Assembly (NCBI GenBank): GCA_030448025.1 | Contig: JAUJNQ010000003.1 | Coordinates: forward strand, 112,056 to 168,100 | DNA length: 56,045 nucleotides | Source: Acidimicrobiales bacterium | GTDB lineage: Bacteria; Actinomycetota; Acidimicrobiia; Acidimicrobiales; GCA-2861595 | Direction of reading: 5' to 3' | Part shown: one piece after another, positions 1-56,045 of the stretch | Position numbering within the stretch: position 1 is the stretch's first letter | Layout of the letters: each line of letters opens with the position of its first letter | Notes under the pieces: generated by a model | The model's database searches: none | The model's input: only the letters and a program-made list of their open reading frames with translations | Told to the model about the DNA's origin: nothing | Position numbers and translations under genes: made by a program

Positions 1-120
1 GGCGCCGAGGTCGACGCCCAGGACGCGGCAGGCGTCGTCTCCAGCGGAGGCCTCCTCAGTCGAGGCGTCCCCAGCCGAGGCCTCCTCAGTGGGGCCGGCT
101 GGGGACCCGAGTGGCGTCAC
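1..120 (-). CDS. ruvX: RuvX/YqgF Holliday-junction resolvase-like protein, N-terminal part (runs off window)
   Basis: Only the first 40 codons are in the window. The frame reads into the motif RVLGVDLGA, the first nuclease strand of the YqgF/RuvX fold, whose Asp is a metal ligand. RuvX is an RNase H-fold nuclease involved in 16S rRNA 5' processing and possibly recombination. The chosen start is a GTG at 120-118, whose GTGA overlaps the alaS stop codon by four bases, so the two genes are probably translationally coupled. alaS-ruvX is a common actinobacterial order. Unusually, about 27 residues precede the core, and they contain TEEASAGD twice (see 37-90). If the true start is later, this extension would not be translated. 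Confidence 0.75.
   Translation of the reverse strand, partial: MTPLGSPAGPTEEASAGDASTEEASAGDDACRVLGVDLGA
37..90 (-). repeat. In-frame duplication encoding TEEASAGD twice in the RuvX N-terminal extension
   Basis: Two 24-bp units (90-67 and 60-37 on the minus strand) are nearly identical and separated by two codons, giving a 30-bp period. Both encode Thr-Glu-Glu-Ala-Ser-Ala-Gly-Asp. They lie just before the conserved RuvX core, so the repeat builds an acidic, low-complexity leader. Confidence 0.8.
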
Positions 121-2717
121 CCCGCTCCGAGCTGGGCCCGCACCTGGCCCAGGGCGTCGTCGATTCGAGAGACGTCCCGGCCGCCGGCCGTGGCCACGTC
201 GCCCTTGCCCCCTCCCCCACCGCCCACGGTGCGGGCCGCCGGGCCCACCAGGGTGGCGGCCTGGATCCCTCCGGCGGGGTCCACGGCGGCCACGAGCGCC
301 ACCCGCTGCCCGTCGGGCGACCCGATCAGGACCACGGCCCGCACGCCGGGCTGTTCGCGCACGGCCACGGCCAGCTCCCGGAGCTGGTCGGGGGCCAGGC
401 CGTCGCGTCGGGCCACGACGTGGCCGCCGGTGGCCAGGGCCGCCATCTGACCCGCTTCGGCGGCTGCGGCCTGGCTGCGCAGGGAGCGCAGCTCGGCGCG
501 CAGGGCCTGTTCGCGCTCGAGCAGCCGCTCGACGGCGACAGGAACGTCGCCGGGCTCGGATCGCAGAAGGCCGGCGGCCTGTTGGAGGAGACGCTCCTCG
601 TCGCGCACCCGCTCCAGGGAGCCGGCCCCCGTGAGGGCGAAGACCCGGCGCATGTTGGATCCGATGGAGCTCTCCGACGTGACCAGGATGGGGCCCACCG
701 TGCCGAGGGCGCCCACATGGGTGCCTCCGCACAGCTCGATGGAGCGAGCTCCGGCCTCCACCACCCGCACGAAGTCGCCGTACTTGTCGCCGAAGAATGC
801 CAGGGCACCCAACTCCTCGGCATGGGCCCTGGAGGTCTCGTAGGCGCGGACCGGCTCGTTGGCCAGTACTTGTTCGTTGACGAGCTGCTGGACGCGGTCG
901 AGATCGTCCTCCGTGACCCCCGAGAAGTGGCTGAAGTCGAAGCGCAGGTAGCCGGGGGCCACCAGGGAGCCCTGCTGCTTCACATGGGGGCCGAGCACCT
1001 CCCGCAGGGCCCAGTGAAGGAGGTGGGTGCCGGTGTGGTTGCGGCGGATAGACGATCGGCGGTCGGTGTCGATGGCGCCCACCGCCTCCTGGCCCGGATG
1101 AAACTCACCTTCGACGACCGCTAGGTGACGGTGGAGCCCGGGCAAGGGGGCGGTGGTGTCGACCACCGTGGCCTGCCCGCTGGTGGTGCGTATGGTGCCG
1201 GTGTCGCCGACCTGCCCCCCGCCCTCGGCGTAGAACGGGGTGCGGTCGAGGAAGATCTCCACCCGGCCGTCGCCCACCGGTACCGCGGCAAGCACCCGGC
1301 CCTCGGCCTGGCTCTGGCTGTAGCCGGTGAACTCGGTGGTGCCGAACTGTTCCAAGAGCTCGCGGTAGTCCTCCGGCCCAGCCCCAAGGCTGCCAGCCTC
1401 GCCTTCGCCCGCACCGGCTCCGGTTCGCCGTCCCCGCTGCCGCTGCTCGCCCATGGCCGCGTGAAAGCCCTCGAGGTCCACCTCGACGCCGTGCTCGGCG
1501 GCCATCTCGCGCGTGAGGTCGATGGGGAACCCGTAGGTGTCGTGGAGCCGGAACGCCACCTCGCCGGAGACGCGCCCGCCTCCGGCCAGCTGCTCTTCGA
1601 GAATGCCGGACCCCGACTCGAGGGTTCGCCGGAAGCGCTCCTCCTCACGCTCGACGACACCGGTGATGAACCCGGCACTGCGGCCGAGCTCCGGGTAGGC
1701 CTCCGCCATCACGTCAGCCGTCGCCGTCACCAGGGCCGGGGTCACGCTCTTGGCCACGCCGAGCTGGAACGCCTGGCGCACGGCTCGACGGATGATGCGA
1801 CGCACGACGTAGCCACGGTCCTCGTTGGACGGGAAGGCCCCGTCGTGCACCAGAAAGGTCATGCACCGGCCGTGGTCGGCGAGCACCCGGAGGCTGACGT
1901 CGACCTCGGGGTCGTCGCCGTAGGAGCGCCCGGTAGCCGACTCGGCGGCGGCGATGACGGGCCGGAGGGCGTCGGTGTCCCACACCGTGCCCACGCCCTG
2001 GAGGAGCGGGAGGATCCGCTCGAATCCGGCACCGGTGTCGATGTTGCGGCGGGGAAGGTCGGCCAGGCTGCGGTCGATCAGGCGGTCGTACTGGGTGAAG
2101 ACCAGGTTCCAGATCTCGAGGTATCGCTCTCCGCCGTCCCCGTCCGGGCCGTCCCCGTCGGGACCACCGCCGGGGCCGAAGGCCTCGCCTTTGTCGTAGT
2201 GGATCTCCGAGCAGGGCCCGCACGGACCCGTCTCGCCCATCTCCCAGAAGTTGTCATCCAGGGCCTGGACCCGTTCGGCGGGCAGCCCCACGCCGTCTCG
2301 CCACACTTCGGCGGCCTCCTGGTCGCTCGGGTGCACCGTGACCCAGAGCCGGTCACCGTCGAGCCCGAGGACGTCGGTCAGCAGCTCCCAGGCGAAGGTG
2401 ATGGCCTCGGCCTTGAAGTAGTCACCGAAGCTGAAGTTGCCCAGCATCTCGAAGAAGCTGAGGTGGCGGTTGGTGCGGCCGATCAACTCGATGTCGTCGT
2501 GCTTGCCGCGGACGCGCACGCAACGCTGCACCGACGTGGCGCGCCTGAACGGGGGCTGCTCCTCCCCGAGGAAGTACGGGATGAACTGGTTCATCCCCGC
2601 GTTGGTGAACAGGGGCGCCCGCGGATGGTGTGGGATGAGCCCGGCTGAGGCAACGGGGCTGTGGCCCCTCCCCACGAAGAAGCCGGTGAAGGCGCGCCGA
2701 AGGCCGTTGGCGTCCAT
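117..2717 (-). CDS. alaS: Alanine--tRNA ligase
   Basis: This cytosolic class II synthetase charges tRNA-Ala and edits mischarged Ser and Gly. The 866 residues match the usual bacterial length of about 875. The N-terminal aminoacylation core has HHPRAPLFTNAGMNQF and GKHDDIELIGRTNRHLSFFE. The editing domain has the zinc-binding HTGTHLLH near residue 560 and ELCGGTH near residue 661. The C-terminal C-Ala domain ends in a glycine-rich GGGGGGKGD stretch. The ATG at 2717-2715 starts directly with MDANGLRRAFTGFF. Its stop overlaps the ruvX start by four bases. Nothing looks missing. Confidence 0.98.
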   Translation of the reverse strand: MDANGLRRAFTGFFVGRGHSPVASAGLIPHHPRAPLFTNAGMNQFIPYFLGEEQPPFRRATSVQRCVRVRGKHDDIELIGRTNRHLSFFEMLGNFSFGDYFKAEAITFAWELLTDVLGLDGDRLWVTVHPSDQEAAEVWRDGVGLPAERVQALDDNFWEMGETGPCGPCSEIHYDKGEAFGPGGGPDGDGPDGDGGERYLEIWNLVFTQYDRLIDRSLADLPRRNIDTGAGFERILPLLQGVGTVWDTDALRPVIAAAESATGRSYGDDPEVDVSLRVLADHGRCMTFLVHDGAFPSNEDRGYVVRRIIRRAVRQAFQLGVAKSVTPALVTATADVMAEAYPELGRSAGFITGVVEREEERFRRTLESGSGILEEQLAGGGRVSGEVAFRLHDTYGFPIDLTREMAAEHGVEVDLEGFHAAMGEQRQRGRRTGAGAGEGEAGSLGAGPEDYRELLEQFGTTEFTGYSQSQAEGRVLAAVPVGDGRVEIFLDRTPFYAEGGGQVGDTGTIRTTSGQATVVDTTAPLPGLHRHLAVVEGEFHPGQEAVGAIDTDRRSSIRRNHTGTHLLHWALREVLGPHVKQQGSLVAPGYLRFDFSHFSGVTEDDLDRVQQLVNEQVLANEPVRAYETSRAHAEELGALAFFGDKYGDFVRVVEAGARSIELCGGTHVGALGTVGPILVTSESSIGSNMRRVFALTGAGSLERVRDEERLLQQAAGLLRSEPGDVPVAVERLLEREQALRAELRSLRSQAAAAEAGQMAALATGGHVVARRDGLAPDQLRELAVAVREQPGVRAVVLIGSPDGQRVALVAAVDPAGGIQAATLVGPAARTVGGGGGGKGDVATAGGRDVSRIDDALGQVRAQLGAG

Positions 2718-2756
2718 CGGATGACAGCCTACGGCGAGGACGGGGGCGCCCGAGAC

Positions 2757-3668
2757 CTAGCGGCCGGTCGCCGAGAAGTGCTGGTAGTCCTTGGGCGAGC
2801 CCCAGTTGCCGCCCCAGCCCCAGCCCACCGAGGCAAACGCCTGCACGACCCCGGCGTGGACCATGCCCGGGTGGCGGGCCGAGCGGTTGGCGAAGGCGGC
2901 TCCCGCCGCCGGGCTCACCCGCCGGCCGCTCACGTAGGGGTTCTGCACGGGGTTGATGTCCACGGCCCAGCCGTAGGCGTGCTGCGACCAGGCTCCCGGC
3001 CTCCCGCTGACGGCCCGGCAGTTGAAGGCACTGGTGTTGTTGGCGGCCATGGACCGTTCGTCGTCACCGCCATAGGCGTCGACGAGCTGCATCCGCTCGA
3101 TCGGGAACCGGGCGTCGTGGAGTTGTCGCATGACGCGCAGCACCTGATCGACCTGATTTCGGTGGACCACCAGCTCACCGCGGTGGACCCCCCCGTCGAA
3201 TCCCCAATGGTCGAGGGTCAGGAGCCGTAGGTCCTCCAAAGGCACCGGGCAGCCCGGTCGCCACGACGACGCCATGCGGGAGCGGGTGGCGGCGTCGATG
3301 GGCTGGGCCCGCCCTTGGAACGTCGACTGCGGACCGGGCGGTGGCGGAGGTGCAGGTGGTGGCGGCTGGGGCGCGGCGACACGGGGGGTGGACGTCGGGC
3401 GGGGCGCGCCGCCACGGCGCCGGCGGGAGGATCGGCGCCGCTCGGAGGATCGAGACCTGGAGCGTCGCTTCGCCCGGCTCGCATGGCCACGCTCGGCCCG
3501 GGCGTTACGGGCATCCAAGGCCACGGTGGGGACCTCGGGACCGGCGGAGCTGTCTGCCGACGGGGCCGGGCTACCCGCAGGGCCCGAAGGTTCCGGCGGG
3601 GATGCCGCGGGACCCAACAGGGTGAGTGCCAGGACCAACGCCAGGCTCCACGTCAGCACCCGCCTCAT
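2757..3668 (-). CDS. Exported M15-family D-Ala-D-Ala carboxypeptidase-like protein
   Basis: The protein has a signal-like N-terminus (MRRVLTWSLALVLALTLLG), then about 100 residues rich in Pro, Ser, Arg and Ala that look like a disordered, wall-spanning linker, then a C-terminal M15-type domain. The zinc motif is SQHAYGWAVDINP (His and Asp ligands near residues 230-240), and the third ligand is the His of DYQHFSA near the end. M15 enzymes trim peptidoglycan stem peptides outside the membrane; substrate here is inferred. Its ATG overlaps the stop of the upstream small gene by four bases, so it sits at the end of the rarA run. Confidence 0.85.
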   Translation of the reverse strand: MRRVLTWSLALVLALTLLGPAASPPEPSGPAGSPAPSADSSAGPEVPTVALDARNARAERGHASRAKRRSRSRSSERRRSSRRRRGGAPRPTSTPRVAAPQPPPPAPPPPPGPQSTFQGRAQPIDAATRSRMASSWRPGCPVPLEDLRLLTLDHWGFDGGVHRGELVVHRNQVDQVLRVMRQLHDARFPIERMQLVDAYGGDDERSMAANNTSAFNCRAVSGRPGAWSQHAYGWAVDINPVQNPYVSGRRVSPAAGAAFANRSARHPGMVHAGVVQAFASVGWGWGGNWGSPKDYQHFSATGR

Positions 3669-3904
3669 GCGTCGGACCCCAGCCGCTCCCGGAGCTCGGC
3701 CTCGCGCTCGCGCATGGCTTCCCGCCCCTCAGCGGCGGCCGCCTTCAGGTCCGCTCCCAGGCCCCGGAGGGCACCGGCCAGATCCTCGCTCAACCGCTCC
3801 GGTGAGTACCGGGCCGCCGTTTGGCGCAGCAGCCGTGTCAACCAGAACGACGCTCCGAGGCCCATCCCGAGGCCCATCGCCACCCAGAACAGGCGCTTGA
3901 ACAC
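3665..3904 (-). CDS. Small membrane-anchored hypothetical protein
   Basis: The product is 79 residues from a GTG at 3904, four bases after the stop of the upstream DUF948-like gene. The N-terminus has one hydrophobic segment (VFKRLFWVAMGLGMGLGASFWL), and the rest is charged and helical (EGREAMREREAELRERLG). An upstream in-frame start at 3937 would overlap the preceding gene and adds no family-like sequence, so the GTG is preferred. Small one-TM proteins often sit beside DUF948 proteins between rarA and alaS in Actinobacteria. No function can be assigned. Confidence 0.7.
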   Translation of the reverse strand: MFKRLFWVAMGLGMGLGASFWLTRLLRQTAARYSPERLSEDLAGALRGLGADLKAAAAEGREAMREREAELRERLGSDA

Positions 3905-3908
3905 CGTG

Positions 3909-4274
3909 CTACGCCCCGCCCCGCTGGCGGCGCACACGGCGGAACGCGCCCCTTGCGCCGGCGCCGAAGGCCATGGCCTTGATCACCGGGTTGGAGAAGG
4001 CCATGTACGCAAGCCGCGAGGCGGAGTCCACGGTGGTGCCCACGCTCTCGGCCGTGCCCAGCAGGCCGTCCACGCGCGCCAGCTCGGCGTTGGCCTGTTC
4101 GAGCGTTTGGCGCAGGTCGCCCACCAGGGGGACCGTCTCCCGACGCAACTCCTCCACGGTGGTGCGCATGGCCTTCAAGGTGGCGGTGAACGACGCCAGG
4201 GCGAACAGCAGCCCGACCACCAGGATGGCCCCGGCCACAGCGGCGATGAGGGCCGCGACCTCGCCGCCGCTCAC
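3909..4274 (-). CDS. DUF948-like single-pass membrane protein
   Basis: The 121-residue product begins VSGGEVAALIAAVAGAILVV, a transmembrane helix. A coiled-coil-like region with heptad hydrophobics follows (LKAMRTTVEELRRETVPLVGDLRQTLEQANAEL), then a basic tail. This matches the DUF948 layout of general-stress-associated proteins. The GTG start at 4274-4272 overlaps the rarA stop through GTGA, which is strong support over earlier in-frame starts inside rarA. The role is unknown; the gene order rarA-DUF948-small protein-alaS is common in Actinobacteria. Confidence 0.8.
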   Translation of the reverse strand: MSGGEVAALIAAVAGAILVVGLLFALASFTATLKAMRTTVEELRRETVPLVGDLRQTLEQANAELARVDGLLGTAESVGTTVDSASRLAYMAFSNPVIKAMAFGAGARGAFRRVRRQRGGA

Positions 4275-5698
4275 CGGCCCGCTTCCCGCGACTCGCCGGT
4301 GGCCTTCCCTGCCCTCGCCCTGGATGGCATGCGCTCGCCGATCTCCCGTTCCTCCCCGTGAGCCGATGGCTCGTAGTAGGTCCTTCCGGCGACCTCGTCG
4401 GGCCGGTGCTCCTGCGGGACCCAACCGCTCGGGTGATCGTGAGGATACTCATAGCCGGCGCCATGCCCCAGGTGCTCGGCCCCTCGGTAGTGCGAGTCTC
4501 GGAGATGGGCGGGCACCGGCCCTGCCGGGCGGTCGCTCACGTCGGCCCGGGCCCGGCCGAGCGCCACCGTGGTGCGGTTCGACTTCGGCGCCGTGGCCAG
4601 GTACGCCACGGCATGGGCCAAGTTCAGCTGGGCCTCGGGAAGGCCGACGAACTCCACGGCCCGGGCCGCGGCATCGGCCACCACCAGTCCCATGGAGTCG
4701 GCCAACCCCACGTCCTCGCTGGCCAGGATTACCAGCCGGCGGGCGATGAAGCGGGCGTCCTCGCCGGCGGCCAGCATGCGGGCCAGCCAGTACAGCCCGG
4801 CGTCGGGGTCAGAGCCCCGGATGCTCTTGATGAAGGCGCTCACCACGTCATAGTGATCGTCCTGCTCGTAGCGCAGTGCCCTGGTGTCGCGCGCCGCCTC
4901 GACGTCGGCCCTGGAGACCCGTGGGCCGGCGCCATCGCCGGTCCGGGACGCGGCCAGCGTGACGGCGACCTCGAGGGCGGTGAGGGCGGCCCGCGCATCT
5001 CCGTCGGTGATCTGGGCGAGGTAGTCAACGGCGTCGTCGTCGGCCTCGGCGCCTTCGTGCTCCAAGGCCCGGTTGACGATGGCGCGCACGTGGTCCTCTG
5101 ACAGGGAGAGCAGTCGGAAGAGGAGCGAACGGCTGAGCAGCGGTGCGTTGACCTCGAAGAACGGGTTCTCGGTGGTGGCGCCCACGAAGACGAGCTCGCC
5201 CGTCTCCACCGCTGGCAGGAGCGCGTCCTGCTGGGCCTTGTTGAAGCGGTGGACCTCGTCGAGGAACAGGATGGTGCCGCGCCCGGTCTCGGCTCTGCGA
5301 CGACGGGCGGTCTCGATCACGCCGCGCACGTCCTTCACCCCCGCGTTCACCGCCGACATGGGCACGAAGGCCATGCTCGTGGTGTGGGCCACCAGACGAG
5401 CCAGGGTGGTCTTGCCTGTGCCCGGCGGGCCCCAGAGGACGAGCGAGGAGATGCGATCGGCCTCGAGCAGCGTACGGAGCGGGGCGCCGGGGGCGAGAAG
5501 GTGGTCCTGGCCCACGACCTCGTCCAGGGACCGCGGCCGGAGGCGGTCGGCGAGGGGAGCCGGATGGGCCGGGGCGGGGCGGGCTCGAGTGGCTGCGCCG
5601 CCCCCGGGTTCCGCGTCGAGCACTGTCCCGCCGAGCACTGTCCCGCCGAGCACTGTCCCGTCCAGAGCGGTGGGGAACAGCTCGTTCGCCTCTGCCAC
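4271..5698 (-). CDS. rarA: Replication-associated recombination ATPase RarA/MgsA
   Basis: This AAA+ ATPase acts at stalled replication forks and is related to RuvB and clamp loaders. Walker A is GPPGTGKT (about residues 90-97) and Walker B is ILFLDEVHRFNKAQQDALL. The sensor region is GATTENPFFEVN, and a C-terminal domain ends about 40 residues before a charged tail. Length is 475 with a GTG start at 5698. The first 50 residues are nonconserved and carry a 15-bp triplication that encodes GTVLG-like repeats (5617-5661). The core would also be intact from a later start. Confidence 0.95.
   Translation of the reverse strand: MAEANELFPTALDGTVLGGTVLGGTVLDAEPGGGAATRARPAPAHPAPLADRLRPRSLDEVVGQDHLLAPGAPLRTLLEADRISSLVLWGPPGTGKTTLARLVAHTTSMAFVPMSAVNAGVKDVRGVIETARRRRAETGRGTILFLDEVHRFNKAQQDALLPAVETGELVFVGATTENPFFEVNAPLLSRSLLFRLLSLSEDHVRAIVNRALEHEGAEADDDAVDYLAQITDGDARAALTALEVAVTLAASRTGDGAGPRVSRADVEAARDTRALRYEQDDHYDVVSAFIKSIRGSDPDAGLYWLARMLAAGEDARFIARRLVILASEDVGLADSMGLVVADAAARAVEFVGLPEAQLNLAHAVAYLATAPKSNRTTVALGRARADVSDRPAGPVPAHLRDSHYRGAEHLGHGAGYEYPHDHPSGWVPQEHRPDEVAGRTYYEPSAHGEEREIGERMPSRARAGKATGESREAGR
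5617..5661 (-). repeat. Three 15-bp tandem units in the 5' end of rarA
   Basis: Units at 5617-5631, 5632-5646 and 5647-5661 are almost identical (core CGAGCACTGTCCCG). They keep the reading frame and encode GTVLG GTVLG GTVLD in the poorly conserved RarA leader. The unit is a multiple of three, so copy number can vary without breaking the gene. Confidence 0.85.
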
Positions 5699-5742
5699 CC
5701 TTCGGAGGCTACCTCCGCCTCGCCCTGGAAACGGGGAAGGGC

Positions 5743-7458
5743 TCAGGACGGCGGCGGGAGGCGAAGGCCCAGCTCCGCCAGCCGGCGGGCGTCGAGCGGC
5801 GAGGGGGCTCCGGTCAGCGGGTCGGCTCCGGACTGGGTCTTCGGGAAGGCGACGACCTCGCGGATCGTCTCCTCATGGGCGAGCAGCGCCACCAGGCGGT
5901 CGATGCCGAACGCGAACCCGGCGTGGGGTGGGGCGCCGTAGCCGAAGGCGTCGAGCAGGAAGCCGAAGCGGGCCTTAGCCTCCTCGGCGTCCAGGCCCAG
6001 CAGCGAGAACACCCTTTGCTGGACGTCGGGACGGTGGATGCGCACGCTGCCCGAGCCCAGCTCCCACCCGTTGAGCACCAGGTCGCAGGCCAGCGAGCGG
6101 ACCGACAGGGGGTCGTCCTCGAGCCGATCGAGGTCCTCGGGGTCGGGCATGGTGAAGGGGTGGTGGGCGGGGATGGGCCTGCCGTCGTCGCCGATGCCTT
6201 CGAACAAGGGGAAGGCGGTGACCCACAGGAACCGGAACCCACCCTCGTTGACCGGTGGACGCCCGAGCTCGGTACGCAGCAGCCCGAGCACGCGTCGCAC
6301 GGTGGCCTGCTTGTCGGCCACCAGGAGCAGGAGGTCGCCGGGCTCCGCCGAGAGGGCCAGGGCGGTGGCCGACAGCTCGTCCTCGGACAGGAACCGGGCA
6401 ACCGGCGAGTCGAGGGACCCTCCCTCGTCGGCGCGCATCCACACCAGCCCCTTGGCGCCGTAGTCCTTGGCCTGTTCGGTGAGCCGGTCGAGGCGGGCCC
6501 GGCTGAAGTCGGCGCCCCCCGGTACCCGGATGCCCTTGACGCACGGCGCCCGGAAGGCGTTGAACCCGGTGCCGGCGAACGCAGAGGTGAGGTCGACCAG
6601 CTCCATGTCGAATCGCAAGTCGGGCTTGTCCGTCCCGAAGCGCTCCATGGCCTCGGCCCACGTGATGCGCTCGATCTCCGGGCACGTGCCGCCAGTGGCG
6701 ACCTCGGTGGCCGCGGCCACGGCCTGGGACATGAAGGAGATCACGTCCTCCTGGTCCACGAAGGAGGCCTCGGCGTCGAGCTGCATGAACTCGAACTGGC
6801 GGTCGGCCCGGAGATCCTCGTCACGCAGGCAGCGGGCGATCTGGTAGTAGCGGTCGAGGCCGCCCACCATGCAGAGCTGCTTGAAGAGCTGGGGACTCTG
6901 CGGGAGGGCGTAGAACGAGCCGGGCTGGAAGCGGGACGGCACCACGAAGTCCCTCGCCCCTTCGGGAGTGGAGCCGATGAGCACGGGGGTCTCCACCTCC
7001 AGGAAGCCCTGATCCTCCATGGAGCGCCGCAGCGCGGCGTTGACGCGCGCCCGGAGCCGCAGGTTGCGCTGCATGCGGTCGCGCCGCAGGTCCACGTAGC
7101 GATGACGCAGGCGAACACCCTCGTCGGCCTCCATGCGGTCGGTCACGGGGAACGGTGGCGGCTCGGCGGCAGACAGCACCTCCACCTCGCAGTCACCCAC
7201 CTCCACCGCGCCGGTGGCCAGGCTCGGGTTCTCGGTGCCGGGCGGCCGGGGCCGCACGGTGCCCGTGACGCGAAGCACGTACTCGGCGCGCAGGTCGTGG
7301 GCGTGGTCCACCACGCATTGCACCACGCCGGTGTGGTCGCGCAGGTCCACGAACGCCAGGTGCTCACCGTGCTCGCGACGGCTGGCCACCCAGCCGCACA
7401 GCGCGACTTCGCTGCCCGCGTCGGCGGCTGTGAGCGCGCCGCAGTACTTCGTGCGCAT
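5743..7458 (-). CDS. aspS: Aspartate--tRNA ligase
   Basis: This class IIb synthetase attaches Asp to tRNA-Asp (or also tRNA-Asn if non-discriminating). The N-terminal OB fold starts MRTKYCGALTAADAG and contains CGWVASRREHGEHLAFVDLRDHTG. Class II motifs follow: RVNAALRRSMEDQGFLEVETP, the Asp-binding region FVVPSRFQPGSFYALPQSPQ, and a C-terminal motif 3 (GFAFGIDRLVALL). The bacterial GAD insertion is present. I chose the ATG at 7458; the ATG at 7464 is equally possible, while longer starts run into hisS. The gene follows hisS after a short tandem duplication (7460-7505). Confidence 0.97.
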   Translation of the reverse strand: MRTKYCGALTAADAGSEVALCGWVASRREHGEHLAFVDLRDHTGVVQCVVDHAHDLRAEYVLRVTGTVRPRPPGTENPSLATGAVEVGDCEVEVLSAAEPPPFPVTDRMEADEGVRLRHRYVDLRRDRMQRNLRLRARVNAALRRSMEDQGFLEVETPVLIGSTPEGARDFVVPSRFQPGSFYALPQSPQLFKQLCMVGGLDRYYQIARCLRDEDLRADRQFEFMQLDAEASFVDQEDVISFMSQAVAAATEVATGGTCPEIERITWAEAMERFGTDKPDLRFDMELVDLTSAFAGTGFNAFRAPCVKGIRVPGGADFSRARLDRLTEQAKDYGAKGLVWMRADEGGSLDSPVARFLSEDELSATALALSAEPGDLLLLVADKQATVRRVLGLLRTELGRPPVNEGGFRFLWVTAFPLFEGIGDDGRPIPAHHPFTMPDPEDLDRLEDDPLSVRSLACDLVLNGWELGSGSVRIHRPDVQQRVFSLLGLDAEEAKARFGFLLDAFGYGAPPHAGFAFGIDRLVALLAHEETIREVVAFPKTQSGADPLTGAPSPLDARRLAELGLRLPPPS

Positions 7459-7459
7459 G

Positions 7460-7505
7460 GGCATCAGCGAAGCTCGCCCACCGGCATCAGCGAAGTTCGC
7501 CCAGC
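7460..7505 (-). repeat. 23-bp tandem duplication covering the hisS stop codon
   Basis: Copies at 7460-7482 and 7483-7505 share 21 of 23 bases. The second, on the hisS side, encodes the last residues LGELR and the TGA of hisS. The first repeats the same stretch in the spacer before aspS, so the stop-codon region is present twice. Confidence 0.85.
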
Positions 7506-8734
7506 TTCTTCTCGACGTGCTCCACGACCGCGCTCCGCTCGGCGCACTCCGCCTCACCCTTCTGCTGGAGGGTCCGGATGCTGGTCTGGCCGTTCTCGAG
7601 CACGACCGCCAGCGGCGCCTCCGAGCGCAGGGCCGCCTTCATCTGCGACTTCCACGACCGCTGGTCGAAGGCGCGGTCGGCCCGCAGGCCGGCCGCCCGC
7701 AGCCGGGCGGTTACGTCCCGCGCCCCTTCGCCGCCGGTGGTGTCGATGACGAACACGTCGAGCCCGAGACCGGGGGCGGGAAAGGTGCCCTCGGCGTCGC
7801 AGGTGAGGAGGATGCGCTCGATGCCGAGGCCGAAGCCGATGCCGGGGGTGGGCGGGCCTCCCAGTGCCTCCACCAGCCCGTCGTAGCGACCGCCCCCACC
7901 GGCTCCGCTGTGGGCGAACTCGAGGGCGTCGGAGGTGAACTCGAACGTGGTGCGGGTGTAGTAGTCGAGGCCGCGCACGAGGGAAGGGTCGAGGTCGAAG
8001 CCCACGCCGAGGGCAGTGAGCCCGGCCGTCACCCGGGCGAAGTGGCCTTGGCACTGGTCACAGAGATTGCCGACCATGCGCGGGGCCTCGGCGCTGGCGG
8101 CTCGGCACGCCTCCCGCTTGCAGTCGAGGATCCGCAGAGGGTTCTCCTCGATGCGGTCGCGGTGCTCCTCGCACAGCTGGTCCCGCCGCCCTTCGAGATG
8201 GTGCTGGAGCTGGTCGCGGTACGCGGGCCGGCAGGCGGCGTCGCCGAGTGACGTGAGCCTGAGGCGCACCTGGCTGAGGCCGAGGCTGGCGTAGAAGCCC
8301 GACGCCAGGGCCATGACCTCCACGTCGAGGTCGGGGTCGTCGCTGCCCAGGGCTTCTATCCCGAGTTGGTGGTGCTGGCGGTAGCGGCCGGCCTGGGGGC
8401 GCTCGTAGCGGAAGACGGGCCCCACGTACCAGGCCTTGAAGGGCAGGGCCGGCCGGCGCTGCACGTAGGCGCGCGCCACACTCGCCGTGCCCTCCGGCCG
8501 CAGGGCCAGGTGGCGACCGCCCTTGTCCTCGAAGTCGTACATCTCCTTGCGGACGACATCGGTGCTCTGACCGAGCCGCTCGAACACGCCGGCGTCCTCG
8601 AACATGGGCGTGATCGCCGACCCGTAGCCGGCCCGTGCCACGTGTTCGGCGAAGCGGGCCACCAAAGCCTCGTAGCGCGAGGACTCGGGGGGCAGGACGT
8701 CGAAGGTCCCCGCTGGAGCCTGGAAGCCGGCCAC
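7487..8734 (-). CDS. hisS: Histidine--tRNA ligase
   Basis: This cytosolic class II synthetase charges tRNA-His. Its 415 residues fit the family. Motif 1 region is AGYGSAITPMFEDAGVF, motif 2 region is LRPEGTASVARAYVQ with VFRYERPQAGRYRQHHQLG, and the HisA/HisB signatures are GLDYYTRTTFEF and GAGGGGRYDGLVEALGG. Motif 3 is PGIGFGLGIERILL. A C-terminal anticodon-binding domain ends in GELR. Start is GTG at 8734. The upstream region is divergent with the plus-strand gene at 8886 and contains a 48-bp palindromic element. Confidence 0.98.
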   Translation of the reverse strand: MAGFQAPAGTFDVLPPESSRYEALVARFAEHVARAGYGSAITPMFEDAGVFERLGQSTDVVRKEMYDFEDKGGRHLALRPEGTASVARAYVQRRPALPFKAWYVGPVFRYERPQAGRYRQHHQLGIEALGSDDPDLDVEVMALASGFYASLGLSQVRLRLTSLGDAACRPAYRDQLQHHLEGRRDQLCEEHRDRIEENPLRILDCKREACRAASAEAPRMVGNLCDQCQGHFARVTAGLTALGVGFDLDPSLVRGLDYYTRTTFEFTSDALEFAHSGAGGGGRYDGLVEALGGPPTPGIGFGLGIERILLTCDAEGTFPAPGLGLDVFVIDTTGGEGARDVTARLRAAGLRADRAFDQRSWKSQMKAALRSEAPLAVVLENGQTSIRTLQQKGEAECAERSAVVEHVEKKLGELR

Positions 8735-8786
8735 GCCGGCACGTTAGCGGAGCCCCTCGTCGCTCCCCACCTCCAGCCAGAGATCG

Positions 8787-8834
8787 TTCTGGTGGCGGTT
8801 TGAGAGGCTGGAGCGTGAGATCCCGCCACCAGAA
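8787..8834. repeat. 48-bp imperfect palindromic element, copy 1
   Basis: The arms TTCTGGTGGCGG (8787-8798) and CCGCCACCAGAA (8823-8834) are perfectly complementary over 12 bp with a 24-base loop. Read on the minus strand, it aligns without gaps to the 48-bp element at 9812-9859 (38 of 48 bases). It lies in the divergent region between hisS and the AbiEi/DUF559 gene, so it could affect either promoter or act as a hairpin in RNA. A degenerate third copy is at 49211-49259. Confidence 0.85.
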
Positions 8835-8885
8835 GGGTGTGGGCCGGGGTGGTTGTCACACCCGAGGTGTTTGCTTTTGGTTGCG

Positions 8886-9887
8886 ATGGGACTCGACGAC
8901 GAACTACGAAAGACGGCCGAGCGCCAGCACGGAGTCGTAGGCCGTGCCCAGGCCAAGCGGTTGGGAGCAACTGCTTCGGCGTTGACACACAGGCTTGCCG
9001 GCCCGGATTGGGATTCCCCTACCCCACGAGTGCTGCGATTGGTCGGCGTTCCCCAGACATCGGAGCAAGGCCTCATGACGGCCGTGCTCGATGCGGGACC
9101 GGGAACGGTCGCCTCCCACGAATCGGCCGCAGCGCTCTGGCGGCTTCCCGGGTTCTCCTTCGCCCCCATGCACGTGAGCAGGATGAAGGGGACGGCCAAT
9201 CGTCGATCGGCTCTGGCCGCGGTTCATCGCCCCCGCATGTTGCCCGAAGGTCACATCACGGTGCTCGGCGGGATTCCGGTGACCACGTTGCCGCGGACGC
9301 TGTTCGACCTCGCCGGGCAGATCCATCCGGCCAGAGCCGAACGCGCCGTCGCGAACGTCCTGGGCAAGAGCCCGGCCGTCCTGCCCGTCCTGCACGCCCT
9401 CTTGGAGGAGCTGGGTGAGCATGGTCGCGACGGCGTCGCGCTCATGCGGTCCGTGCTCCTCGACAGGCCCATCGGCTACATCGCTCCGGCCAGCGGGCTC
9501 GAGAGGCGGTTCATGCGCATCCTGGCCGAGGCGGGCGAGGCGCCCTTGGACCGCCAAGTCGACGTCGGTGGCCACGAGTGGATCGGCCGCGTCGACTTCG
9601 TGGACCGCGAAGCTCGTCTGCTGGTCGAGATCGACAGCGCCCGCTTTCACTCCAGCAAGCTCGACCGGGAGAGCGACGCTCAACGGGACCAGGCGTTCCT
9701 GGCCGCCGGATGGCGGGCAGTGGTTCGCATATCCGAGGAGCAGGTCTGGCATCAGCCGAGAGAGGCGGTGGCTGTCGTCCGCCGAGCCCGCCGTGGCGCA
9801 TCGGCGGCTGGTTCTGGTGGCGAGATCTCACGTTCCCACGTGCCATTCCACCACCAGAACGGGACGGTGGGGAACGTGGCCTCCTAG
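8886..9887 (+). CDS. AbiEi-like N-terminal domain plus DUF559 nuclease-like domain protein
   Basis: The N-terminal 90 residues (QHGVVGRAQAKRLGATASAL, then RVLRLVGVPQTSEQGLMTAV) resemble the winged-helix domain of AbiEi-type antitoxins. The C-terminal part resembles DUF559/Vsr-like PD-(D/E)XK folds: WIGRVDFVDREARLLVEIDS, then RDQAFLAAGWRAVVRISEEQVW. Such two-domain proteins are common in Actinobacteria and of unproven function. It is the only plus-strand gene in the first 30 kb and is bracketed by inverted 48-bp palindromes. The second palindrome encodes part of its C-terminus. Start is ATG 8886; no clear ribosome site is seen. Its TAG and the relA TAG share the palindrome CTAG. Confidence 0.8.
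   Translation: MGLDDELRKTAERQHGVVGRAQAKRLGATASALTHRLAGPDWDSPTPRVLRLVGVPQTSEQGLMTAVLDAGPGTVASHESAAALWRLPGFSFAPMHVSRMKGTANRRSALAAVHRPRMLPEGHITVLGGIPVTTLPRTLFDLAGQIHPARAERAVANVLGKSPAVLPVLHALLEELGEHGRDGVALMRSVLLDRPIGYIAPASGLERRFMRILAEAGEAPLDRQVDVGGHEWIGRVDFVDREARLLVEIDSARFHSSKLDRESDAQRDQAFLAAGWRAVVRISEEQVWHQPREAVAVVRRARRGASAAGSGGEISRSHVPFHHQNGTVGNVAS
9812..9859. repeat. 48-bp imperfect palindromic element, copy 2
   Basis: The arms GTTCTGGTGG (9811-9820) and CCACCAGAAC (9851-9860) are complementary over 10 bp. It aligns base for base with copy 1 in the opposite orientation (38 of 48 identical, first 20 bases 19 of 20). It lies inside the 3' end of the AbiEi/DUF559 gene, whose last residues (GGEISRSHVPFHHQN) it encodes. 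Confidence 0.85.
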
Positions 9888-12130
9888 GAGCTGCCTCCGG
9901 GGAGCACTCGGTAGACGTCGTAGACGCTGTCGATGCCCTTGATGGAGTCCAGCAGCGACTCGAGGTGGGCCGGATCGGCCAGCTCGAACTCGAAGCGCAT
10001 GCGGCTCACCCGGTCGGCACCGGTGGTGCTGGAGCTGGTGAGGATGTTGAGGTGGTGCTCGGACACAGAGGCGGTCACGTCGGCCAGGAGGCGTGCCCGG
10101 TCGAGGGCCTTGACCTCGATGGACGCCACGAACATCCCCGCCGGTGCCCGATCCCATTCCACCTCGATGAGGCGCTCGGCGTCGCCGGTCGACAGGGCGG
10201 AGGCGTTGGCGCAATCCGACCGGTGGACCGACACGCCCCTACCCCTGGTGACGAAGCCGATGATCTCGTCGCCCGGTACCGGCGTGCAGCAGCGGGACAG
10301 GCGCACCATGAGGTCGTCGAGGCCCTCGACGTGGACGCCCACGCCCTGGGTGCCGCGCGCTCGACTCGGACGGCGGGCGGTGGAAGGGAGCTGCTCCTCG
10401 TGGTCGCCCCCGCGCAGCTCACGGGCCACCCGCTGAGCCACCGACCTGGCCGACACGTGGCCCTCGCCGATGGCGGCGTGGAAGGCCTCACCGTCGACGT
10501 AGTTCATGGCCTCGGCCACCTGGGCGAGCACCGGCGAGCTCGACAGCTTCTGCGCCGGCAGGCCTTCCCGGCGCAGGGCCTTGGTCAACTCCTCACGACC
10601 GGCCTCGATGGCGTCCTCGCGCCGCTCCCTGGAGAACCACTGGCGGATCTTGTTCTTGGCTCGGGGCGTGACGGCGATGCGCAACCAGTCTCGGGACGGG
10701 CCGGCGCTCGGCACCTTGGAGGTGAAGACCTCCACGGTGTCGCCGGACTGGAGCTTCGAGTCGAGCGGCGAAAGGCGGCCGTTGACCCGGGTGCCGATGC
10801 AGCGGTGCCCGACCTCGGTATGGATGGAGTAGGCGAAGTCCACGGACGTGGCCCCCATGGGCAAGGTGACCACGTCGCCCTTGGGGGTGAAGACGAAGAC
10901 CTCGTCCTGTTCCAGGTCGAGCTTCAAGGTCTCGAGGAACTCGGCCGGGTCGGCCGTCTCCTGCTGCCAGTCCACGATGCGGTTGAGCCAGGCGATGTCG
11001 GCGGTGGGCATCTTTTGCTTGTAGCTCCAGTGGGCGGCGATGCCGTACTCGGCCCGGTGGTGCATCTCACGGGTGCGGATCTGGACCTCGAGGGTCTTGC
11101 CCCCCGGCCCCACCACGGTGGTGTGGAGTGACTGGTAGAGGTTGAACTTGGGCATGGCGATGTAGTCCTTGAAGCGGCCCTGTACCGGGTTCCACGTGGA
11201 GTGGAGGGAGCCAAGGGCGGCGTAGCAGTCCTTCACCGACTCGACCAGCACCCGCATTCCGACGAGGTCGAAGATCTCGTCGAACTCCTTCCTCTTGACG
11301 ACCATCTTCTCGTAGATGGACCACAGGTGCTTGGGGCGACCGGTGACCTCGCCGTCGATGCGCAGCTCGGCGAGGCGGCCCCTCACCTCCTCCAGCACCT
11401 GAGCCAGGTAGAGGTCGCGCTCGGGCGCCCGCTGCGCCACCATCTGCTCGATCTCGGCATAGCGCTTCGGGTGCAGGGTGGCGAAGGACAGGTCTTCGAG
11501 CTGCCACTTCACCTCCTGGATGCCGAGGCGGTGGGCCAGCGGCGCGTAGATGTCGAGCGTCTCCCGCGCCGTTCGCTGCTGCTTGTGCTCGGGCATGGCC
11601 GCGAGCGTGCGCATGTTGTGGAGACGGTCGGCCAGCTTGATGATGAGGACCCGCCAGTCCTTGGCCATGGCCACGAGCATCTTGCGCATGGACGCGGCCT
11701 GCTGGGCCTCCTTGGAGTCGAAGCGGACCCTTTCCAGCTTGGTGACGCCGTCCACGATGGCAGCCACCGCCGGACCGAAGTCGGCGGCCAGGTCCTCGAG
11801 GGACACGCCGGTGTCCTCGACGGCGTCGTGCAGGAGGGCGGCGGCGATGGTGACGTCGTCCAGCCCCAGCTCGGCCACCACCGTGGCCACGGCCAGGGGG
11901 TGGTGGATGTACGCCTCCCCCGACTTGCGGAGCTGGTCCTTGTGGGCTTCGCGGGCAACGACGAAGGCCCGCTCGATGAGCCCCGGATCGGCGCCGGGAT
12001 GCAGGGACAGGTACGCGGCCAACAACGCCCCCGTACTGGGAGTTCCAGGCTCCAGCTCCGGCCGCCACAGCGCCACCCGCACTTGGTCCGTGCCGGCGTG
12101 CTGATCGGTGGCGTGGTGGGTAGTGGCCAT
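9884..12130 (-). CDS. relA: Bifunctional (p)ppGpp synthetase/hydrolase Rel
   Basis: This enzyme makes and degrades the stringent-response alarmone (p)ppGpp. The N-terminal HD hydrolase domain has the expected motifs (YIHHPLAVATVVAE, LLHDAVEDTG, IIKLADRLHNMRTL), so hydrolysis should be intact. The synthetase domain has RPKHLWSIYEKM, FDLVGMRVLV, GRFKDYIAMPKFNLYQSLHT and LEVQIRTREMH. A TGS domain (VFTPKGDVVTLPMGATSVDFAY) and a C-terminal ACT domain follow. At 748 residues it is a typical long actinobacterial Rel. It precedes apt's reverse neighbour order rel-apt by only three bases and ends head-to-head on CTAG with the AbiEi/DUF559 gene. Confidence 0.97.
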   Translation of the reverse strand: MATTHHATDQHAGTDQVRVALWRPELEPGTPSTGALLAAYLSLHPGADPGLIERAFVVAREAHKDQLRKSGEAYIHHPLAVATVVAELGLDDVTIAAALLHDAVEDTGVSLEDLAADFGPAVAAIVDGVTKLERVRFDSKEAQQAASMRKMLVAMAKDWRVLIIKLADRLHNMRTLAAMPEHKQQRTARETLDIYAPLAHRLGIQEVKWQLEDLSFATLHPKRYAEIEQMVAQRAPERDLYLAQVLEEVRGRLAELRIDGEVTGRPKHLWSIYEKMVVKRKEFDEIFDLVGMRVLVESVKDCYAALGSLHSTWNPVQGRFKDYIAMPKFNLYQSLHTTVVGPGGKTLEVQIRTREMHHRAEYGIAAHWSYKQKMPTADIAWLNRIVDWQQETADPAEFLETLKLDLEQDEVFVFTPKGDVVTLPMGATSVDFAYSIHTEVGHRCIGTRVNGRLSPLDSKLQSGDTVEVFTSKVPSAGPSRDWLRIAVTPRAKNKIRQWFSRERREDAIEAGREELTKALRREGLPAQKLSSSPVLAQVAEAMNYVDGEAFHAAIGEGHVSARSVAQRVARELRGGDHEEQLPSTARRPSRARGTQGVGVHVEGLDDLMVRLSRCCTPVPGDEIIGFVTRGRGVSVHRSDCANASALSTGDAERLIEVEWDRAPAGMFVASIEVKALDRARLLADVTASVSEHHLNILTSSSTTGADRVSRMRFEFELADPAHLESLLDSIKGIDSVYDVYRVLPGGSS

Positions 12131-12133
12131 CGA

Positions 12134-12664
12134 CTACTCGTAGGTGAGGAGCGAGGTCACGTGATGGCCACCGAGGCGTGAGCGCCCGTCGAGGAAGGCC
12201 AGCTCGAGGGCGAAGCCGATAGCCGCCACCTCGCCGCCCAGCTTCTCCACGAGTCGAATGGTGGCTGCGGCGGTGCCGCCGGTGGCGAGGACGTCGTCGA
12301 TGATCAGGACACGCTCACCCGGCTGGACGGCGTCTCCGTGGATCTCCAGGAGATCGGTCCCGTACTCGAGCACGTACTCCTCCTTCTCTACCTCCCACGG
12401 AAGCTTTCCCGCCTTGCGCACGGGCACGAATCCGGCACCCAGGCGGTAGGCCACGGGCGCCGCCAGGATGAACCCCCGGGCCTCGATGCCGAGCACCCGG
12501 TCCACCGACCCGCCCTCGAACGCAGCGACCAGGGCGTCGATCGAGAAGCGGAAGGCTTCCTCGTTCCCGAGCAACGGCGTTATGTCCTTGAAGGTGACGC
12601 CGGACTTGGGGAAATCGGGGATGTCCCGGACGTGGTCCTTCAACCAGCCGGCATCCATCTCCAT
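12134..12664 (-). CDS. apt: Adenine phosphoribosyltransferase
   Basis: The enzyme converts adenine and PRPP to AMP in purine salvage. The 176-residue product starts MEMDAGWLKDHVRDIPDFPK, typical of Apt. It carries VTFKDITPLL, the Apt-typical EARGFILAAPVAYRLG, RKAGKLPWE, and the PRPP loop VLIIDDVLATGGT. I chose the ATG at 12664; an ATG at 12658 is possible, and a more distant start would add nonconserved residues. It lies three bases before relA, in the usual actinobacterial secF-apt-rel order, linking purine salvage with alarmone metabolism. Confidence 0.95.
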   Translation of the reverse strand: MEMDAGWLKDHVRDIPDFPKSGVTFKDITPLLGNEEAFRFSIDALVAAFEGGSVDRVLGIEARGFILAAPVAYRLGAGFVPVRKAGKLPWEVEKEEYVLEYGTDLLEIHGDAVQPGERVLIIDDVLATGGTAAATIRLVEKLGGEVAAIGFALELAFLDGRSRLGGHHVTSLLTYE

Positions 12665-12836
12665 CAGCCCAGGGTAGTGCGGACGCCGCGGAGCCCTTGG
12701 CATGCAGCGGTGGCCGCAGATTCGCCGAAGGCGCCCCAACGGCTGCCAGCTGACGGTTGACAGCGCGAAGGCCGACCGGCTTGTCGGGAGGCCGCAGCAC
12801 GATCAATTCGCCGAGCAACCTCTGGTTGCGAAGCGA

Positions 12837-14072
12837 CTACCGGCGCTTGCCCTTCTTGCGGGGTCGGGGCGGAGGTCGGGTGGCCTGCGCCGCTTTCCCC
12901 GTCGACGTCTTCTGGGCGGTGGTGGCCTTCGAGCTCACCGGTTCGGTGCCGCCGGTGCCCCCCGACCGGCCCGTACCCGTCTTGGCCGCGCCCGGGCGAA
13001 GCACTCCCTCGCCGTCGCCCGTGCTGCTCAGGTTCAGGCCCCCGGCGGCGGCGGCCGCGGCCGCCGGAGTGAGCGGCGCGCCCGTGCCACCTCTGGCCAC
13101 GATGCGCTGGCGGATGGAGGCGTAGCGAGGCTCACGCTCCTTCAAGATGGCCAGGATGGGCGAGGCGATGTAGATCGACGAGTAGGCGCCGGTGAGCAGC
13201 CCGATGAGAAGGGCCAGTCCGAAGTCCTGGAGGGTGGTGGCACCGAGCGCGAACGCGCCGATCACCAGCACCGACAGGATGGGCAGGATGGCCACGAGCG
13301 ACGTGTTGAGCGACCGCATGAGGGTCTGGTTCATGGACAGGTTCACGGTGTCGGCGTAGGTGATGCGGCCGGACGAGGCCAGCCCACGGGTGTTCTCGTC
13401 CACCTTGTCGAACACCACGATGGTGTCGTACAGGGAGTATCCGAGGATCGTGAGGAAGGCGATCACGGTGGCCGGGGTGACCTCGAAACCAGAGAGCGAG
13501 TACACGCCCACCGTGACCAAGATGTCGTGCACCACGGCCGACAGGGCGGCCAGAGCCATCTTCCACTCGAACCGCCACGTGATGTACAGGGTTATGGCGA
13601 CGAAGAAGATGAGCAGGGCGTTGCGGGCCTTGTCCGTGACGTCGCCCCCCCAGGAGGGACCCACGGAGTTGACGTTCACCTGGTCCTCGCCCACCCGGGC
13701 CAGTCCGGCGAGCGCCGTCTTGACCCGATTGGTCAGGGCCTGGCGGTCCTCGGGCGAACCCAGCTCGGCCTGCACCCGCAAGAGCTCAAGGCCGCTCGGA
13801 GGGCGGAGTACCTGGACCCTGGCCTCGGCCAGGCCGACCGGGCGCAGGGCGTCGCGTGCCTCGGCCACCGACACGCCGGGTGCCGGCACCTCCCAGACCG
13901 TGCCGCCCTCGAAGTCGATCCCGAAGTTCAGGCCTCGTGTGAACAACGAGCCGAAGCCGACGAGGATGACGATCGCCGAAAGCGCGAAGCCCCGGCGCCT
14001 CTTGCCCACGAAGTCGAACTGCGTCTCGCCGTGGTAGAGGCGCTGCCAGATCGACCGCTTGGCCTCGGCCAC
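12837..14072 (-). CDS. secF: Protein translocase subunit SecF
   Basis: SecF is a six-helix inner-membrane protein that, with SecD, uses proton flow to help preproteins leave the Sec channel. The first helix and periplasmic loop read FALSAIVILVGFGSLFTRGLNFGIDFEGGTVWEV, which holds the SecF/SecD hallmark. The C-terminal RND-like helices include ATVIAFLTILGYSLYDTIVVFDKVDEN and the late DFGLALLIGLLTGAYSSIYIASP. A basic, Pro- and Ala-rich tail of about 90 residues ends in RPRKKGKRR. GTG start at 14072, three bases from secD. Confidence 0.97.
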   Translation of the reverse strand: MAEAKRSIWQRLYHGETQFDFVGKRRRGFALSAIVILVGFGSLFTRGLNFGIDFEGGTVWEVPAPGVSVAEARDALRPVGLAEARVQVLRPPSGLELLRVQAELGSPEDRQALTNRVKTALAGLARVGEDQVNVNSVGPSWGGDVTDKARNALLIFFVAITLYITWRFEWKMALAALSAVVHDILVTVGVYSLSGFEVTPATVIAFLTILGYSLYDTIVVFDKVDENTRGLASSGRITYADTVNLSMNQTLMRSLNTSLVAILPILSVLVIGAFALGATTLQDFGLALLIGLLTGAYSSIYIASPILAILKEREPRYASIRQRIVARGGTGAPLTPAAAAAAAGGLNLSSTGDGEGVLRPGAAKTGTGRSGGTGGTEPVSSKATTAQKTSTGKAAQATRPPPRPRKKGKRR

Positions 14073-14075
14073 CGC

Positions 14076-15437
14076 CTACGCACCTCCCGCCGGGGCGGCG
14101 GCCAGCCCCCGCGCCACGCCGACCCAGCGGGCTTCGGTGAAGAGTCGGTTGCGGCCCAGCAGCACGACCAGGGGGCGGGTGAAGCAATAGGCGATCACCA
14201 TGTCCAACATGGTGGACAGGCCGAGGAAGAAGGCGAAGCCCCGTACCGAGCCCACTGCCAGCCAGTAGAGGAGCCCGGCGCCGATGAGCGAGGCGAAGTC
14301 GGCGACCAGGATGGTCTTGTAGGCGCGGGAGAAGCCCCGGTCCACCGACGAGCGGATGGTCTTGCCCGAGCGGATCTCGTCCTTCAGCCGCTCGAAGTAC
14401 ACCACGTAGGAGTCCACGGTCACGCCCACGGAGACGATGATGCCGACGGCACCGGCCAGGGTGAGGGCCAGACCCTGGGCCTGACCGAGGAAGGAGACGA
14501 TGGACCACATGAGCATGCCCGACACGCCCAGCCCGAGGACCACCACGATGCCGAGGGCCCGGTAGTAGAGGATCATGTAGATCAACACCAGGCCCAGCCC
14601 GGCCAGACCGGCACCCACACCGGCCTTGAGCGAGTCCCGGCCCAGGCTGGCCGACACCGTTTGCACCGTCTCCGGCTTGAGCTCCACAGGCAGCGCGCCG
14701 AAGCGAAGCACAAGAGCCAGATCCTTGGCCTCGCGCTCGGTGAAGCTGCCCGTGATCTCGCCCGATCCCCCGAACTGCGCCTGCTGGATGGTGGGAGCCG
14801 ACTGGACCACGCCGTCGAGGACGATGGCCACCTGCTTGTTCAGGTTCCTTGCCGCCAGGGCGTCGAACTCCTTGGACCCCGTGTCCGTGAGGGTGAAGGA
14901 CACCTTCCACTCACCGGTACCCGGATCCACCTCGGCCTTGGCGTCCTTCACCGCCCGACCGGTGAGCTCGGTGGGCCCGAGCACGTAGCGGGCGCCCTGC
15001 TCGTCCTTGGTGCCGGGAAGGATCACCTGGGCCTCGGGCTTGTCCTCCTCCCGTGGCGTGATCTTGGCCTCACCCTCCGGACCGGGCGGGGCGTTGGGAG
15101 CCAGCACGGGCCGGAAGCGCAGCTCGGCGGTCTGGCCCACCACTTCGAGGGCCCTCGTGGCGTCCTTTACTCCCGGCAGCTGGACGATGATGTTGTCGCC
15201 CTGGCTGCTGATCTCCGGCTCGGCCACGCCCAGGGCGTCGACGCGGCTGCGGATGATGCGGATGGACTGGTTCAACACCGCGCTCGGCACCTTGCGCTCC
15301 GGCCGCAGCACCACCGCGGCGCCACCCTGGAGATCGAGGCCGAGCTGGGGCGAGGTCTCGGTGACGACGACCGCGACCAGGGCGCCCACGGCGATCAGCA
15401 CCGTGGCCAGGAGCGGCAGCACGAGGCGGCGCTGCAC
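14076..15437 (-). CDS. secD: Protein translocase subunit SecD
   Basis: SecD is the partner of SecF. The N-terminal helix (LPLLATVLIAVGALVAVVV) is followed by QLGLDLQGGAAVVL and the P1 domain (VLNQSIRIIRSRVDALGVAEPEI, then DNIIVQLPGV). The C-terminal six-helix portion includes LGRDSLKAGVGAGLAGLGLV and GVTVDSYVVYFERLKDEI. The 453 residues include an extra segment near residues 130-170 with PEGEAKITPREEDKPEAQV. Its GTG shares one base with the yajC stop (TAGTG), so coupling is likely. Confidence 0.96.
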   Translation of the reverse strand: MQRRLVLPLLATVLIAVGALVAVVVTETSPQLGLDLQGGAAVVLRPERKVPSAVLNQSIRIIRSRVDALGVAEPEISSQGDNIIVQLPGVKDATRALEVVGQTAELRFRPVLAPNAPPGPEGEAKITPREEDKPEAQVILPGTKDEQGARYVLGPTELTGRAVKDAKAEVDPGTGEWKVSFTLTDTGSKEFDALAARNLNKQVAIVLDGVVQSAPTIQQAQFGGSGEITGSFTEREAKDLALVLRFGALPVELKPETVQTVSASLGRDSLKAGVGAGLAGLGLVLIYMILYYRALGIVVVLGLGVSGMLMWSIVSFLGQAQGLALTLAGAVGIIVSVGVTVDSYVVYFERLKDEIRSGKTIRSSVDRGFSRAYKTILVADFASLIGAGLLYWLAVGSVRGFAFFLGLSTMLDMVIAYCFTRPLVVLLGRNRLFTEARWVGVARGLAAAPAGGA

Positions 15438-15748
15438 TACCTGTCCTCCTCGCCCTCTCCGAGCACCTCGGGATCATGTTCGTCGTCGACCGCCTCCGCT
15501 GGCTGCTCGACCCGCGAGCTCACGGCCAGGCGGGCGAAGCGCAATGTCAACCCTGGCGCCACCTCGAGGTGGACCTCGTCGCCCTCCAGGGCGGCCACGC
15601 GCCCCACCATCCCACCAGCGGTGACCACCTCGTCGCCTACCTCGAGCGAGGCGATCAGCTCGCGTTGGCGCCGCACCCGCTGCTGTTGCGGGCGCACGAG
15701 CAGCACCCACATGAGGGCCAGAAGTACGAAGGGTAAGAGGAGCTCCAT
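15437..15748 (-). CDS. yajC: Preprotein translocase subunit YajC
   Basis: YajC is a small single-pass membrane protein associated with SecDF. The N-terminal helix is MELLLPFVLLALMWVLLVRPQQQ. The family-typical RRQRELIASLEVGDEVVTAGGMVGRV follows, then a soluble β-rich part and an acidic tail (DDEHDPEVLGEGEEDR). The chosen ATG at 15748 begins immediately before the helix; a TTG two codons upstream is possible. It is the first gene of yajC-secD-secF. Confidence 0.93.
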   Translation of the reverse strand: MELLLPFVLLALMWVLLVRPQQQRVRRQRELIASLEVGDEVVTAGGMVGRVAALEGDEVHLEVAPGLTLRFARLAVSSRVEQPAEAVDDEHDPEVLGEGEEDR

Positions 15749-15797
15749 GACCAAGCCGGGCCGATTGCGGCCAGGGATGAGCAGCGTATCGCGGGCC

Positions 15798-16904
15798 TCA
15801 TCCCCGACCGGCCCAGGTGGCGGCCATCTGGTCCCGTAGGGCGGCGTAGCGACCCGCCTTAACCGCCTCCCGGGCGGTGTCGACCACCGCTAGCGTCCAG
15901 GCCAGGTTGTGGAGGGTGATGAGCCGGCCCGCTCCCCGCTCCCCCACCATCATCAGGTGGCGCAGGTAGGCGCGGGACCAGCGGGCGCAGACGGCACACG
16001 GGCAGGCGGGGTCCAGAGGGCTTGGATCGCGAGCGTAGGCGGCGTTGCGCAGGTGGAGGCGGCCCTCGGAGGTGAGCACCGTCCCGTGGCGGGCCAGGCG
16101 GGTGGGCCACACGCAGTCGAACATGTCGACGCCCAGCGCCACCGACTCCACCAGGCCCAGGGGGTCGCCCACGCCCATGAGGTAGCGGGGTTGGTCGGGG
16201 GGAAGCTCGGCCACAGTGGCGGCCAGGGCGTCGAGCATCTCGGCCCTGCTCTCGCCCACCGACAGCCCCCCCACGGCATAGCCGTCGAAGCCCACCTCCA
16301 GGCTGCGCCGGGCGCTCTGGGCTCGCAACTTGGCATCAAGGCCGCCCTGGACCACGCAGAACAGGGCCTGACCAGGGCGGCGGTGGGCGTCCTTGGCCCG
16401 GCGGGCCCACGCTGCGGTGCGCTCCACGGCCAGGCGGACCACCTCCGGGGGCGACGGCAGCGGCGGGCAGACGTCGAGGGCCACTTGGATGTCGGCCCCC
16501 AGCAGCTCCTGGGCGGCGACGGCCCGCTCGGGGGTGAGGCGCTGAGAGGAGCCGTCGTAGGTGGAGCGGAAGGTCACGCCGTCGTCGTCCACGTCGGCGC
16601 CGAGGGAGAACACCTGGAAGCCGCCTGAATCGGTGAGCACGTGGTTGTCCCACGAGGCGAAGCCGTGCACCCCGCCGAGCTCGGCCACCACGTCGGCGCC
16701 GGGCCGGAGCATGAGGTGGTAGGTGTTGGCCAGCATCACGTCGGCTCCGAGGTCCTCGAGGTCGGCCGTCGACACCGCTCGCACCGCCCCCCGAGTGCCC
16801 ACGGGCATGAAGCAGGGTGTGGCGAAAGAGCCTCGGGCGGTGCTCACCACGCCGGCCCGAGCGTCGCCGTCGGTGGCCTCGATGATGATCTGGAGCGCCG
16901 TCAC
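15798..16904 (-). CDS. tgt: Queuine/preQ1 tRNA-guanine transglycosylase
   Basis: Tgt exchanges guanine-34 of GUN tRNAs for the queuosine precursor preQ1. Catalytic regions visible are LANTYHLMLRPG, the Asp-containing VLTDSGGFQVFSLG and CVVQGGLDAKLR. The second catalytic Asp lies in LGVDMFDCVWPTRLARHG. The zinc site is CPCAVCARWSRAYLRHL. The 368 residues match the bacterial family from a GTG at 16904, whose GTGA overlaps the queA stop. This excludes a longer start inside queA. No preQ1 biosynthesis genes are in the window, so their location or import is unknown. Confidence 0.96.
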   Translation of the reverse strand: MTALQIIIEATDGDARAGVVSTARGSFATPCFMPVGTRGAVRAVSTADLEDLGADVMLANTYHLMLRPGADVVAELGGVHGFASWDNHVLTDSGGFQVFSLGADVDDDGVTFRSTYDGSSQRLTPERAVAAQELLGADIQVALDVCPPLPSPPEVVRLAVERTAAWARRAKDAHRRPGQALFCVVQGGLDAKLRAQSARRSLEVGFDGYAVGGLSVGESRAEMLDALAATVAELPPDQPRYLMGVGDPLGLVESVALGVDMFDCVWPTRLARHGTVLTSEGRLHLRNAAYARDPSPLDPACPCAVCARWSRAYLRHLMMVGERGAGRLITLHNLAWTLAVVDTAREAVKAGRYAALRDQMAATWAGRG

Positions 16905-17926
16905 CGGCCGGCATCCGGTCGGCGGGACACGAGCATGGCGTCGCCGAAGGAGAGGAAGCGGTACCCGTCCTCGAGGGCGAGCCGATACAACTTCCGCCAC
17001 CGCTCACCGCAGAAGGCGTCGAGGAGAAGCAGCAACGACGAGCGCGGCAGGTGGAAGTTGGTGAGGAGGGCGTCGGCCGCGGCGAAGGGGTAGTCGCCGT
17101 GGATGAACAGCCTCGTCCTCCCCTCCAGCTCCCCGGTGGCGGCGGCCGACTCCAGGGCCCGCACCGTGGTGGTGCCCACGGCCACGGTGCGCGACGCCCG
17201 CCGGCACGCCTCCATGGTTGCTTCCGGGACGCGGTAGCGCTCGGGATGCATCACGTGGTCCTCGGGCCGGTGGGCGCTGACCGGGCGGAAGGTGCCGAGG
17301 CCGACGGCCAGCTCCACGGCATGGACCTCCACCCCGCGCCGCCGACAGCCCGCCAGCACGGCCTCGGTGAGGTGCAGCCCGGCGGTGGGGGCGGCCACCG
17401 AGCCCGGGTGGGCGGCGTAGACGGTCTGGTAGCGCTCGGGGTCGGCCAGGGGCCGGTGGATGTACGGCGGCAGGGCGAGCGCAGCCCTGCTCTTGATGTC
17501 AGAGTCCTCGCTCTTGATGTCAGAGTCCTCCAAGGGGACCAGCACGCGGACGTGGCGGGTGCCGTCCTCTCCTGCGCCGCCCACCTCAACCATCTCCTGG
17601 TCGTCGGCCAGCAGGCGGGTGCCCGCCGGCACCCGGGCGCTGGGACGGACCAGCGCCTCCCAGGTGTCGCCGTGGAGGCGCTCCAGCAGCACCACCTCCA
17701 CCTTCCCGCCGGTGGGCTTGCGCAGGTGCAGCCGGGCCGGGATCACCCTCGTGTCGTTGACCACTAGAACGTCGCCGGGCCCGAGCAGGTCGGGCAGGTC
17801 CCGCACGGTTCGGTGGGCCACGACTCCCGTCGGGTCGGTGGCCACCAGGAGGCGGGCCGCGTCCCGGGGCTCGGCCGGCTCCTGGGCGATGGCCGCCTCC
17901 GGCAGGGGGTAATCGAAGGCGTCCAT
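16901..17926 (-). CDS. queA: S-adenosylmethionine:tRNA ribosyltransferase-isomerase
   Basis: QueA transfers the ribosyl group of SAM to preQ1-modified tRNA to form epoxyqueuosine. Family motifs include DYPLPEAAIAQEPAEPRD, DVLVVNDTRVIPARL, the C-terminal VAAPTAGLHLTEAVL and GLGTFRPV, and TNFHLPRSSLLLLLDAFCG. The ATG at 17926 is preferred (MDAFDYPLPEAA). The 341-residue protein contains EDSDIKS twice because of a 21-bp tandem duplication (17490-17531), in a loop before ALALPPYI. queA is followed by tgt with overlapping stop and start. A 101-bp inverted repeat lies 22 bases upstream. Confidence 0.95.
   Translation of the reverse strand: MDAFDYPLPEAAIAQEPAEPRDAARLLVATDPTGVVAHRTVRDLPDLLGPGDVLVVNDTRVIPARLHLRKPTGGKVEVVLLERLHGDTWEALVRPSARVPAGTRLLADDQEMVEVGGAGEDGTRHVRVLVPLEDSDIKSEDSDIKSRAALALPPYIHRPLADPERYQTVYAAHPGSVAAPTAGLHLTEAVLAGCRRRGVEVHAVELAVGLGTFRPVSAHRPEDHVMHPERYRVPEATMEACRRASRTVAVGTTTVRALESAAATGELEGRTRLFIHGDYPFAAADALLTNFHLPRSSLLLLLDAFCGERWRKLYRLALEDGYRFLSFGDAMLVSRRPDAGR
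17490..17531 (-). repeat. 21-bp in-frame tandem duplication inside queA
   Basis: Units at 17490-17510 and 17511-17531 share 20 of 21 bases and each encodes Glu-Asp-Ser-Asp-Ile-Lys-Ser or its close equivalent. The duplication sits between a variable domain and the conserved LPPYI region, so a loop is enlarged. Confidence 0.85.
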
Positions 17927-17947
17927 GGTCACGCCGCAGACAATGTC

Positions 17948-18048
17948 AGGGCCCGAAACAAAACTACTTGAGCGGCTCTGACGCCTGCAGCCCGGCGGCA
18001 GAGGGGTTTCGGCCTTACGGCCGCCCAAGTAGTTTCGTTACAGGCCCT
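17948..18048. repeat. 101-bp inverted repeat upstream of queA
   Basis: The arms at 17948-17976 and 18020-18048 are both 29 bases and complementary at 25 positions, including the run AAACTACTTG. The 43-base interior holds a short inner hairpin (CGGCC TTA CGGCC). It lies between vapC and queA, both on the minus strand. It could be a MITE-like insertion, a terminator for the toxin operon, or a structured queA leader. No reading frame runs through it. Confidence 0.75.
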
Positions 18049-18085
18049 CAGCAGGAACGGCCTTCGAGCTTGGGCAAGACGCTGC

Positions 18086-18514
18086 TCATTGGCCAGGGAG
18101 ACGCCACCGCACACTCGGAAAGCGGGCCATGTCTCGGTCGAGGGAGATGAGCTCGCAGCCGAGGTCCATGGCGATGGCGACCAGGTAGGCATCCGCAGCC
18201 AGGTCGCCCATCACGTCGGCAGCACGGCACTGCTCTTCGAACAGACCGAGGTGCCGGTCGCTGGGCGAGAGAGCCACATGGTTGGGCTGAGCCCTCACCG
18301 CCCGGACGAAGGAGAAGGCGTCGTCCACCGCGCTTGGAATCGTGAAGATGCGGCGGTTGGTGACGAGGCGTATGAAGCTCGCCCATGCCACGTCGGGAAC
18401 CGTGAACCGCTCCTGGCCGCCCACCAGTCCGTCGAACCATGGGCGAACCCGCTCGTGTTGAGGGTGGTCGGCCCGATGGGCCGCTACCACGACGTTGACG
18501 TCGAGCAGGATCAT
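18086..18514 (-). CDS. vapC: PIN-domain toxin of a VapBC-type pair
   Basis: PIN toxins are Mg2+-dependent RNases. The 142 residues start [20 protein letters not shown], giving the first conserved Asp in the LLDVN motif. A later acidic cluster follows in [21 protein letters not shown], and the last Asp is in [13 protein letters not shown]. Its ATG overlaps the upstream antitoxin stop by four bases (18511-18514), the usual antitoxin-first order. The target RNA cannot be predicted. Confidence 0.88.
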
Positions 18515-18768
18515 CTAAGCCGCTCGACCGGCTGCCCTTCGTCCAGGGCCTCCAGTAGGGCCCGGTTCGAGGTCACGTCGATTCCCGGTCGCACCCCTCC
18601 CCCGCCTCGGAAGACCGGGACCTCGGGACGACTGGATGGAACCTCATCAGCGCCGAGCTCCCTCCGCAGCGCCTCCTCGACGAGCTGGCCGAGGGTCAGG
18701 CCGAGACGGTGGGCCCGTTCCTTGGCCGTGGCGAGAAGGTTGTCGTCGATGGCCAGCGTGGTGCGCAT
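18511..18768 (-). CDS. vapB: Ribbon-helix-helix antitoxin of a VapBC-type pair
   Basis: The 85-residue protein starts [20 protein letters not shown], the short β-strand plus helix of VapB/DUF2191-like RHH antitoxins. The second helix is [16 protein letters not shown]. The flexible C-terminus ([21 protein letters not shown]) would wrap the toxin. It is the first gene of the pair and probably autoregulates the operon together with VapC, as is usual for the family. Confidence 0.85.
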
Positions 18769-18878
18769 GATGCGAAGGCTAGCGCATCATCGTCATCACT
18801 AGGCAGGGCGACAGGCGCGAACCTGCGCCGGAATCCGCCCATCGCCGCCCGTGCTGACCGAGGACGAAGCAGGGTGAC

Positions 18879-18990
18879 TCAAGCACGCTCCACGACCACG
18901 CCCGGCGGAGTGTGCGCCAGCGCCCGGAGGTCACCGTCGGCCAAAAAGTGCGGAAGTTGGTGGGCTGCCCGGCGTTGGCGGCATCGGGCC
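18879..18990 (-). pseudogene. Possible remnant of a PIN-toxin C-terminus
   Basis: The 294-base stretch 18769-19062 has no intact gene. One frame ends LADGDLRALAHTPPGVVVERA and stops at 18879. This resembles the end of the neighbouring PIN toxin, SDVGDLRALAAHADGVAVQRA. Similarity is also visible in the DNA (CCAGCG-CCGGAGGTC against CCAGCG-ACGGAGGTC). Upstream of this tail no PIN sequence can be followed, so it looks like a decayed or partial duplicate. The remainder of the stretch shows nothing recognisable. Confidence 0.45.
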
Positions 18991-19062
18991 CCCAACGGCT
19001 GGGCCAGGAAGCGCCGGCATCGAACGGGCGCTTGCTCTGCGACGGACGAGGCAACCGGCGGC

Positions 19063-19443
19063 TTACGCTCGCTGGACGGCGACGCCATCGGCGTGCGCCG
19101 CCAGCGCACGGAGGTCGCCGACGTCGCTGGTGATCGCCGAGCCGCCTGGCTCGGCCGTCGCCACCACGACGGCATCCACCGCCGATCCCTGTCGAGCCTC
19201 GTGGCGGAGCGCCGCAGCGCGGCGAGCCAGCGCACTTGGCAGCCGGTCGATCACGTCACAAGCCTTGAGGAAGCGGTTGACCGGAGTGTCGGGGCCTACC
19301 TGTCCGGTCAGGGACTCCACCAGCACCACCGAGGGGACTCGTGGTGGCCACAGCCCCTCCCGCCGCAGCGCATCGATGCGAGCGACCGCAGCAGCTGAGC
19401 GCTCGGCGAGGCGGCTCACGCCGCCGGCGTCGAGTACCAACAT
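19063..19443 (-). CDS. PIN-domain toxin, second VapBC-type pair
   Basis: The 126-residue product begins MLVLDAGGVSRLAERS, with a PIN Asp at position 5. A conserved acidic motif VPSVVLVES lies near residue 40, and EARQGSAVDAVVVATAEPGGSAITSDVGDLRAL carries the C-terminal acidic residues. It lies four bases after the antitoxin gene. The ATG at 19443 fits the antitoxin stop; earlier in-frame starts would overlap the antitoxin. Confidence 0.85.
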   Translation of the reverse strand: MLVLDAGGVSRLAERSAAAVARIDALRREGLWPPRVPSVVLVESLTGQVGPDTPVNRFLKACDVIDRLPSALARRAAALRHEARQGSAVDAVVVATAEPGGSAITSDVGDLRALAAHADGVAVQRA

Positions 19444-19447
19444 GGCC

Positions 19448-19699
19448 CTACCCCGCTTCTTGCTCAGGGGACCTCCGGGCCAGGCGCTCGACCATGGCTT
19501 CGGCTCGAGCCATCTCTTCCGCTGTGGGCTCGCCGACCTCAGCAACGAGCTCATCGACATAGCGATCCCCCTCCTCCCGGAGGGCTTGGCGTCGCACCTC
19601 AGCCCGCACCGCATCTTGGAGCAGCTCTGAGGCCGGCAGGCCCCGCTCCTTCACCTGTTCGTAGAGGTCGCCGGGCAGGTAGACCTGCAGTCTCGGCAT
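19448..19699 (-). CDS. Antitoxin-like protein paired with the second PIN toxin
   Basis: The 83-residue product starts MPRLQVYLPGDLYEQVKERG, which resembles an RHH DNA-binding strand and helix. The middle (LPASELLQDAVRAEVRRQAL) continues as a helix, followed by an acidic tail (EVGEPTAEEMARAEAM) that would neutralise the toxin. The ATG at 19699 is favoured over one ten codons upstream. The pair forms an antitoxin-toxin operon next to ruvB. Confidence 0.82.
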   Translation of the reverse strand: MPRLQVYLPGDLYEQVKERGLPASELLQDAVRAEVRRQALREEGDRYVDELVAEVGEPTAEEMARAEAMVERLARRSPEQEAG

Positions 19700-19735
19700 A
19701 CGCCTGAGTATACGCCTATGCCTGCCCAAGCACCG

Positions 19736-20770
19736 CTACGACTGGTCGAAGAGCTGGGCCGCCTCGGGGGGAGGCTCGATGCCGAGGTGGCGCCACGCTG
19801 CGGGCATGGCCACGCGCCCCCGGGGGGTGCGCTTGAGCATGCCCAGCTGCAGCAGGAAGGGCTCGTAGACGTCCTCCACCGTCTCCGTCTCCTCCCCTAC
19901 GCTCACGGCCAGCGTTGACAGCCCAACCGGTCCTCCGCCGAACCGCTGGCATATGGCGCCCAGGATGGAGCGGTCCACCTTGTCGAGGCCGGCGTCGTCG
20001 ACGCCGAACAGGGCCAGCCCGTCGGAGGCCACCGAACCGCTTACCTTGCCGTCGCAGCGGACCTCTGCGTAGTCCCGAACCCGGCGCAGCAGGCGGTTGG
20101 CTATGCGGGGCGTGCCCCGGGAGCGTCGGGCGACCTCCACCGCCCCGTCGCCGTCGACCTCGAGGCCGAGGATGGCGGCAGCCCGATGCACGATGGCCAG
20201 CAGGTCCTCCACCGGGTAGTGGTCGAGGCGGGCCACGAACCCGAAGCGGTCCCGCAGTGGCCCGGTGAGGCGGCCGGTGCGGGTGGTGGCGCCCACCAGG
20301 GTGAACCGGGGCAGGTCGATGCGCAGCGAGCGGGCGCCCGGACCCTTCCCGATCACGATGTCGAGCTGGAAGTCCTCCATGGCGGGATAGAGGACCTCCT
20401 CCACGGCCCGAGCCAGGCGGTGGATCTCGTCGATGAAGAGGACGTCGCCGTCGTTGAGGTCGGTGAGCAGGGCGGCCAGGTCCCCGGCTCGCACCAGCGC
20501 CGGCCCGGACGTGATGCGAAAGGTGGCATCCATCTCGGCGGCCACGATGCCGGCCATGGACGTCTTGCCCAGCCCCGGTGGCCCGGCCAACAGCACGTGA
20601 TCGGCGGCCTGACCCCGGCGCCGGGCGGCCTCGAGCACGATGGACAGGCGCTCCTTCAGCTCGGGTTGACCCACGAACTCGCTCAGGCGACGGGGCCGGA
20701 GGCTGGCATCCTCTGCCGCCTCCGCGGTGTCGGTGGTGGCCGGCGCCAGGACCTCCTCGCGGGGGCTCAT
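19736..20770 (-). CDS. ruvB: Holliday junction branch-migration helicase RuvB
   Basis: RuvB is the AAA+ motor that drives branch migration with RuvA. From ATG 20770 the product has 344 residues. It shows [20 protein letters not shown], Walker A GPPGLGKT (63-70), Walker [11 protein letters not shown], the RuvB β-hairpin region [20 protein letters not shown] and [22 protein letters not shown]. The C-terminal winged helix has [19 protein letters not shown]. The start follows ruvA's stop by 19 bases. Everything essential is present. Confidence 0.98.
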
Positions 20771-20789
20771 CCCGACACCCCCGTCCCCG

Positions 20790-21422
20790 TCACGGCCCTG
20801 CTCCGACCCGAGGACGGTTCCTCGACGCCAGGCTGCGGAGGGCGGCACGGACCTGTGCCTCGGCATTGGCGCCCGGGTCGAGGTCGGCGATGGCCTCGCG
20901 CACCTCGTCGGGCGCGTAGCCGAGGCCGGCAAGGGCGGCTCGGACCTCGGAGCGAACGGCGGCGTGGTGGCTCTGGCCGTCGGCCACGCCCAACACGTGC
21001 TCGTCGGCCGGCTCGAAGCGGGGCTTCAACTCGATGAGCAGGCGAGCCGCGGTCTTGCGCCCCACCCCGGGAACAGTGGTGAGTGCGTCGAGGTCACCCC
21101 CGGCGAGGGCCTGGCGCAGCCCCACCGGCGAGAGCACGGACAGCACGGCCAGGGCCAGCGCCGGCCCCACCCCGTGGGCGGCGATGAGGGCCTCGAAGCA
21201 GCGCCGCTCCTCCCTGGTGGTGAACCCGTACAGCACGATGGCGTCCTCCCGCACGTGGGTGTGCACGTGGAAGAACGACGGCTCGCCCACTCCGGCGCCG
21301 GCCACGGTGGCCGCGGTCACCGTGAGGCGGTAGCCCACGCCGCCCACCTCAACCAGGAGGTCGCCCTGCCCGCCGGCGCCGGGCAGGGCCTCGAGCACCA
21401 CACCTCGCAGGGATCCGATCAT
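20790..21422 (-). CDS. ruvA: Holliday junction DNA helicase RuvA
   Basis: RuvA binds four-way junctions as a tetramer and loads RuvB. The 210 residues start [15 protein letters not shown] (OB fold), with [30 protein letters not shown]. Two helix-hairpin-helix regions follow, around [14 protein letters not shown] and [19 protein letters not shown]. The C-terminal RuvB-binding domain has [17 protein letters not shown]. It lies between ruvC and ruvB as usual. Confidence 0.97.
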
Positions 21423-21462
21423 GGACGCCCTCCTGTCCTCGACGTGGTGGTCGCTGTGGGGG

Positions 21463-22023
21463 TCACCGGCCCGCCTCTTCCCAGCGCTTCAGGCGGGGCG
21501 CCACCGTTAGGTGGCAAAGGGCCAGGGCCAGGGCATCGGCCGCGTCGACCGGCCGGGGCCGCTCGGCCAGGCCCAGCTGGGTGGTCACCATGCGCTGGAC
21601 CTGCTCCTTGGTGGCGGCGCCGTAGCCGGCCACCGCCTGCTTGACCTCGTTGGGTGTGTACTGGGCCACCTCGCACCCCGCGGCGGCGGCGATGGCCAGG
21701 GCCACCCCGCTCGCCTGGGCCACCGAGATTGCCGTGCGGACGTTGGTCTGGAAGAAGATCCGCTCCACGGCCACCGCATCGGGGTTGCACTCGGCGATCA
21801 GCGAGCGCAGGTCCGCGGCCATGCAGGCCAACCGCTCAGGCAGTGGGGCGGCGGGCGACGTGGTGAGCACACCGGCCAACTCCGCCCGGGCGCACGAAAC
21901 GTCATCGACGGAGCGTGGACCACTCGGACGCGCACCGCTGCTGGACCCACCGCGGGGAGATGGCACCCACACCCCGCCGTAGCCACAGCGCGAAAGACCA
22001 GGATCGATCCCTAGCACGAACAC
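21463..22023 (-). CDS. ruvC: Crossover junction endodeoxyribonuclease RuvC
   Basis: RuvC cleaves Holliday junctions. From the GTG at 22023 (VFVLGIDPGLSRCGYG) the product is 186 residues. Catalytic acids are Asp7 in GIDPGLS, Glu in AVERIFFQTNVRTAISVAQASG, and the Asp pair in PVDAADALALALCH. The segment SPRGGSSSGARPSGPRSVDD, after the first strand, looks longer than in typical RuvC and is Ser/Gly-rich. An upstream in-frame stretch would overlap the preceding GGDEF gene and is not used. Confidence 0.95.
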   Translation of the reverse strand: MFVLGIDPGLSRCGYGGVWVPSPRGGSSSGARPSGPRSVDDVSCARAELAGVLTTSPAAPLPERLACMAADLRSLIAECNPDAVAVERIFFQTNVRTAISVAQASGVALAIAAAAGCEVAQYTPNEVKQAVAGYGAATKEQVQRMVTTQLGLAERPRPVDAADALALALCHLTVAPRLKRWEEAGR

Positions 22024-22085
22024 TCGTTCGAGGTTAGCGCTGCACGAGGGTCCAGCCGCGGATCCCCTTTGCTCGCCGGCTCGGG

Positions 22086-24833
22086 CTACGGCACGGCGGC
22101 GTCCGCCAGTTCCTCCCGGGCCGTGCGAGCCAAGCCGACCACGTCCAGCAGGCCGTTGGTCTCGGTGAGGAGGGCCTCGAACTCGGCGGGCGGCAGTGGC
22201 ACCGACAGGAGGAAGCCCTGGGCCTCGTTGCAGCCGTTCTCCTGGAGGCAGGCAAGCTGCTCGAAGGACTCGACGCCCTCGGCGACCGTCGACACCCCGA
22301 GGCTGCGGGCCATGGCCACCACGGCGGTGACGATGGACGCCTCCTGGTTCGACGACTGGATCTCCCGGACAAGGGAGCGGTCGATCTTGAGCTTGTCCAC
22401 GGGCAGGGACCGCAGGCCTCCGAGCGACGACCACGCCTCGCCGAAGTCGTCGAGGGCGAGCTGCACGCCGAGCCCCTTCAGCGCGTGCAGGGCGGGGACG
22501 ATGGTGGTCACGTCGCCCAGCAGCGCGTTCTCGGCGATCTCGAGTACGAGCATCCTGGGCTCCAGGCCCGACTCGACCAACGCCTGGTTCACCTCGGCCA
22601 CGAGGCGCGGACTGGTGACCTGGCGCGTCGGCCCCACGTTCACGGAGACGGCGAAGCGCGCCAGGTGGGGGAAGCCCTGCTGCCAGCGACGAGCCTGACG
22701 GCACGCCTCGCCGAGGGCGAACCTGCCGATCTGGGCCACCAGCTCGCTCTGCTCTGCCAGTGGGAGGAACTCTCCGGGCAACATCAGACCCCGGTCCGGA
22801 TGCTCCCAGCGCACGAGGGCCTCGGCTCCGGAGATCCAGCCGCTGGCCACGTCCACCACTGGTTGGTAGTGGAGCACCAGCTCACCATCTCGAAGCGCCC
22901 GGTGGAGGGCGGCCTCCCGTCGTTCGCGTTCCACGACGTCGGCATGCATGCTGGGGCGGAAGACCTCGTAGCTACCCTTGCCCTTGGACTTGGCGGCATA
23001 CATGGCCAGGTCGGCGTTGCGCAGCAGCTCCTCGGCGTCGAAGGACGACCCGCTGGTGGTGGCCACGCCCATGCTTCCCTGGATGGGCACCGAGCTGCCG
23101 TCGAACTGGATCGGCGACCCCGGCCAGCCCTGGACCCGCTGGGCCACCAGACCGAGCGTGGCGTCGTCGGCGTGCTCCAGGAGGATGGCGAACTCGTCAC
23201 CGCCCATGCGGGCCACCGTGTCCCCGGCGCGCACGCTCTGGAGCAGCCGGCGCGCCACTTCCACCAGCACACGGTCGCCGGCGGGGTGGCCGAGCGTGTC
23301 GTTCACGATCTTGAAGTCGTCGAGGTCGACGGTCACCAGCGCTATGGACTCGGCCCCCCGCCTGCACCTGGCCACGGCGTGCTCCAGGCGGTCTCGAAGG
23401 AGGGTGCGGTTGGCCAGCCCGGTGAGGGGGTCGTGCAGCGCCTGGCGACGCAGCTCGTGCTCGAGGCGCCTGCGGTCGGCCACGTCCCGGCTGGTGAGGA
23501 GGATGCCTCGCACGCTGTCGTCGCCCAAGAGGTTGCTCACGGTCGTCTCCGCCAGGCACCAACGGCCGTGGCGGTGGCGCAGCCGGCCCTCGATAACCGC
23601 CGGCAGGGCCGGGGACGGCGGGGACGAGCGAAGCCGGGCGAGGGTGTCCACTCGCTCGTCGGGGTGGAGGAGCTCCTCGATGCGCCGCCCCACCAGCTCT
23701 CCGGGTGCGAAGCCGAGCACCCGCTCCACCGAGGCACTCTGGTAGCGGATCACGTTGTCGGCGTCCACCACCGTGAGCACGTCCGAGGCGTTGCGGACGA
23801 GGGAGCGGAAGTGCCGCTCCTGGTTGGTTAGGCGAGCCGTCCGTTCCGTCACCATGTCGTCGAGCCGGGCGGCGAGGGCCTCGTTCTCCAGGTGGGTCAG
23901 AACCTGGCGGGCCAGGAGGAGGACGAGGATGACCGCGCCGTCGACCACGAGGAAAGCGTCGGCCCCAAGGTCCACCTGGTCCGCGACGGCCACGATCGCA
24001 GCCAAACCCACCGGAACGTAGGGGACGAGGGCGGGCAGCAGGCCGATGGTCCGTCCCTCGGCTACCTCCATCAGGTCGGTATTGGGGGCCAGCGCCGCCA
24101 GTGCGAGGACGACGGCCCCGATGGTCCAGCTCGCAGAGGCGAGGGCGCCCAGGTTGTCGGGGTTGCCGGAGCGCGTGGACAGGTAGGTGAAGGCGACGTG
24201 GCCGGCGACGAGGAGCGCCATGCCGGTCAGGAGCAAGGCCCAAGGCAGCCGTGACCCACGCTTGACCCGCGTGAAGGCAGCCAGTACCAGCGACGCCAGG
24301 ATGATGTCGACCAAGGCGAATGCCAGCTCCGACGTGCGGCCGGCCGAGTACACCGCCCCGAACACGATGGCCCAGCCCGTGAAGAGCAGCGCGGCGGCGA
24401 CGAGGAGGCCATCCAGGACCGTGCGGGCGCGGGCAGGTTGGCGCAAGGCTGGAGCGAGGAAGCACAGCAACGCCAGGAGCGGCAGGGCGAGCCCCAGGAC
24501 CGAAGCCAGTCCCGGGATCGAGGCCAGCTCGGAAGCCGAGGGTATGGGGAGAGAGCGCCCCGTCCCCTTCTCGTGGTACCAGGTCATTCCGTTGGCCAGG
24601 AACCAGCACGCCCCGGCGGCCGCTAGCAGGGCCCAACCGCGCCGGGTACCGGCCCCGCTCCGGGTGGCGGCGAAGCCACAGGCCAACGCCGCGCCCAGCG
24701 ACGCCCCAGCCACCGAGACGCGCTCGAGGAGGTGCGTGGCCGCGGGGTCGACCGGGCCGATCAAGACCCAGGCCACTTGCACGAGGCAGAAGACCACAGC
24801 GACCGCGGCGGCGGCACGGAACCGAACAGGCAA
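22086..24833 (-). CDS. Membrane PAS-GGDEF-EAL c-di-GMP turnover protein (paralogue 1)
   Basis: The 915-residue protein has about eight N-terminal membrane helices (1-310), a PAS domain (about 335-455), GGDEF (460-620; GGDEF at 544-548) and EAL (640-890; EAL at 671-673). The inhibitory site RAGD (535-538) precedes GGDEF. Synthesis motifs look intact. In the EAL domain the metal-binding Glu and Asp are kept, but loop 6 reads DDFGEAWSSL rather than the usual DDFGTGYSSL. Start is TTG 24833 behind GGAGG. A FliA/WhiG-like promoter lies at 24858-24884. Its layout matches the gene at 38455. Net activity cannot be told from sequence. Confidence 0.93.
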   Translation of the reverse strand: MPVRFRAAAAVAVVFCLVQVAWVLIGPVDPAATHLLERVSVAGASLGAALACGFAATRSGAGTRRGWALLAAAGACWFLANGMTWYHEKGTGRSLPIPSASELASIPGLASVLGLALPLLALLCFLAPALRQPARARTVLDGLLVAAALLFTGWAIVFGAVYSAGRTSELAFALVDIILASLVLAAFTRVKRGSRLPWALLLTGMALLVAGHVAFTYLSTRSGNPDNLGALASASWTIGAVVLALAALAPNTDLMEVAEGRTIGLLPALVPYVPVGLAAIVAVADQVDLGADAFLVVDGAVILVLLLARQVLTHLENEALAARLDDMVTERTARLTNQERHFRSLVRNASDVLTVVDADNVIRYQSASVERVLGFAPGELVGRRIEELLHPDERVDTLARLRSSPPSPALPAVIEGRLRHRHGRWCLAETTVSNLLGDDSVRGILLTSRDVADRRRLEHELRRQALHDPLTGLANRTLLRDRLEHAVARCRRGAESIALVTVDLDDFKIVNDTLGHPAGDRVLVEVARRLLQSVRAGDTVARMGGDEFAILLEHADDATLGLVAQRVQGWPGSPIQFDGSSVPIQGSMGVATTSGSSFDAEELLRNADLAMYAAKSKGKGSYEVFRPSMHADVVERERREAALHRALRDGELVLHYQPVVDVASGWISGAEALVRWEHPDRGLMLPGEFLPLAEQSELVAQIGRFALGEACRQARRWQQGFPHLARFAVSVNVGPTRQVTSPRLVAEVNQALVESGLEPRMLVLEIAENALLGDVTTIVPALHALKGLGVQLALDDFGEAWSSLGGLRSLPVDKLKIDRSLVREIQSSNQEASIVTAVVAMARSLGVSTVAEGVESFEQLACLQENGCNEAQGFLLSVPLPPAEFEALLTETNGLLDVVGLARTAREELADAAVP

Positions 24834-24857
24834 GAGACCTCCAGGAGCTCAAGAGCC

Positions 24858-24884
24858 CTATCGGCTGATCAACCCCCTCCTTTG
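24858..24884 (-). promoter_or_regulatory. Predicted FliA/WhiG-type promoter of GGDEF-EAL paralogue 1
   Basis: On the minus strand CAAA (24884-24881) is followed by exactly 15 bases and then GCCGATAG (24865-24858). The established FliA/WhiG consensus is TAAA-N15-GCCGATAA, so the match is 3/4 and 7/8 at ideal spacing. It ends 25 bases before the TTG start and is next to a GGAGG ribosome site. Confidence 0.65.
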
Positions 24885-24999
24885 AGCACTGTTCGTCCGG
24901 GAATAAGGGGCGGTCGTCTTTGCCCTTGGCTCGATCCTTCACCGTGTGGCTGCCTTCGGGCCGACGGCGGTTACGCCCCTTCTGCTAACAGGGGGCTGC
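24885..24999 (-). other. Intergenic region between yebC and the GGDEF-EAL gene
   Basis: This stretch completes the 166-base gap between the yebC stop and the GGDEF-EAL start. I see no gene, tRNA or clear c-di-GMP riboswitch in it. A possible convergence of the yebC terminator and the GGDEF promoter region is all that can be said. Confidence 0.5.
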
Positions 25000-25761
25000 T
25001 CAACCGGCGAGCTCTTCGGCCTCCTCGGCGATGATGGCGTCGGGGATGTCGAAGTTGGCGTAGACGTTCTGCACGTCGTCGTGCTCCTCCAGGAGATCGA
25101 TGAGACGAAGAACCCGCCGGGCGTCGCCCTCGTTCTGCAGGGGAACCACGGTGGTCGCCATCATGGTCACCTCGGCGGAGTCGATGGCCATGCCCGCCTC
25201 TTCGAGGGCCGCGCGAAGGCCGATCAGGCCCGTGGGCCGGCAGGTGAGCTGCCAGGCATCGCCCTGGTCCTCGAGGTCCTCGGCACCCGAGTCGAGGGCC
25301 ACCAACATCAGCTCGTCCTCGGCCAAGCTCCTGGGCAGGATGACTACGCCCTTGCGCTCGAACTGCCACGACACCGCGCCCGGTTCGGCCGTGGATCCGC
25401 CGTTCTTGGTGAAGATGTTGCGCACGTCGGCACCGGTGCGGTTGCGGTTGTCCGTGAGGCACTCGACGATCACCGCCACCCCGGAAGGGGCATAGCCCTC
25501 GTAGGAGACCGGCTCGTAGCGCACTCCTTCGAGCTCACCGGTGCCCCGCTTCACGGCCCGGTCGATGGTGTCGGTGGGCACCGACGCATCCCGCGCCTTT
25601 TGGTACATGCTGCGCAGGGTGGCGTTGGAGGTCATGTCCCCGCCTCCCTCACGTGCGGCGACCTCCACCTGGCGGATGAGCTTGGCGAACAACTTTCCCC
25701 GGGCCTTGTCCTGGGCCCCCTTCTTGTGCTTGATGGTGGCCCACTTCGAATGCCCCGACAC
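25000..25761 (-). CDS. yebC: YebC/PmpR-family protein (TACO1-like)
   Basis: YebC-family proteins help ribosomes through difficult sequences or act as regulators. The start GTG at 25761 gives VSGHSKWATIKHKKGAQDK, the standard family N-terminus. Further marks are GKLFAKLIRQVEVAAREGGG, ARDASVPTDTIDRAVKRGTG and YEGYAPSGVAVIVECLTDNRNRT. The 253 residues are normal for the family. It begins two bases after pdxT, and in Actinobacteria it lies between pdxT and ruvC; here a GGDEF-EAL gene separates it from ruvC. Confidence 0.97.
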   Translation of the reverse strand: MSGHSKWATIKHKKGAQDKARGKLFAKLIRQVEVAAREGGGDMTSNATLRSMYQKARDASVPTDTIDRAVKRGTGELEGVRYEPVSYEGYAPSGVAVIVECLTDNRNRTGADVRNIFTKNGGSTAEPGAVSWQFERKGVVILPRSLAEDELMLVALDSGAEDLEDQGDAWQLTCRPTGLIGLRAALEEAGMAIDSAEVTMMATTVVPLQNEGDARRVLRLIDLLEEHDDVQNVYANFDIPDAIIAEEAEELAG

Positions 25762-25763
25762 CG

Positions 25764-26342
25764 CTAGCACTCCCCCACGAAGAGCTGGTGGAGCCGTAGG
25801 TCGCCGGACAGCTCGGGATGGAAGGCGGCCACCAGCACGGGCCCCTGGCGGCACAGCACCGGGCTGCCATCGACCTCGGCGAGCACTTCCACCCCCGGCC
25901 CGACCCGCTCCACGACCGGGGCACGGATGAACACGGCGTCGAGCGGCCCGCCGACCAGGCCCTCTACGGGGAGGGCCTGCTCGAAGGAATCCACCTGGCG
26001 GCCGTAGCCGTTGCGCCGCACCACCACGTCGATGGCGCCGAACGAGCGCTGATCGGCCCGCCCGTCCATCACGTCGGCGGCCAGCAGGATCATCCCCGCG
26101 CAGGTCCCGAAGGCGGGCATGCCTTCGGCCAGGCGCTCGCCCACCGCGTCGAACAAGCCCGAGGACTCGAGCAGCCGGGACATGGTGGTGGACTCACCAC
26201 CGGGGAGGACCAGGGCGTCGAGCCCCGCCAGGTCGTCAGGCACCCGCACCTCGACCGGATGAGCGCCCACGGAGAGGAGCGCGGCGGCGTGCTCGGCCAC
26301 GTCGCCCTGGAGGGCGAGCACACCGACCTTGTGAGCCGCCAA
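25764..26342 (-). CDS. pdxT: Pyridoxal 5'-phosphate synthase glutaminase subunit PdxT
   Basis: PdxT hydrolyses glutamine and passes ammonia to PdxS for vitamin B6 synthesis. The 192 residues start KVGVLALQGDVAEHAAAL and show the PGGESTTMSRLL oxyanion region. The nucleophile Cys is in AFGTCAGMILLA, and the His-Glu of the triad is in AAFHPELSGDLRLHQLF. It is nine bases downstream of pdxS. Confidence 0.97.
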   Translation of the reverse strand: MAAHKVGVLALQGDVAEHAAALLSVGAHPVEVRVPDDLAGLDALVLPGGESTTMSRLLESSGLFDAVGERLAEGMPAFGTCAGMILLAADVMDGRADQRSFGAIDVVVRRNGYGRQVDSFEQALPVEGLVGGPLDAVFIRAPVVERVGPGVEVLAEVDGSPVLCRQGPVLVAAFHPELSGDLRLHQLFVGEC

Positions 26343-26351
26343 GCCGGTCCC

Positions 26352-27254
26352 TTACCAGCCCCGCTCGGCCAGCTTGACCTCGAGGTCGTCGACGGGGATG
26401 CCGTCCATGGCCCGACCCAGCCCGGTGCTGACCTTGGCCACCATGGCGGGGTCGGAGAAGTGGGTGGTGGCCTCCACGATGGCGACGGCCATCCGCGCCG
26501 GCTCGGAGGACTTGAAGATGCCCGAGCCCACGAACACCGCCTCGGCGCCCAGCTGCATTACCAGAGCGGCGTCGGCCGGAGTGGCGATGCCGCCGGCGCA
26601 GAACATGGGGACCGGCAGCCGGCCGGTCTGGGCGATCTCGGCCACGAGACCCACCGGAGCCTGGAGCTGCTTGGCCCACGCGTAGACCTCCGCCGAGTCG
26701 GCCTGTGTGATCTTCCTCATGTCGCCCACGATGGACCGCAGGTGGCGGACCGCTTCCTTGACGTCCCCGGTGCCGGCCTCGCCCTTGGAGCGGATCATGG
26801 CCGCACCCTCGGAGACGCGCCGGAGAGCCTCCCCCAGGTTGGTGGCGCCGCACACGAAGGGGACGGTGAAGGCCCACTTGTCGATGTGATGGGCCTCGTC
26901 GGCGGGGGTGAGGACCTCGGACTCGTCCACGTAGTCGACGCCGAGGGCCTGGAGCACCTGAGCCTCGGCGAAGTGACCGATCCGGCTCTTGGCCATCACC
27001 GGGATGGTGACGGCGGCCTTGATGTCCTGGATCATGGCCGGATCGCTCATTCGGGCCACCCCACCGTCGCGGCGGATGTCGGCCGGCACCCGTTCCAGGG
27101 CCATCACCGACACGGCTCCCGCATCCTCGGCGATCTTGGCCTGCTCCGCGGTTACCACGTCCATGATCACCCCACCCCGCAGCATCTCGGCCAAGCCGCG
27201 CTTGACGCGCTCGGTCCCGGTGCGGGCAGGCGAGGAGGCCATTGGCTCAGACAT
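26352..27254 (-). CDS. pdxS: Pyridoxal 5'-phosphate synthase subunit PdxS
   Basis: PdxS condenses ribose 5-phosphate, glyceraldehyde 3-phosphate and ammonia into PLP. From ATG 27254 the 300 residues begin [20 protein letters not shown]. They include [50 protein letters not shown] with its catalytic Lys, and [15 protein letters not shown]. The phosphate loop [17 protein letters not shown] is also present. Upstream in-frame starts add nonconserved residues. Confidence 0.97.
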
Positions 27255-27310
27255 GGACCTCAGTCTACGACTCCCCGCCGAGGCCAGGCCCGGCCTGACT
27301 GAGCCCGCGT

Positions 27311-28369
27311 TCAGGGAGCGACTGCGGCCTTGCCGGGCCGGGCCAGCTCGATCCAGGTGGGCCCGGGCGTCATTCGGACCGGTGCGCCGGACGCATCGAG
27401 GTACTCGGTGACCGCCTCCGGGGTCGGCTTCTTCCATCGACCCCTCACGACCTTGCCTGCGGTGAACACCCAAGCCTCACCCTCCCCCACCAGCTCGGCT
27501 TCGGGTACGGGCGCTCCGGACTGGTCCCGGAAGGCGGTGTTGCGGTAGTTGACCAGCTGCACCACCACGTTCCGGGGCGCAACCTGCACGCCGCCCGTGT
27601 CGAGGTGGGGGCGTCCGTCCTGGTTGCGCTTCCAGGTTCCCGAGGTGGCATCCCACCGGTACTGCACTGCGGTCAGGATCACGTCGCGGAACTCCACGTC
27701 CACCCCCGCCGACGGAGTGGCTCCTGCAGCGTTGCCAGCCTCCCCGGCCTGGCCGAAGACGAACAGCGGTGGCGGAGGGCCCGCACCCGGTGGCACGTGG
27801 GAGAAGAGGCCGGCCGTGGACGAGAGCAGGTTGTAGGGCGCCGGGCGATCCCGTTCCCGCCGGTAGTCCTGGGGAAAGCTGTCCACGCCGACGTCCACCA
27901 CCGGTGAGCGGGCGATCAGGTTCTGGAAGGCCAAGTTGGCCCCCGAGTAGGCGAACAGCGGTCGGTTCAGGGCCGAGGCGAACAGGATGTCGGTGGAACG
28001 GGCCGATCGCACGGGGCCCACGTTGGCCCCGTCCCGAGAGTGGAAGAGGGCGGCGAAGCGAGTGACGCCGCCCTCCACCTCTTCTTCGACGACGACATCG
28101 GCCTCGACGAGGCCTGCCTGGGGACGAGCCTTGGGCGCGTTGTCGATCTTGACGACGAGGACGGGCCGGCCCGCCTGGGCCGGCCCAACGGGCAGACCGG
28201 TGAGGGGCGCGACCGGCCCGCTGGGCACCGTTGGCGCAGGGGCGGGCGGCGGCGCCTCGTCACTGGCGCTGTTCTTGCCCTTGGTGCAGGCGGCCAGCAG
28301 GCACAGTCCGGCGACCACCGGTGCCCACCTGCGCACCATCCTTTGCTTCCCCTGCATCTCCGTGGTCAC
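27311..28369 (-). CDS. DUF3048-family lipoprotein
   Basis: The N-terminus has a lipoprotein signal ([17 protein letters not shown], Cys about 28), so the protein is likely anchored outside the membrane. A Pro-rich spacer precedes the DUF3048 domain: [41 protein letters not shown], with [15 protein letters not shown]. The Lys and Asp residues in KIDN and the VGPVRSAR stretch are family hallmarks. The biological role is not established. It is between pdxS and an M48-like gene, all on the minus strand. Confidence 0.9.
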
Positions 28370-28379
28370 GTCCTGTGGA

Positions 28380-29117
28380 TCAAAGTTCTCGCAGAGCCTC
28401 GATGCGCTCGTCCAGGCGCTCGTCTCGGCGCCCGCCCGGAGCCACCTCGTCGACCTGATCGAAGGGCTCGAGCCACAGGTGGGCAGCGGCCCGCGACCTC
28501 ACCGCCACGTTGGTGTCCCGGTCGCGCAGCTTCTCCAGCGCCGAGATGAGACCGGGTGGATAACGAGTCAACGACACGCCCGTCAGGTCGGCCGCGGAGT
28601 CCTCGCGCGACCCTATGGCCGCGGTCACCAGCCGTGAGGAGGCGCCGTCGGGGAGGAAGGAGGTGGGAAGGCCGATCATCGTGACCGCCAGCGTAGACAG
28701 CTGTACGTCGTAGCTCTTGACGCGGCTGAGCTCGTGGGCGAGCACTGCCTCGAGCTCGATGGGCGTGAAGCTCTCGAGCAGCCCGCTGGTGACCCCGACG
28801 GCGGCCTGCCTCGGACCGCGCCCGGCAGCGAAGGCGTTGACCGCGGCGGCGTCGACAACGTGCACGCTGGGCCTGGGCAGACCGGACGCGAAGCACAGGC
28901 TCTGCACGAGATTGTGGAGCCGGGCGTGCTCCACCGGATGGGCGGGCTGGGCGCCGATCATCCAGAGGGCCACGTCGCCGGCCTTGGCGACGGCGACGCC
29001 GATGAGCGCAGCGGCGGCGACAAGGGCGAAGCACAGGCCCACCAAGGGCGGTACGAGCGCCAGGCTCAGCAGTAACAGCACGGCGGCCAGTCCGGCCGCC
29101 AACAGGACGGCGAGCAT
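28380..29117 (-). CDS. HtpX/M48-like membrane metalloprotease with altered zinc motif
   Basis: Two hydrophobic segments (LLAAGLAAVLLLLSLALV and LVGLCFALVAAAALIGVAVA) precede an M48 domain with PRPSVHVVDAAAVNAFAAGR and VGVTSGLLESFTPIELEAVLAHELSRV. The third-ligand region is SREDSAADLTGVSLTRYP. The usual HExxH reads HELSR, so the second zinc-binding His is Arg (CGC; one change from CAC). The gene may be longer. An in-frame CTG at 29168 with a GAGGAG site before it would add a typical N-terminus (ALDDRATANKRRAT). It directly follows the glycosyltransferase stop. Confidence 0.75.
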   Translation of the reverse strand: MLAVLLAAGLAAVLLLLSLALVPPLVGLCFALVAAAALIGVAVAKAGDVALWMIGAQPAHPVEHARLHNLVQSLCFASGLPRPSVHVVDAAAVNAFAAGRGPRQAAVGVTSGLLESFTPIELEAVLAHELSRVKSYDVQLSTLAVTMIGLPTSFLPDGASSRLVTAAIGSREDSAADLTGVSLTRYPPGLISALEKLRDRDTNVAVRSRAAAHLWLEPFDQVDEVAPGGRRDERLDERIEALREL

Positions 29118-29171
29118 GGTGGCGCGGCGCTTGTTGGCTGTGGCGCGGTCGTCCAGGGCCGAAGTCAGGTC

Positions 29172-30248
29172 TCAGGCTCCTCGGGCGACCTGGTACAGCT
29201 CGAGGTAGCGCTCCATGAGCGTGCCCATGGCGAACTGGCGGGCGCGCTCCTCGCCGGCGGATGCGAGCCGCTCGGCCAACCGGCGGTCGGCGAGCACCCG
29301 GCTGACGGCTCCGGCCAGCGCCTCGGCGTCACCGGGTGTCACCAGGAGCGCATGGCGGTCGGGAGTGGCGACGTTTCGATAGCCGGGGAGGTCGCTGGCA
29401 ACGACGGGAGTGCCGGCGGCCATGGCCTCGAGCAGCACCACCCCGAAGGACTCCCCGTGCACGGAGGGCGCACAGAACACGTCGGCGCCCCGGAGGCGGG
29501 CGGCAACCTCCTCGTCGTCGATGATCCCGAGCCATTCCACCCGGGCATCGGCGGCGCTGCGGGCTCGCAGCTCGGCGGTTTCCGGACCCTCTCCCGCCAG
29601 CCAGAGACGAGTCTGCGGTGGAAGGAGGTCCATGGCCTCGAGGAGCACGTCGAGGCCCTTGCGGCGCTCGTGTCGACCGATGAAGAAGATGGTTGGACCA
29701 GCGGTGGCCCAGGGCGTGGCACGGGCGAAGCGCTCCACGTCGACGCCGTTGAATACCATCTCGTACTCGCCGCCGAGCGCCGCCGCCGCCGTGTCCCGGG
29801 CGTCGGGGGAAACCGCACAGCGCAGCGCGAGGCGTCGGGCCAGGCGAACGACGGCTGGGCGGAGGGCGGCATAGGCGGTGCTGGAACCGGCACGGTGGAA
29901 CGTGCCCACCATGGGCCGGCGCTCGAACATGAGAGCGGCAAGGGTGGGCCCGGGGCACAGGGGCTCGTGGAGGTGGACGATGTCCAAAGGCTCCTCTCGC
30001 AGGGCGCGAACCGTGCGCACCGCCGAGGCCGGGTCGAGGGCGAGGGGCGCCACCGAACCGTTCGACGAGAGGGGAACGGACCCCCCGAGGATCTTGATGC
30101 CGTCGCCCGGTGGGGGCGGGCCGTCGCAGGGAGCCAACAGCTCCGCGTCGTGGCCCAGCGCCCGAAGGGCCCGGACTTGCCCGAGGGCCTGACCTTGCAC
30201 GCCACCGGGCTTGGTCAGGCTGTAGGGGCAGACCACGGCCACGCGCAC
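29172..30248 (-). CDS. pimA: Glycosyltransferase family 4, PimA-like phosphatidylinositol mannosyltransferase
   Basis: PimA adds the first mannose from GDP-mannose to phosphatidylinositol on the cytoplasmic face of the membrane. The 358 residues start MRVAVVCPYSLTKPGGVQGQ, the PimA pattern. The C-terminal GT-B domain has FIGRHERRKGLDVLLEAM and the EX7E region HGESFGVVLLEAMAAGTPVVASD. Context supports it: acyltransferase and CDP-alcohol transferase genes lie upstream in the same direction, as in mycobacterial PIM operons. GTG start at 30248. Confidence 0.9.
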   Translation of the reverse strand: MRVAVVCPYSLTKPGGVQGQALGQVRALRALGHDAELLAPCDGPPPPGDGIKILGGSVPLSSNGSVAPLALDPASAVRTVRALREEPLDIVHLHEPLCPGPTLAALMFERRPMVGTFHRAGSSTAYAALRPAVVRLARRLALRCAVSPDARDTAAAALGGEYEMVFNGVDVERFARATPWATAGPTIFFIGRHERRKGLDVLLEAMDLLPPQTRLWLAGEGPETAELRARSAADARVEWLGIIDDEEVAARLRGADVFCAPSVHGESFGVVLLEAMAAGTPVVASDLPGYRNVATPDRHALLVTPGDAEALAGAVSRVLADRRLAERLASAGEERARQFAMGTLMERYLELYQVARGA

Positions 30249-30400
30249 CCGCTCACGCTAGTCAGTGCCGGGCACTCTCCAGCTCTGGCCCCGAGGTCAG
30301 CTCACCAATGCAGCGGCCACGACGCTCTTGCCGGACCCGGCTGGGCCTCGTCGGAGCACGGTCAAGACCGCGAGCACCCCTACGACAGGTCGGCGGCCGT
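30249..30400 (-). other. Intergenic region between acyltransferase and pimA
   Basis: This 152-base stretch has no convincing gene. One minus frame reads RRGPAGSGKSVVAAALVS, which resembles a Walker A motif, but it continues an out-of-frame reading of the acyltransferase gene and is too short to support a call. No promoter or terminator stands out. Confidence 0.4.
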
Positions 30401-31318
30401 TCACCCTAGCCAGACCAGCTCCCGGTCCGAAGGCCAGTTCGGCTGGAGGAGGTGCCACTGGCTGGGTGCCCGGCGTATGAGGGCCTCCAGCTCGTTGGCC
30501 ACCAGCTGGGTGACCCGTGCGCTGTCGTCGCCGAACCGACCCATGCGCTGCACGGGTATCGGCGGCCGCACCACGCCGTGGTGGCCGCGTCGGCCGGTGA
30601 AGTAGACGGCCGTGGGGAGGATGGCCGCACCGGTGCGAAAGGCCAGGGTCGCCGGCCCACTGGGCAACGTCGTGCGCTCCCCGAAGAACTCGACCTCCGC
30701 GCCGGTGCCGAGGATGTCCCTGTCGGAGAGGAGCCCCACCACCCCGCCGCTCCGCAGGCGACGCAACACCGTGGTGGCCGCGTCCGCCCCGAGCGGGACG
30801 ATCTCGAGGCCTACGGAGCGCCGAAGTGCGGTGAACCAAGCCAGCAGCTCCGGCGGCTCGACGGGCTCGACCACCACTGTGACCGGATATCTCCCCACGG
30901 CGGCGAACCAGGCGCCGCCGTAGTCCCAACCGCCCAGGTGCGGGAGGGCCATGATCACGCCTTTGCCCGCGGCCAAGGCACGCTCGAGATGCTCCAGGCC
31001 CTCGTAGGAGGTGTCGGCGTCCAGGTGGGCGGGCGACGTGCCGGGGATCCGGGCCGATTCCATCCAGTAGCGGGCGTAGGAGGCGAACAGCCGGCGGACC
31101 TCCCGGTCCAGCGCCCGCCCGGCGAGGCTCGGACCGTGGGATCGACGCAGGTGGCGTTTGGCCATGGCCCGCTGCTCGTGCATCCGCCGCTGGTACGCCA
31201 GCGCTCCGACGGTGGCCACCGTGGGGGCCAAGCCGGGCGGCACCGCTCTGGCCAGAGCCGCTCCGGTGCGATACCAGAGGTAGGGACCCCGGGTGGCCAA
31301 GCGAGTCCGCCAGCCCAT
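30401..31318 (-). CDS. Phosphatidylinositol mannoside acyltransferase (LpxL/HtrB fold)
   Basis: The enzyme probably acylates a mannose of phosphatidylinositol mannosides, like mycobacterial PatA. The 305 residues show the lysophospholipid acyltransferase features: the catalytic His/Asp-type motif in ALPHLGGWDYGGAWF, LSDRDILGTGAEVEFFGERTTLPSGP, and an N-terminal amphipathic part (TRLATRGPYLWYRTG). ATG 31318 with 33 bases to the upstream pgsA stop. It sits between pimA and pgsA, the normal pgsA-acyltransferase-pimA order. Confidence 0.9.
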   Translation of the reverse strand: MGWRTRLATRGPYLWYRTGAALARAVPPGLAPTVATVGALAYQRRMHEQRAMAKRHLRRSHGPSLAGRALDREVRRLFASYARYWMESARIPGTSPAHLDADTSYEGLEHLERALAAGKGVIMALPHLGGWDYGGAWFAAVGRYPVTVVVEPVEPPELLAWFTALRRSVGLEIVPLGADAATTVLRRLRSGGVVGLLSDRDILGTGAEVEFFGERTTLPSGPATLAFRTGAAILPTAVYFTGRRGHHGVVRPPIPVQRMGRFGDDSARVTQLVANELEALIRRAPSQWHLLQPNWPSDRELVWLG

Positions 31319-31351
31319 CCTTCGACCTCTACGCCTCGGCCCTTACGGGCG

Positions 31352-32149
31352 TCAGGATCGGGCGCCTGCTCGCCGGCGGCGGGTGCGCTCTTGGGCCGGT
31401 CGCCACCCACCCGTGCGAGTGCCGGGACGTCGGGGACGACCACCCCGTGCTGCGGCTGATTCCCTTGCCGACTCCCTCCAGGCTCGCCATTTGGCCTCGG
31501 GAGGGCTATCCCCGGCACGGCGGGGCCCAGATGAGCCATTCCGGGGACGGGAGGAGCCGCGCCGGCCGGAGGACGTGGCCTGGCGCCAAACGGTGGCGAA
31601 GCGCTGGACGGCGGTCATCAGCGTGAGGCCGAGCATGACCCACAGCACGGGCACCAGCAGCGCGCTCCACGCCAGCGCGACACACAGCACGATGATGCGC
31701 TCGGCGCGCTCCATGAGCCCGCCCTTGGCGGAATAGCCCAGCGACTCCGCCTTGGCCCGCTCGTAGGAGATCAGGTTCGACGTGGCCAGTACGGCGAGGG
31801 GCAGGACGGCCATGTGGGCGCCGTGGTCGGATGCCAAGTACCAGGCAAGGCCCCCGAGGACCAGAGAGTCGGTGACCCGGTCCGCCACCGAGTCGAAGAA
31901 CGCCCCTCGGGGCCCGGCTGTACCGCCGGCCTTGGCCACCGGCCCGTCCAGGAGGTCGGCGAAGGCCGTGGCGACCAGCAGCGCGAGGCCGAGGCCGAGC
32001 CGGCCCGTGGCCAGAGCGACGGCGGTGACGCCGGCCAGCACCAGTCCCAGAAAGGTGAGGTGGTCGGCGGTGACGCCCGTGCGGCGGATCACCGAGCCGA
32101 CGGGCTGGCGGGCCTTGTCCACGTTGGCCAACCATCTTCCGTCGAACAT
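31352..32149 (-). CDS. pgsA: CDP-alcohol phosphatidyltransferase (phosphatidylinositol phosphate synthase-like)
   Basis: The enzyme likely joins CDP-diacylglycerol to inositol phosphate at the membrane. From ATG 32149 the 265 residues begin MFDGRWLANVDKARQPVG. The family motif is close to DxxDGxxARx8GxxxDxxxD: FADLLDGPVAKAGGTAGPRG, then AFFDSVADRVTD, with Lys in place of the usual Arg after the Ala. Several membrane helices follow, then a C-terminal tail of about 80 residues rich in Arg, Gly and Ser. The gene is divergent from the EF-G-like gene at 32241. Confidence 0.88.
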   Translation of the reverse strand: MFDGRWLANVDKARQPVGSVIRRTGVTADHLTFLGLVLAGVTAVALATGRLGLGLALLVATAFADLLDGPVAKAGGTAGPRGAFFDSVADRVTDSLVLGGLAWYLASDHGAHMAVLPLAVLATSNLISYERAKAESLGYSAKGGLMERAERIIVLCVALAWSALLVPVLWVMLGLTLMTAVQRFATVWRQATSSGRRGSSRPRNGSSGPRRAGDSPPEAKWRAWRESARESAAARGGRPRRPGTRTGGWRPAQERTRRRRAGARS

Positions 32150-32240
32150 CAGGCGGTCCACGCTATCACCGAGCGTTAGGCTGACCGCCCATCCAAGCGT
32201 CGGCCAGTCAACGGTCCGGACCAGTTCGAGCGAGGCGTCC
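32150..32240. promoter_or_regulatory. Divergent promoter region between pgsA and the EF-G-like gene
   Basis: The 91 bases separate two divergently read starts, so both promoters must be in or near it. A TTGACT hexamer on the minus strand is a possible -35, but no well-spaced -10 is obvious on either strand. No other motif is recognised. Confidence 0.4.
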
Positions 32241-34298
32241 GTGAAGAGCTTCCCTCCCCAGCAGATCCGCAACATCGCCCTTGTGGGACACGGCGGAGCG
32301 GGCAAGACCACGCTCACCGAGGCCCTGCTGTTCTGCTCGGGTGCCATCAACCGTCAAGGCCGGGTGGACGAGGGGAACACCACCACCGACTTCGATCCCG
32401 AGGAGGTGAAGCGGCGGATCTCGGTGTCGGTCGGCCTCGCCCCCATCGAGCACGACGGGCACAAGATCAACGTCCTCGACTGTCCCGGCTTCGCCGACTT
32501 CATGGCGGACACGGAGGCCGCCCTCCGCGTGGCGGATCTGGCCGTGTTCGTGGTGAGCGCGGTCGAAGGGGTAGAGGTCCAGACCGAGGTCCTGTGGAGG
32601 CTGGCTGCTGAGATGGGCCGTCCTCGTTTGGTGTTCGTCAACAAGCTCGATCGCGAGCGGGCCAGCTTCGAGCGCACCCTGGGGCAGCTACAGGAGCTGT
32701 TCGGTGCCGGGATCGCGCCCCTCGAGCTGCCCATCGGCGACGAGCACGACTTCAGGGGCATAGCGGACCTGCTCACCGACACCGCCATCACCTACGAGGA
32801 CGGCCGGGCCAACACGGGCGAGATCCCAGACGAGATGGAGGATCTGGAACACCAGGTCCACGAGAACCTCGTGGAGGGCATAGTCGTGGGCGACGACGAC
32901 CTCATGGAGCGCTACCTGGATGGCGCCGTGCCGACGGTCGAGGAGCTGGAGGCCACCCTGGCCAAAGGCGTCACCGCCGCCCAGGTCTTTCCCGTGCTCT
33001 GCGGCTCGGCAGCAAGGAACGTCGGAATCGACCGCCTGGCCCAGTTCCTCTGCCATATCGCACCCTCGCCCGCCGACGCCGCCCCTGTGGCCGTGGAAGC
33101 CGGCGACACCCTCCAGGAGATCCGCTGCGACCCCGCTGCGCAGCCGCTGGCCTACGTGTGGAAGACCCTGGCCGACCCCTACGTGGGCAGGATCTCGGTC
33201 TTCAAGGTTCTCTCGGGCACCATCCGGCCCGACACCGTCCTCACCAATCCCCGCACCCACGCCGACGAGCGGCTCCACCACCTCTTCACCCTCCGGGGCA
33301 AGGAGCAGGAGCCGGTTCCCGAGGTGACCGCTGGCGACATCGGCGCCGTGGCCAAGCTCAGTGACACCGCCACCTGTGACACGCTGGCCCCCAAGGGCAC
33401 GCCGGTTCGCCTGCCGGTGGCCCCTACCCCCGAGCCGTTGCTCTCCATCGCCATCCACCCCAGGTCCAAGGGCGACGAGGACAAGCTCATGACGGCGCTG
33501 CACCGCCTCCAGGACGAGGATCCCGCCCTCGTGGTGCGCCGTGACGACGAGACCCATCAAACCCTGCTGGGTGGGATGGGCGAGACGCACCTGGCCATCG
33601 TCATCGAGCGGCTCCATCGCAAGTTCGGCGTCGAGGTCGACACCGAGGACGTGCGCATCGCCTACAGGGAGACGGTCACGAAGGAGGCGGAGGCCGAGGG
33701 CAAGTACAAGAAGCAGACCGGCGGCCACGGTCAGTTCGGGGTGGCATCCATCATCCTCGAGCCCCTCGAGCGCGGCATGGGATTCCAGTTCGAGGACAAG
33801 ATCGTCGGGGGCGCAATCCCCCGCCAGTTCATCCCCGCCGTGGAGAAGGGGATCCTCGAGACCATGCAACGCGGGGGCGTGCACGGCTTTCCCATCGTGG
33901 ACGTGAAGGTGACGTTGGTGGACGGGAAGTACCACACCGTGGACTCCTCGGAGATGAGCTTCAAGATGGCGGGTGCTCTGGCCCTCCACGAGGCCATGGC
34001 CCACGCCGACCCAGTGATTCTCGAGCCCGTCTCCCAGCTCGTGGTCACGGTGCCCCTAGATCACCAGGGTGACGTGATGGGTGACCTCAATGCCCGGCGA
34101 GGGCGCGTTCAGGGCACCGACGCTGCCGACGACGGTGCCCAGGTCATCGTGGCGATGGTCCCCACCGCCGAACTGTTGCGCTACGCCGTGAACCTGCGGT
34201 CCATCACCGGTGGCAGGGGTCGCTTCACCGCCCACCACGACCACTATGACCCCCTGCCCCAGCACCTCTACGACAAGCTGCCCCAGAGGGACGGTTAG
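32241..34298 (+). CDS. Elongation factor G-like GTPase (FusA2 type)
   Basis: From GTG 32241 the protein is 685 residues. The GTPase motifs are GHGGAGKTT (P-loop), DCPGFADF (G3; usual DTPGH), NKLD (G4) and GSAARN (G5 region). Domain II and EF-G domains III-V follow, with KQTGGHGQFGVASI and RRGRVQGTD. The changed G3 and the Gly-rich P-loop place it with the accessory EF-G-like proteins rather than the canonical factor, so its ribosome role is uncertain. The 3' end has a 13-bp-period duplication that includes the TAG. Confidence 0.9.
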   Translation: MKSFPPQQIRNIALVGHGGAGKTTLTEALLFCSGAINRQGRVDEGNTTTDFDPEEVKRRISVSVGLAPIEHDGHKINVLDCPGFADFMADTEAALRVADLAVFVVSAVEGVEVQTEVLWRLAAEMGRPRLVFVNKLDRERASFERTLGQLQELFGAGIAPLELPIGDEHDFRGIADLLTDTAITYEDGRANTGEIPDEMEDLEHQVHENLVEGIVVGDDDLMERYLDGAVPTVEELEATLAKGVTAAQVFPVLCGSAARNVGIDRLAQFLCHIAPSPADAAPVAVEAGDTLQEIRCDPAAQPLAYVWKTLADPYVGRISVFKVLSGTIRPDTVLTNPRTHADERLHHLFTLRGKEQEPVPEVTAGDIGAVAKLSDTATCDTLAPKGTPVRLPVAPTPEPLLSIAIHPRSKGDEDKLMTALHRLQDEDPALVVRRDDETHQTLLGGMGETHLAIVIERLHRKFGVEVDTEDVRIAYRETVTKEAEAEGKYKKQTGGHGQFGVASIILEPLERGMGFQFEDKIVGGAIPRQFIPAVEKGILETMQRGGVHGFPIVDVKVTLVDGKYHTVDSSEMSFKMAGALALHEAMAHADPVILEPVSQLVVTVPLDHQGDVMGDLNARRGRVQGTDAADDGAQVIVAMVPTAELLRYAVNLRSITGGRGRFTAHHDHYDPLPQHLYDKLPQRDG

Positions 34299-34311
34299 GC
34301 GGGACGGTTAG
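34288..34311 (+). repeat. Duplicated stop region at the end of the EF-G-like gene
   Basis: The 11-mer GGGACGGTTAG occurs at 34288-34298 and again at 34301-34311. The first copy includes the gene's TAG stop and the second repeats it two bases after the end. Confidence 0.8.
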
Positions 34312-34334
34312 CCTGGGCCGCTGCACGGCCAGGC
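34311..34334. terminator. Hairpin between convergent EF-G-like gene and sigma gene
   Basis: GCCTGG(G)CCG (34311-34320) pairs with CGGCCAGGC (34326-34334) over 9 bp with one bulged base and a five-base loop. It lies between the converging stops at 34298 and 34352. No T-run follows, as is frequent in GC-rich actinobacterial terminators. Confidence 0.5.
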
Positions 34335-34351
34335 GCCGGGGCTCCGTGGCA

Positions 34352-35302
34352 TCAGTCTTGCGAGAAATCGAGGTTCTCAGGGCGTGGCACCCGGGTCACC
34401 CGGTCGGTGCTCGAGACGTCGTTGCCCACCACATCGATCCTGAAGTCGGCCACGGTCACCTCGCCGGCTCCTGACAGAAGGACCCCATAGGCGAGGGCGC
34501 TGGCCTCGGACGCCACGTCGAGGACCACGTCGTGGCGTTGCCAGCCACTTGTTCCCTTGATGGGTCGCTCCTGCATGTTGTCAAAGGCAAGCATCTTCCC
34601 ACTGGGACCATCGACGCGGAACCACAGTCCTGCCCAGCCCGAGACGTCGGTGCTCCTCACGGATCCGGAGAAGCGAACCCGCTTGCCGAGGTAGTCGTCG
34701 GCATCGCACATCTGCATGAGGGTTCCGAACCCACTCGGCTCGCCGACCACGCAGCGGACGAACACAACCCGCCTGCCTTCATGTGCCTGGCCATGGGCAA
34801 TGCCGTGCTCGTAGTCGTTGGGATGGCTGCCAGCCAACCTCCAGCTCTTCACTCTTCGTCCTCCTTGCTTGGAATGGCTCGTTCTCCCCGGTGCCGGCAC
34901 AGCCGCAGCCAGGCCGGCCCGGGCCCGGTACAGCTGGCGCTTGACCGTTCCGGTCGTCACGCCGAGCCTGGTCGCCACGTCCTCAACGCTCCGGTCCTCC
35001 AGGTAGTGCAGCACCACTGCCCTCCTCTGACCCTCGGGCAAGCCGTCGAGGGCTTCGACCACGGCGGACCGCTCGAGAACCGGGTCCATGAGCTCGGCCA
35101 CGGCGACGTCAGGTGCCAGACGGCGCAGGGCCCTCGTCTCGGCGCCCCGGCGACGCAGCTCGCTGCGCAACAGGTTCGACGCCACGGTCCGGACCCAGGC
35201 GACGAGTGACCGGATGTCACCGGGAGGCCGGAGCCAGGCTCGGGCGACCGCCTCCTGCACTGCGGCCTCGACATCGGAGCCAGGAGGGAACCGGCCTGCC
35301 AT
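34352..35302 (-). CDS. ECF-type sigma factor fused to an extra C-terminal domain
   Basis: The 316-residue product has a sigma70 region 2-like part (VEAAVQEAVARAWLR, SLVAWVRTVASNLLRSELRR) and a region 4 helix-turn-helix (RSVEDVATRLGVTTGTVKRQLYRARAGL). About 165 further residues follow, with VKSWRLAGSHPNDYEHGI, GFGTLMQMCDADDYLGKRVRFSG, WAGLWFRVDG, LAFDNMQERPIKGTSGWQRH and YGVLLSGAGEVTV. This last module resembles a domain I associate with some AraC-like regulators. The first ATG is 35302. The coding-like frame continues upstream (AEFFEEDYHGLLGS), up to a stop at 35390-35392, without any usual start codon. The N-terminus is therefore uncertain. Confidence 0.8.
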   Translation of the reverse strand: MAGRFPPGSDVEAAVQEAVARAWLRPPGDIRSLVAWVRTVASNLLRSELRRRGAETRALRRLAPDVAVAELMDPVLERSAVVEALDGLPEGQRRAVVLHYLEDRSVEDVATRLGVTTGTVKRQLYRARAGLAAAVPAPGRTSHSKQGGRRVKSWRLAGSHPNDYEHGIAHGQAHEGRRVVFVRCVVGEPSGFGTLMQMCDADDYLGKRVRFSGSVRSTDVSGWAGLWFRVDGPSGKMLAFDNMQERPIKGTSGWQRHDVVLDVASEASALAYGVLLSGAGEVTVADFRIDVVGNDVSSTDRVTRVPRPENLDFSQD

Positions 35303-35435
35303 CGAGCCGAGCAGCCCGTGATAGTCCTCCTCGAAGAACTCAGCGATGGGATCTGCGACCGACCTCTCCCTTCTCTCGGCGTGCGGCGGTCACCGGGATG
35401 ACGCACGGGGTGATGGCGAGGGTTGACGCGCCGGC

Positions 35436-35936
35436 CTACGAGAGCTCGGACCAGTCCTCGGGGTTGTCCTCCACCATGTGGGCCACCACGTGGCCGTCGA
35501 CACCGTCCACCATCACCAGGCCGCGCCTTTCCGGCGGGTCCTCGGCCGAGTACAGCAGGATGCGCCACGTGGGGCGGCTGCGTAGGCCCCGCCAGGCCAG
35601 CTGCGCCGAGGCGTGTCCCACCGGGAAGCCCACCTGTCGAGAGGCGGCGACCAGGGCATCGGTCTCTCGCACGCCCAGGCGGTGTCCGGCGGCCAGGTTG
35701 AACACCCCGGCGGCGGCCAGGAGCACGGCCACCAGCACCATCCCCTCGTTCACCAGTACGCCGCCGGGCCCCCGCACCGCCCACAAGCCGAGGCACACAG
35801 CGGCAACGCCCAAGTAGATCACCCCCGGCACCCGGCGCCGACTGTTGTCGGGGAAGGTGTAGGGCCCGACGAACCCGGTGACGTCGAGATCCTGGGGCAG
35901 CTCGTCGCCTGCGTCGACCTTGTCGGTCTCGCTCAT
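35436..35936 (-). CDS. Conserved two-helix membrane protein, function unknown
   Basis: The 166-residue protein has an acidic N-terminus (MSETDKVDAGDELPQDLDVTG), a family-like GPYTFPDNSRRRVPG, and two hydrophobic segments (GVIYLGVAAVCLGLWAV and GMVLVAVLLAAAGVFNLAAG). A soluble C-terminus ends SWRILLYSAEDPPERRGLVMV-like sequence. Its ATG overlaps the HIT gene stop by four bases, so the two are probably co-translated. No function is assigned. Confidence 0.8.
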   Translation of the reverse strand: MSETDKVDAGDELPQDLDVTGFVGPYTFPDNSRRRVPGVIYLGVAAVCLGLWAVRGPGGVLVNEGMVLVAVLLAAAGVFNLAAGHRLGVRETDALVAASRQVGFPVGHASAQLAWRGLRSRPTWRILLYSAEDPPERRGLVMVDGVDGHVVAHMVEDNPEDWSELS

Positions 35937-36427
35937 GAGGGCCAGGCGCCCTTCACCTTCTCGTAGGTGGTGGGGAGGGACTCGGGCAGCACCCGGGTCT
36001 CTGCGACGGAGGTCATGAAGTTGGTGTCACCGCTCCAGCGAGGAAGGACGTGCACGTGGAAGTGCCCCGGCACCCCGGCGCCGGCGGCCCGCCCCAGGTT
36101 GGCGCCCATGTTGATGCCGTCGGCGCCGTAGGCGGCCTTGAGCGCCCGCACCGCGTCGGCGACCGCACACCACAGCTCGGCCGCTTCCTCGCCCCGCACG
36201 TCCTCCAACTCGCCCACGTGGCGGACCGGCATCACCATCAGATGGCCGCTGGTGTAGGGGAAGGCGTTGAGCACGGCGGCGGAATGTGAACCGCGCCACA
36301 CCACGTTGCCTGCGTCGGCGATCACCCGGCACAGCACGCAGCCGTCCTCGTCCTCGCTCGCTCGCGACACGTACTCGCTGCGCCACCCGGCCCACAGCCG
36401 TCCCAGGCCCGCGTCATCGCGGTTCAC
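35933..36427 (-). CDS. HIT-family nucleotide hydrolase
   Basis: HIT proteins hydrolyse dinucleotide polyphosphates or AMP-linked substrates. The 164 residues carry CVLCRVIAD, LNAFPYTSGHLMVMPVRHVG and the catalytic HFHVHVLPRW. This resembles the Ap4A phosphorylase-like actinobacterial group. The GTG at 36427 overlaps the thrS stop (GTGA, 36424-36427). thrS-HIT-pgsA-acyltransferase-pimA is a known order; here an EF-G-like gene and a sigma gene are inserted in between. Confidence 0.93.
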   Translation of the reverse strand: MNRDDAGLGRLWAGWRSEYVSRASEDEDGCVLCRVIADAGNVVWRGSHSAAVLNAFPYTSGHLMVMPVRHVGELEDVRGEEAAELWCAVADAVRALKAAYGADGINMGANLGRAAGAGVPGHFHVHVLPRWSGDTNFMTSVAETRVLPESLPTTYEKVKGAWPS

Positions 36428-38376
36428 GGGCCGCCAACCCGGGCGTCGACCTCGGCGCGCAACCGGGACACAAGCTCCTCCACGGGCACGTCACGCTCTG
36501 GACGATCGCCACCCCGGCGGTTGACGCCCACCGTGTCGACGGCGACGTCATCGTCCCCCACCACCAGCACATAGGGCAGCTTCTCCAGCTTGGCCTTGCG
36601 GATGCGCGCGGCTAGAGGCTCGTCACCCGGCACCCAGTCGACCCGCAGTCCCTCGCCCCTGAGGCGGTCGGCGACGGTCGCCGCTGCGGCGTCGTGGTCG
36701 TTGCGCACGCCGAGCACCCTGGCCTGAATCGGGGCCAGCCACGTGGGGAAGGCCCCGGCGTAGTGCTCGGTGAGGATCCCGAAGAACCGCTCCACGGAGC
36801 CGAAGAGGGCACGATGGATGACGCGGGGCCGATGGCGAGCGTTGTCCGTTCCGGTGTACTCGAGGTCGAAGCGCTGGGGGAGCTGGAAGTCGACCTGGAG
36901 CGTGGACATCTGCCAACGGCGGCCGATGGCGTCTCGGATGTGAACGTCGATCTTGGGGGCGTAGAACGCTCCCTCCCCTTCGGCCACCTCGAAGGGCACG
37001 CCGGCCGACTCCAATGCCGACCGGAGGGCGTCAGTGGCCTGGTCCCAGTCCTCTGGCCGGCCCACGAACTTCTCCGGCCGGGTGGCCAGCTCGGCCTCGA
37101 AGTCCTTGAAGCCGAACGTGCGCAGGAGCCGGAGGACGAAGGCAAGCAGACTGGCCAGCTCGTCGGCGAGCTGCTCGGGGGCGCAGAAGATGTGGGAGTC
37201 GTCCTGGGTGAAGCCCCGGGCCCGCATGAGGCCGTGGAGGACCCCGGAGCGCTCGAAGCGGTACACGGTGCCCAGCTCGAACAAGCGCAGCGGCAGGTCC
37301 CGGTAGGACCGCTGCTGGGACTTGTAGATGAGCATGTGCATGGGGCAGTTCATGGGCTTCGGGTAGTACGTGGCCCCTTCCATCTCCATCGGGGGGAACA
37401 TGGCCTCCGCGTACCACTGGAGGTGGCCGGACGCCTCGAACAGGTCGGCCTTGGCCAGATGGGGCGTGTTCACGAACTGGTACCCGCCCGCCTGGTGCTC
37501 TGCACGGGAGTAGTCCTCCATGAGCATGCGGATCATCCCGCCCTTTGGGTGGAAGACAGGCAGGCCGCCACCGATCTCAGAGGGGAAGTGGAACAGGTGC
37601 AGCTCGAGCCCCAGCCGGCGGTGATCTCGCCGCTCCGCCTCCTCCAGACGGTGCAGGTGGTCGGCCAGGGCCTCACCCGACTCCCATGCCGTGCCGTAGA
37701 TGCGCTGGAGCTGGGGGTTGCGCTCGTCACCGCGCCAGTAGGCACCGGCCACCCGCATGAGCTTGAACGAGCCCAGGCGGCGGGTGGACGGCACGTGGGG
37801 GCCCCGGCAGAGGTCGACGAACTCATTGCTGTTGCGATAGGCGCTGATGGCGGCCGCGTCCGCTCCTTGCGACGCGTCGGTGCCTTGGATGATCTCCACC
37901 TTGTAGGGCTGCTCGGAGAAGAGGGTGAGCCCCTCTTCCCGGCTCATCTCCTCGCGCAGGAAGGGTTGGCCCTCGGACACGATCCGGCGCATGCGTTCCT
38001 CGATGCGCCCGAGATCCTCGTCGCTGAAGTGGGCGCCGCCCGGTAGCTCGAAGTCGTAATAGAAGCCGTCCTCGATGGGTGGCCCGATGGCGAACCGGGC
38101 GCCGGGCCAGAGCTGGAGGACCGCCTGGGCCAGGACGTGGGCCGTGGAATGGCGGAGGACCTCCCTGCCTTCGGGCTCAGCGCCGGTGACGACGGCGACC
38201 CGGGCGCCGTCGGGCAAAGGGAGGTTGAGGTCCGTGAGGTTTCCGTCGACCCGCACCACGACGGCCGCTTTGGCCAGGCGCGGCCCGATGGCGGCAGCCA
38301 GATCGGCGCCAGTGGACCCCCCGTCCAGTTGCCGGGAGGAGCCGTCGGGGAGGATCACGCTGACCTCAGAAGGCAT
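36424..38376 (-). CDS. thrS: Threonine--tRNA ligase
   Basis: From ATG 38376 the 650 residues begin MPSEVSVILPDGSSRQLDGG, the TGS domain. The editing domain has HSTAHVLAQAVLQLWPGARF and a C-terminal His in CRGPHVPSTRR. The class II core has MNCPMHMLIYKSQQRSYRDLP, YRFERSGVLHGLMRARGFTQDDSHIF and LPQRFDLEYTGTDN. The anticodon domain follows with LAPIQARVLGV. Earlier in-frame residues are nonconserved and overlap the divergent GGDEF gene. All catalytic regions are present. Confidence 0.97.
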   Translation of the reverse strand: MPSEVSVILPDGSSRQLDGGSTGADLAAAIGPRLAKAAVVVRVDGNLTDLNLPLPDGARVAVVTGAEPEGREVLRHSTAHVLAQAVLQLWPGARFAIGPPIEDGFYYDFELPGGAHFSDEDLGRIEERMRRIVSEGQPFLREEMSREEGLTLFSEQPYKVEIIQGTDASQGADAAAISAYRNSNEFVDLCRGPHVPSTRRLGSFKLMRVAGAYWRGDERNPQLQRIYGTAWESGEALADHLHRLEEAERRDHRRLGLELHLFHFPSEIGGGLPVFHPKGGMIRMLMEDYSRAEHQAGGYQFVNTPHLAKADLFEASGHLQWYAEAMFPPMEMEGATYYPKPMNCPMHMLIYKSQQRSYRDLPLRLFELGTVYRFERSGVLHGLMRARGFTQDDSHIFCAPEQLADELASLLAFVLRLLRTFGFKDFEAELATRPEKFVGRPEDWDQATDALRSALESAGVPFEVAEGEGAFYAPKIDVHIRDAIGRRWQMSTLQVDFQLPQRFDLEYTGTDNARHRPRVIHRALFGSVERFFGILTEHYAGAFPTWLAPIQARVLGVRNDHDAAAATVADRLRGEGLRVDWVPGDEPLAARIRKAKLEKLPYVLVVGDDDVAVDTVGVNRRGGDRPERDVPVEELVSRLRAEVDARVGGP

Positions 38377-38407
38377 CCGGGCGAGGATAGCGGCGGAAAC
38401 TTTCCCC

Positions 38408-38434
38408 TCAGCGCGTGCACTCTTCGTCCGATAC
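38408..38434 (+). promoter_or_regulatory. Possible FliA/WhiG-type promoter of GGDEF-EAL paralogue 2
   Basis: TCAG (38408-38411), 15 bases, then TCCGATAC (38427-38434). Against TAAA-N15-GCCGATAA this is 2/4 and 6/8 with the CCGATA core and correct spacing. It is weaker than the site before paralogue 1, and it ends 20 bases before the TTG start with GGGAGG in between. Confidence 0.45.
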
Positions 38435-38454
38435 ATGACGGGGAGGCTCTGGAA

Positions 38455-41184
38455 TTGCGCCGATTTCGCTCCCGCGCCGTGGCCGCTGGTTGGTTGAGCG
38501 TGGGTTATCTCGTATGGATGGTCCTCGGCGGCGGGAGCCCTGCCGCGACTCGATTCGTGACTCGGGCGGCCCTGCTGACGGCCTGCTTCGTCACCGCGTG
38601 GGCCACGGCGAGGGCGGCAGCGCGCCACCGGGATGCAGCTCGCCGGGGGTGGGCGCTCCTGGCCCTCAGCGTCGGCTGCTGGTTCGTGTCCAACGCCTTG
38701 GCGGCGTTCTTCGAATGGACTCGCGGTGAGATCCTGCCCGTGCCGTCGAGCGCCGACGTCCCCTCCACCATCGGCCTCGTGCTCTCCGTCCTGGCCCTGC
38801 TCTCATTCCTGAAGCCGGCCCTTTCGAGCGCCACGCGCATGCGAACGCTGCTCGACGCACTGATGATCGCCAGCGCCCTGGTGTTCGTGGGATGGGCGCT
38901 GGCCTTCGAAGCCGCCTACCAGTCTGCGGGTGACGGGCCGGAACGGATGCTCACCCTTGCCTACCCGGTGACCGACATCGTCCTCGTCTCGCTCGTCATC
39001 GTCACCGCTTTGCGGGCCCGCCGGCAGTCACGCGCGCCGTGGGCGCTTCTCGGCACGGGCCTGGGCTTGTTCGCCATCGCCCACACCGCTTCGGCGTACC
39101 TGCAGGTGGCCCGAGCCAGCGTCTCGGGCGGCCTCGACGACGTCACGTGGATCGCCGGCTGCCTGCTGGTGGGACTGGCCGCCCTGGCCCCCGCCGAGGA
39201 TCCGCTGCCCGAGTGGTCCGAGTCGCGCCCCGGTGGGGCGGCAGGGGTTCTCGTGCCCTACGTGCCGGTCGTCCTGGCCGGCGCGGTCGGCCTCCAGCGG
39301 CTGGGGGACGGGGGTCTGTCGACCTTCCTGATGGGCAACGCCGCCGTGGTCCTGGTGCTCCTGATGACCCGCCAGGTGCTCGCCCAGTTCGAGAACCTGG
39401 ACCTGGCCAGAGAGCTCGAGGGCAAGGTCATGAGCCGCACCGCCGACCTGGAGCGGGAAGAGCGGAGGTTTCGCTCGCTGGCCCAGAACACGAACGACAT
39501 CGTCACCATCGTCGACGCCCACGGGATCATTCGATACCTGAGCCCGTCCGTGGAGCGGACCCTCGACTTTGGTCCCGACCAACTGGTGGGGACCCATCTG
39601 GGTGAGCTGCTCCACCCCGACGAGCGATCCGAAACGCTGGCCCTGGTGGCCGCGTCGGCGGCACCACCCGCCCCGCCGACGGTGCTGGCGGAGCAGCGGC
39701 TCCGGCGCCGGGACGGCTCGTGGTGCCTGACCGAGCTCAACGTGTGCAACCTCCTCGACGACGACGCCGTGGAGGGCATCGTGGTCACCAGCCGCGACAT
39801 CGGTGACCGGACGGCGCTCGAGAACCAGCTCCGCCACCAAGCTCTGCACGATCCCTTGACCGGCCTCGGGAACCGCACGCTGCTGCAGGACCGCCTGGAC
39901 CATGCGTTGGATCGCGGCAGGCGCAGCGGCAGCACGGTCGCGCTCCTCTTGTTGGACCTCGACGGGTTCAAGCAGGTAAACGACAGCTTCGGTCACATCA
40001 TGGGCGACCGCCTCCTGGTGGAGGTGGCCCGGCGCCTGAGCGACAGTGTCCGGCTCGGCGACACCGTCGCTCGCATGGGAGGCGATGAGTTCGCCGTCCT
40101 CCTGGAGAACGCCGAGGACGACCTGCCCACGATCGTCGCTCAGAGGATCCTGTACCGCCTGCGCGCCCCGACGACCCTCGACGGCAAGAGCCTGATGACC
40201 GCAGCCAGCTTGGGGCTGGTGGTGGGCTCGGCTTTGGTCTCCACCGGCGCCGATCTCCTGCGCAACGCTGATCTGGCCATGTACCGGGCCAAGGCCAAGG
40301 GGAAGAACGTCTACGAGGTGTACGTGCCCGACATGCACTCTGCGGCGCTGAAGCGCGTCGAGACCGAGAGCGACCTGCGCCGGGCTCTCCGGCAACGAGA
40401 GCTCATCCTCCACTACCAGCCCGTCATCGAGGTGAGCAGCGGGCGCATCACCGGCGCCGAGGCCCTCGTGCGCTGGCCCCACCCCGAGTACGGCCTCATC
40501 ATGCCGGGAGAGTTCCTCCCCCTTGCCGAGGAGAGCGACCTGATCGTGACCCTCGGGCGCTGGGTGTTGGGCGAGGCCTGTCGCCAAACGGCACGCCTGC
40601 GAACCTTGGGCATCGTCGACTCCGACTTCACCATGGCGCTGAACGTTGCCATCCGCCAGCTCACCAACCCGTTCCTGGTGAACGAGGTGAAGGAGGCGCT
40701 CGCCGACCACGGGCTCGAGCCGGGCGCACTGGTCCTGGAGATCACCGAAGGCGCCCTGGCCGAAGGGTCCAAAGAGCCGATCCTGCCCACCCTGCGGGCG
40801 CTGAAGAAGCTCGGCGTCCAGCTCGCCATCGACGACTTCGGGAAGGGTGAGTCCTCCCTCAGCCGCCTCGACAGCTTTCCCGTCGACAAGCTGAAGATCG
40901 ACCGCTACTTCGTGGACAGGATCCGCTCCGCCGACGATCAATCGTCGCTGGCCGGCGTGATGGTGGCCATGGCCAAGAGCCTGGGCCTGGCCACGGTGGC
41001 CGAGGGGGTGGAGACTCGAGAGCAGCTCGCCTTCCTTCGCCAGCAGCGGTGCGAGGAGGCCCAGGGCTTCTTCTTGTCACCCCCGCTGCCGGCGGACAAC
41101 TTCCAAGCTCTGTTGGAGAAGGCCAGCAAGGGCGAGAATCCTGTGTTCGCCCGTCCCCAGGGCCAACGCCCGGTCCTGGCCTGA
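38455..41184 (+). CDS. Membrane PAS-GGDEF-EAL c-di-GMP turnover protein (paralogue 2)
   Basis: The 909-residue product has the same layout as the protein at 22086: N-terminal membrane helices (1-310), PAS (about 330-450), GGDEF (542-546) with I-site RLGD just before, and EAL (669-671). Conserved EAL residues (NVAIRQ, LEITEGAL, AIDDFG, KIDRYFV, VAEGVET) are present. Loop 6 reads DDFGKGESSL instead of DDFGTGYSSL. I chose TTG 38455 behind GGGAGG (38441-38446, 8-base spacing), because longer starts would overlap thrS on the other strand. The membrane region may sense a signal. It ends convergent with mshC. Confidence 0.92.
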   Translation: MRRFRSRAVAAGWLSVGYLVWMVLGGGSPAATRFVTRAALLTACFVTAWATARAAARHRDAARRGWALLALSVGCWFVSNALAAFFEWTRGEILPVPSSADVPSTIGLVLSVLALLSFLKPALSSATRMRTLLDALMIASALVFVGWALAFEAAYQSAGDGPERMLTLAYPVTDIVLVSLVIVTALRARRQSRAPWALLGTGLGLFAIAHTASAYLQVARASVSGGLDDVTWIAGCLLVGLAALAPAEDPLPEWSESRPGGAAGVLVPYVPVVLAGAVGLQRLGDGGLSTFLMGNAAVVLVLLMTRQVLAQFENLDLARELEGKVMSRTADLEREERRFRSLAQNTNDIVTIVDAHGIIRYLSPSVERTLDFGPDQLVGTHLGELLHPDERSETLALVAASAAPPAPPTVLAEQRLRRRDGSWCLTELNVCNLLDDDAVEGIVVTSRDIGDRTALENQLRHQALHDPLTGLGNRTLLQDRLDHALDRGRRSGSTVALLLLDLDGFKQVNDSFGHIMGDRLLVEVARRLSDSVRLGDTVARMGGDEFAVLLENAEDDLPTIVAQRILYRLRAPTTLDGKSLMTAASLGLVVGSALVSTGADLLRNADLAMYRAKAKGKNVYEVYVPDMHSAALKRVETESDLRRALRQRELILHYQPVIEVSSGRITGAEALVRWPHPEYGLIMPGEFLPLAEESDLIVTLGRWVLGEACRQTARLRTLGIVDSDFTMALNVAIRQLTNPFLVNEVKEALADHGLEPGALVLEITEGALAEGSKEPILPTLRALKKLGVQLAIDDFGKGESSLSRLDSFPVDKLKIDRYFVDRIRSADDQSSLAGVMVAMAKSLGLATVAEGVETREQLAFLRQQRCEEAQGFFLSPPLPADNFQALLEKASKGENPVFARPQGQRPVLA

Positions 41185-41214
41185 GGCCTGTCGTCCTAGC
41201 CGGTACTTCCGACC

Positions 41215-42363
41215 TCAGGTCACGCCGAGGAGGGCAGCTGCCGACGTGACGTCGCGGCCCCCGGCGGCGGCATCGTCGATGGCTGCCAGTGCCGCCGGCG
41301 TGTCGAGGTCGTCGTCCAGAGCGGACCGCACCTGGTCGACAGCGTCGTCGTCACCGGTACCCGTTCCGCTGCCCGCCCCGGCCGTCCGCCACGCGTCGAG
41401 CCGGGCGTTCGCCAGGGGCAGGAGCGTGTCCTCCCATTCCCACGACTCGCGGTAGTGGTGGGCGATGATGGCCAGTCGCACGGCGGCCGGGTCCCACTTC
41501 TCGAGCAGGTCGCCGATGAAGACCAGGTTCCCGAGGGACTTGGACATCTTTTCCCGGCCCAGGCGGACCATGCCCACGTGCACCCAGTGGCGAACGAAGG
41601 GCTTGCCGGTGGCGGCCTCCGACTGGGCCGCTTCGCACTCGTGATGGGGGAAGATGAGGTCGCTGCCCCCGCCGTGCAGATCGATGGTGCTGCCGAGCTC
41701 TCGCAGCGCCAGCGCCGAGCACTCGACGTGCCACCCCGGACGCCCCGGTCCCCACCTCGACTCCCACCACGGCTCGTCTGGCGCCGAAGGTTGCCAGAGC
41801 ACGAAGTCGAGAGGGTCAAGCTTGTTGGGATCCTCGGGGTTGCCACCTCGTCGGCGGGCCAGCTCCAACATCTGGTGACGGGTGTAGTGGCTCACGTGGC
41901 CGAAGCGAGGGAAGGACCCGATCCTGAAGTAGACGCCTCCCCCGGCCTGGTAGGCGTGACCGGCGTCGAGGACCATGCCGATGAATCGGAGGATGTCCGA
42001 GATGGCCGAGGTAGCCCTCGGCTCGTACAGCGCCGGCAGCAGGCCGAGAGCCGCCATGTCGGCGTCGAAGCGCGCCAGCTGCTCGGCCGCCAGGTCCAGG
42101 TAATGGACCCCGAGCTGGCGGGCCCGGCGGAGGATGTCGTCGTCGACGTCGGTGATGTTGCGCACGCACTGCGTCTCGTGGCCCATGTCTCGCAGGCGGC
42201 GCTGGAGCACGTCGTAGGTCACGTACGTGGCGGCGTGGCCGAGATGAGGACCGTCGTCGGGCGTGATGCCACACGTGTACATGGTCACCACGGGCCCGGG
42301 ACGGAACGGAACCACCTCTCGCCGGGCGGTGTCGTACAGCCTGAGGAAGCCGCCGTCCTTCAC
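41215..42363 (-). CDS. mshC: Mycothiol ligase-like protein (MshC; cysteinyl-tRNA synthetase family)
   Basis: MshC joins cysteine to GlcN-inositol in mycothiol synthesis. The 382 residues show MYTCGITPDDGPHLGHAATY, the MshC version of the signature rather than the CysRS form CGPTVYNYxHxGN. VRNITDVDDDILRRARQLG and the zinc and KMSKS motifs (HVECSAL, REKMSKSLGN) follow. The C-terminus lacks the long tRNA-binding region of CysRS, which supports MshC. The signature differs from the common CGITPYDATHLGHA. It is followed by npdG, so a redox role is likely. Confidence 0.85.
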   Translation of the reverse strand: MKDGGFLRLYDTARREVVPFRPGPVVTMYTCGITPDDGPHLGHAATYVTYDVLQRRLRDMGHETQCVRNITDVDDDILRRARQLGVHYLDLAAEQLARFDADMAALGLLPALYEPRATSAISDILRFIGMVLDAGHAYQAGGGVYFRIGSFPRFGHVSHYTRHQMLELARRRGGNPEDPNKLDPLDFVLWQPSAPDEPWWESRWGPGRPGWHVECSALALRELGSTIDLHGGGSDLIFPHHECEAAQSEAATGKPFVRHWVHVGMVRLGREKMSKSLGNLVFIGDLLEKWDPAAVRLAIIAHHYRESWEWEDTLLPLANARLDAWRTAGAGSGTGTGDDDAVDQVRSALDDDLDTPAALAAIDDAAAGGRDVTSAAALLGVT

Positions 42364-42370
42364 CGGCCCG

Positions 42371-43027
42371 TCACACCTGGATGCCGGTGAAGCGCAGTGC
42401 TGCCTTGGTGTGGTAGCGGGTGTTGAGCTGGAGAAGGACGGCGGTGATGGCCTCGATTGGCGCGGCGTTGGCCAGCGATCCTGCGTTCAGGGGTCGAAGA
42501 CGGGGGATGAGGTCCACCAGCTCGGCGGCGGCCTCGTAGGCCGAAGGGTGGTCCGAGCAGATGAGGACATCGCTCTCGACCGGTTCGTCCAGGCCGGCGA
42601 GCGACCGGGCAGGCAGGTGATGCAGGGCGGCGGTCACCAGGGCAGCGGGGACGGCGCTCTGAACGTGGGCGGCAACCGATCCCCGCGGTGGCACGAGGGG
42701 CTCGAACTCATGGCCCATGCGCGTGATGGCGTTGGCCATCGAGATCACGACCTTGCCGTCGAGCTGCTTGGCCACCGACCCCGCCGTCGACGCTGCCGCT
42801 TCCCAGGGCGTGGCCAGCACCACGATGTCGGCCTCGGCGGCGGCGGCGTTGTCGCCCCCCACCACCGCCAGCGTGCGGTCGGGCCAGCGCTCCTGGATGG
42901 ACCTGCACGCCTGGTCGGCCCGCTCCCGCGAGCGCGAGCCGAGCACGACCTCGACGCCGACCGAGGCCAGGCGAGCGGAGAGCCCCTTTCCTGCCGGTCC
43001 CGTACCTCCGAGGACACCTACGTTCAT
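42371..43027 (-). CDS. npdG: F420-dependent NADP reductase (NADPH:F420 oxidoreductase)
   Basis: The enzyme moves hydride between coenzyme F420 and NADP. The 218 residues start MNVGVLGGTGPAGKGLSARLASVG with a Rossmann glycine pattern. VVLGSRSRERADQA, which binds the NADP 2'-phosphate, and the SMANAITRMGHEFEP region follow. VQSAVPAALVTAALHHLPA and a C-terminal NAAPIEAITAVLLQLN are typical. It is encoded eight bases upstream of mshC on the same strand. It implies an F420-making organism. Confidence 0.9.
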   Translation of the reverse strand: MNVGVLGGTGPAGKGLSARLASVGVEVVLGSRSRERADQACRSIQERWPDRTLAVVGGDNAAAAEADIVVLATPWEAAASTAGSVAKQLDGKVVISMANAITRMGHEFEPLVPPRGSVAAHVQSAVPAALVTAALHHLPARSLAGLDEPVESDVLICSDHPSAYEAAAELVDLIPRLRPLNAGSLANAAPIEAITAVLLQLNTRYHTKAALRFTGIQV

Positions 43028-43037
43028 CTGGCCGAGG

Positions 43038-43682
43038 CTATTCCCCGGGCCTCACCGGCTGCCCGTCTTGGCCAGGCCCGCCCCCGCCCGCCAGGTCGCG
43101 GGCCATGGCGTAACCGAGCGACCGAGTGGCTCGACGGTTGATCTCGGCGCCGGCGAGGGCGCCGGCCAGGAGCGGGGCCAGGCTGGAGAGGTTTCTTCCC
43201 AGACGCCCGGCCAAGCGTCGACGCACCAGCCGGACGGCCTCGCTGCGAGCCCTGCGGCCGAGGGCGTCGGCCATCCCTCCGGGGTGGGCGAGCGTGGAGG
43301 GGCTCACGCCCCGGCGCTCGGCCCAGGCCATCACCAGGGCCAGGTTGCGCTGGGCGGGCGCCGTGGGCATGGGGCGGTCGAAGATCCCGTGCAGCTCGGC
43401 CACCAGCTTGAGCTCGATGACTGCCACCGCCACGGTCTCGGCGATCAGCTCCATGGGGATGGTGAGCCATGCAGGGGGGGCGAGCTCCTGGGCTCCCACC
43501 AGCACGCCGGCCGACGCCCCCACCGCGGCCGACGAACGGCTGGCGGCGCGGATGACCTCGTCGACGAGCTCGGGACCCTGCTTGGCATGGTGGGCTTCGA
43601 GGGTCGCCCGGTCCCGCACCGGGATGCGGGGGGCGTTGTCCACCAGCCACTCGGCGAGCCACCGGCCGTTGGCCACGGCCAT
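43038..43682 (-). CDS. Hypothetical protein with EcsC-like character
   Basis: The 214-residue product from ATG 43682 is Ala/Arg/Leu-rich. It has one hydrophobic helix-like region (WLTIPMELIAETVAVAVIELKL) and a basic C-terminal half (RLVRRRLAGRLGRNLSSL). The frame stays open upstream and reads STHEGEEVQSQDALSGEADIRALRALARSLSTSA. An in-frame CTG at 43802, just after the TlpA-like gene's stop, could be a real start. I do not recognise the family with confidence. It is between npdG and the selenoprotein candidate. Confidence 0.65.
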   Translation of the reverse strand: MAVANGRWLAEWLVDNAPRIPVRDRATLEAHHAKQGPELVDEVIRAASRSSAAVGASAGVLVGAQELAPPAWLTIPMELIAETVAVAVIELKLVAELHGIFDRPMPTAPAQRNLALVMAWAERRGVSPSTLAHPGGMADALGRRARSEAVRLVRRRLAGRLGRNLSSLAPLLAGALAGAEINRRATRSLGYAMARDLAGGGGPGQDGQPVRPGE

Positions 43683-43812
43683 GCCCCCAGCGGCACGGGC
43701 CGAGGTGGAGAGGCTGCGGGCGAGGGCTCTGAGAGCCCGGATGTCGGCCTCCCCGCTCAGAGCATCCTGACTCTGGACCTCCTCGCCCTCGTGCGTGCTC
43801 AGCGCCGCCCCA

Positions 43813-44355
43813 CTACCGGGCCAGCAGTGCCTCGAAGCGGGCCTTCAGCGCGTCGGCCTCGAGATCGCCGAACTCCACGGTGGCCTTCCCACCGGCGTCG
43901 ACGAAGATCCACGTGGGCGGGGCCCGGACACCGAGCTTCGACCACAGCCGGCCCTCGGGATCGGCGGCGCTGGGCACGAACTCGAGTCCGTGGCGCTTGA
44001 CGAAGTCCCGCATCTCCCCCACGCCTGCCTTGCCCGGCATGCCCACCAGCTGCACCCTGCCTTCGTACTGTCGCGCCACCTGGGCGACACCGGGTGCGAC
44101 CCGGTTGCACGAGCCTCACCACGGGGCCCAGAACCAGAGGGCCACGTCCTCGCCGGCGAAGTCGGCGCCGTTGACGGTGGAGCTGTCCAGGCCGCGGGCC
44201 TGGAACTGCAAAGAGGCAGGCACCTGCTCCGAGGATGTGGCCGCCGGGGCCGGTCGCTCACGGGCAGCCTGGCTGCCGCAGCCGATCAGAGCCAGGGCCA
44301 AGCCGACGCTGCCGAGGCTCACCACCAGACGACGCACTCCACCCAGGGTAGCCAC
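43813..44355 (-). CDS. Thioredoxin-like (TlpA/redoxin) lipoprotein, predicted selenoprotein with UxxC
   Basis: Translated through one in-frame TGA (44118-44116, codon 80) the product is 180 residues. It has a signal and lipobox (VVSLGSVGLALALIGC), then a Pro/Ala-rich linker, then a thioredoxin fold. The active site reads ALWFWAPW-(TGA)-GSCNRVAPGV, where relatives have W-C-x-x-C. The fold continues after the TGA with a cis-Pro region (VRAPPTWIFVDAGGKATVEF) and ends EALLAR. So the TGA takes the place of the first active-site cysteine and is best read as selenocysteine. GTG start at 44355; GTG 44334 is possible. A nonsense mutation remains the alternative. Confidence 0.8.
44089..44105 (-). promoter_or_regulatory. 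Candidate bacterial SECIS hairpin after the in-frame TGA
   Basis: In the transcript, ten bases after the UGA, ACCGGGU CGC ACCCGGU forms a perfect 7-bp stem with a three-base loop. Bacterial SECIS elements lie directly after the UGA with a short stem-loop and a G near the start of the loop. Here the loop starts 17 bases after the UGA and its second base is G. This is the expected position and form. Confidence 0.6.
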
Positions 44356-44368
44356 TGCCCGTTCGCCC

Positions 44369-45754
44369 TCAGGGCTCGGCGTAGGTCCAGTCGGGACGTT
44401 TCCGGGCGTGGCGCTCGTCGTAGACGGCGACGCCTTCGACGATGTCGTCCAGCTTGGGGATGGGAAGGTGGCGGGCGGGGAGCTCGCACCAGCCTTCGAG
44501 GTGGGTGGCGAACTCGTCGGGAAAGGTCTGCAGGATGCTGGACACCACCAGCTGCTCCTCTGTGCCGAGGTAGCAGCGGTTGGCGTCGGTGACGGTCTGC
44601 AGCCGGCGGCCCACGTTTCCCACGTCGGCCTCGCTGCCCGTGCCGGCCTCGATCTTGGCCAGGATGGCGGTGATCTCCGCCGAGCCCGTCTTGCACGGCG
44701 GGCACTGCCCGCATGACTCCACGGAGAGGAAGCGCGAGTACTCGTGCGCCACTGCCACCATGCACGCGGAGTCGTCGTACAGCGCGAAGCCGCCCGCGCC
44801 GAGGCCGCTGCCGATGGCCTTCATGGCTTCGTACGACAGCGGCGTGTCGAAGTCGGAGGCGTGGATCACGGCGTTGGCCACCCCCGAGAAGGCGGCCTTG
44901 AAGTGCCTTCCCGGAAGCGGCCCACCCGCCACCTCGAGCAGCTCCGACAGCGGCGAGCCCATCTCCATCTCGTAGACCCCCGCCCGCGCCACGTCGCCCA
45001 CCACCGTGCACACGATCGTCCCGGGCGACTCCTCGCTGCCCATGCGCCGGAACCGCTCAGATCCCCGGCTGAGCACGTGGGGCACGTTGGCCAGCGTCTC
45101 CAGGTTGTTCACCAGGGTGGGGTTGGCCTCGGGTGACGCCAGTTGGCCCGGCTCGGGCGCGTGCGCCTCCCAACCCATCTGCGGGCCGGTGGCGAACAGG
45201 CCGTGCTGGAAGGGCGGCATCAACCGGGGCATGGGGTCATGGCCCTCGATGACCTCGAGCAGGGCCTTCTCCTCCCCGAAGAGGTACTCGTCGGGCCCGG
45301 CGGCGATGATCATGGTCATGCCCTCGAGGAGGCCGGCCGCGTCCATCTCCTGGATGGCCAGCTCGAGGGATAGCCGCTCGACCTCGAACTTGGCCTTGGT
45401 CCCGAGGTAGGCGTCGGGAGCGTCCATGCACAGGGCGGCGATGGCCAGGCCCTCCACGCATTGGTACGGGTTGGCGCGCATGAGGGTGCGGTCCTTGAAC
45501 GTGGCCGGCTCGCCCTCGGCGGCGTTGCAGACGACGTAGTGGCGGCCTGGGACGGAGCGAGTCGATGCCCACTTGGCGCCGGTGGGGAAACCACCGCCTC
45601 CCCGCCCCCGCAGCCCGGAGCGGGAGATCTCCTCGATGGTGGCCTCGGGCCCGATCCGGCGGGCCCGCAACAGCCCCTTGCCCCCGCCGAGCTCGAGGTA
45701 CTGCTCCAACGAGGTGACGGGTGATTCGGCTAGGAGGAAGGACGACAAGGGCAC
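44369..45754 (-). CDS. NuoF-like NADH-binding flavoprotein subunit
   Basis: The protein resembles the 51-kDa NADH-, FMN- and [4Fe-4S]-binding subunit of complex I and related dehydrogenases. It shows GLRGRGGGGFPTGAKW (FMN/NADH site), NAAEGEPATFKDR and LANNLETLANV-like VNNLETLANVPHVL. The cluster ligands are ESCGQCPPCKTG with a later Cys in DANRCYLG. The C-terminus resembles a SLBB-like and cluster-binding end. It stands alone: no nuoE or nuoG is nearby. I chose GTG 45754; TTG 45790 is possible. Its electron partner is unknown. Confidence 0.85.
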   Translation of the reverse strand: MPLSSFLLAESPVTSLEQYLELGGGKGLLRARRIGPEATIEEISRSGLRGRGGGGFPTGAKWASTRSVPGRHYVVCNAAEGEPATFKDRTLMRANPYQCVEGLAIAALCMDAPDAYLGTKAKFEVERLSLELAIQEMDAAGLLEGMTMIIAAGPDEYLFGEEKALLEVIEGHDPMPRLMPPFQHGLFATGPQMGWEAHAPEPGQLASPEANPTLVNNLETLANVPHVLSRGSERFRRMGSEESPGTIVCTVVGDVARAGVYEMEMGSPLSELLEVAGGPLPGRHFKAAFSGVANAVIHASDFDTPLSYEAMKAIGSGLGAGGFALYDDSACMVAVAHEYSRFLSVESCGQCPPCKTGSAEITAILAKIEAGTGSEADVGNVGRRLQTVTDANRCYLGTEEQLVVSSILQTFPDEFATHLEGWCELPARHLPIPKLDDIVEGVAVYDERHARKRPDWTYAEP

Positions 45755-45821
45755 TGGAATGGTTTGCCACGAGGCGACCGGGACGGGCAAGTCGGCGTGG
45801 CGACTGGGTTACGGTCGGGTC
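45755..45821. promoter_or_regulatory. Divergent promoter region (NuoF-like and MOSC genes)
   Basis: The 67 bases between the two divergent starts must hold both promoters. No strong -10/-35 pair is apparent on either strand. Confidence 0.35.
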
Positions 45822-46592
45822 GTGAGCGAACGGAGCGACACTCCGGGCCGGGTCGTCGCCGTCAACGTGGGCCGGCCCCGGCAGGTGGAGGCCGGCCCCC
45901 GAACGGTAAGCACGGCTATCTGGAAGGAGCAGGTCTCCGGGCGGGTCCGGGCGCGTGGCGTCAACCTCGACGGAGACGAGCAGGCCGATCGGGAGTTCCA
46001 CGGGGGGCCCGACAAGGCGGTGTACGCGTACGCCCGCGAGGACTACCGGTGGTGGGCGGCCGAGGTGGGGGCGCCGCTCGAGCCGGGAACCATGGGCGAG
46101 AACCTCACTCTGGCGGGTGTCGACGTCACCCATGCCGTGGTGGGCGAGCGCTGGGCCATCGGGTCCGCGGTCTTCGAGGTGTGCCAACCCCGAACGCCCT
46201 GCGCAAAGCTCGGCCTGCGCGCAGGCGACCCGGGGTTTCCCAGCAGGTTCGCCGCCGCCGGGCGCCCGGGCGCCTACCTGCGTATCCTCGAGGAGGGAGA
46301 CGTCGGCGCCGACGACGCCGTGCGGGTCGTCCACCGCCCCTCCCACGGCCTGACGGTCGCCGAGGTCTCACGGGCTCGCTCCTCGGGCGACCCGACCCTC
46401 TTGGAGCGACTGCTGGCGGCCCCGGAGCTGGCCGACGGCTGGGTCAGGTGGGCGGTCGAACGGGCGTTGCAGGAGCTTCGACGCCACTCGTTCGACCACG
46501 GGCTGCGAGCGGCGCTGCGCACGCGATTGCTGGAGCTCGGCCTGGCGCCCGGCGAGGTCGACGCCGCCCTGGTAGGTCCGGCGGAGGGCTGA
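45822..46592 (+). CDS. MOSC-domain protein
   Basis: MOSC domains bind sulfur through a conserved Cys and occur in molybdenum-cofactor sulfurases and YiiM-like proteins. From GTG 45822 the 256 residues carry VAVNVGRPRQVEAGPRTVSTAI, DGDEQADREFHGGPDKAVYAY and GENLTLAGVD. The active Cys and its surroundings are in FEVCQPRTPCAKLGLRAG. The C-terminal three-helix region follows as in YiiM relatives. The gene converges with the M23 gene at 46607 after 14 bases. Confidence 0.9.
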   Translation: MSERSDTPGRVVAVNVGRPRQVEAGPRTVSTAIWKEQVSGRVRARGVNLDGDEQADREFHGGPDKAVYAYAREDYRWWAAEVGAPLEPGTMGENLTLAGVDVTHAVVGERWAIGSAVFEVCQPRTPCAKLGLRAGDPGFPSRFAAAGRPGAYLRILEEGDVGADDAVRVVHRPSHGLTVAEVSRARSSGDPTLLERLLAAPELADGWVRWAVERALQELRRHSFDHGLRAALRTRLLELGLAPGEVDAALVGPAEG

Positions 46593-46606
46593 GCCGAGAC
46601 CTTGGG

Positions 46607-47719
46607 TCAGCAGTAGCGGGCGACGGTGGGGTACGGGTTCACCGGGCCGCCGCCGCCGGGATGGATCTCGAAGTGGAGGTGAGTGGGCCCGCCCCGGGCG
46701 TTGCCGCTGTTGCCGTTGAAGCCGATGACGGTGCCGGCGGACACCCGGCCGCTGGCACCGCTCAAGCGGTCGAGGTGGGTCCCGAAGTACGTGTTGCCGT
46801 CGTCGCCGCGCAGGTAGTACGAGATGCCGCCGAGGCCGGAGTTGTGGGGGCTCACCGTGCCCGAGACGTTGGCCACGATCGGCGTTCCCCTTGGCGAGAG
46901 GATGTCCGTGCCCTGGTGCCGGCGCCCGCCGGAACGGGGCTGGCCCCAGTCGTTGGTGAAGGCGCGGGGTCCCTGCACCGGGCAGACCCACTCGCCGGAG
47001 CCGATGACCCGGGGCCCGCCTGCTGGAGCCGGCACGGCAACCCTCGCTGGCGTTGGGGGCGGGCGTACCTGCACGGGCGCCACCTGCGCCGGAGCCGGCG
47101 CGCGGGCCGCCCTGGCTTGCTCGGCTGCCGCCCGCTCGGCGACAGCTCGCTCGGCGGCGGCCCGGTCCTTGGCCACCTTGGCCTCGTAGGCCTGTTGGGC
47201 GGCGGCCAGTCGTTCAAGCTCGGCGGTCACGCGGGCCTCGTCCGCTCGCAGCCCTTCCACGGCCTTGCGCTGCTGGGCCAGCCGTCGCTCCAGAGCGGCC
47301 TGGCCATCGGCCAGATCGGCGCTGGCCGCCCGGTACTCGTCCATGGCGTCGGCCCGGCCCATGGTCACGTGGCGGAGGAGGGCCCGGCTCCGAGCGGCCT
47401 GGCCCAGGTCCGTCTGGACGATCCACACCGTCGGGTCGCCTCCCTGCACGTACTGGCGGACCCCGAGCTGGCGGACCTCCCCTCGGAGCTCGGCCAAGCG
47501 GGCCCGCGTGCCGGAGAGGCGCCCGTTGAGGGCGGCCACGTCGTCTTCCACCTCGGCCAGGGCGCTCTGACCGGCGGCCAGCCTGGCCGCCGCCTTGTTG
47601 GCCCGCTCCTGTGACCCGGCCAGCTCCTTCGGAGCAGGCGCGCCCTCGGCCGCGCCGACGGGCGCGGTCAGAGAGGCACTGAGGAGGACGGCCGCGAGGC
47701 CCGCCAGGGCGCGACGCAC
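46607..47719 (-). CDS. Exported M23-family peptidoglycan endopeptidase with coiled-coil
   Basis: A signal peptide (MRRALAGLAAVLLSASLTAPVGAA) is followed by a long coiled-coil region (ELAGSQERANKAAARL through AERAVAERAAAEQARAAR) and a C-terminal M23/LytM domain. Zinc ligands are the His and Asp of RRHQGTDILSP and the His pair of THLHFEIHP, all present. So it is likely an active endopeptidase, unlike the M23 protein at 49276. It is encoded outside any clear operon and converges with the MOSC gene. Confidence 0.88.
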   Translation of the reverse strand: MRRALAGLAAVLLSASLTAPVGAAEGAPAPKELAGSQERANKAAARLAAGQSALAEVEDDVAALNGRLSGTRARLAELRGEVRQLGVRQYVQGGDPTVWIVQTDLGQAARSRALLRHVTMGRADAMDEYRAASADLADGQAALERRLAQQRKAVEGLRADEARVTAELERLAAAQQAYEAKVAKDRAAAERAVAERAAAEQARAARAPAPAQVAPVQVRPPPTPARVAVPAPAGGPRVIGSGEWVCPVQGPRAFTNDWGQPRSGGRRHQGTDILSPRGTPIVANVSGTVSPHNSGLGGISYYLRGDDGNTYFGTHLDRLSGASGRVSAGTVIGFNGNSGNARGGPTHLHFEIHPGGGGPVNPYPTVARYC

Positions 47720-47769
47720 GGACCGCCAGGTTACACAGGCGTCACGGCAAGGCCACGGCGCCCCTCAGA

Positions 47770-49188
47770 TCAGAGCTGCAGGGACTTCACCTCGAGGAAC
47801 TCCTCCAAGCCGTGGCGGCCGAGCTCGCGCCCGTTGCCCGACTGCTTGTAGCCGCCGAAGGGGGCCAGCGGGTTGAAGGCGCCCCCGTTCACGTCCACCT
47901 GGCCGGTTCGCAGCCGTCTGGCGATGTCCCGGGCACGATCGCGGTCGGCCGACCACACCGCTGCGGCCAGCCCGTAGATGGTGTCGTTGGCCATCTCCAC
48001 CGCCTCTTCCTCGCTGTCGTAGGCCATGATCGACAGCACCGGCCCGAAGACCTCCTCCTGGGCGATGGCCATCTGGGACTGCACACCGGTGAAGACGGTG
48101 GGGCGCACGAAGAAGCCGCGGTCCAGCCCCTCGGGCGTCCCCTTGCCTCCTGTCAGCAGCGAGGCCCCCTCGGCCTCGGCCCGTCCGATGTGGTCCCACA
48201 CTCGCTGGCGCTGGACCTCGGAGGCCAGGGGCCCGAGCCGGGTGCCTGGCTCGAGGGGGTCGCCGGGCGTGAACGACTCGGCGGCGGCCACGGCCAGAGC
48301 CTCGACCTCGGAGAGCTTGGAGCGGGGAACGAGCATCCGGCTCTGGGCCAGGCAGCTCTGCCCGGAGTTGAGGAATGCCGAGGTCACGCCGGCCATGACG
48401 GCCCGGCGCAGGTCGGCGTCGGCCAGGATGACCGTGGGTGACTTGCCGCCGAGCTCGAGCGCGACCCGCTTCACGGTCCGCGCCGCCACCTCACCCACCC
48501 GGCGCCCGGCGGCGGTGGAGCCGGTGAAGGAGATCATGTCCACGTCGGGGTGGGCCACCATGGCCTCCCCCACCGTCGGGCCGGTGCCGCTGACGAGGTT
48601 GAACACCCCTGCCGGCAGAGGCAGCTCGTGCACCAGCTCGGCCAGGGCGAAGGCGCTCAGGGGCGCAACCTCGCTGGGTTTCAGCACCATCGTGCACCCG
48701 GCGGCCAATGCCGGCGCCACCTTGGCCACGGCCTGGTGCAGCGGGTAGTTCCACGGTGTGATGCAACCGACGACCCCTACGGGCTCCGATACCACCAGCG
48801 AGCTGCCCACCGTCTCTTCGAAGGGATAGGTGCGGGCGATCTCGGCCGTCGAGGCGAGCGTGATGGCGGGCAGGCCCACGTGGGCCAGGGATGACAGGTT
48901 GAGGGGGGTGCCCACCTCTCTGGTGACCAGCGTGGCCAGCTCCGACATCCGAGCCTGCAACGCTTCGCTCAACCGATCGAGGGCCCGGGCCCGGTCCTCG
49001 ACCGGCGTGTCCGCCCACCCAGGCAGCGCGGCTTTGGCCGCAGCCACAGCCAAGTCCACGTCGTCGGCCGTGCCGTCCGGGACGTGGGCGAGCACCTCCT
49101 CGGTGGTGGCGTCGACCACGGCGATGGACCCGGTGCCGGAGGACGCGACCCAGGCCCCTCCGACGTAGATCTCGTTCTGGTCCGGCAA
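47770..49188 (-). CDS. NAD(P)-dependent aldehyde dehydrogenase
   Basis: This ALDH-superfamily enzyme oxidises an unknown aldehyde. From the chosen TTG 49188 it is 472 residues (typical 475-500). Catalytic residues are Glu in ALELGGKSP and Cys in [12 protein letters not shown]. Cofactor and fold regions are [38 protein letters not shown] and [12 protein letters not shown], and the C-terminus has [20 protein letters not shown]. The start is preferred to an ATG at 49230, because it is preceded by GGGAGG and the ATG lies within a repeat element. Confidence 0.93.
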
Positions 49189-49210
49189 CGCCGCCTCCCG
49201 GCCCCACCCT

Positions 49211-49259
49211 TTCTGGTGGCGGCATCCCACCCTAGAGCATGCGGTTCCGCTGGCCAGAA
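49211..49259. repeat. Degenerate copy 3 of the palindromic element
   Basis: This 49-base stretch starts TTCTGGTGGC like copies 1 and 2 and matches copy 1 at 18 of the first 20 bases. It ends CCAGAA like them, but the interior is diverged. It overlaps the region where a longer aldehyde dehydrogenase start would lie, in the gap between two minus-strand genes. Confidence 0.65.
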
Positions 49260-49275
49260 GTGGCTCAGAAGTGGC

Positions 49276-49881
49276 TCAGGGGGCGGCGCTGCGGGCCCAC
49301 GTCACCGTCGACCGGGAGACCGGTGAGACTGGCGCCGGTGGCCTCGGGCGGGGGCCCTCTGGGGCCGGCTCGTCAGGGACGAGGTGCACCTTTGGCTGCG
49401 ACGCGGCGGCGAAGAGGCTGAGCGGGTCGACGTAGGCATCGCCGCTGCGGGCGCCGAAGTGGAGCGAGGGGCCGGACCTGCCCACCTCGTCACCGGCGCT
49501 CACCCACTGTCCCCGGCGCACCCCCACGGCGGTGAGGAAGGAGTAGCTGGTTCGGATGCCGTCGTCGTGTCGGATCACCACGTGGAGCCGGCCTCCCACC
49601 GGACCGGCGAAGACCACTACGCCGTCAGCCGACGCCCGTACCGGACTGCCCTCGCCGGTGGCGTAGTCGATCCCTCGGTTGCCCGGCCCGAAGGGCGACG
49701 CCGGCGGGCGGAACAGGTCGACGACGGGCGCGTCGACCGGTGGTTGATGCACCAGCCTGACCGGCGCCTTCAGCATCGTGGGAGCGGCCGGGGCCGCGGG
49801 TGGCGTCTGGGCCGGTGAAGCCAGCCCGGCGGGGACGAGGACAGCAGCCGAGGCTGCGGCGGCAACGAGGAGCGAGCGCAT
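49276..49881 (-). CDS. Secreted M23-like protein with degenerate zinc site
   Basis: A signal peptide (MRSLLVAAAASAAVLVPAGLAS) precedes a LytM-like fold with NRGIDYATGEGSPVRASADG, VVVFAGPVGGRLHVVIRHDDG and SLHFGARSGDAYVDPLSLF. The usual HRGxD reads NRGID and the usual HLHF reads SLHF, so one metal-ligand His and the catalytic His are changed. Asp and one His remain. It may be a noncatalytic activator or binder. It lies next to whiG, the normal actinobacterial place for this gene (dprA-whiG-M23-rpsB). ATG 49881 behind AAGGGG. Confidence 0.88.
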   Translation of the reverse strand: MRSLLVAAAASAAVLVPAGLASPAQTPPAAPAAPTMLKAPVRLVHQPPVDAPVVDLFRPPASPFGPGNRGIDYATGEGSPVRASADGVVVFAGPVGGRLHVVIRHDDGIRTSYSFLTAVGVRRGQWVSAGDEVGRSGPSLHFGARSGDAYVDPLSLFAAASQPKVHLVPDEPAPEGPRPRPPAPVSPVSRSTVTWARSAAP

Positions 49882-49962
49882 GATTCCCCTTGAGGTGATG
49901 ACCCTTGGGGGGAAGAGGCTGGAGAGAAGGGGCTGGGAGAGGCCGGACAAACGGCCCGGTGG

Positions 49963-50787
49963 TCAGGTTCGGCCCAGGCGGGAACGCAGCTGCAGAACGG
50001 CCTTGCTGTGGATCTGGCACACCCTGCTCTCGGTGACGCCGAGCACGTCGCCGATCTCGGCCAGGGTGAAGCCCTCGTAGTAGTAGAGGGTGAGCACGAT
50101 CTTCTCCCGGTCGGCCAGCCGGTTGATGGCGTCGGCCAGAACCTCCTTGGTCTCCTCGACCTCGAAGGCCTGCATGGGGCCGTCGCCCTTGTCGGCGATG
50201 GTCTCGCCGAGCGTGGTGGACTCCCCGCGCTCCCCGCTCACCGAGAGCATCTCGTCGAGGGCCACCAAGCCCACGAAGGACACCTGCTGGAACACCCGTT
50301 GAAGGTCGCTCTCGCTGACCCCCATCTCCTCGGCCACCTCGGCATCCGACGGCGTGCGGAGAAGAGCGGCTTCGAGCTTGGCGTAGGCCTTCTCCACCGA
50401 CCTGGCCTTGGCCCGCACCGAGCGGGGCACCCAGTCGATCAAGCGGAGCTCGTCGATGATGGCGCCCTTGATGCGGGAGATGGCGTAGGTCTCGAACTTG
50501 ATGTTGCGACCAGGGTCGAACTTGTCGATGGCGTCGATGAGCCCGAAGATCCCGTAGCTCACCAGGTCGGCCTGCTCGATGTTCTGCGGCAGGCCCACGG
50601 ACACTCGACCGGCCACGTACTTCACCAGCGGGGAGTAGTGGACGATGAGGCCGTCCCGCGCCTCCTGGGAGTCGGAGCTCTTGTACTCCGCCCAGAGGCG
50701 GCTGATGGCTCTTTGGACCTCGAGCCGCTGCCGCTCTTCGATCTCCTCGTTCTCCACGCCGGCCTGGAGCCGGGTAGGGGCCGCCAC
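49963..50787 (-). CDS. whiG: WhiG/FliA-type sigma factor
   Basis: This alternative sigma factor is 274 residues. It has region 2 ([61 protein letters not shown]), region 3 ([21 protein letters not shown]) and region 4 ([42 protein letters not shown]). That is the FliA/WhiG pattern. In Streptomyces, WhiG directs sporulation genes and is held by RsiG with c-di-GMP. Two c-di-GMP enzyme genes in this window carry FliA/WhiG-like promoters. Whether this organism is motile or sporulates cannot be told from here. Confidence 0.93.
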
Positions 50788-50875
50788 CCGGCCGAGTGTA
50801 GACGGTGTTGGCCGGTCCTCTTACACGCTCAGACCGGCGCCTGTGCGCCTGGGTGCTGCGTCGGGGCGCGTCGTC

Positions 50876-51559
50876 CTACTCGGCGTCACTGCCTCCGTGC
50901 TCGGAGAGAAGCCGGCCGATGGGGCTGTCGTCGAGCTCGCGCAGCAGCTGCGCCACGTCCTCGTACACGGCGACGGCCCCCGCCTCCTCCAGCTCCTGGC
51001 GGCTGATGCCGCCCGTGAGGATCCCCACCACCCGCAGATCGCACTTCTTGGCCGCCTCGATGTCCCACACCGTGTCACCCACCACCAGGCTGACTTTGGG
51101 ATCGAGGCCGGCGCCCTCGATGGCCGTCGCGAAGATGTCGGGCGCCGGCTTGCTCTCCTCCACGTCGTCCTTCTTGACGATGTGGTCGATCGAGCCCTCG
51201 GCGGGCCCTATGGCCTCCAACATGGCGTCGAGCTCGTTCTCGCTGGCCGACGAGGCCAGCACCACCTTGGCCCCGCGCTTGTGGACCTCGTCGAGAAGCT
51301 CGGCAGCGCAGGGGAAGGGCTCGATCTCGGGCATCAGCTTCTCGAACTCAGCCGTGTGGCCGTCCGACGCCTCGTCGCTCTCGTGGTTCACGAGCTCCTC
51401 CACGAGCTGGTCGCTGCCCATCCCGATCAAGCGGTGGATGGCGGACATGGAGACGGTCTCGCCTGCCTCACGGAAACCCCTGGCCCAAGCCAGCGTGTGC
51501 AGGTAGTTGGTATCGACGAGAGTACCGTCGACGTCGAAGATCACTGCCGGAGGAGTCAT
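50876..51559 (-). CDS. HAD-superfamily hydrolase (phosphoglycolate phosphatase-like)
   Basis: From ATG 51559 the 227 residues begin with motif I, VIFDVDGTLVDTN. Motif II lies in VVLASSASENELDAM, and the helical cap is in the middle. Motif III Lys is in KPAPDIFATAI, and motif IV is VVGDTVWDIEAAKK. It likely removes phosphate from a small metabolite, perhaps a sugar phosphate or phosphoglycolate. The substrate is unknown. It is divergent from the large membrane gene at 51617. Confidence 0.92.
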   Translation of the reverse strand: MTPPAVIFDVDGTLVDTNYLHTLAWARGFREAGETVSMSAIHRLIGMGSDQLVEELVNHESDEASDGHTAEFEKLMPEIEPFPCAAELLDEVHKRGAKVVLASSASENELDAMLEAIGPAEGSIDHIVKKDDVEESKPAPDIFATAIEGAGLDPKVSLVVGDTVWDIEAAKKCDLRVVGILTGGISRQELEEAGAVAVYEDVAQLLRELDDSPIGRLLSEHGGSDAE

Positions 51560-51616
51560 GGCCTGTTGCTCTAGCACGCCGCCTCTTGGCGGCGCCAAAG
51601 CCGTTCGCTCCCCACC

Positions 51617-53902
51617 GTGTCAGTGAGCACCGTGACCACGACCGGGATCGAGACGACCCCACCACCGCCGTCCTGGAACCGGGCATTGCCGCTGCTGTTC
51701 TCGGTCACGCTCTTCGTGGGCTCGGCTCTGCTCTTCGCCGTCCAACCGATGTTCGCCAAGATGGTGCTGCCCACCCTGGGCGGCACGCCGGCGACGTGGA
51801 TCACCTGCATGCTGTTCTTCCAAGCCGCCTTGCTGGCGGCGTACGCCTACGCCCACTGGTCCACGCGCCGCCTGGGGACCCGCCGCCAGGCCGTGGTCCA
51901 TGTGCTCCTGCTCCTCGTGCCGCTGCTGAGCCTGCCCATCACCGTGCCGCCAGGCTGGGGATCACCCGCCGAGCGCCCCATGTGGTGGCTGCTGGGGGTG
52001 CTTGTGGCGTCGGTGGGGCTTCCGTTCCTGGCCGTCGCCACCACCGCACCGCTGCTGCAGCGGTGGTTCGCCCGCACCAATCATCCCCTCGCCCGAGATC
52101 CCTACTTCCTGTACCGGGCCAGCAACCTTGGCAGCGTCCTCGCCCTGCTGAGCTATCCCGCCTTGATCGAGCCGCGGCTGCACCTCGGCCTGCAGGGCCG
52201 CGTGTGGAGCGCCGGCTACGTGGCCCTGGTCGTGCTCATCGTCCTCTGCGCCGTGGCCCTCTGGCGCTCGGCCGGCTCTTTCACCACCGCGGATCCCGAC
52301 GAGGACGACGAGGCGCCCCCCGACGGTCTCACGGGGGACCCCGCGGGGCCGGCCTCCGGACGTCCCACACCGCGGCGACGCCTGCGATGGGTGGCCTGGT
52401 CGTTCCTCCCCTCCAGCCTGATGCTCGGCGTGACCACCTACATCACGACCGACATCGCCGCCGTGCCCCTGCTGTGGGTGGTGCCCCTTGGGCTTTACCT
52501 GCTCACCTTCGTGCTGGCCTTCTCCCCGAGCTCTCTGTCCTGGTTCGCCCTGGTGGTGATCCTGCAGCCGCTGGTGCTCCTCCAGCTGGTGTTCCTGGTG
52601 GTCCTCGGCGTGTCAGAGCCCGTGGGCCTGCTGTTGGGGCTGAACCTCGTGGTCCTGTTCCTGTCCGGCCTCGTGTGCCACGGTCAACTGGCGAGGGACC
52701 GCCCGCCCCCCCGGCACCTCACCGAGTTCTATCTCTGGGTCGCGGTGGGCGGCGTGCTCGGGGGAGTCTTCAACGCCCTGGTGGCACCGCTGGTCTTCGA
52801 CAGCGTGGCTGAGTACCCACTGGCCCTCGTGCTCGCCTGCCTGCTGCGGCCCCGTTCACCCGATGGAAGCCAGGTCAACCGGCTCGACCTCGGGCTCCCT
52901 CTGATGCTGGGCGCGTCGGCGATTGCCGCCTTGTGGCTGGCCTCCACGGCCGGAGCCAGCGAGGTGCTGGCGAGGACCACCGTCTTCGGGGCGGCCCTGC
53001 TGGCGTGCCTGGTGTCCGCAGGCCGCCGGGTACGCCTGGGGCTCGGCGTGGGCGCCGTCGTCCTCGTGTCCACGCTCCCCTTGGGGGAGCGGGCCACCAC
53101 CACCCTCTTCCGGGAACGGACCTTCTTCGGCGTGGTGCAGGTGGAGGAAGACCGCGCCGCCGGGCTCCACCGCCTCGTGCACGGCAACACCACCCACGGC
53201 GCCCAGAGCACGGACCCGGGCAGGCGGCGGGAGCCCCTCACCTACTTCTCCCGCAGCGGCCCCATCGGCCAGGCTCTCACCGACTTGCCAGCCGGCGGGA
53301 CGCGATCACGGGTGGCGGTCGTGGGCCTCGGCGCGGGCTCCCTCGCCTGCTACGGGCAGCCCGGCCAGCGCTGGACGTTCTACGAGATCGACCCCACGGT
53401 GGTGCAAGTGGCCCGGGACCCGCGACTGTTCACCTTCCTGCGCGACTGCCCACCCGCCACCGACGTGGTCCTGGGCGACGCCCGCCTGTCGCTGACACGG
53501 GCGCCCGAGAACCACTTCGACGTCCTCGTGGTGGATGCCTTCAACTCCGACGCCATCCCCGTTCACCTGCTCACCCGCGAAGCTCTGGCCCTCTACCTCG
53601 GCAAGCTGACCGACGACGGGGTGCTGGCCGTCCACATCACCAACCGGTACCTCGACCTGCGCCCGGTGCTCGGCGACTTGGCCAGGGACGCCGGGCTGAA
53701 GGCGCTGGTTCGCGATGACGGGGACATTCCCCAGTTCGAGCGGGCGGCGGGCAAGAGCGCCTCGGTATGGGTGGTGGCCGCTCGACAGCCCGCCAACCTC
53801 GGCCGGCTCGTGGACGATCGGCGATGGAAGCCGCTCGACGGCCCCGCCAGGCCCGCGGTCTGGACCGATGACTTCTCCAACCTCGTGACCGTTCTGGGCT
53901 GA
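51617..53902 (+). CDS. Multi-helix membrane protein fused to a spermidine-synthase-like methyltransferase domain
   Basis: The 761 residues begin with about eight to ten membrane helices in two blocks (35-240 and 265-510). Within these are family-type motifs VAVGGVLGGVFNALVAP and PYFLYRASNLGSVLALLSYPALI. A C-terminal Rossmann fold follows with VAVVGLGAGSLACYGQPG, FYEIDPTVVQVA, DVVLGDARLSL and FDVLVVDAFNSDAIPVHLLT. This fits membrane-fused spermidine-synthase-like proteins, whose substrate is not established. A charged loop DPDEDDEAPPDG links the blocks. The stop region is tandemly repeated (53892-53947). Confidence 0.88.
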   Translation: MSVSTVTTTGIETTPPPPSWNRALPLLFSVTLFVGSALLFAVQPMFAKMVLPTLGGTPATWITCMLFFQAALLAAYAYAHWSTRRLGTRRQAVVHVLLLLVPLLSLPITVPPGWGSPAERPMWWLLGVLVASVGLPFLAVATTAPLLQRWFARTNHPLARDPYFLYRASNLGSVLALLSYPALIEPRLHLGLQGRVWSAGYVALVVLIVLCAVALWRSAGSFTTADPDEDDEAPPDGLTGDPAGPASGRPTPRRRLRWVAWSFLPSSLMLGVTTYITTDIAAVPLLWVVPLGLYLLTFVLAFSPSSLSWFALVVILQPLVLLQLVFLVVLGVSEPVGLLLGLNLVVLFLSGLVCHGQLARDRPPPRHLTEFYLWVAVGGVLGGVFNALVAPLVFDSVAEYPLALVLACLLRPRSPDGSQVNRLDLGLPLMLGASAIAALWLASTAGASEVLARTTVFGAALLACLVSAGRRVRLGLGVGAVVLVSTLPLGERATTTLFRERTFFGVVQVEEDRAAGLHRLVHGNTTHGAQSTDPGRRREPLTYFSRSGPIGQALTDLPAGGTRSRVAVVGLGAGSLACYGQPGQRWTFYEIDPTVVQVARDPRLFTFLRDCPPATDVVLGDARLSLTRAPENHFDVLVVDAFNSDAIPVHLLTREALALYLGKLTDDGVLAVHITNRYLDLRPVLGDLARDAGLKALVRDDGDIPQFERAAGKSASVWVVAARQPANLGRLVDDRRWKPLDGPARPAVWTDDFSNLVTVLG

Positions 53903-53947
53903 GCGTCCTGGGCTGAGTGTCCTGGGCTGGGCGTCCTGGGCTGGGGG
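53892..53947 (+). repeat. Four 14-bp tandem units covering the stop of the membrane spermidine-synthase-like gene
   Basis: Units TTCTGGGCTGAGCG, TCCTGGGCTGAGTG, TCCTGGGCTGGGCG and TCCTGGGCTGGGGG follow one another. The first holds the last codons and TGA. The second repeats the TGA; the last two carry TGG at that position. Confidence 0.85.
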
Positions 53948-53966
53948 CCGCCGTCTCGGGGCGGCC
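53946..53966. terminator. Hairpin between converging genes
   Basis: GGCCGCC (53946-53952) pairs with GGCGGCC (53960-53966) across a seven-base loop. It lies in the gap between the stop at 53902 and the converging SGNH gene end at 53988. No U-tract is present. Confidence 0.5.
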
Positions 53967-53987
53967 GATGTCAGCTCGCCGCCGGCC

Positions 53988-54758
53988 TCAGAGGGCAGCC
54001 CCGAAGGCGTCGGCCACGGCCCGGTGCCCGAGCGTGCTCGGGTGGAACCCGTCAGGGGCGACCAGCGCCTTGAACTTTCCGGCGGCCTGGGAGCGGAGGG
54101 ATGCGCCGTGGAGGTCCACCAGCACCGCCCCCTCGGCCACGGCAACCCTCTGGATGGCCGCGTTGTAGGAGTCGACGGCTGCAGCCACCACTTCGGACGG
54201 CACCGAAGCGGCCAGGACGCACAGGCCCGTGGGGCGGGTGCGACACGCCAGGTACGAGGGCAGGATCTGCACGGGCGGGGTGTTGGCCACGAGCACCTTG
54301 GTGGCCCCGTCCCTGCGCAGGGCATGAACGAGTTGGCGAAGCTGGGCCTCGTACCTGTCGGCGGGCACGCCGGAGGTCAGGTCGTTGACGTTGAGCCACA
54401 CGGTGACCAGCGTGGGCCGGAGCGGCAGTGCCCGTGGCAGCTCCTGCTCGAGGGCCTGGGCGACCGTCGCTCCCGAGATGCCGACGTTCGTGAACACGGT
54501 GCCCTCGGGAAGGCGGGTGCGACGCAGCACCTCGGGCCAGGCCTGCTCGGGCAGGTCAGCGCCCACGCCCACGGTCTCGCTGGCGCCTACCGCCACGTAC
54601 ACCGGCGGCGGCGCGGGCGGCGCTTCCCGCCGGTCCGTCGCCCTGCCTGCGTCCTGGCCGGCGTCTTTCCCGCTCGTGCAGGCCGCCAGCAGCGCCGCCA
54701 GCAGAGCCATGCCGAGGAAGGAGGACACCCACCGCGTCGGAGCCTCGGAGCGTCGCAT
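53988..54758 (-). CDS. SGNH/GDSL-hydrolase lipoprotein
   Basis: From ATG 54758 the product has a lipoprotein signal (FLGMALLAALLAAC), a short linker and an SGNH hydrolase domain. The nucleophile block is YVAVGASETVGVG, block III is VTVWLNVNDL (Asn) and block V is DGFHPSTLGH (Asp-His). These make a serine esterase likely, with an unknown ester substrate outside the membrane. The chosen start avoids a nonconserved extension. Confidence 0.88.
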   Translation of the reverse strand: MRRSEAPTRWVSSFLGMALLAALLAACTSGKDAGQDAGRATDRREAPPAPPPVYVAVGASETVGVGADLPEQAWPEVLRRTRLPEGTVFTNVGISGATVAQALEQELPRALPLRPTLVTVWLNVNDLTSGVPADRYEAQLRQLVHALRRDGATKVLVANTPPVQILPSYLACRTRPTGLCVLAASVPSEVVAAAVDSYNAAIQRVAVAEGAVLVDLHGASLRSQAAGKFKALVAPDGFHPSTLGHRAVADAFGAAL

Positions 54759-54871
54759 GGCGGAAGGAAATGCTAGATGGGCGACGCCACCACGAAGGAG
54801 CGCCAGCGTTGCTAAGGAGCGCCACCATTGGTGCGGCATCTCGGCAACGTCTCCAAGAGAGGAGCGTACGA

Positions 54872-54899
54872 CCGGCCCCGGCCCGGTGACCAGGGCCGG
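54872..54899 (-). terminator. Hairpin just downstream of dprA
   Basis: CCGGCCC (54872-54878) can pair with GGGCCGG (54893-54899) in the dprA transcript direction, seven bases after its stop at 54906. No T-run follows, so it is only a weak candidate. Confidence 0.35.
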
Positions 54900-54905
54900 A
54901 CGCCG

Positions 54906-56003
54906 TCACGGCGCGGCCCGCTCCCACCAGCCGCCCAGGTTCCGCACCCAGCCGCCGACCTCCAGGTGGGTGAGGGCGACTGCAAGCCGTGAGGGCGTGA
55001 GGCCGGTGCGCACCAGCACCTGCTCGGTGCTGGTCGCCTCCCAGCCCACCGCCTCCAGCACCGGCGCGTCCTCCGGGCCCGGTGCCGGCCGGTGGTCGGT
55101 TCGAGTCGGCGACCCGACCGTCTCCAGCGACAGGGCCACCAGGACGTCGGCACCCTCGCACGCTGGGGCACAGCCCTCGGACAGCAAGCGGTTGGTTCCG
55201 GCCGACGCCGGGCTCCGCACCGGACCGGGGACGGCCATGACCGGCACGCCGCGCTCGGCAGCGGCGCGCACCGTGTGGAAGGAGCCGCCGGCGGCGTGGG
55301 ACTCCACCACCACCAGCACCTGGGAGAGGGCGGCGATGATCCGGTTGCGGGCCGGGAACCGCCACGGTTCGGGCCGTGCGCCGAGTGGCGCTTCCGAAAG
55401 GAGGAGGCCGGCTTCTGCCACCTGGCGCCAGAGGCCCTTGTGGTGGCGAGGGTAGGCCACGTCCAAGCCGCTGCCCACCACGGCCACGGGTGGCGCGCCC
55501 AGAGCGGCCAGGGCTCCCTCGTGGGAGGCCCCGTCAATGCCGGCCGCCAGCCCGGACACCACGGCCACGCCGGCCTGCGCCAGGTCCCGGCCCAGCTCGC
55601 GGGCGACGTCGCGCCCGTAGCCCGTGGTGCGCCGTGTGCCCACCAAGCCGACCCGGGGCGGAGCGAGCGCCTCCAGGCGGCCGATGGAGAAGAGCACCGG
55701 CGGCGCCTCGTGGTCCTCGGCCAAGAGGTTGGGGTAACCGGGCTCTCCGAGCCGGGTGACCCTCACCCCGGCCCGAACGTGGGCGTCGGCCACCGCTTCC
55801 ACCGACGTGGACACCGCAGCCCTGGCCCAGGCCGCGCCCGCCGCTCCGTCGCACACGCGGCTCCACGCCTCGGCCGGGCCGGCGTCGGCCAGCACGGCGG
55901 TCAGGCGGTCCCAGGTCATGTAGGCCAGCCCGGCCAGGGCAGCGGTGTACGCCCACTCGGGAACCGCATCGTCGGGTTCTCGGTGCGAAGGGGGCGGCTT
56001 CAT
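54906..56003 (-). CDS. dprA: DNA-processing protein DprA
   Basis: DprA loads RecA on incoming single-stranded DNA in natural transformation. The 365 residues have an N-terminal SAM-like region, then a Rossmann fold with VGLVGTRRTTGYGRDVARELG, VVSGLAAGIDGASHEGAL, VAVVGSGLDVAYPRHHKGL, FPARNRIIAALSQVLVVVES and GSFHTVRAAAERGVPVMAVPG. A C-terminal winged helix ends TEQVLVRTGLTPSRLAVALTHLEVGGWV. Its ATG overlaps the upstream gene's stop by four bases. Confidence 0.97.
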   Translation of the reverse strand: MKPPPSHREPDDAVPEWAYTAALAGLAYMTWDRLTAVLADAGPAEAWSRVCDGAAGAAWARAAVSTSVEAVADAHVRAGVRVTRLGEPGYPNLLAEDHEAPPVLFSIGRLEALAPPRVGLVGTRRTTGYGRDVARELGRDLAQAGVAVVSGLAAGIDGASHEGALAALGAPPVAVVGSGLDVAYPRHHKGLWRQVAEAGLLLSEAPLGARPEPWRFPARNRIIAALSQVLVVVESHAAGGSFHTVRAAAERGVPVMAVPGPVRSPASAGTNRLLSEGCAPACEGADVLVALSLETVGSPTRTDHRPAPGPEDAPVLEAVGWEATSTEQVLVRTGLTPSRLAVALTHLEVGGWVRNLGGWWERAAP

Positions 56004-56045
56004 GCCACGTCCAGCGCCGTGCGCTCGGCGCGGAGCTCCAGGGCG
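56000..56045 (-). CDS. C-terminal tail of the gene upstream of dprA (runs off window)
   Basis: The last 14 codons and stop are visible, reading ALELRAERTALDVA and ending in TGA that overlaps the dprA ATG. In Actinobacteria the gene before dprA is often a Mg-chelatase-like ComM/YifB ATPase, but the tail is too short to confirm it. The name is not assigned. Confidence 0.4.
   Translation of the reverse strand, partial: ALELRAERTALDVA

Follow-up and report, generated by a model that had tools for sequence, protein, structure and literature searches.

A predicted selenocysteine-containing, DsbF-like thioredoxin lipoprotein encoded across an in-frame UGA codon in an Acidimicrobiales bacterium

A gene on the minus strand of the window (the whole stretch of 56,045 nucleotides of Acidimicrobiales DNA analyzed here) very probably encodes a selenocysteine (Sec)-containing thioredoxin-like lipoprotein of the DsbF/Mpt53 type. 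We named this gene trxU. The insertion of Sec at its internal TGA is strongly indicated by the fact that approximately 100 related genes in the order share this TGA, followed by a conserved RNA hairpin. The same reading is supported by the complete Sec machinery of the genome, the conservation of the TGA and its co-occurrence with SelB, the covariation of the hairpin, a bias towards one valine codon (GTC) and the coding constraint downstream of the TGA. Further support comes from the clustering of the Sec state on the phylogenetic tree, the DsbF fold, a second TGA-containing redoxin gene with a hairpin, and a CcdA/DsbD-like protein encoded in the same genome.

The trxU gene and its reading frame

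When TGA is translated as a residue, the trxU product comprises 180 aa from a GTG start and contains Sec80 and Cys83. The frame has a single internal TGA, at codon 80, and its terminator is TAG. The active-site context is VALWFWAPW-U-GSC, and the TGA (44118-44116) occupies the place of the first Cys of WCxxC, precisely as the first-pass annotation of this DNA had proposed; that annotation gave no strand, and the redoxin gene was found on the minus strand (44355-43813). Under the standard code the gene falls into two ORFs of 79 aa (44116-44355) and 88 aa (43813-44079), as had been anticipated for conventional gene calling. The coordinates of all features are given in Table 1.

Table 1. Features of the trxU locus (positions in the window)
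Feature	Position	Strand	Basis or remarks
trxU (name given here), selenoprotein gene (predicted)	43813..44355	-	translation; Pfam redoxin/thioredoxin; DsbF 3ios, E 3e-26; predicted fold
In-frame UGA, codon 80, first position of WCxxC	44116..44118	-	sequence; TGA/Cys in relatives
Predicted export signal, with lipobox LIGC (Cys26) at its end	44278..44355	-	by inspection; comparable lipoboxes in L021, L022, L023, L027
Most likely SECIS hairpin, UGUCGC-CC-AGGU-GG-c-GCGACA	44069..44089	-	loop AGGU 34 nt after UGA; -11.5 kcal/mol; covariation in 18 genes
Hairpin of the first-pass annotation, ACCGGGU-CGC-ACCCGGU	44089..44105	-	-10.3 kcal/mol; present, not conserved in register
NuoF-like flavoprotein gene	44369..45790	-	Complex1_51K, NADH_4Fe-4S; below NuoF equivalog cut-off; ends 13 bases upstream of trxU
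ORF downstream of trxU, no family match	43038..43682	-	profile matches: none
npdG, NADPH-dependent F420 reductase	42371..43027	-	TIGR01915, 183 bits (cut-off 150); kept in G002
mshC-like ligase (mycothiol synthesis)	41215..42363	-	TIGR03447, 416 bits (cut-off 485); kept in G002

The encoded protein is composed of a predicted export signal, the lipobox, a linker and a thioredoxin-like domain. The lipobox, recognized by inspection, suggests export of the product, with a lipid anchor at Cys26 on the external side of the membrane.

Downstream of the TGA the gene is under purifying selection: comparison with relatives of the same family gave dN values of 0.22-0.26 and dS values of 0.63-0.75, with changes mostly at third positions. 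This coding constraint, together with the alignment of residues 43-180 with DsbF, shows that the reading frame beyond the TGA did not arise by chance, in agreement with the earlier claim that the fold resumes in the same frame. The cis-Pro region postulated at that time was likewise recovered, as Pro147, which aligns with the cis-Pro of DsbF.

Protein family and fold

The trxU protein matches the thioredoxin and redoxin models of Pfam, and the nearest solved proteins are DsbF of Mycobacterium tuberculosis (3ios; E 3e-26) and Mpt53/DsbE (E 1.5e-20). The structure predicted for it (mean pLDDT 86.5, approx. 97 over the domain) superposes on DsbF 3ios with a TM score of 0.96 on the target and an rmsd of 1.0. 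In sequence, fold, WCxxC-type site and cis-Pro, the protein thus has the features of the DsbF family, with Sec replacing the first Cys.

Distribution of the Sec and Cys forms

Of the best matches in the 59 nearest genomes, most have one internal TGA, and the extracted homologues carry the motif WFWAP-x-(TGA or Cys)-x-x-C in register. Among the 101 matches listed at E 1e-20 or better across the order (397 genomes), 88 contain internal TGA (one or two) and 13 contain none. The collected motifs, a set enriched for TGA through the choice of loci, have TGA at the codon-80 position in 106 of 142 cases and Cys in the remaining 36. An alignment of homologues, which the first-pass annotation had proposed as a check, therefore revealed exactly Cys or TGA at this position. 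The presence of TGA in many independent genomes, including the near-complete single-contig genomes G011 and G055, is at odds with the misreading of TGC or TGT that had been considered there.

The TGA form is closely associated with SelB: all 20 near-set genomes carrying this form have a SelB match over the cut-off, as opposed to 15 of the 39 others (Fisher p = 2e-6). All five near-set genomes with the form WFWAP[W/H]C (G007, G010, G023, G048 and G050) are without SelB; a few Cys copies coexist with TGA copies in one genome, e.g. L087 in G213. The maximum-likelihood tree (138 rows) required 6 changes between the Sec and Cys labels, compared with 37 when these were shuffled, and grouped the window protein with those of G002, G004 and G005 in a clade consisting only of Sec forms (support 100/97). 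In G001 (approx. 85% complete), the only other genome of the window's genus, both SelB and the TGA form are lacking, a point against the Sec reading; patchy loss or an incomplete assembly would account for it. A scan of genome contigs revealed named relatives, mostly of Streptomyces and Mycolicibacterium, all of which have Cys; viral contigs yielded no relatives.

At least five TGA-containing redoxins of the family (L027, L052, L053, L055 and L062) are encoded in a single genome, G031. A second subfamily has mostly the motif WFWAPHUxxC (L039, L041, L045, L047, L054, L056, L057, L060-L062 and L064-L066). Two TGA codons, one at each active-site position of the motif WAPWUPFU or WAPWUPHU, are present in L111, L112, L113, L114, L115, L116 and L118 (genomes G290, G276, G146, G294, G391, G109 and G171); these genes form one clade (support 100/99) with a single conserved CGGUCG hairpin downstream, and it is possible that they encode a double-Sec UxxU protein.

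Selenocysteine machinery of the genome

The search for selA, selB, selD and tRNA-Sec recommended in the first-pass annotation was successful for all four genes in the genome (2.7 Mb). The scores were 421 bits for selA (cut-off 268), 286 bits for selB (cut-off 242), which closely follows selA, 327 bits for selD (cut-off 125) and 67.8 bits for tRNA-Sec (gathering score 47), the last being identified by ARAGORN as SeC with the anticodon tca. The window is located on a contig of 438 kb, selA, selB and the tRNA-Sec gene on one of 747 kb, and selD on one of 298 kb, so there is no reason to suspect small contaminating contigs. With the machinery present, Cys or TGA at the position in relatives, and the codon recurring as TGA, none of the observations that the first-pass annotation had named as refuting was made, and the sequence data support the Sec interpretation.

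The same genome contains a second candidate selenoprotein gene (L180 1504; G000:C10 near 299.9 kb), whose product is peroxiredoxin-like with the motif VIRHRY-TGA-LPCQ. Its TGA is followed by the hairpin GCACCTC-GTG-GAGGTGC (7 bp), with the loop GTG 21 nt after the TGA. FdhA was considered as a further Sec user and rejected, as the match was only partial, below the cut-off and without an internal stop. Three haem-copper oxidase matches exceeded the cut-off, which suggests that the organism probably respires oxygen, and one CcdA/DsbD-like protein (G000:C4:52212) was identified.

The recoding hairpin

The folding energy of the whole stretch, compared with synonymous shuffles, gave only a weak signal (mean z -0.39 for TGA genes and +0.05 for Cys genes), and for this reason we used position-specific covariation. 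Offsets start from 0 at the base immediately following the UGA. The majority of family members have a loop, GGUC, at offsets 26-29, which is closed by various stems (CUGC/GCAG, CCAC/GUGG, CUAC/GUAG, CCUC/GAGG, CUUC/GAAG and others). In 25 diverse sequences, 86.9% of the cells are paired in this register, with two-sided changes in 26 cells vs 6.1 after shuffling, and the covariation score is 0.474 vs 0.155 in the shuffled controls (0/500). The sequence CGGTCG occurs in 84 of 101 TGA genes; among the 34 Cys genes, GGTC occurs in 4. In the 103 TGA genes with Val at offsets 27-29, within the loop region of the hairpin, the codon is GTC 102 times, vs 369 of 818 (45%) other downstream Val codons of the same genes.

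A second register, with the loop AG[G/U]NN at offsets 34-38, was identified in the window clade and the PH-type genes (n=18), where 89.7% of the cells are paired; its covariation score is 0.245, vs 0.121 when shuffled (0/500) and no more than 0.066 when slid. RNAalifold, applied to the second-register genes, found the AG[G/U]NN helix alone. The WFWAPHUxxC subfamily shares this register with the window clade, its loop at these offsets being AGUUN.

In trxU the covariation points to the helix at 44069-44089 as most probably the SECIS element. When kept in strict register, this helix contains one C-C mismatch, and a drawing with a bulge represents it best; it has a probability of approx. 0.5 in context, and competing folds exist. 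It also has the geometry of a SECIS element (Table 1), although geometry alone is a weak and non-discriminating test, as it is satisfied by 100 of 101 TGA genes and also by 26 of 34 Cys genes. A search of Rfam gave no match around trxU.

The first-pass annotation had assigned the recoding function to the adjacent hairpin at 44089-44105. This structure does exist, and its geometry (loop CGC, second base G, 17 nt downstream of the UGA) agrees with the published one; L021-L024 contain a similar hairpin. However, in the same 18 genes only 62.7% of its cells are paired and its covariation is no better than that of the slid controls, while the neighboring hairpin is conserved. It is therefore unlikely that Sec is inserted under the direction of this hairpin, which is possibly an accessory structure; the next hairpin, at 44069-44089, remains our choice for the SECIS element.

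Genomic neighborhood

The NuoF-like gene and trxU are probably cotranscribed. The mycothiol- and F420-related neighbors reported by the first-pass annotation are indeed present, npdG with a score over its cut-off and the mshC-like gene with a score under it. The product of the latter also reached 340.2 bits with the model of cysteine-tRNA ligase (cut-off 340), but its best score was obtained with MshC, and this identity is likely but not certain. The order trxU-npdG-mshC is kept in G002, but in G004 and G005 no neighbor was detected close to the gene, and so the operon context, which had been taken as a guide to a redox role, carries little weight for function.

Inspection of other loci revealed a dihydrolipoamide dehydrogenase-like gene on the opposite strand near the Sec redoxin in 13 of 43 cases (L182 and 12 others in L067-L069 and L181-L220), and lipoate and 2-oxoacid dehydrogenase-like genes are often close by as well. 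A gene for a large membrane protein with PAS, GGDEF and EAL domains, i.e. a cyclic-di-GMP signaling protein, borders the part of the window that was examined (38137-41184, plus strand).

Proposed mechanism and alternative explanations

The machinery and the hairpin described above suggest that SelB carrying Sec-tRNA(UCA) would recognize the hairpin following UGA80 (loop AGGU, 34 nt downstream), and that Sec would be inserted at this codon instead of termination. The precursor, judging from its lipobox, would then be exported and held by a lipid anchor at Cys26 on the external side of the membrane. There, the selenolate of Sec80 could attack a disulfide or another oxidized sulfur of an extracytoplasmic partner, with Cys83 resolving the bond with the partner. 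A membrane thiol relay may then recycle the protein, and the CcdA/DsbD-like protein of the genome is a candidate for this relay.

Other explanations of the TGA must be weighed against this. If it were a genuine stop, the gene would be decaying or a truncated protein would be made; the standard code does end the ORF at this point, but the TGA is found at the same place in many genera, the sequence beyond it is under purifying selection, a synonymous GTC and a hairpin are conserved, and the form co-occurs with SelB, all of which make this explanation highly improbable. A pseudogene and a sequencing error were also rejected, given that the TGA is conserved, that the gene is under coding constraint and that the TGA form co-occurs with SelB. 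Decoding of the TGA as another residue, e.g. Trp or Cys, through a variant code or a suppressor tRNA is compatible with the protein alignment taken alone; against it stand the full Sec system, the fact that the TGA replaces a redox Cys and not Trp, and the other genes of the window, which end or run normally under table 11, so that we consider it even less credible than a stop. An error of sequencing or assembly, the true codon being TGC or TGT, might be suspected from the existence of Cys homologues, but the same TGA appears in independent assemblies (including G011 and G055), and of these explanations it is the one to which we attach the least, indeed negligible, weight.

It is plausible, though the less probable case, that a Sec-containing TrxU acts mainly as an oxidase or peroxidase and not as a disulfide reductase: its nearest solved relatives, DsbF and Mpt53/DsbE, have been described as putative extracytoplasmic Trx proteins whose function is unknown (PMC3792642), and the haem-copper oxidases make oxygen respiration by the organism probable. 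The UxxC site with its resolving Cys and the CcdA-like protein fit a reducing relay, but they are not decisive. A reducing role is thus slightly favored over an oxidizing one, and a peroxidase role is also possible.

Significance and comparison with known systems

According to a 2026 review, selenoproteins are rarely kept in aerobic bacteria (PMC13188914), while an earlier survey reported that Sec users are common among aerobes and that selenoprotein-rich species are mostly anaerobic (PMC5029168). Against this background, the surface redox lipoproteins described here are mainly Sec-based across an order, and haem-copper oxidases are encoded in the window genome. We tentatively suggest, as a proposition that falls a little short of an even chance, that in Acidimicrobiia with aerobic respiratory genes selenium provides the main chemistry of an extracytoplasmic thiol relay, with DsbF-type lipoproteins that are predominantly Sec-based across the order, duplicated (at least five Sec copies in G031), represented by Cys forms in SelB-less relatives, served by two SECIS registers and, in one clade, double-Sec (WAPWUPFU). 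If this is true, the proteins of that clade might carry an intramolecular diselenide, made by their two Sec residues, on the cell surface.

Standard gene calling probably cuts proteins of this family in two, since no curated model tested reaches its cut-off, and such cuts would hide both the family and how much selenium the organisms require. With its naturally occurring Sec, Cys and double-Sec forms and its two hairpin positions, the family would be a good system for studying what Sec adds to extracytoplasmic thiol chemistry and how far SelB tolerates variation in hairpin distance.

No paper combining Acidimicrobiia with selenoproteins was found among the open-access papers searched. A DsbF-like family that is mainly Sec-based throughout an order of Acidimicrobiia may be undescribed, published catalogues having been compared by description; the same may apply, within the family, to the presence of five or more Sec copies in a single genome, the two SECIS registers, the Cys copies in SelB-less relatives and the UxxU clade.

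UxxC thioredoxin-like selenoproteins as such are known. The 2008 marine Global Ocean Sampling survey described Trx-like 1 (COG0526, 321 sequences) and Prx-like 3 (pfam08534) (PMC2398784), and the 2026 catalogue holds several UxxC entries, including Redoxin PF08534 and cd02966 (sequences HEU0032618.1 and MGB1650493.1; PMC13188914); UxxU has also been reported, in Prx-like families (PMC2398784, PMC13188914). Like TrxU, these are thioredoxin-fold thiol oxidoreductases with Sec first in UxxC, but they are broad domain bins, compared here by description, and the trxU family could lie inside one of them.

In NCBIfam, the window protein and ten relatives were all below the cut-off of every model. The ResA-like selenoprotein model NF041054 (WAxxUGC_long), which has a ResA/TlpA-like domain and an active-site Sec in common with TrxU, gave 20.6 bits against a cut-off of 300 (relatives no more than 37.4 bits); it differs in its model length of 354 and its UGC motif, as opposed to UxxC in a lipoprotein of 180 aa. 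The UGSC-containing selenoprotein model NF041046 shares the letters U-G-S-C with TrxU, but both middle residues vary freely in the trxU family, and the window protein was not among its matches at E 0.001.

The closest counterparts are DsbF (Rv1677, PDB 3ios) and Mpt53/DsbE (Rv2878c, PDB 1lu4), which share with the trxU product the fold, length, WFWAPWxxxC site and cis-Pro region and are exported, as is predicted for the trxU product. Unlike TrxU, they have Cys at the position of the nucleophile, and their synthesis does not need a recoding hairpin.
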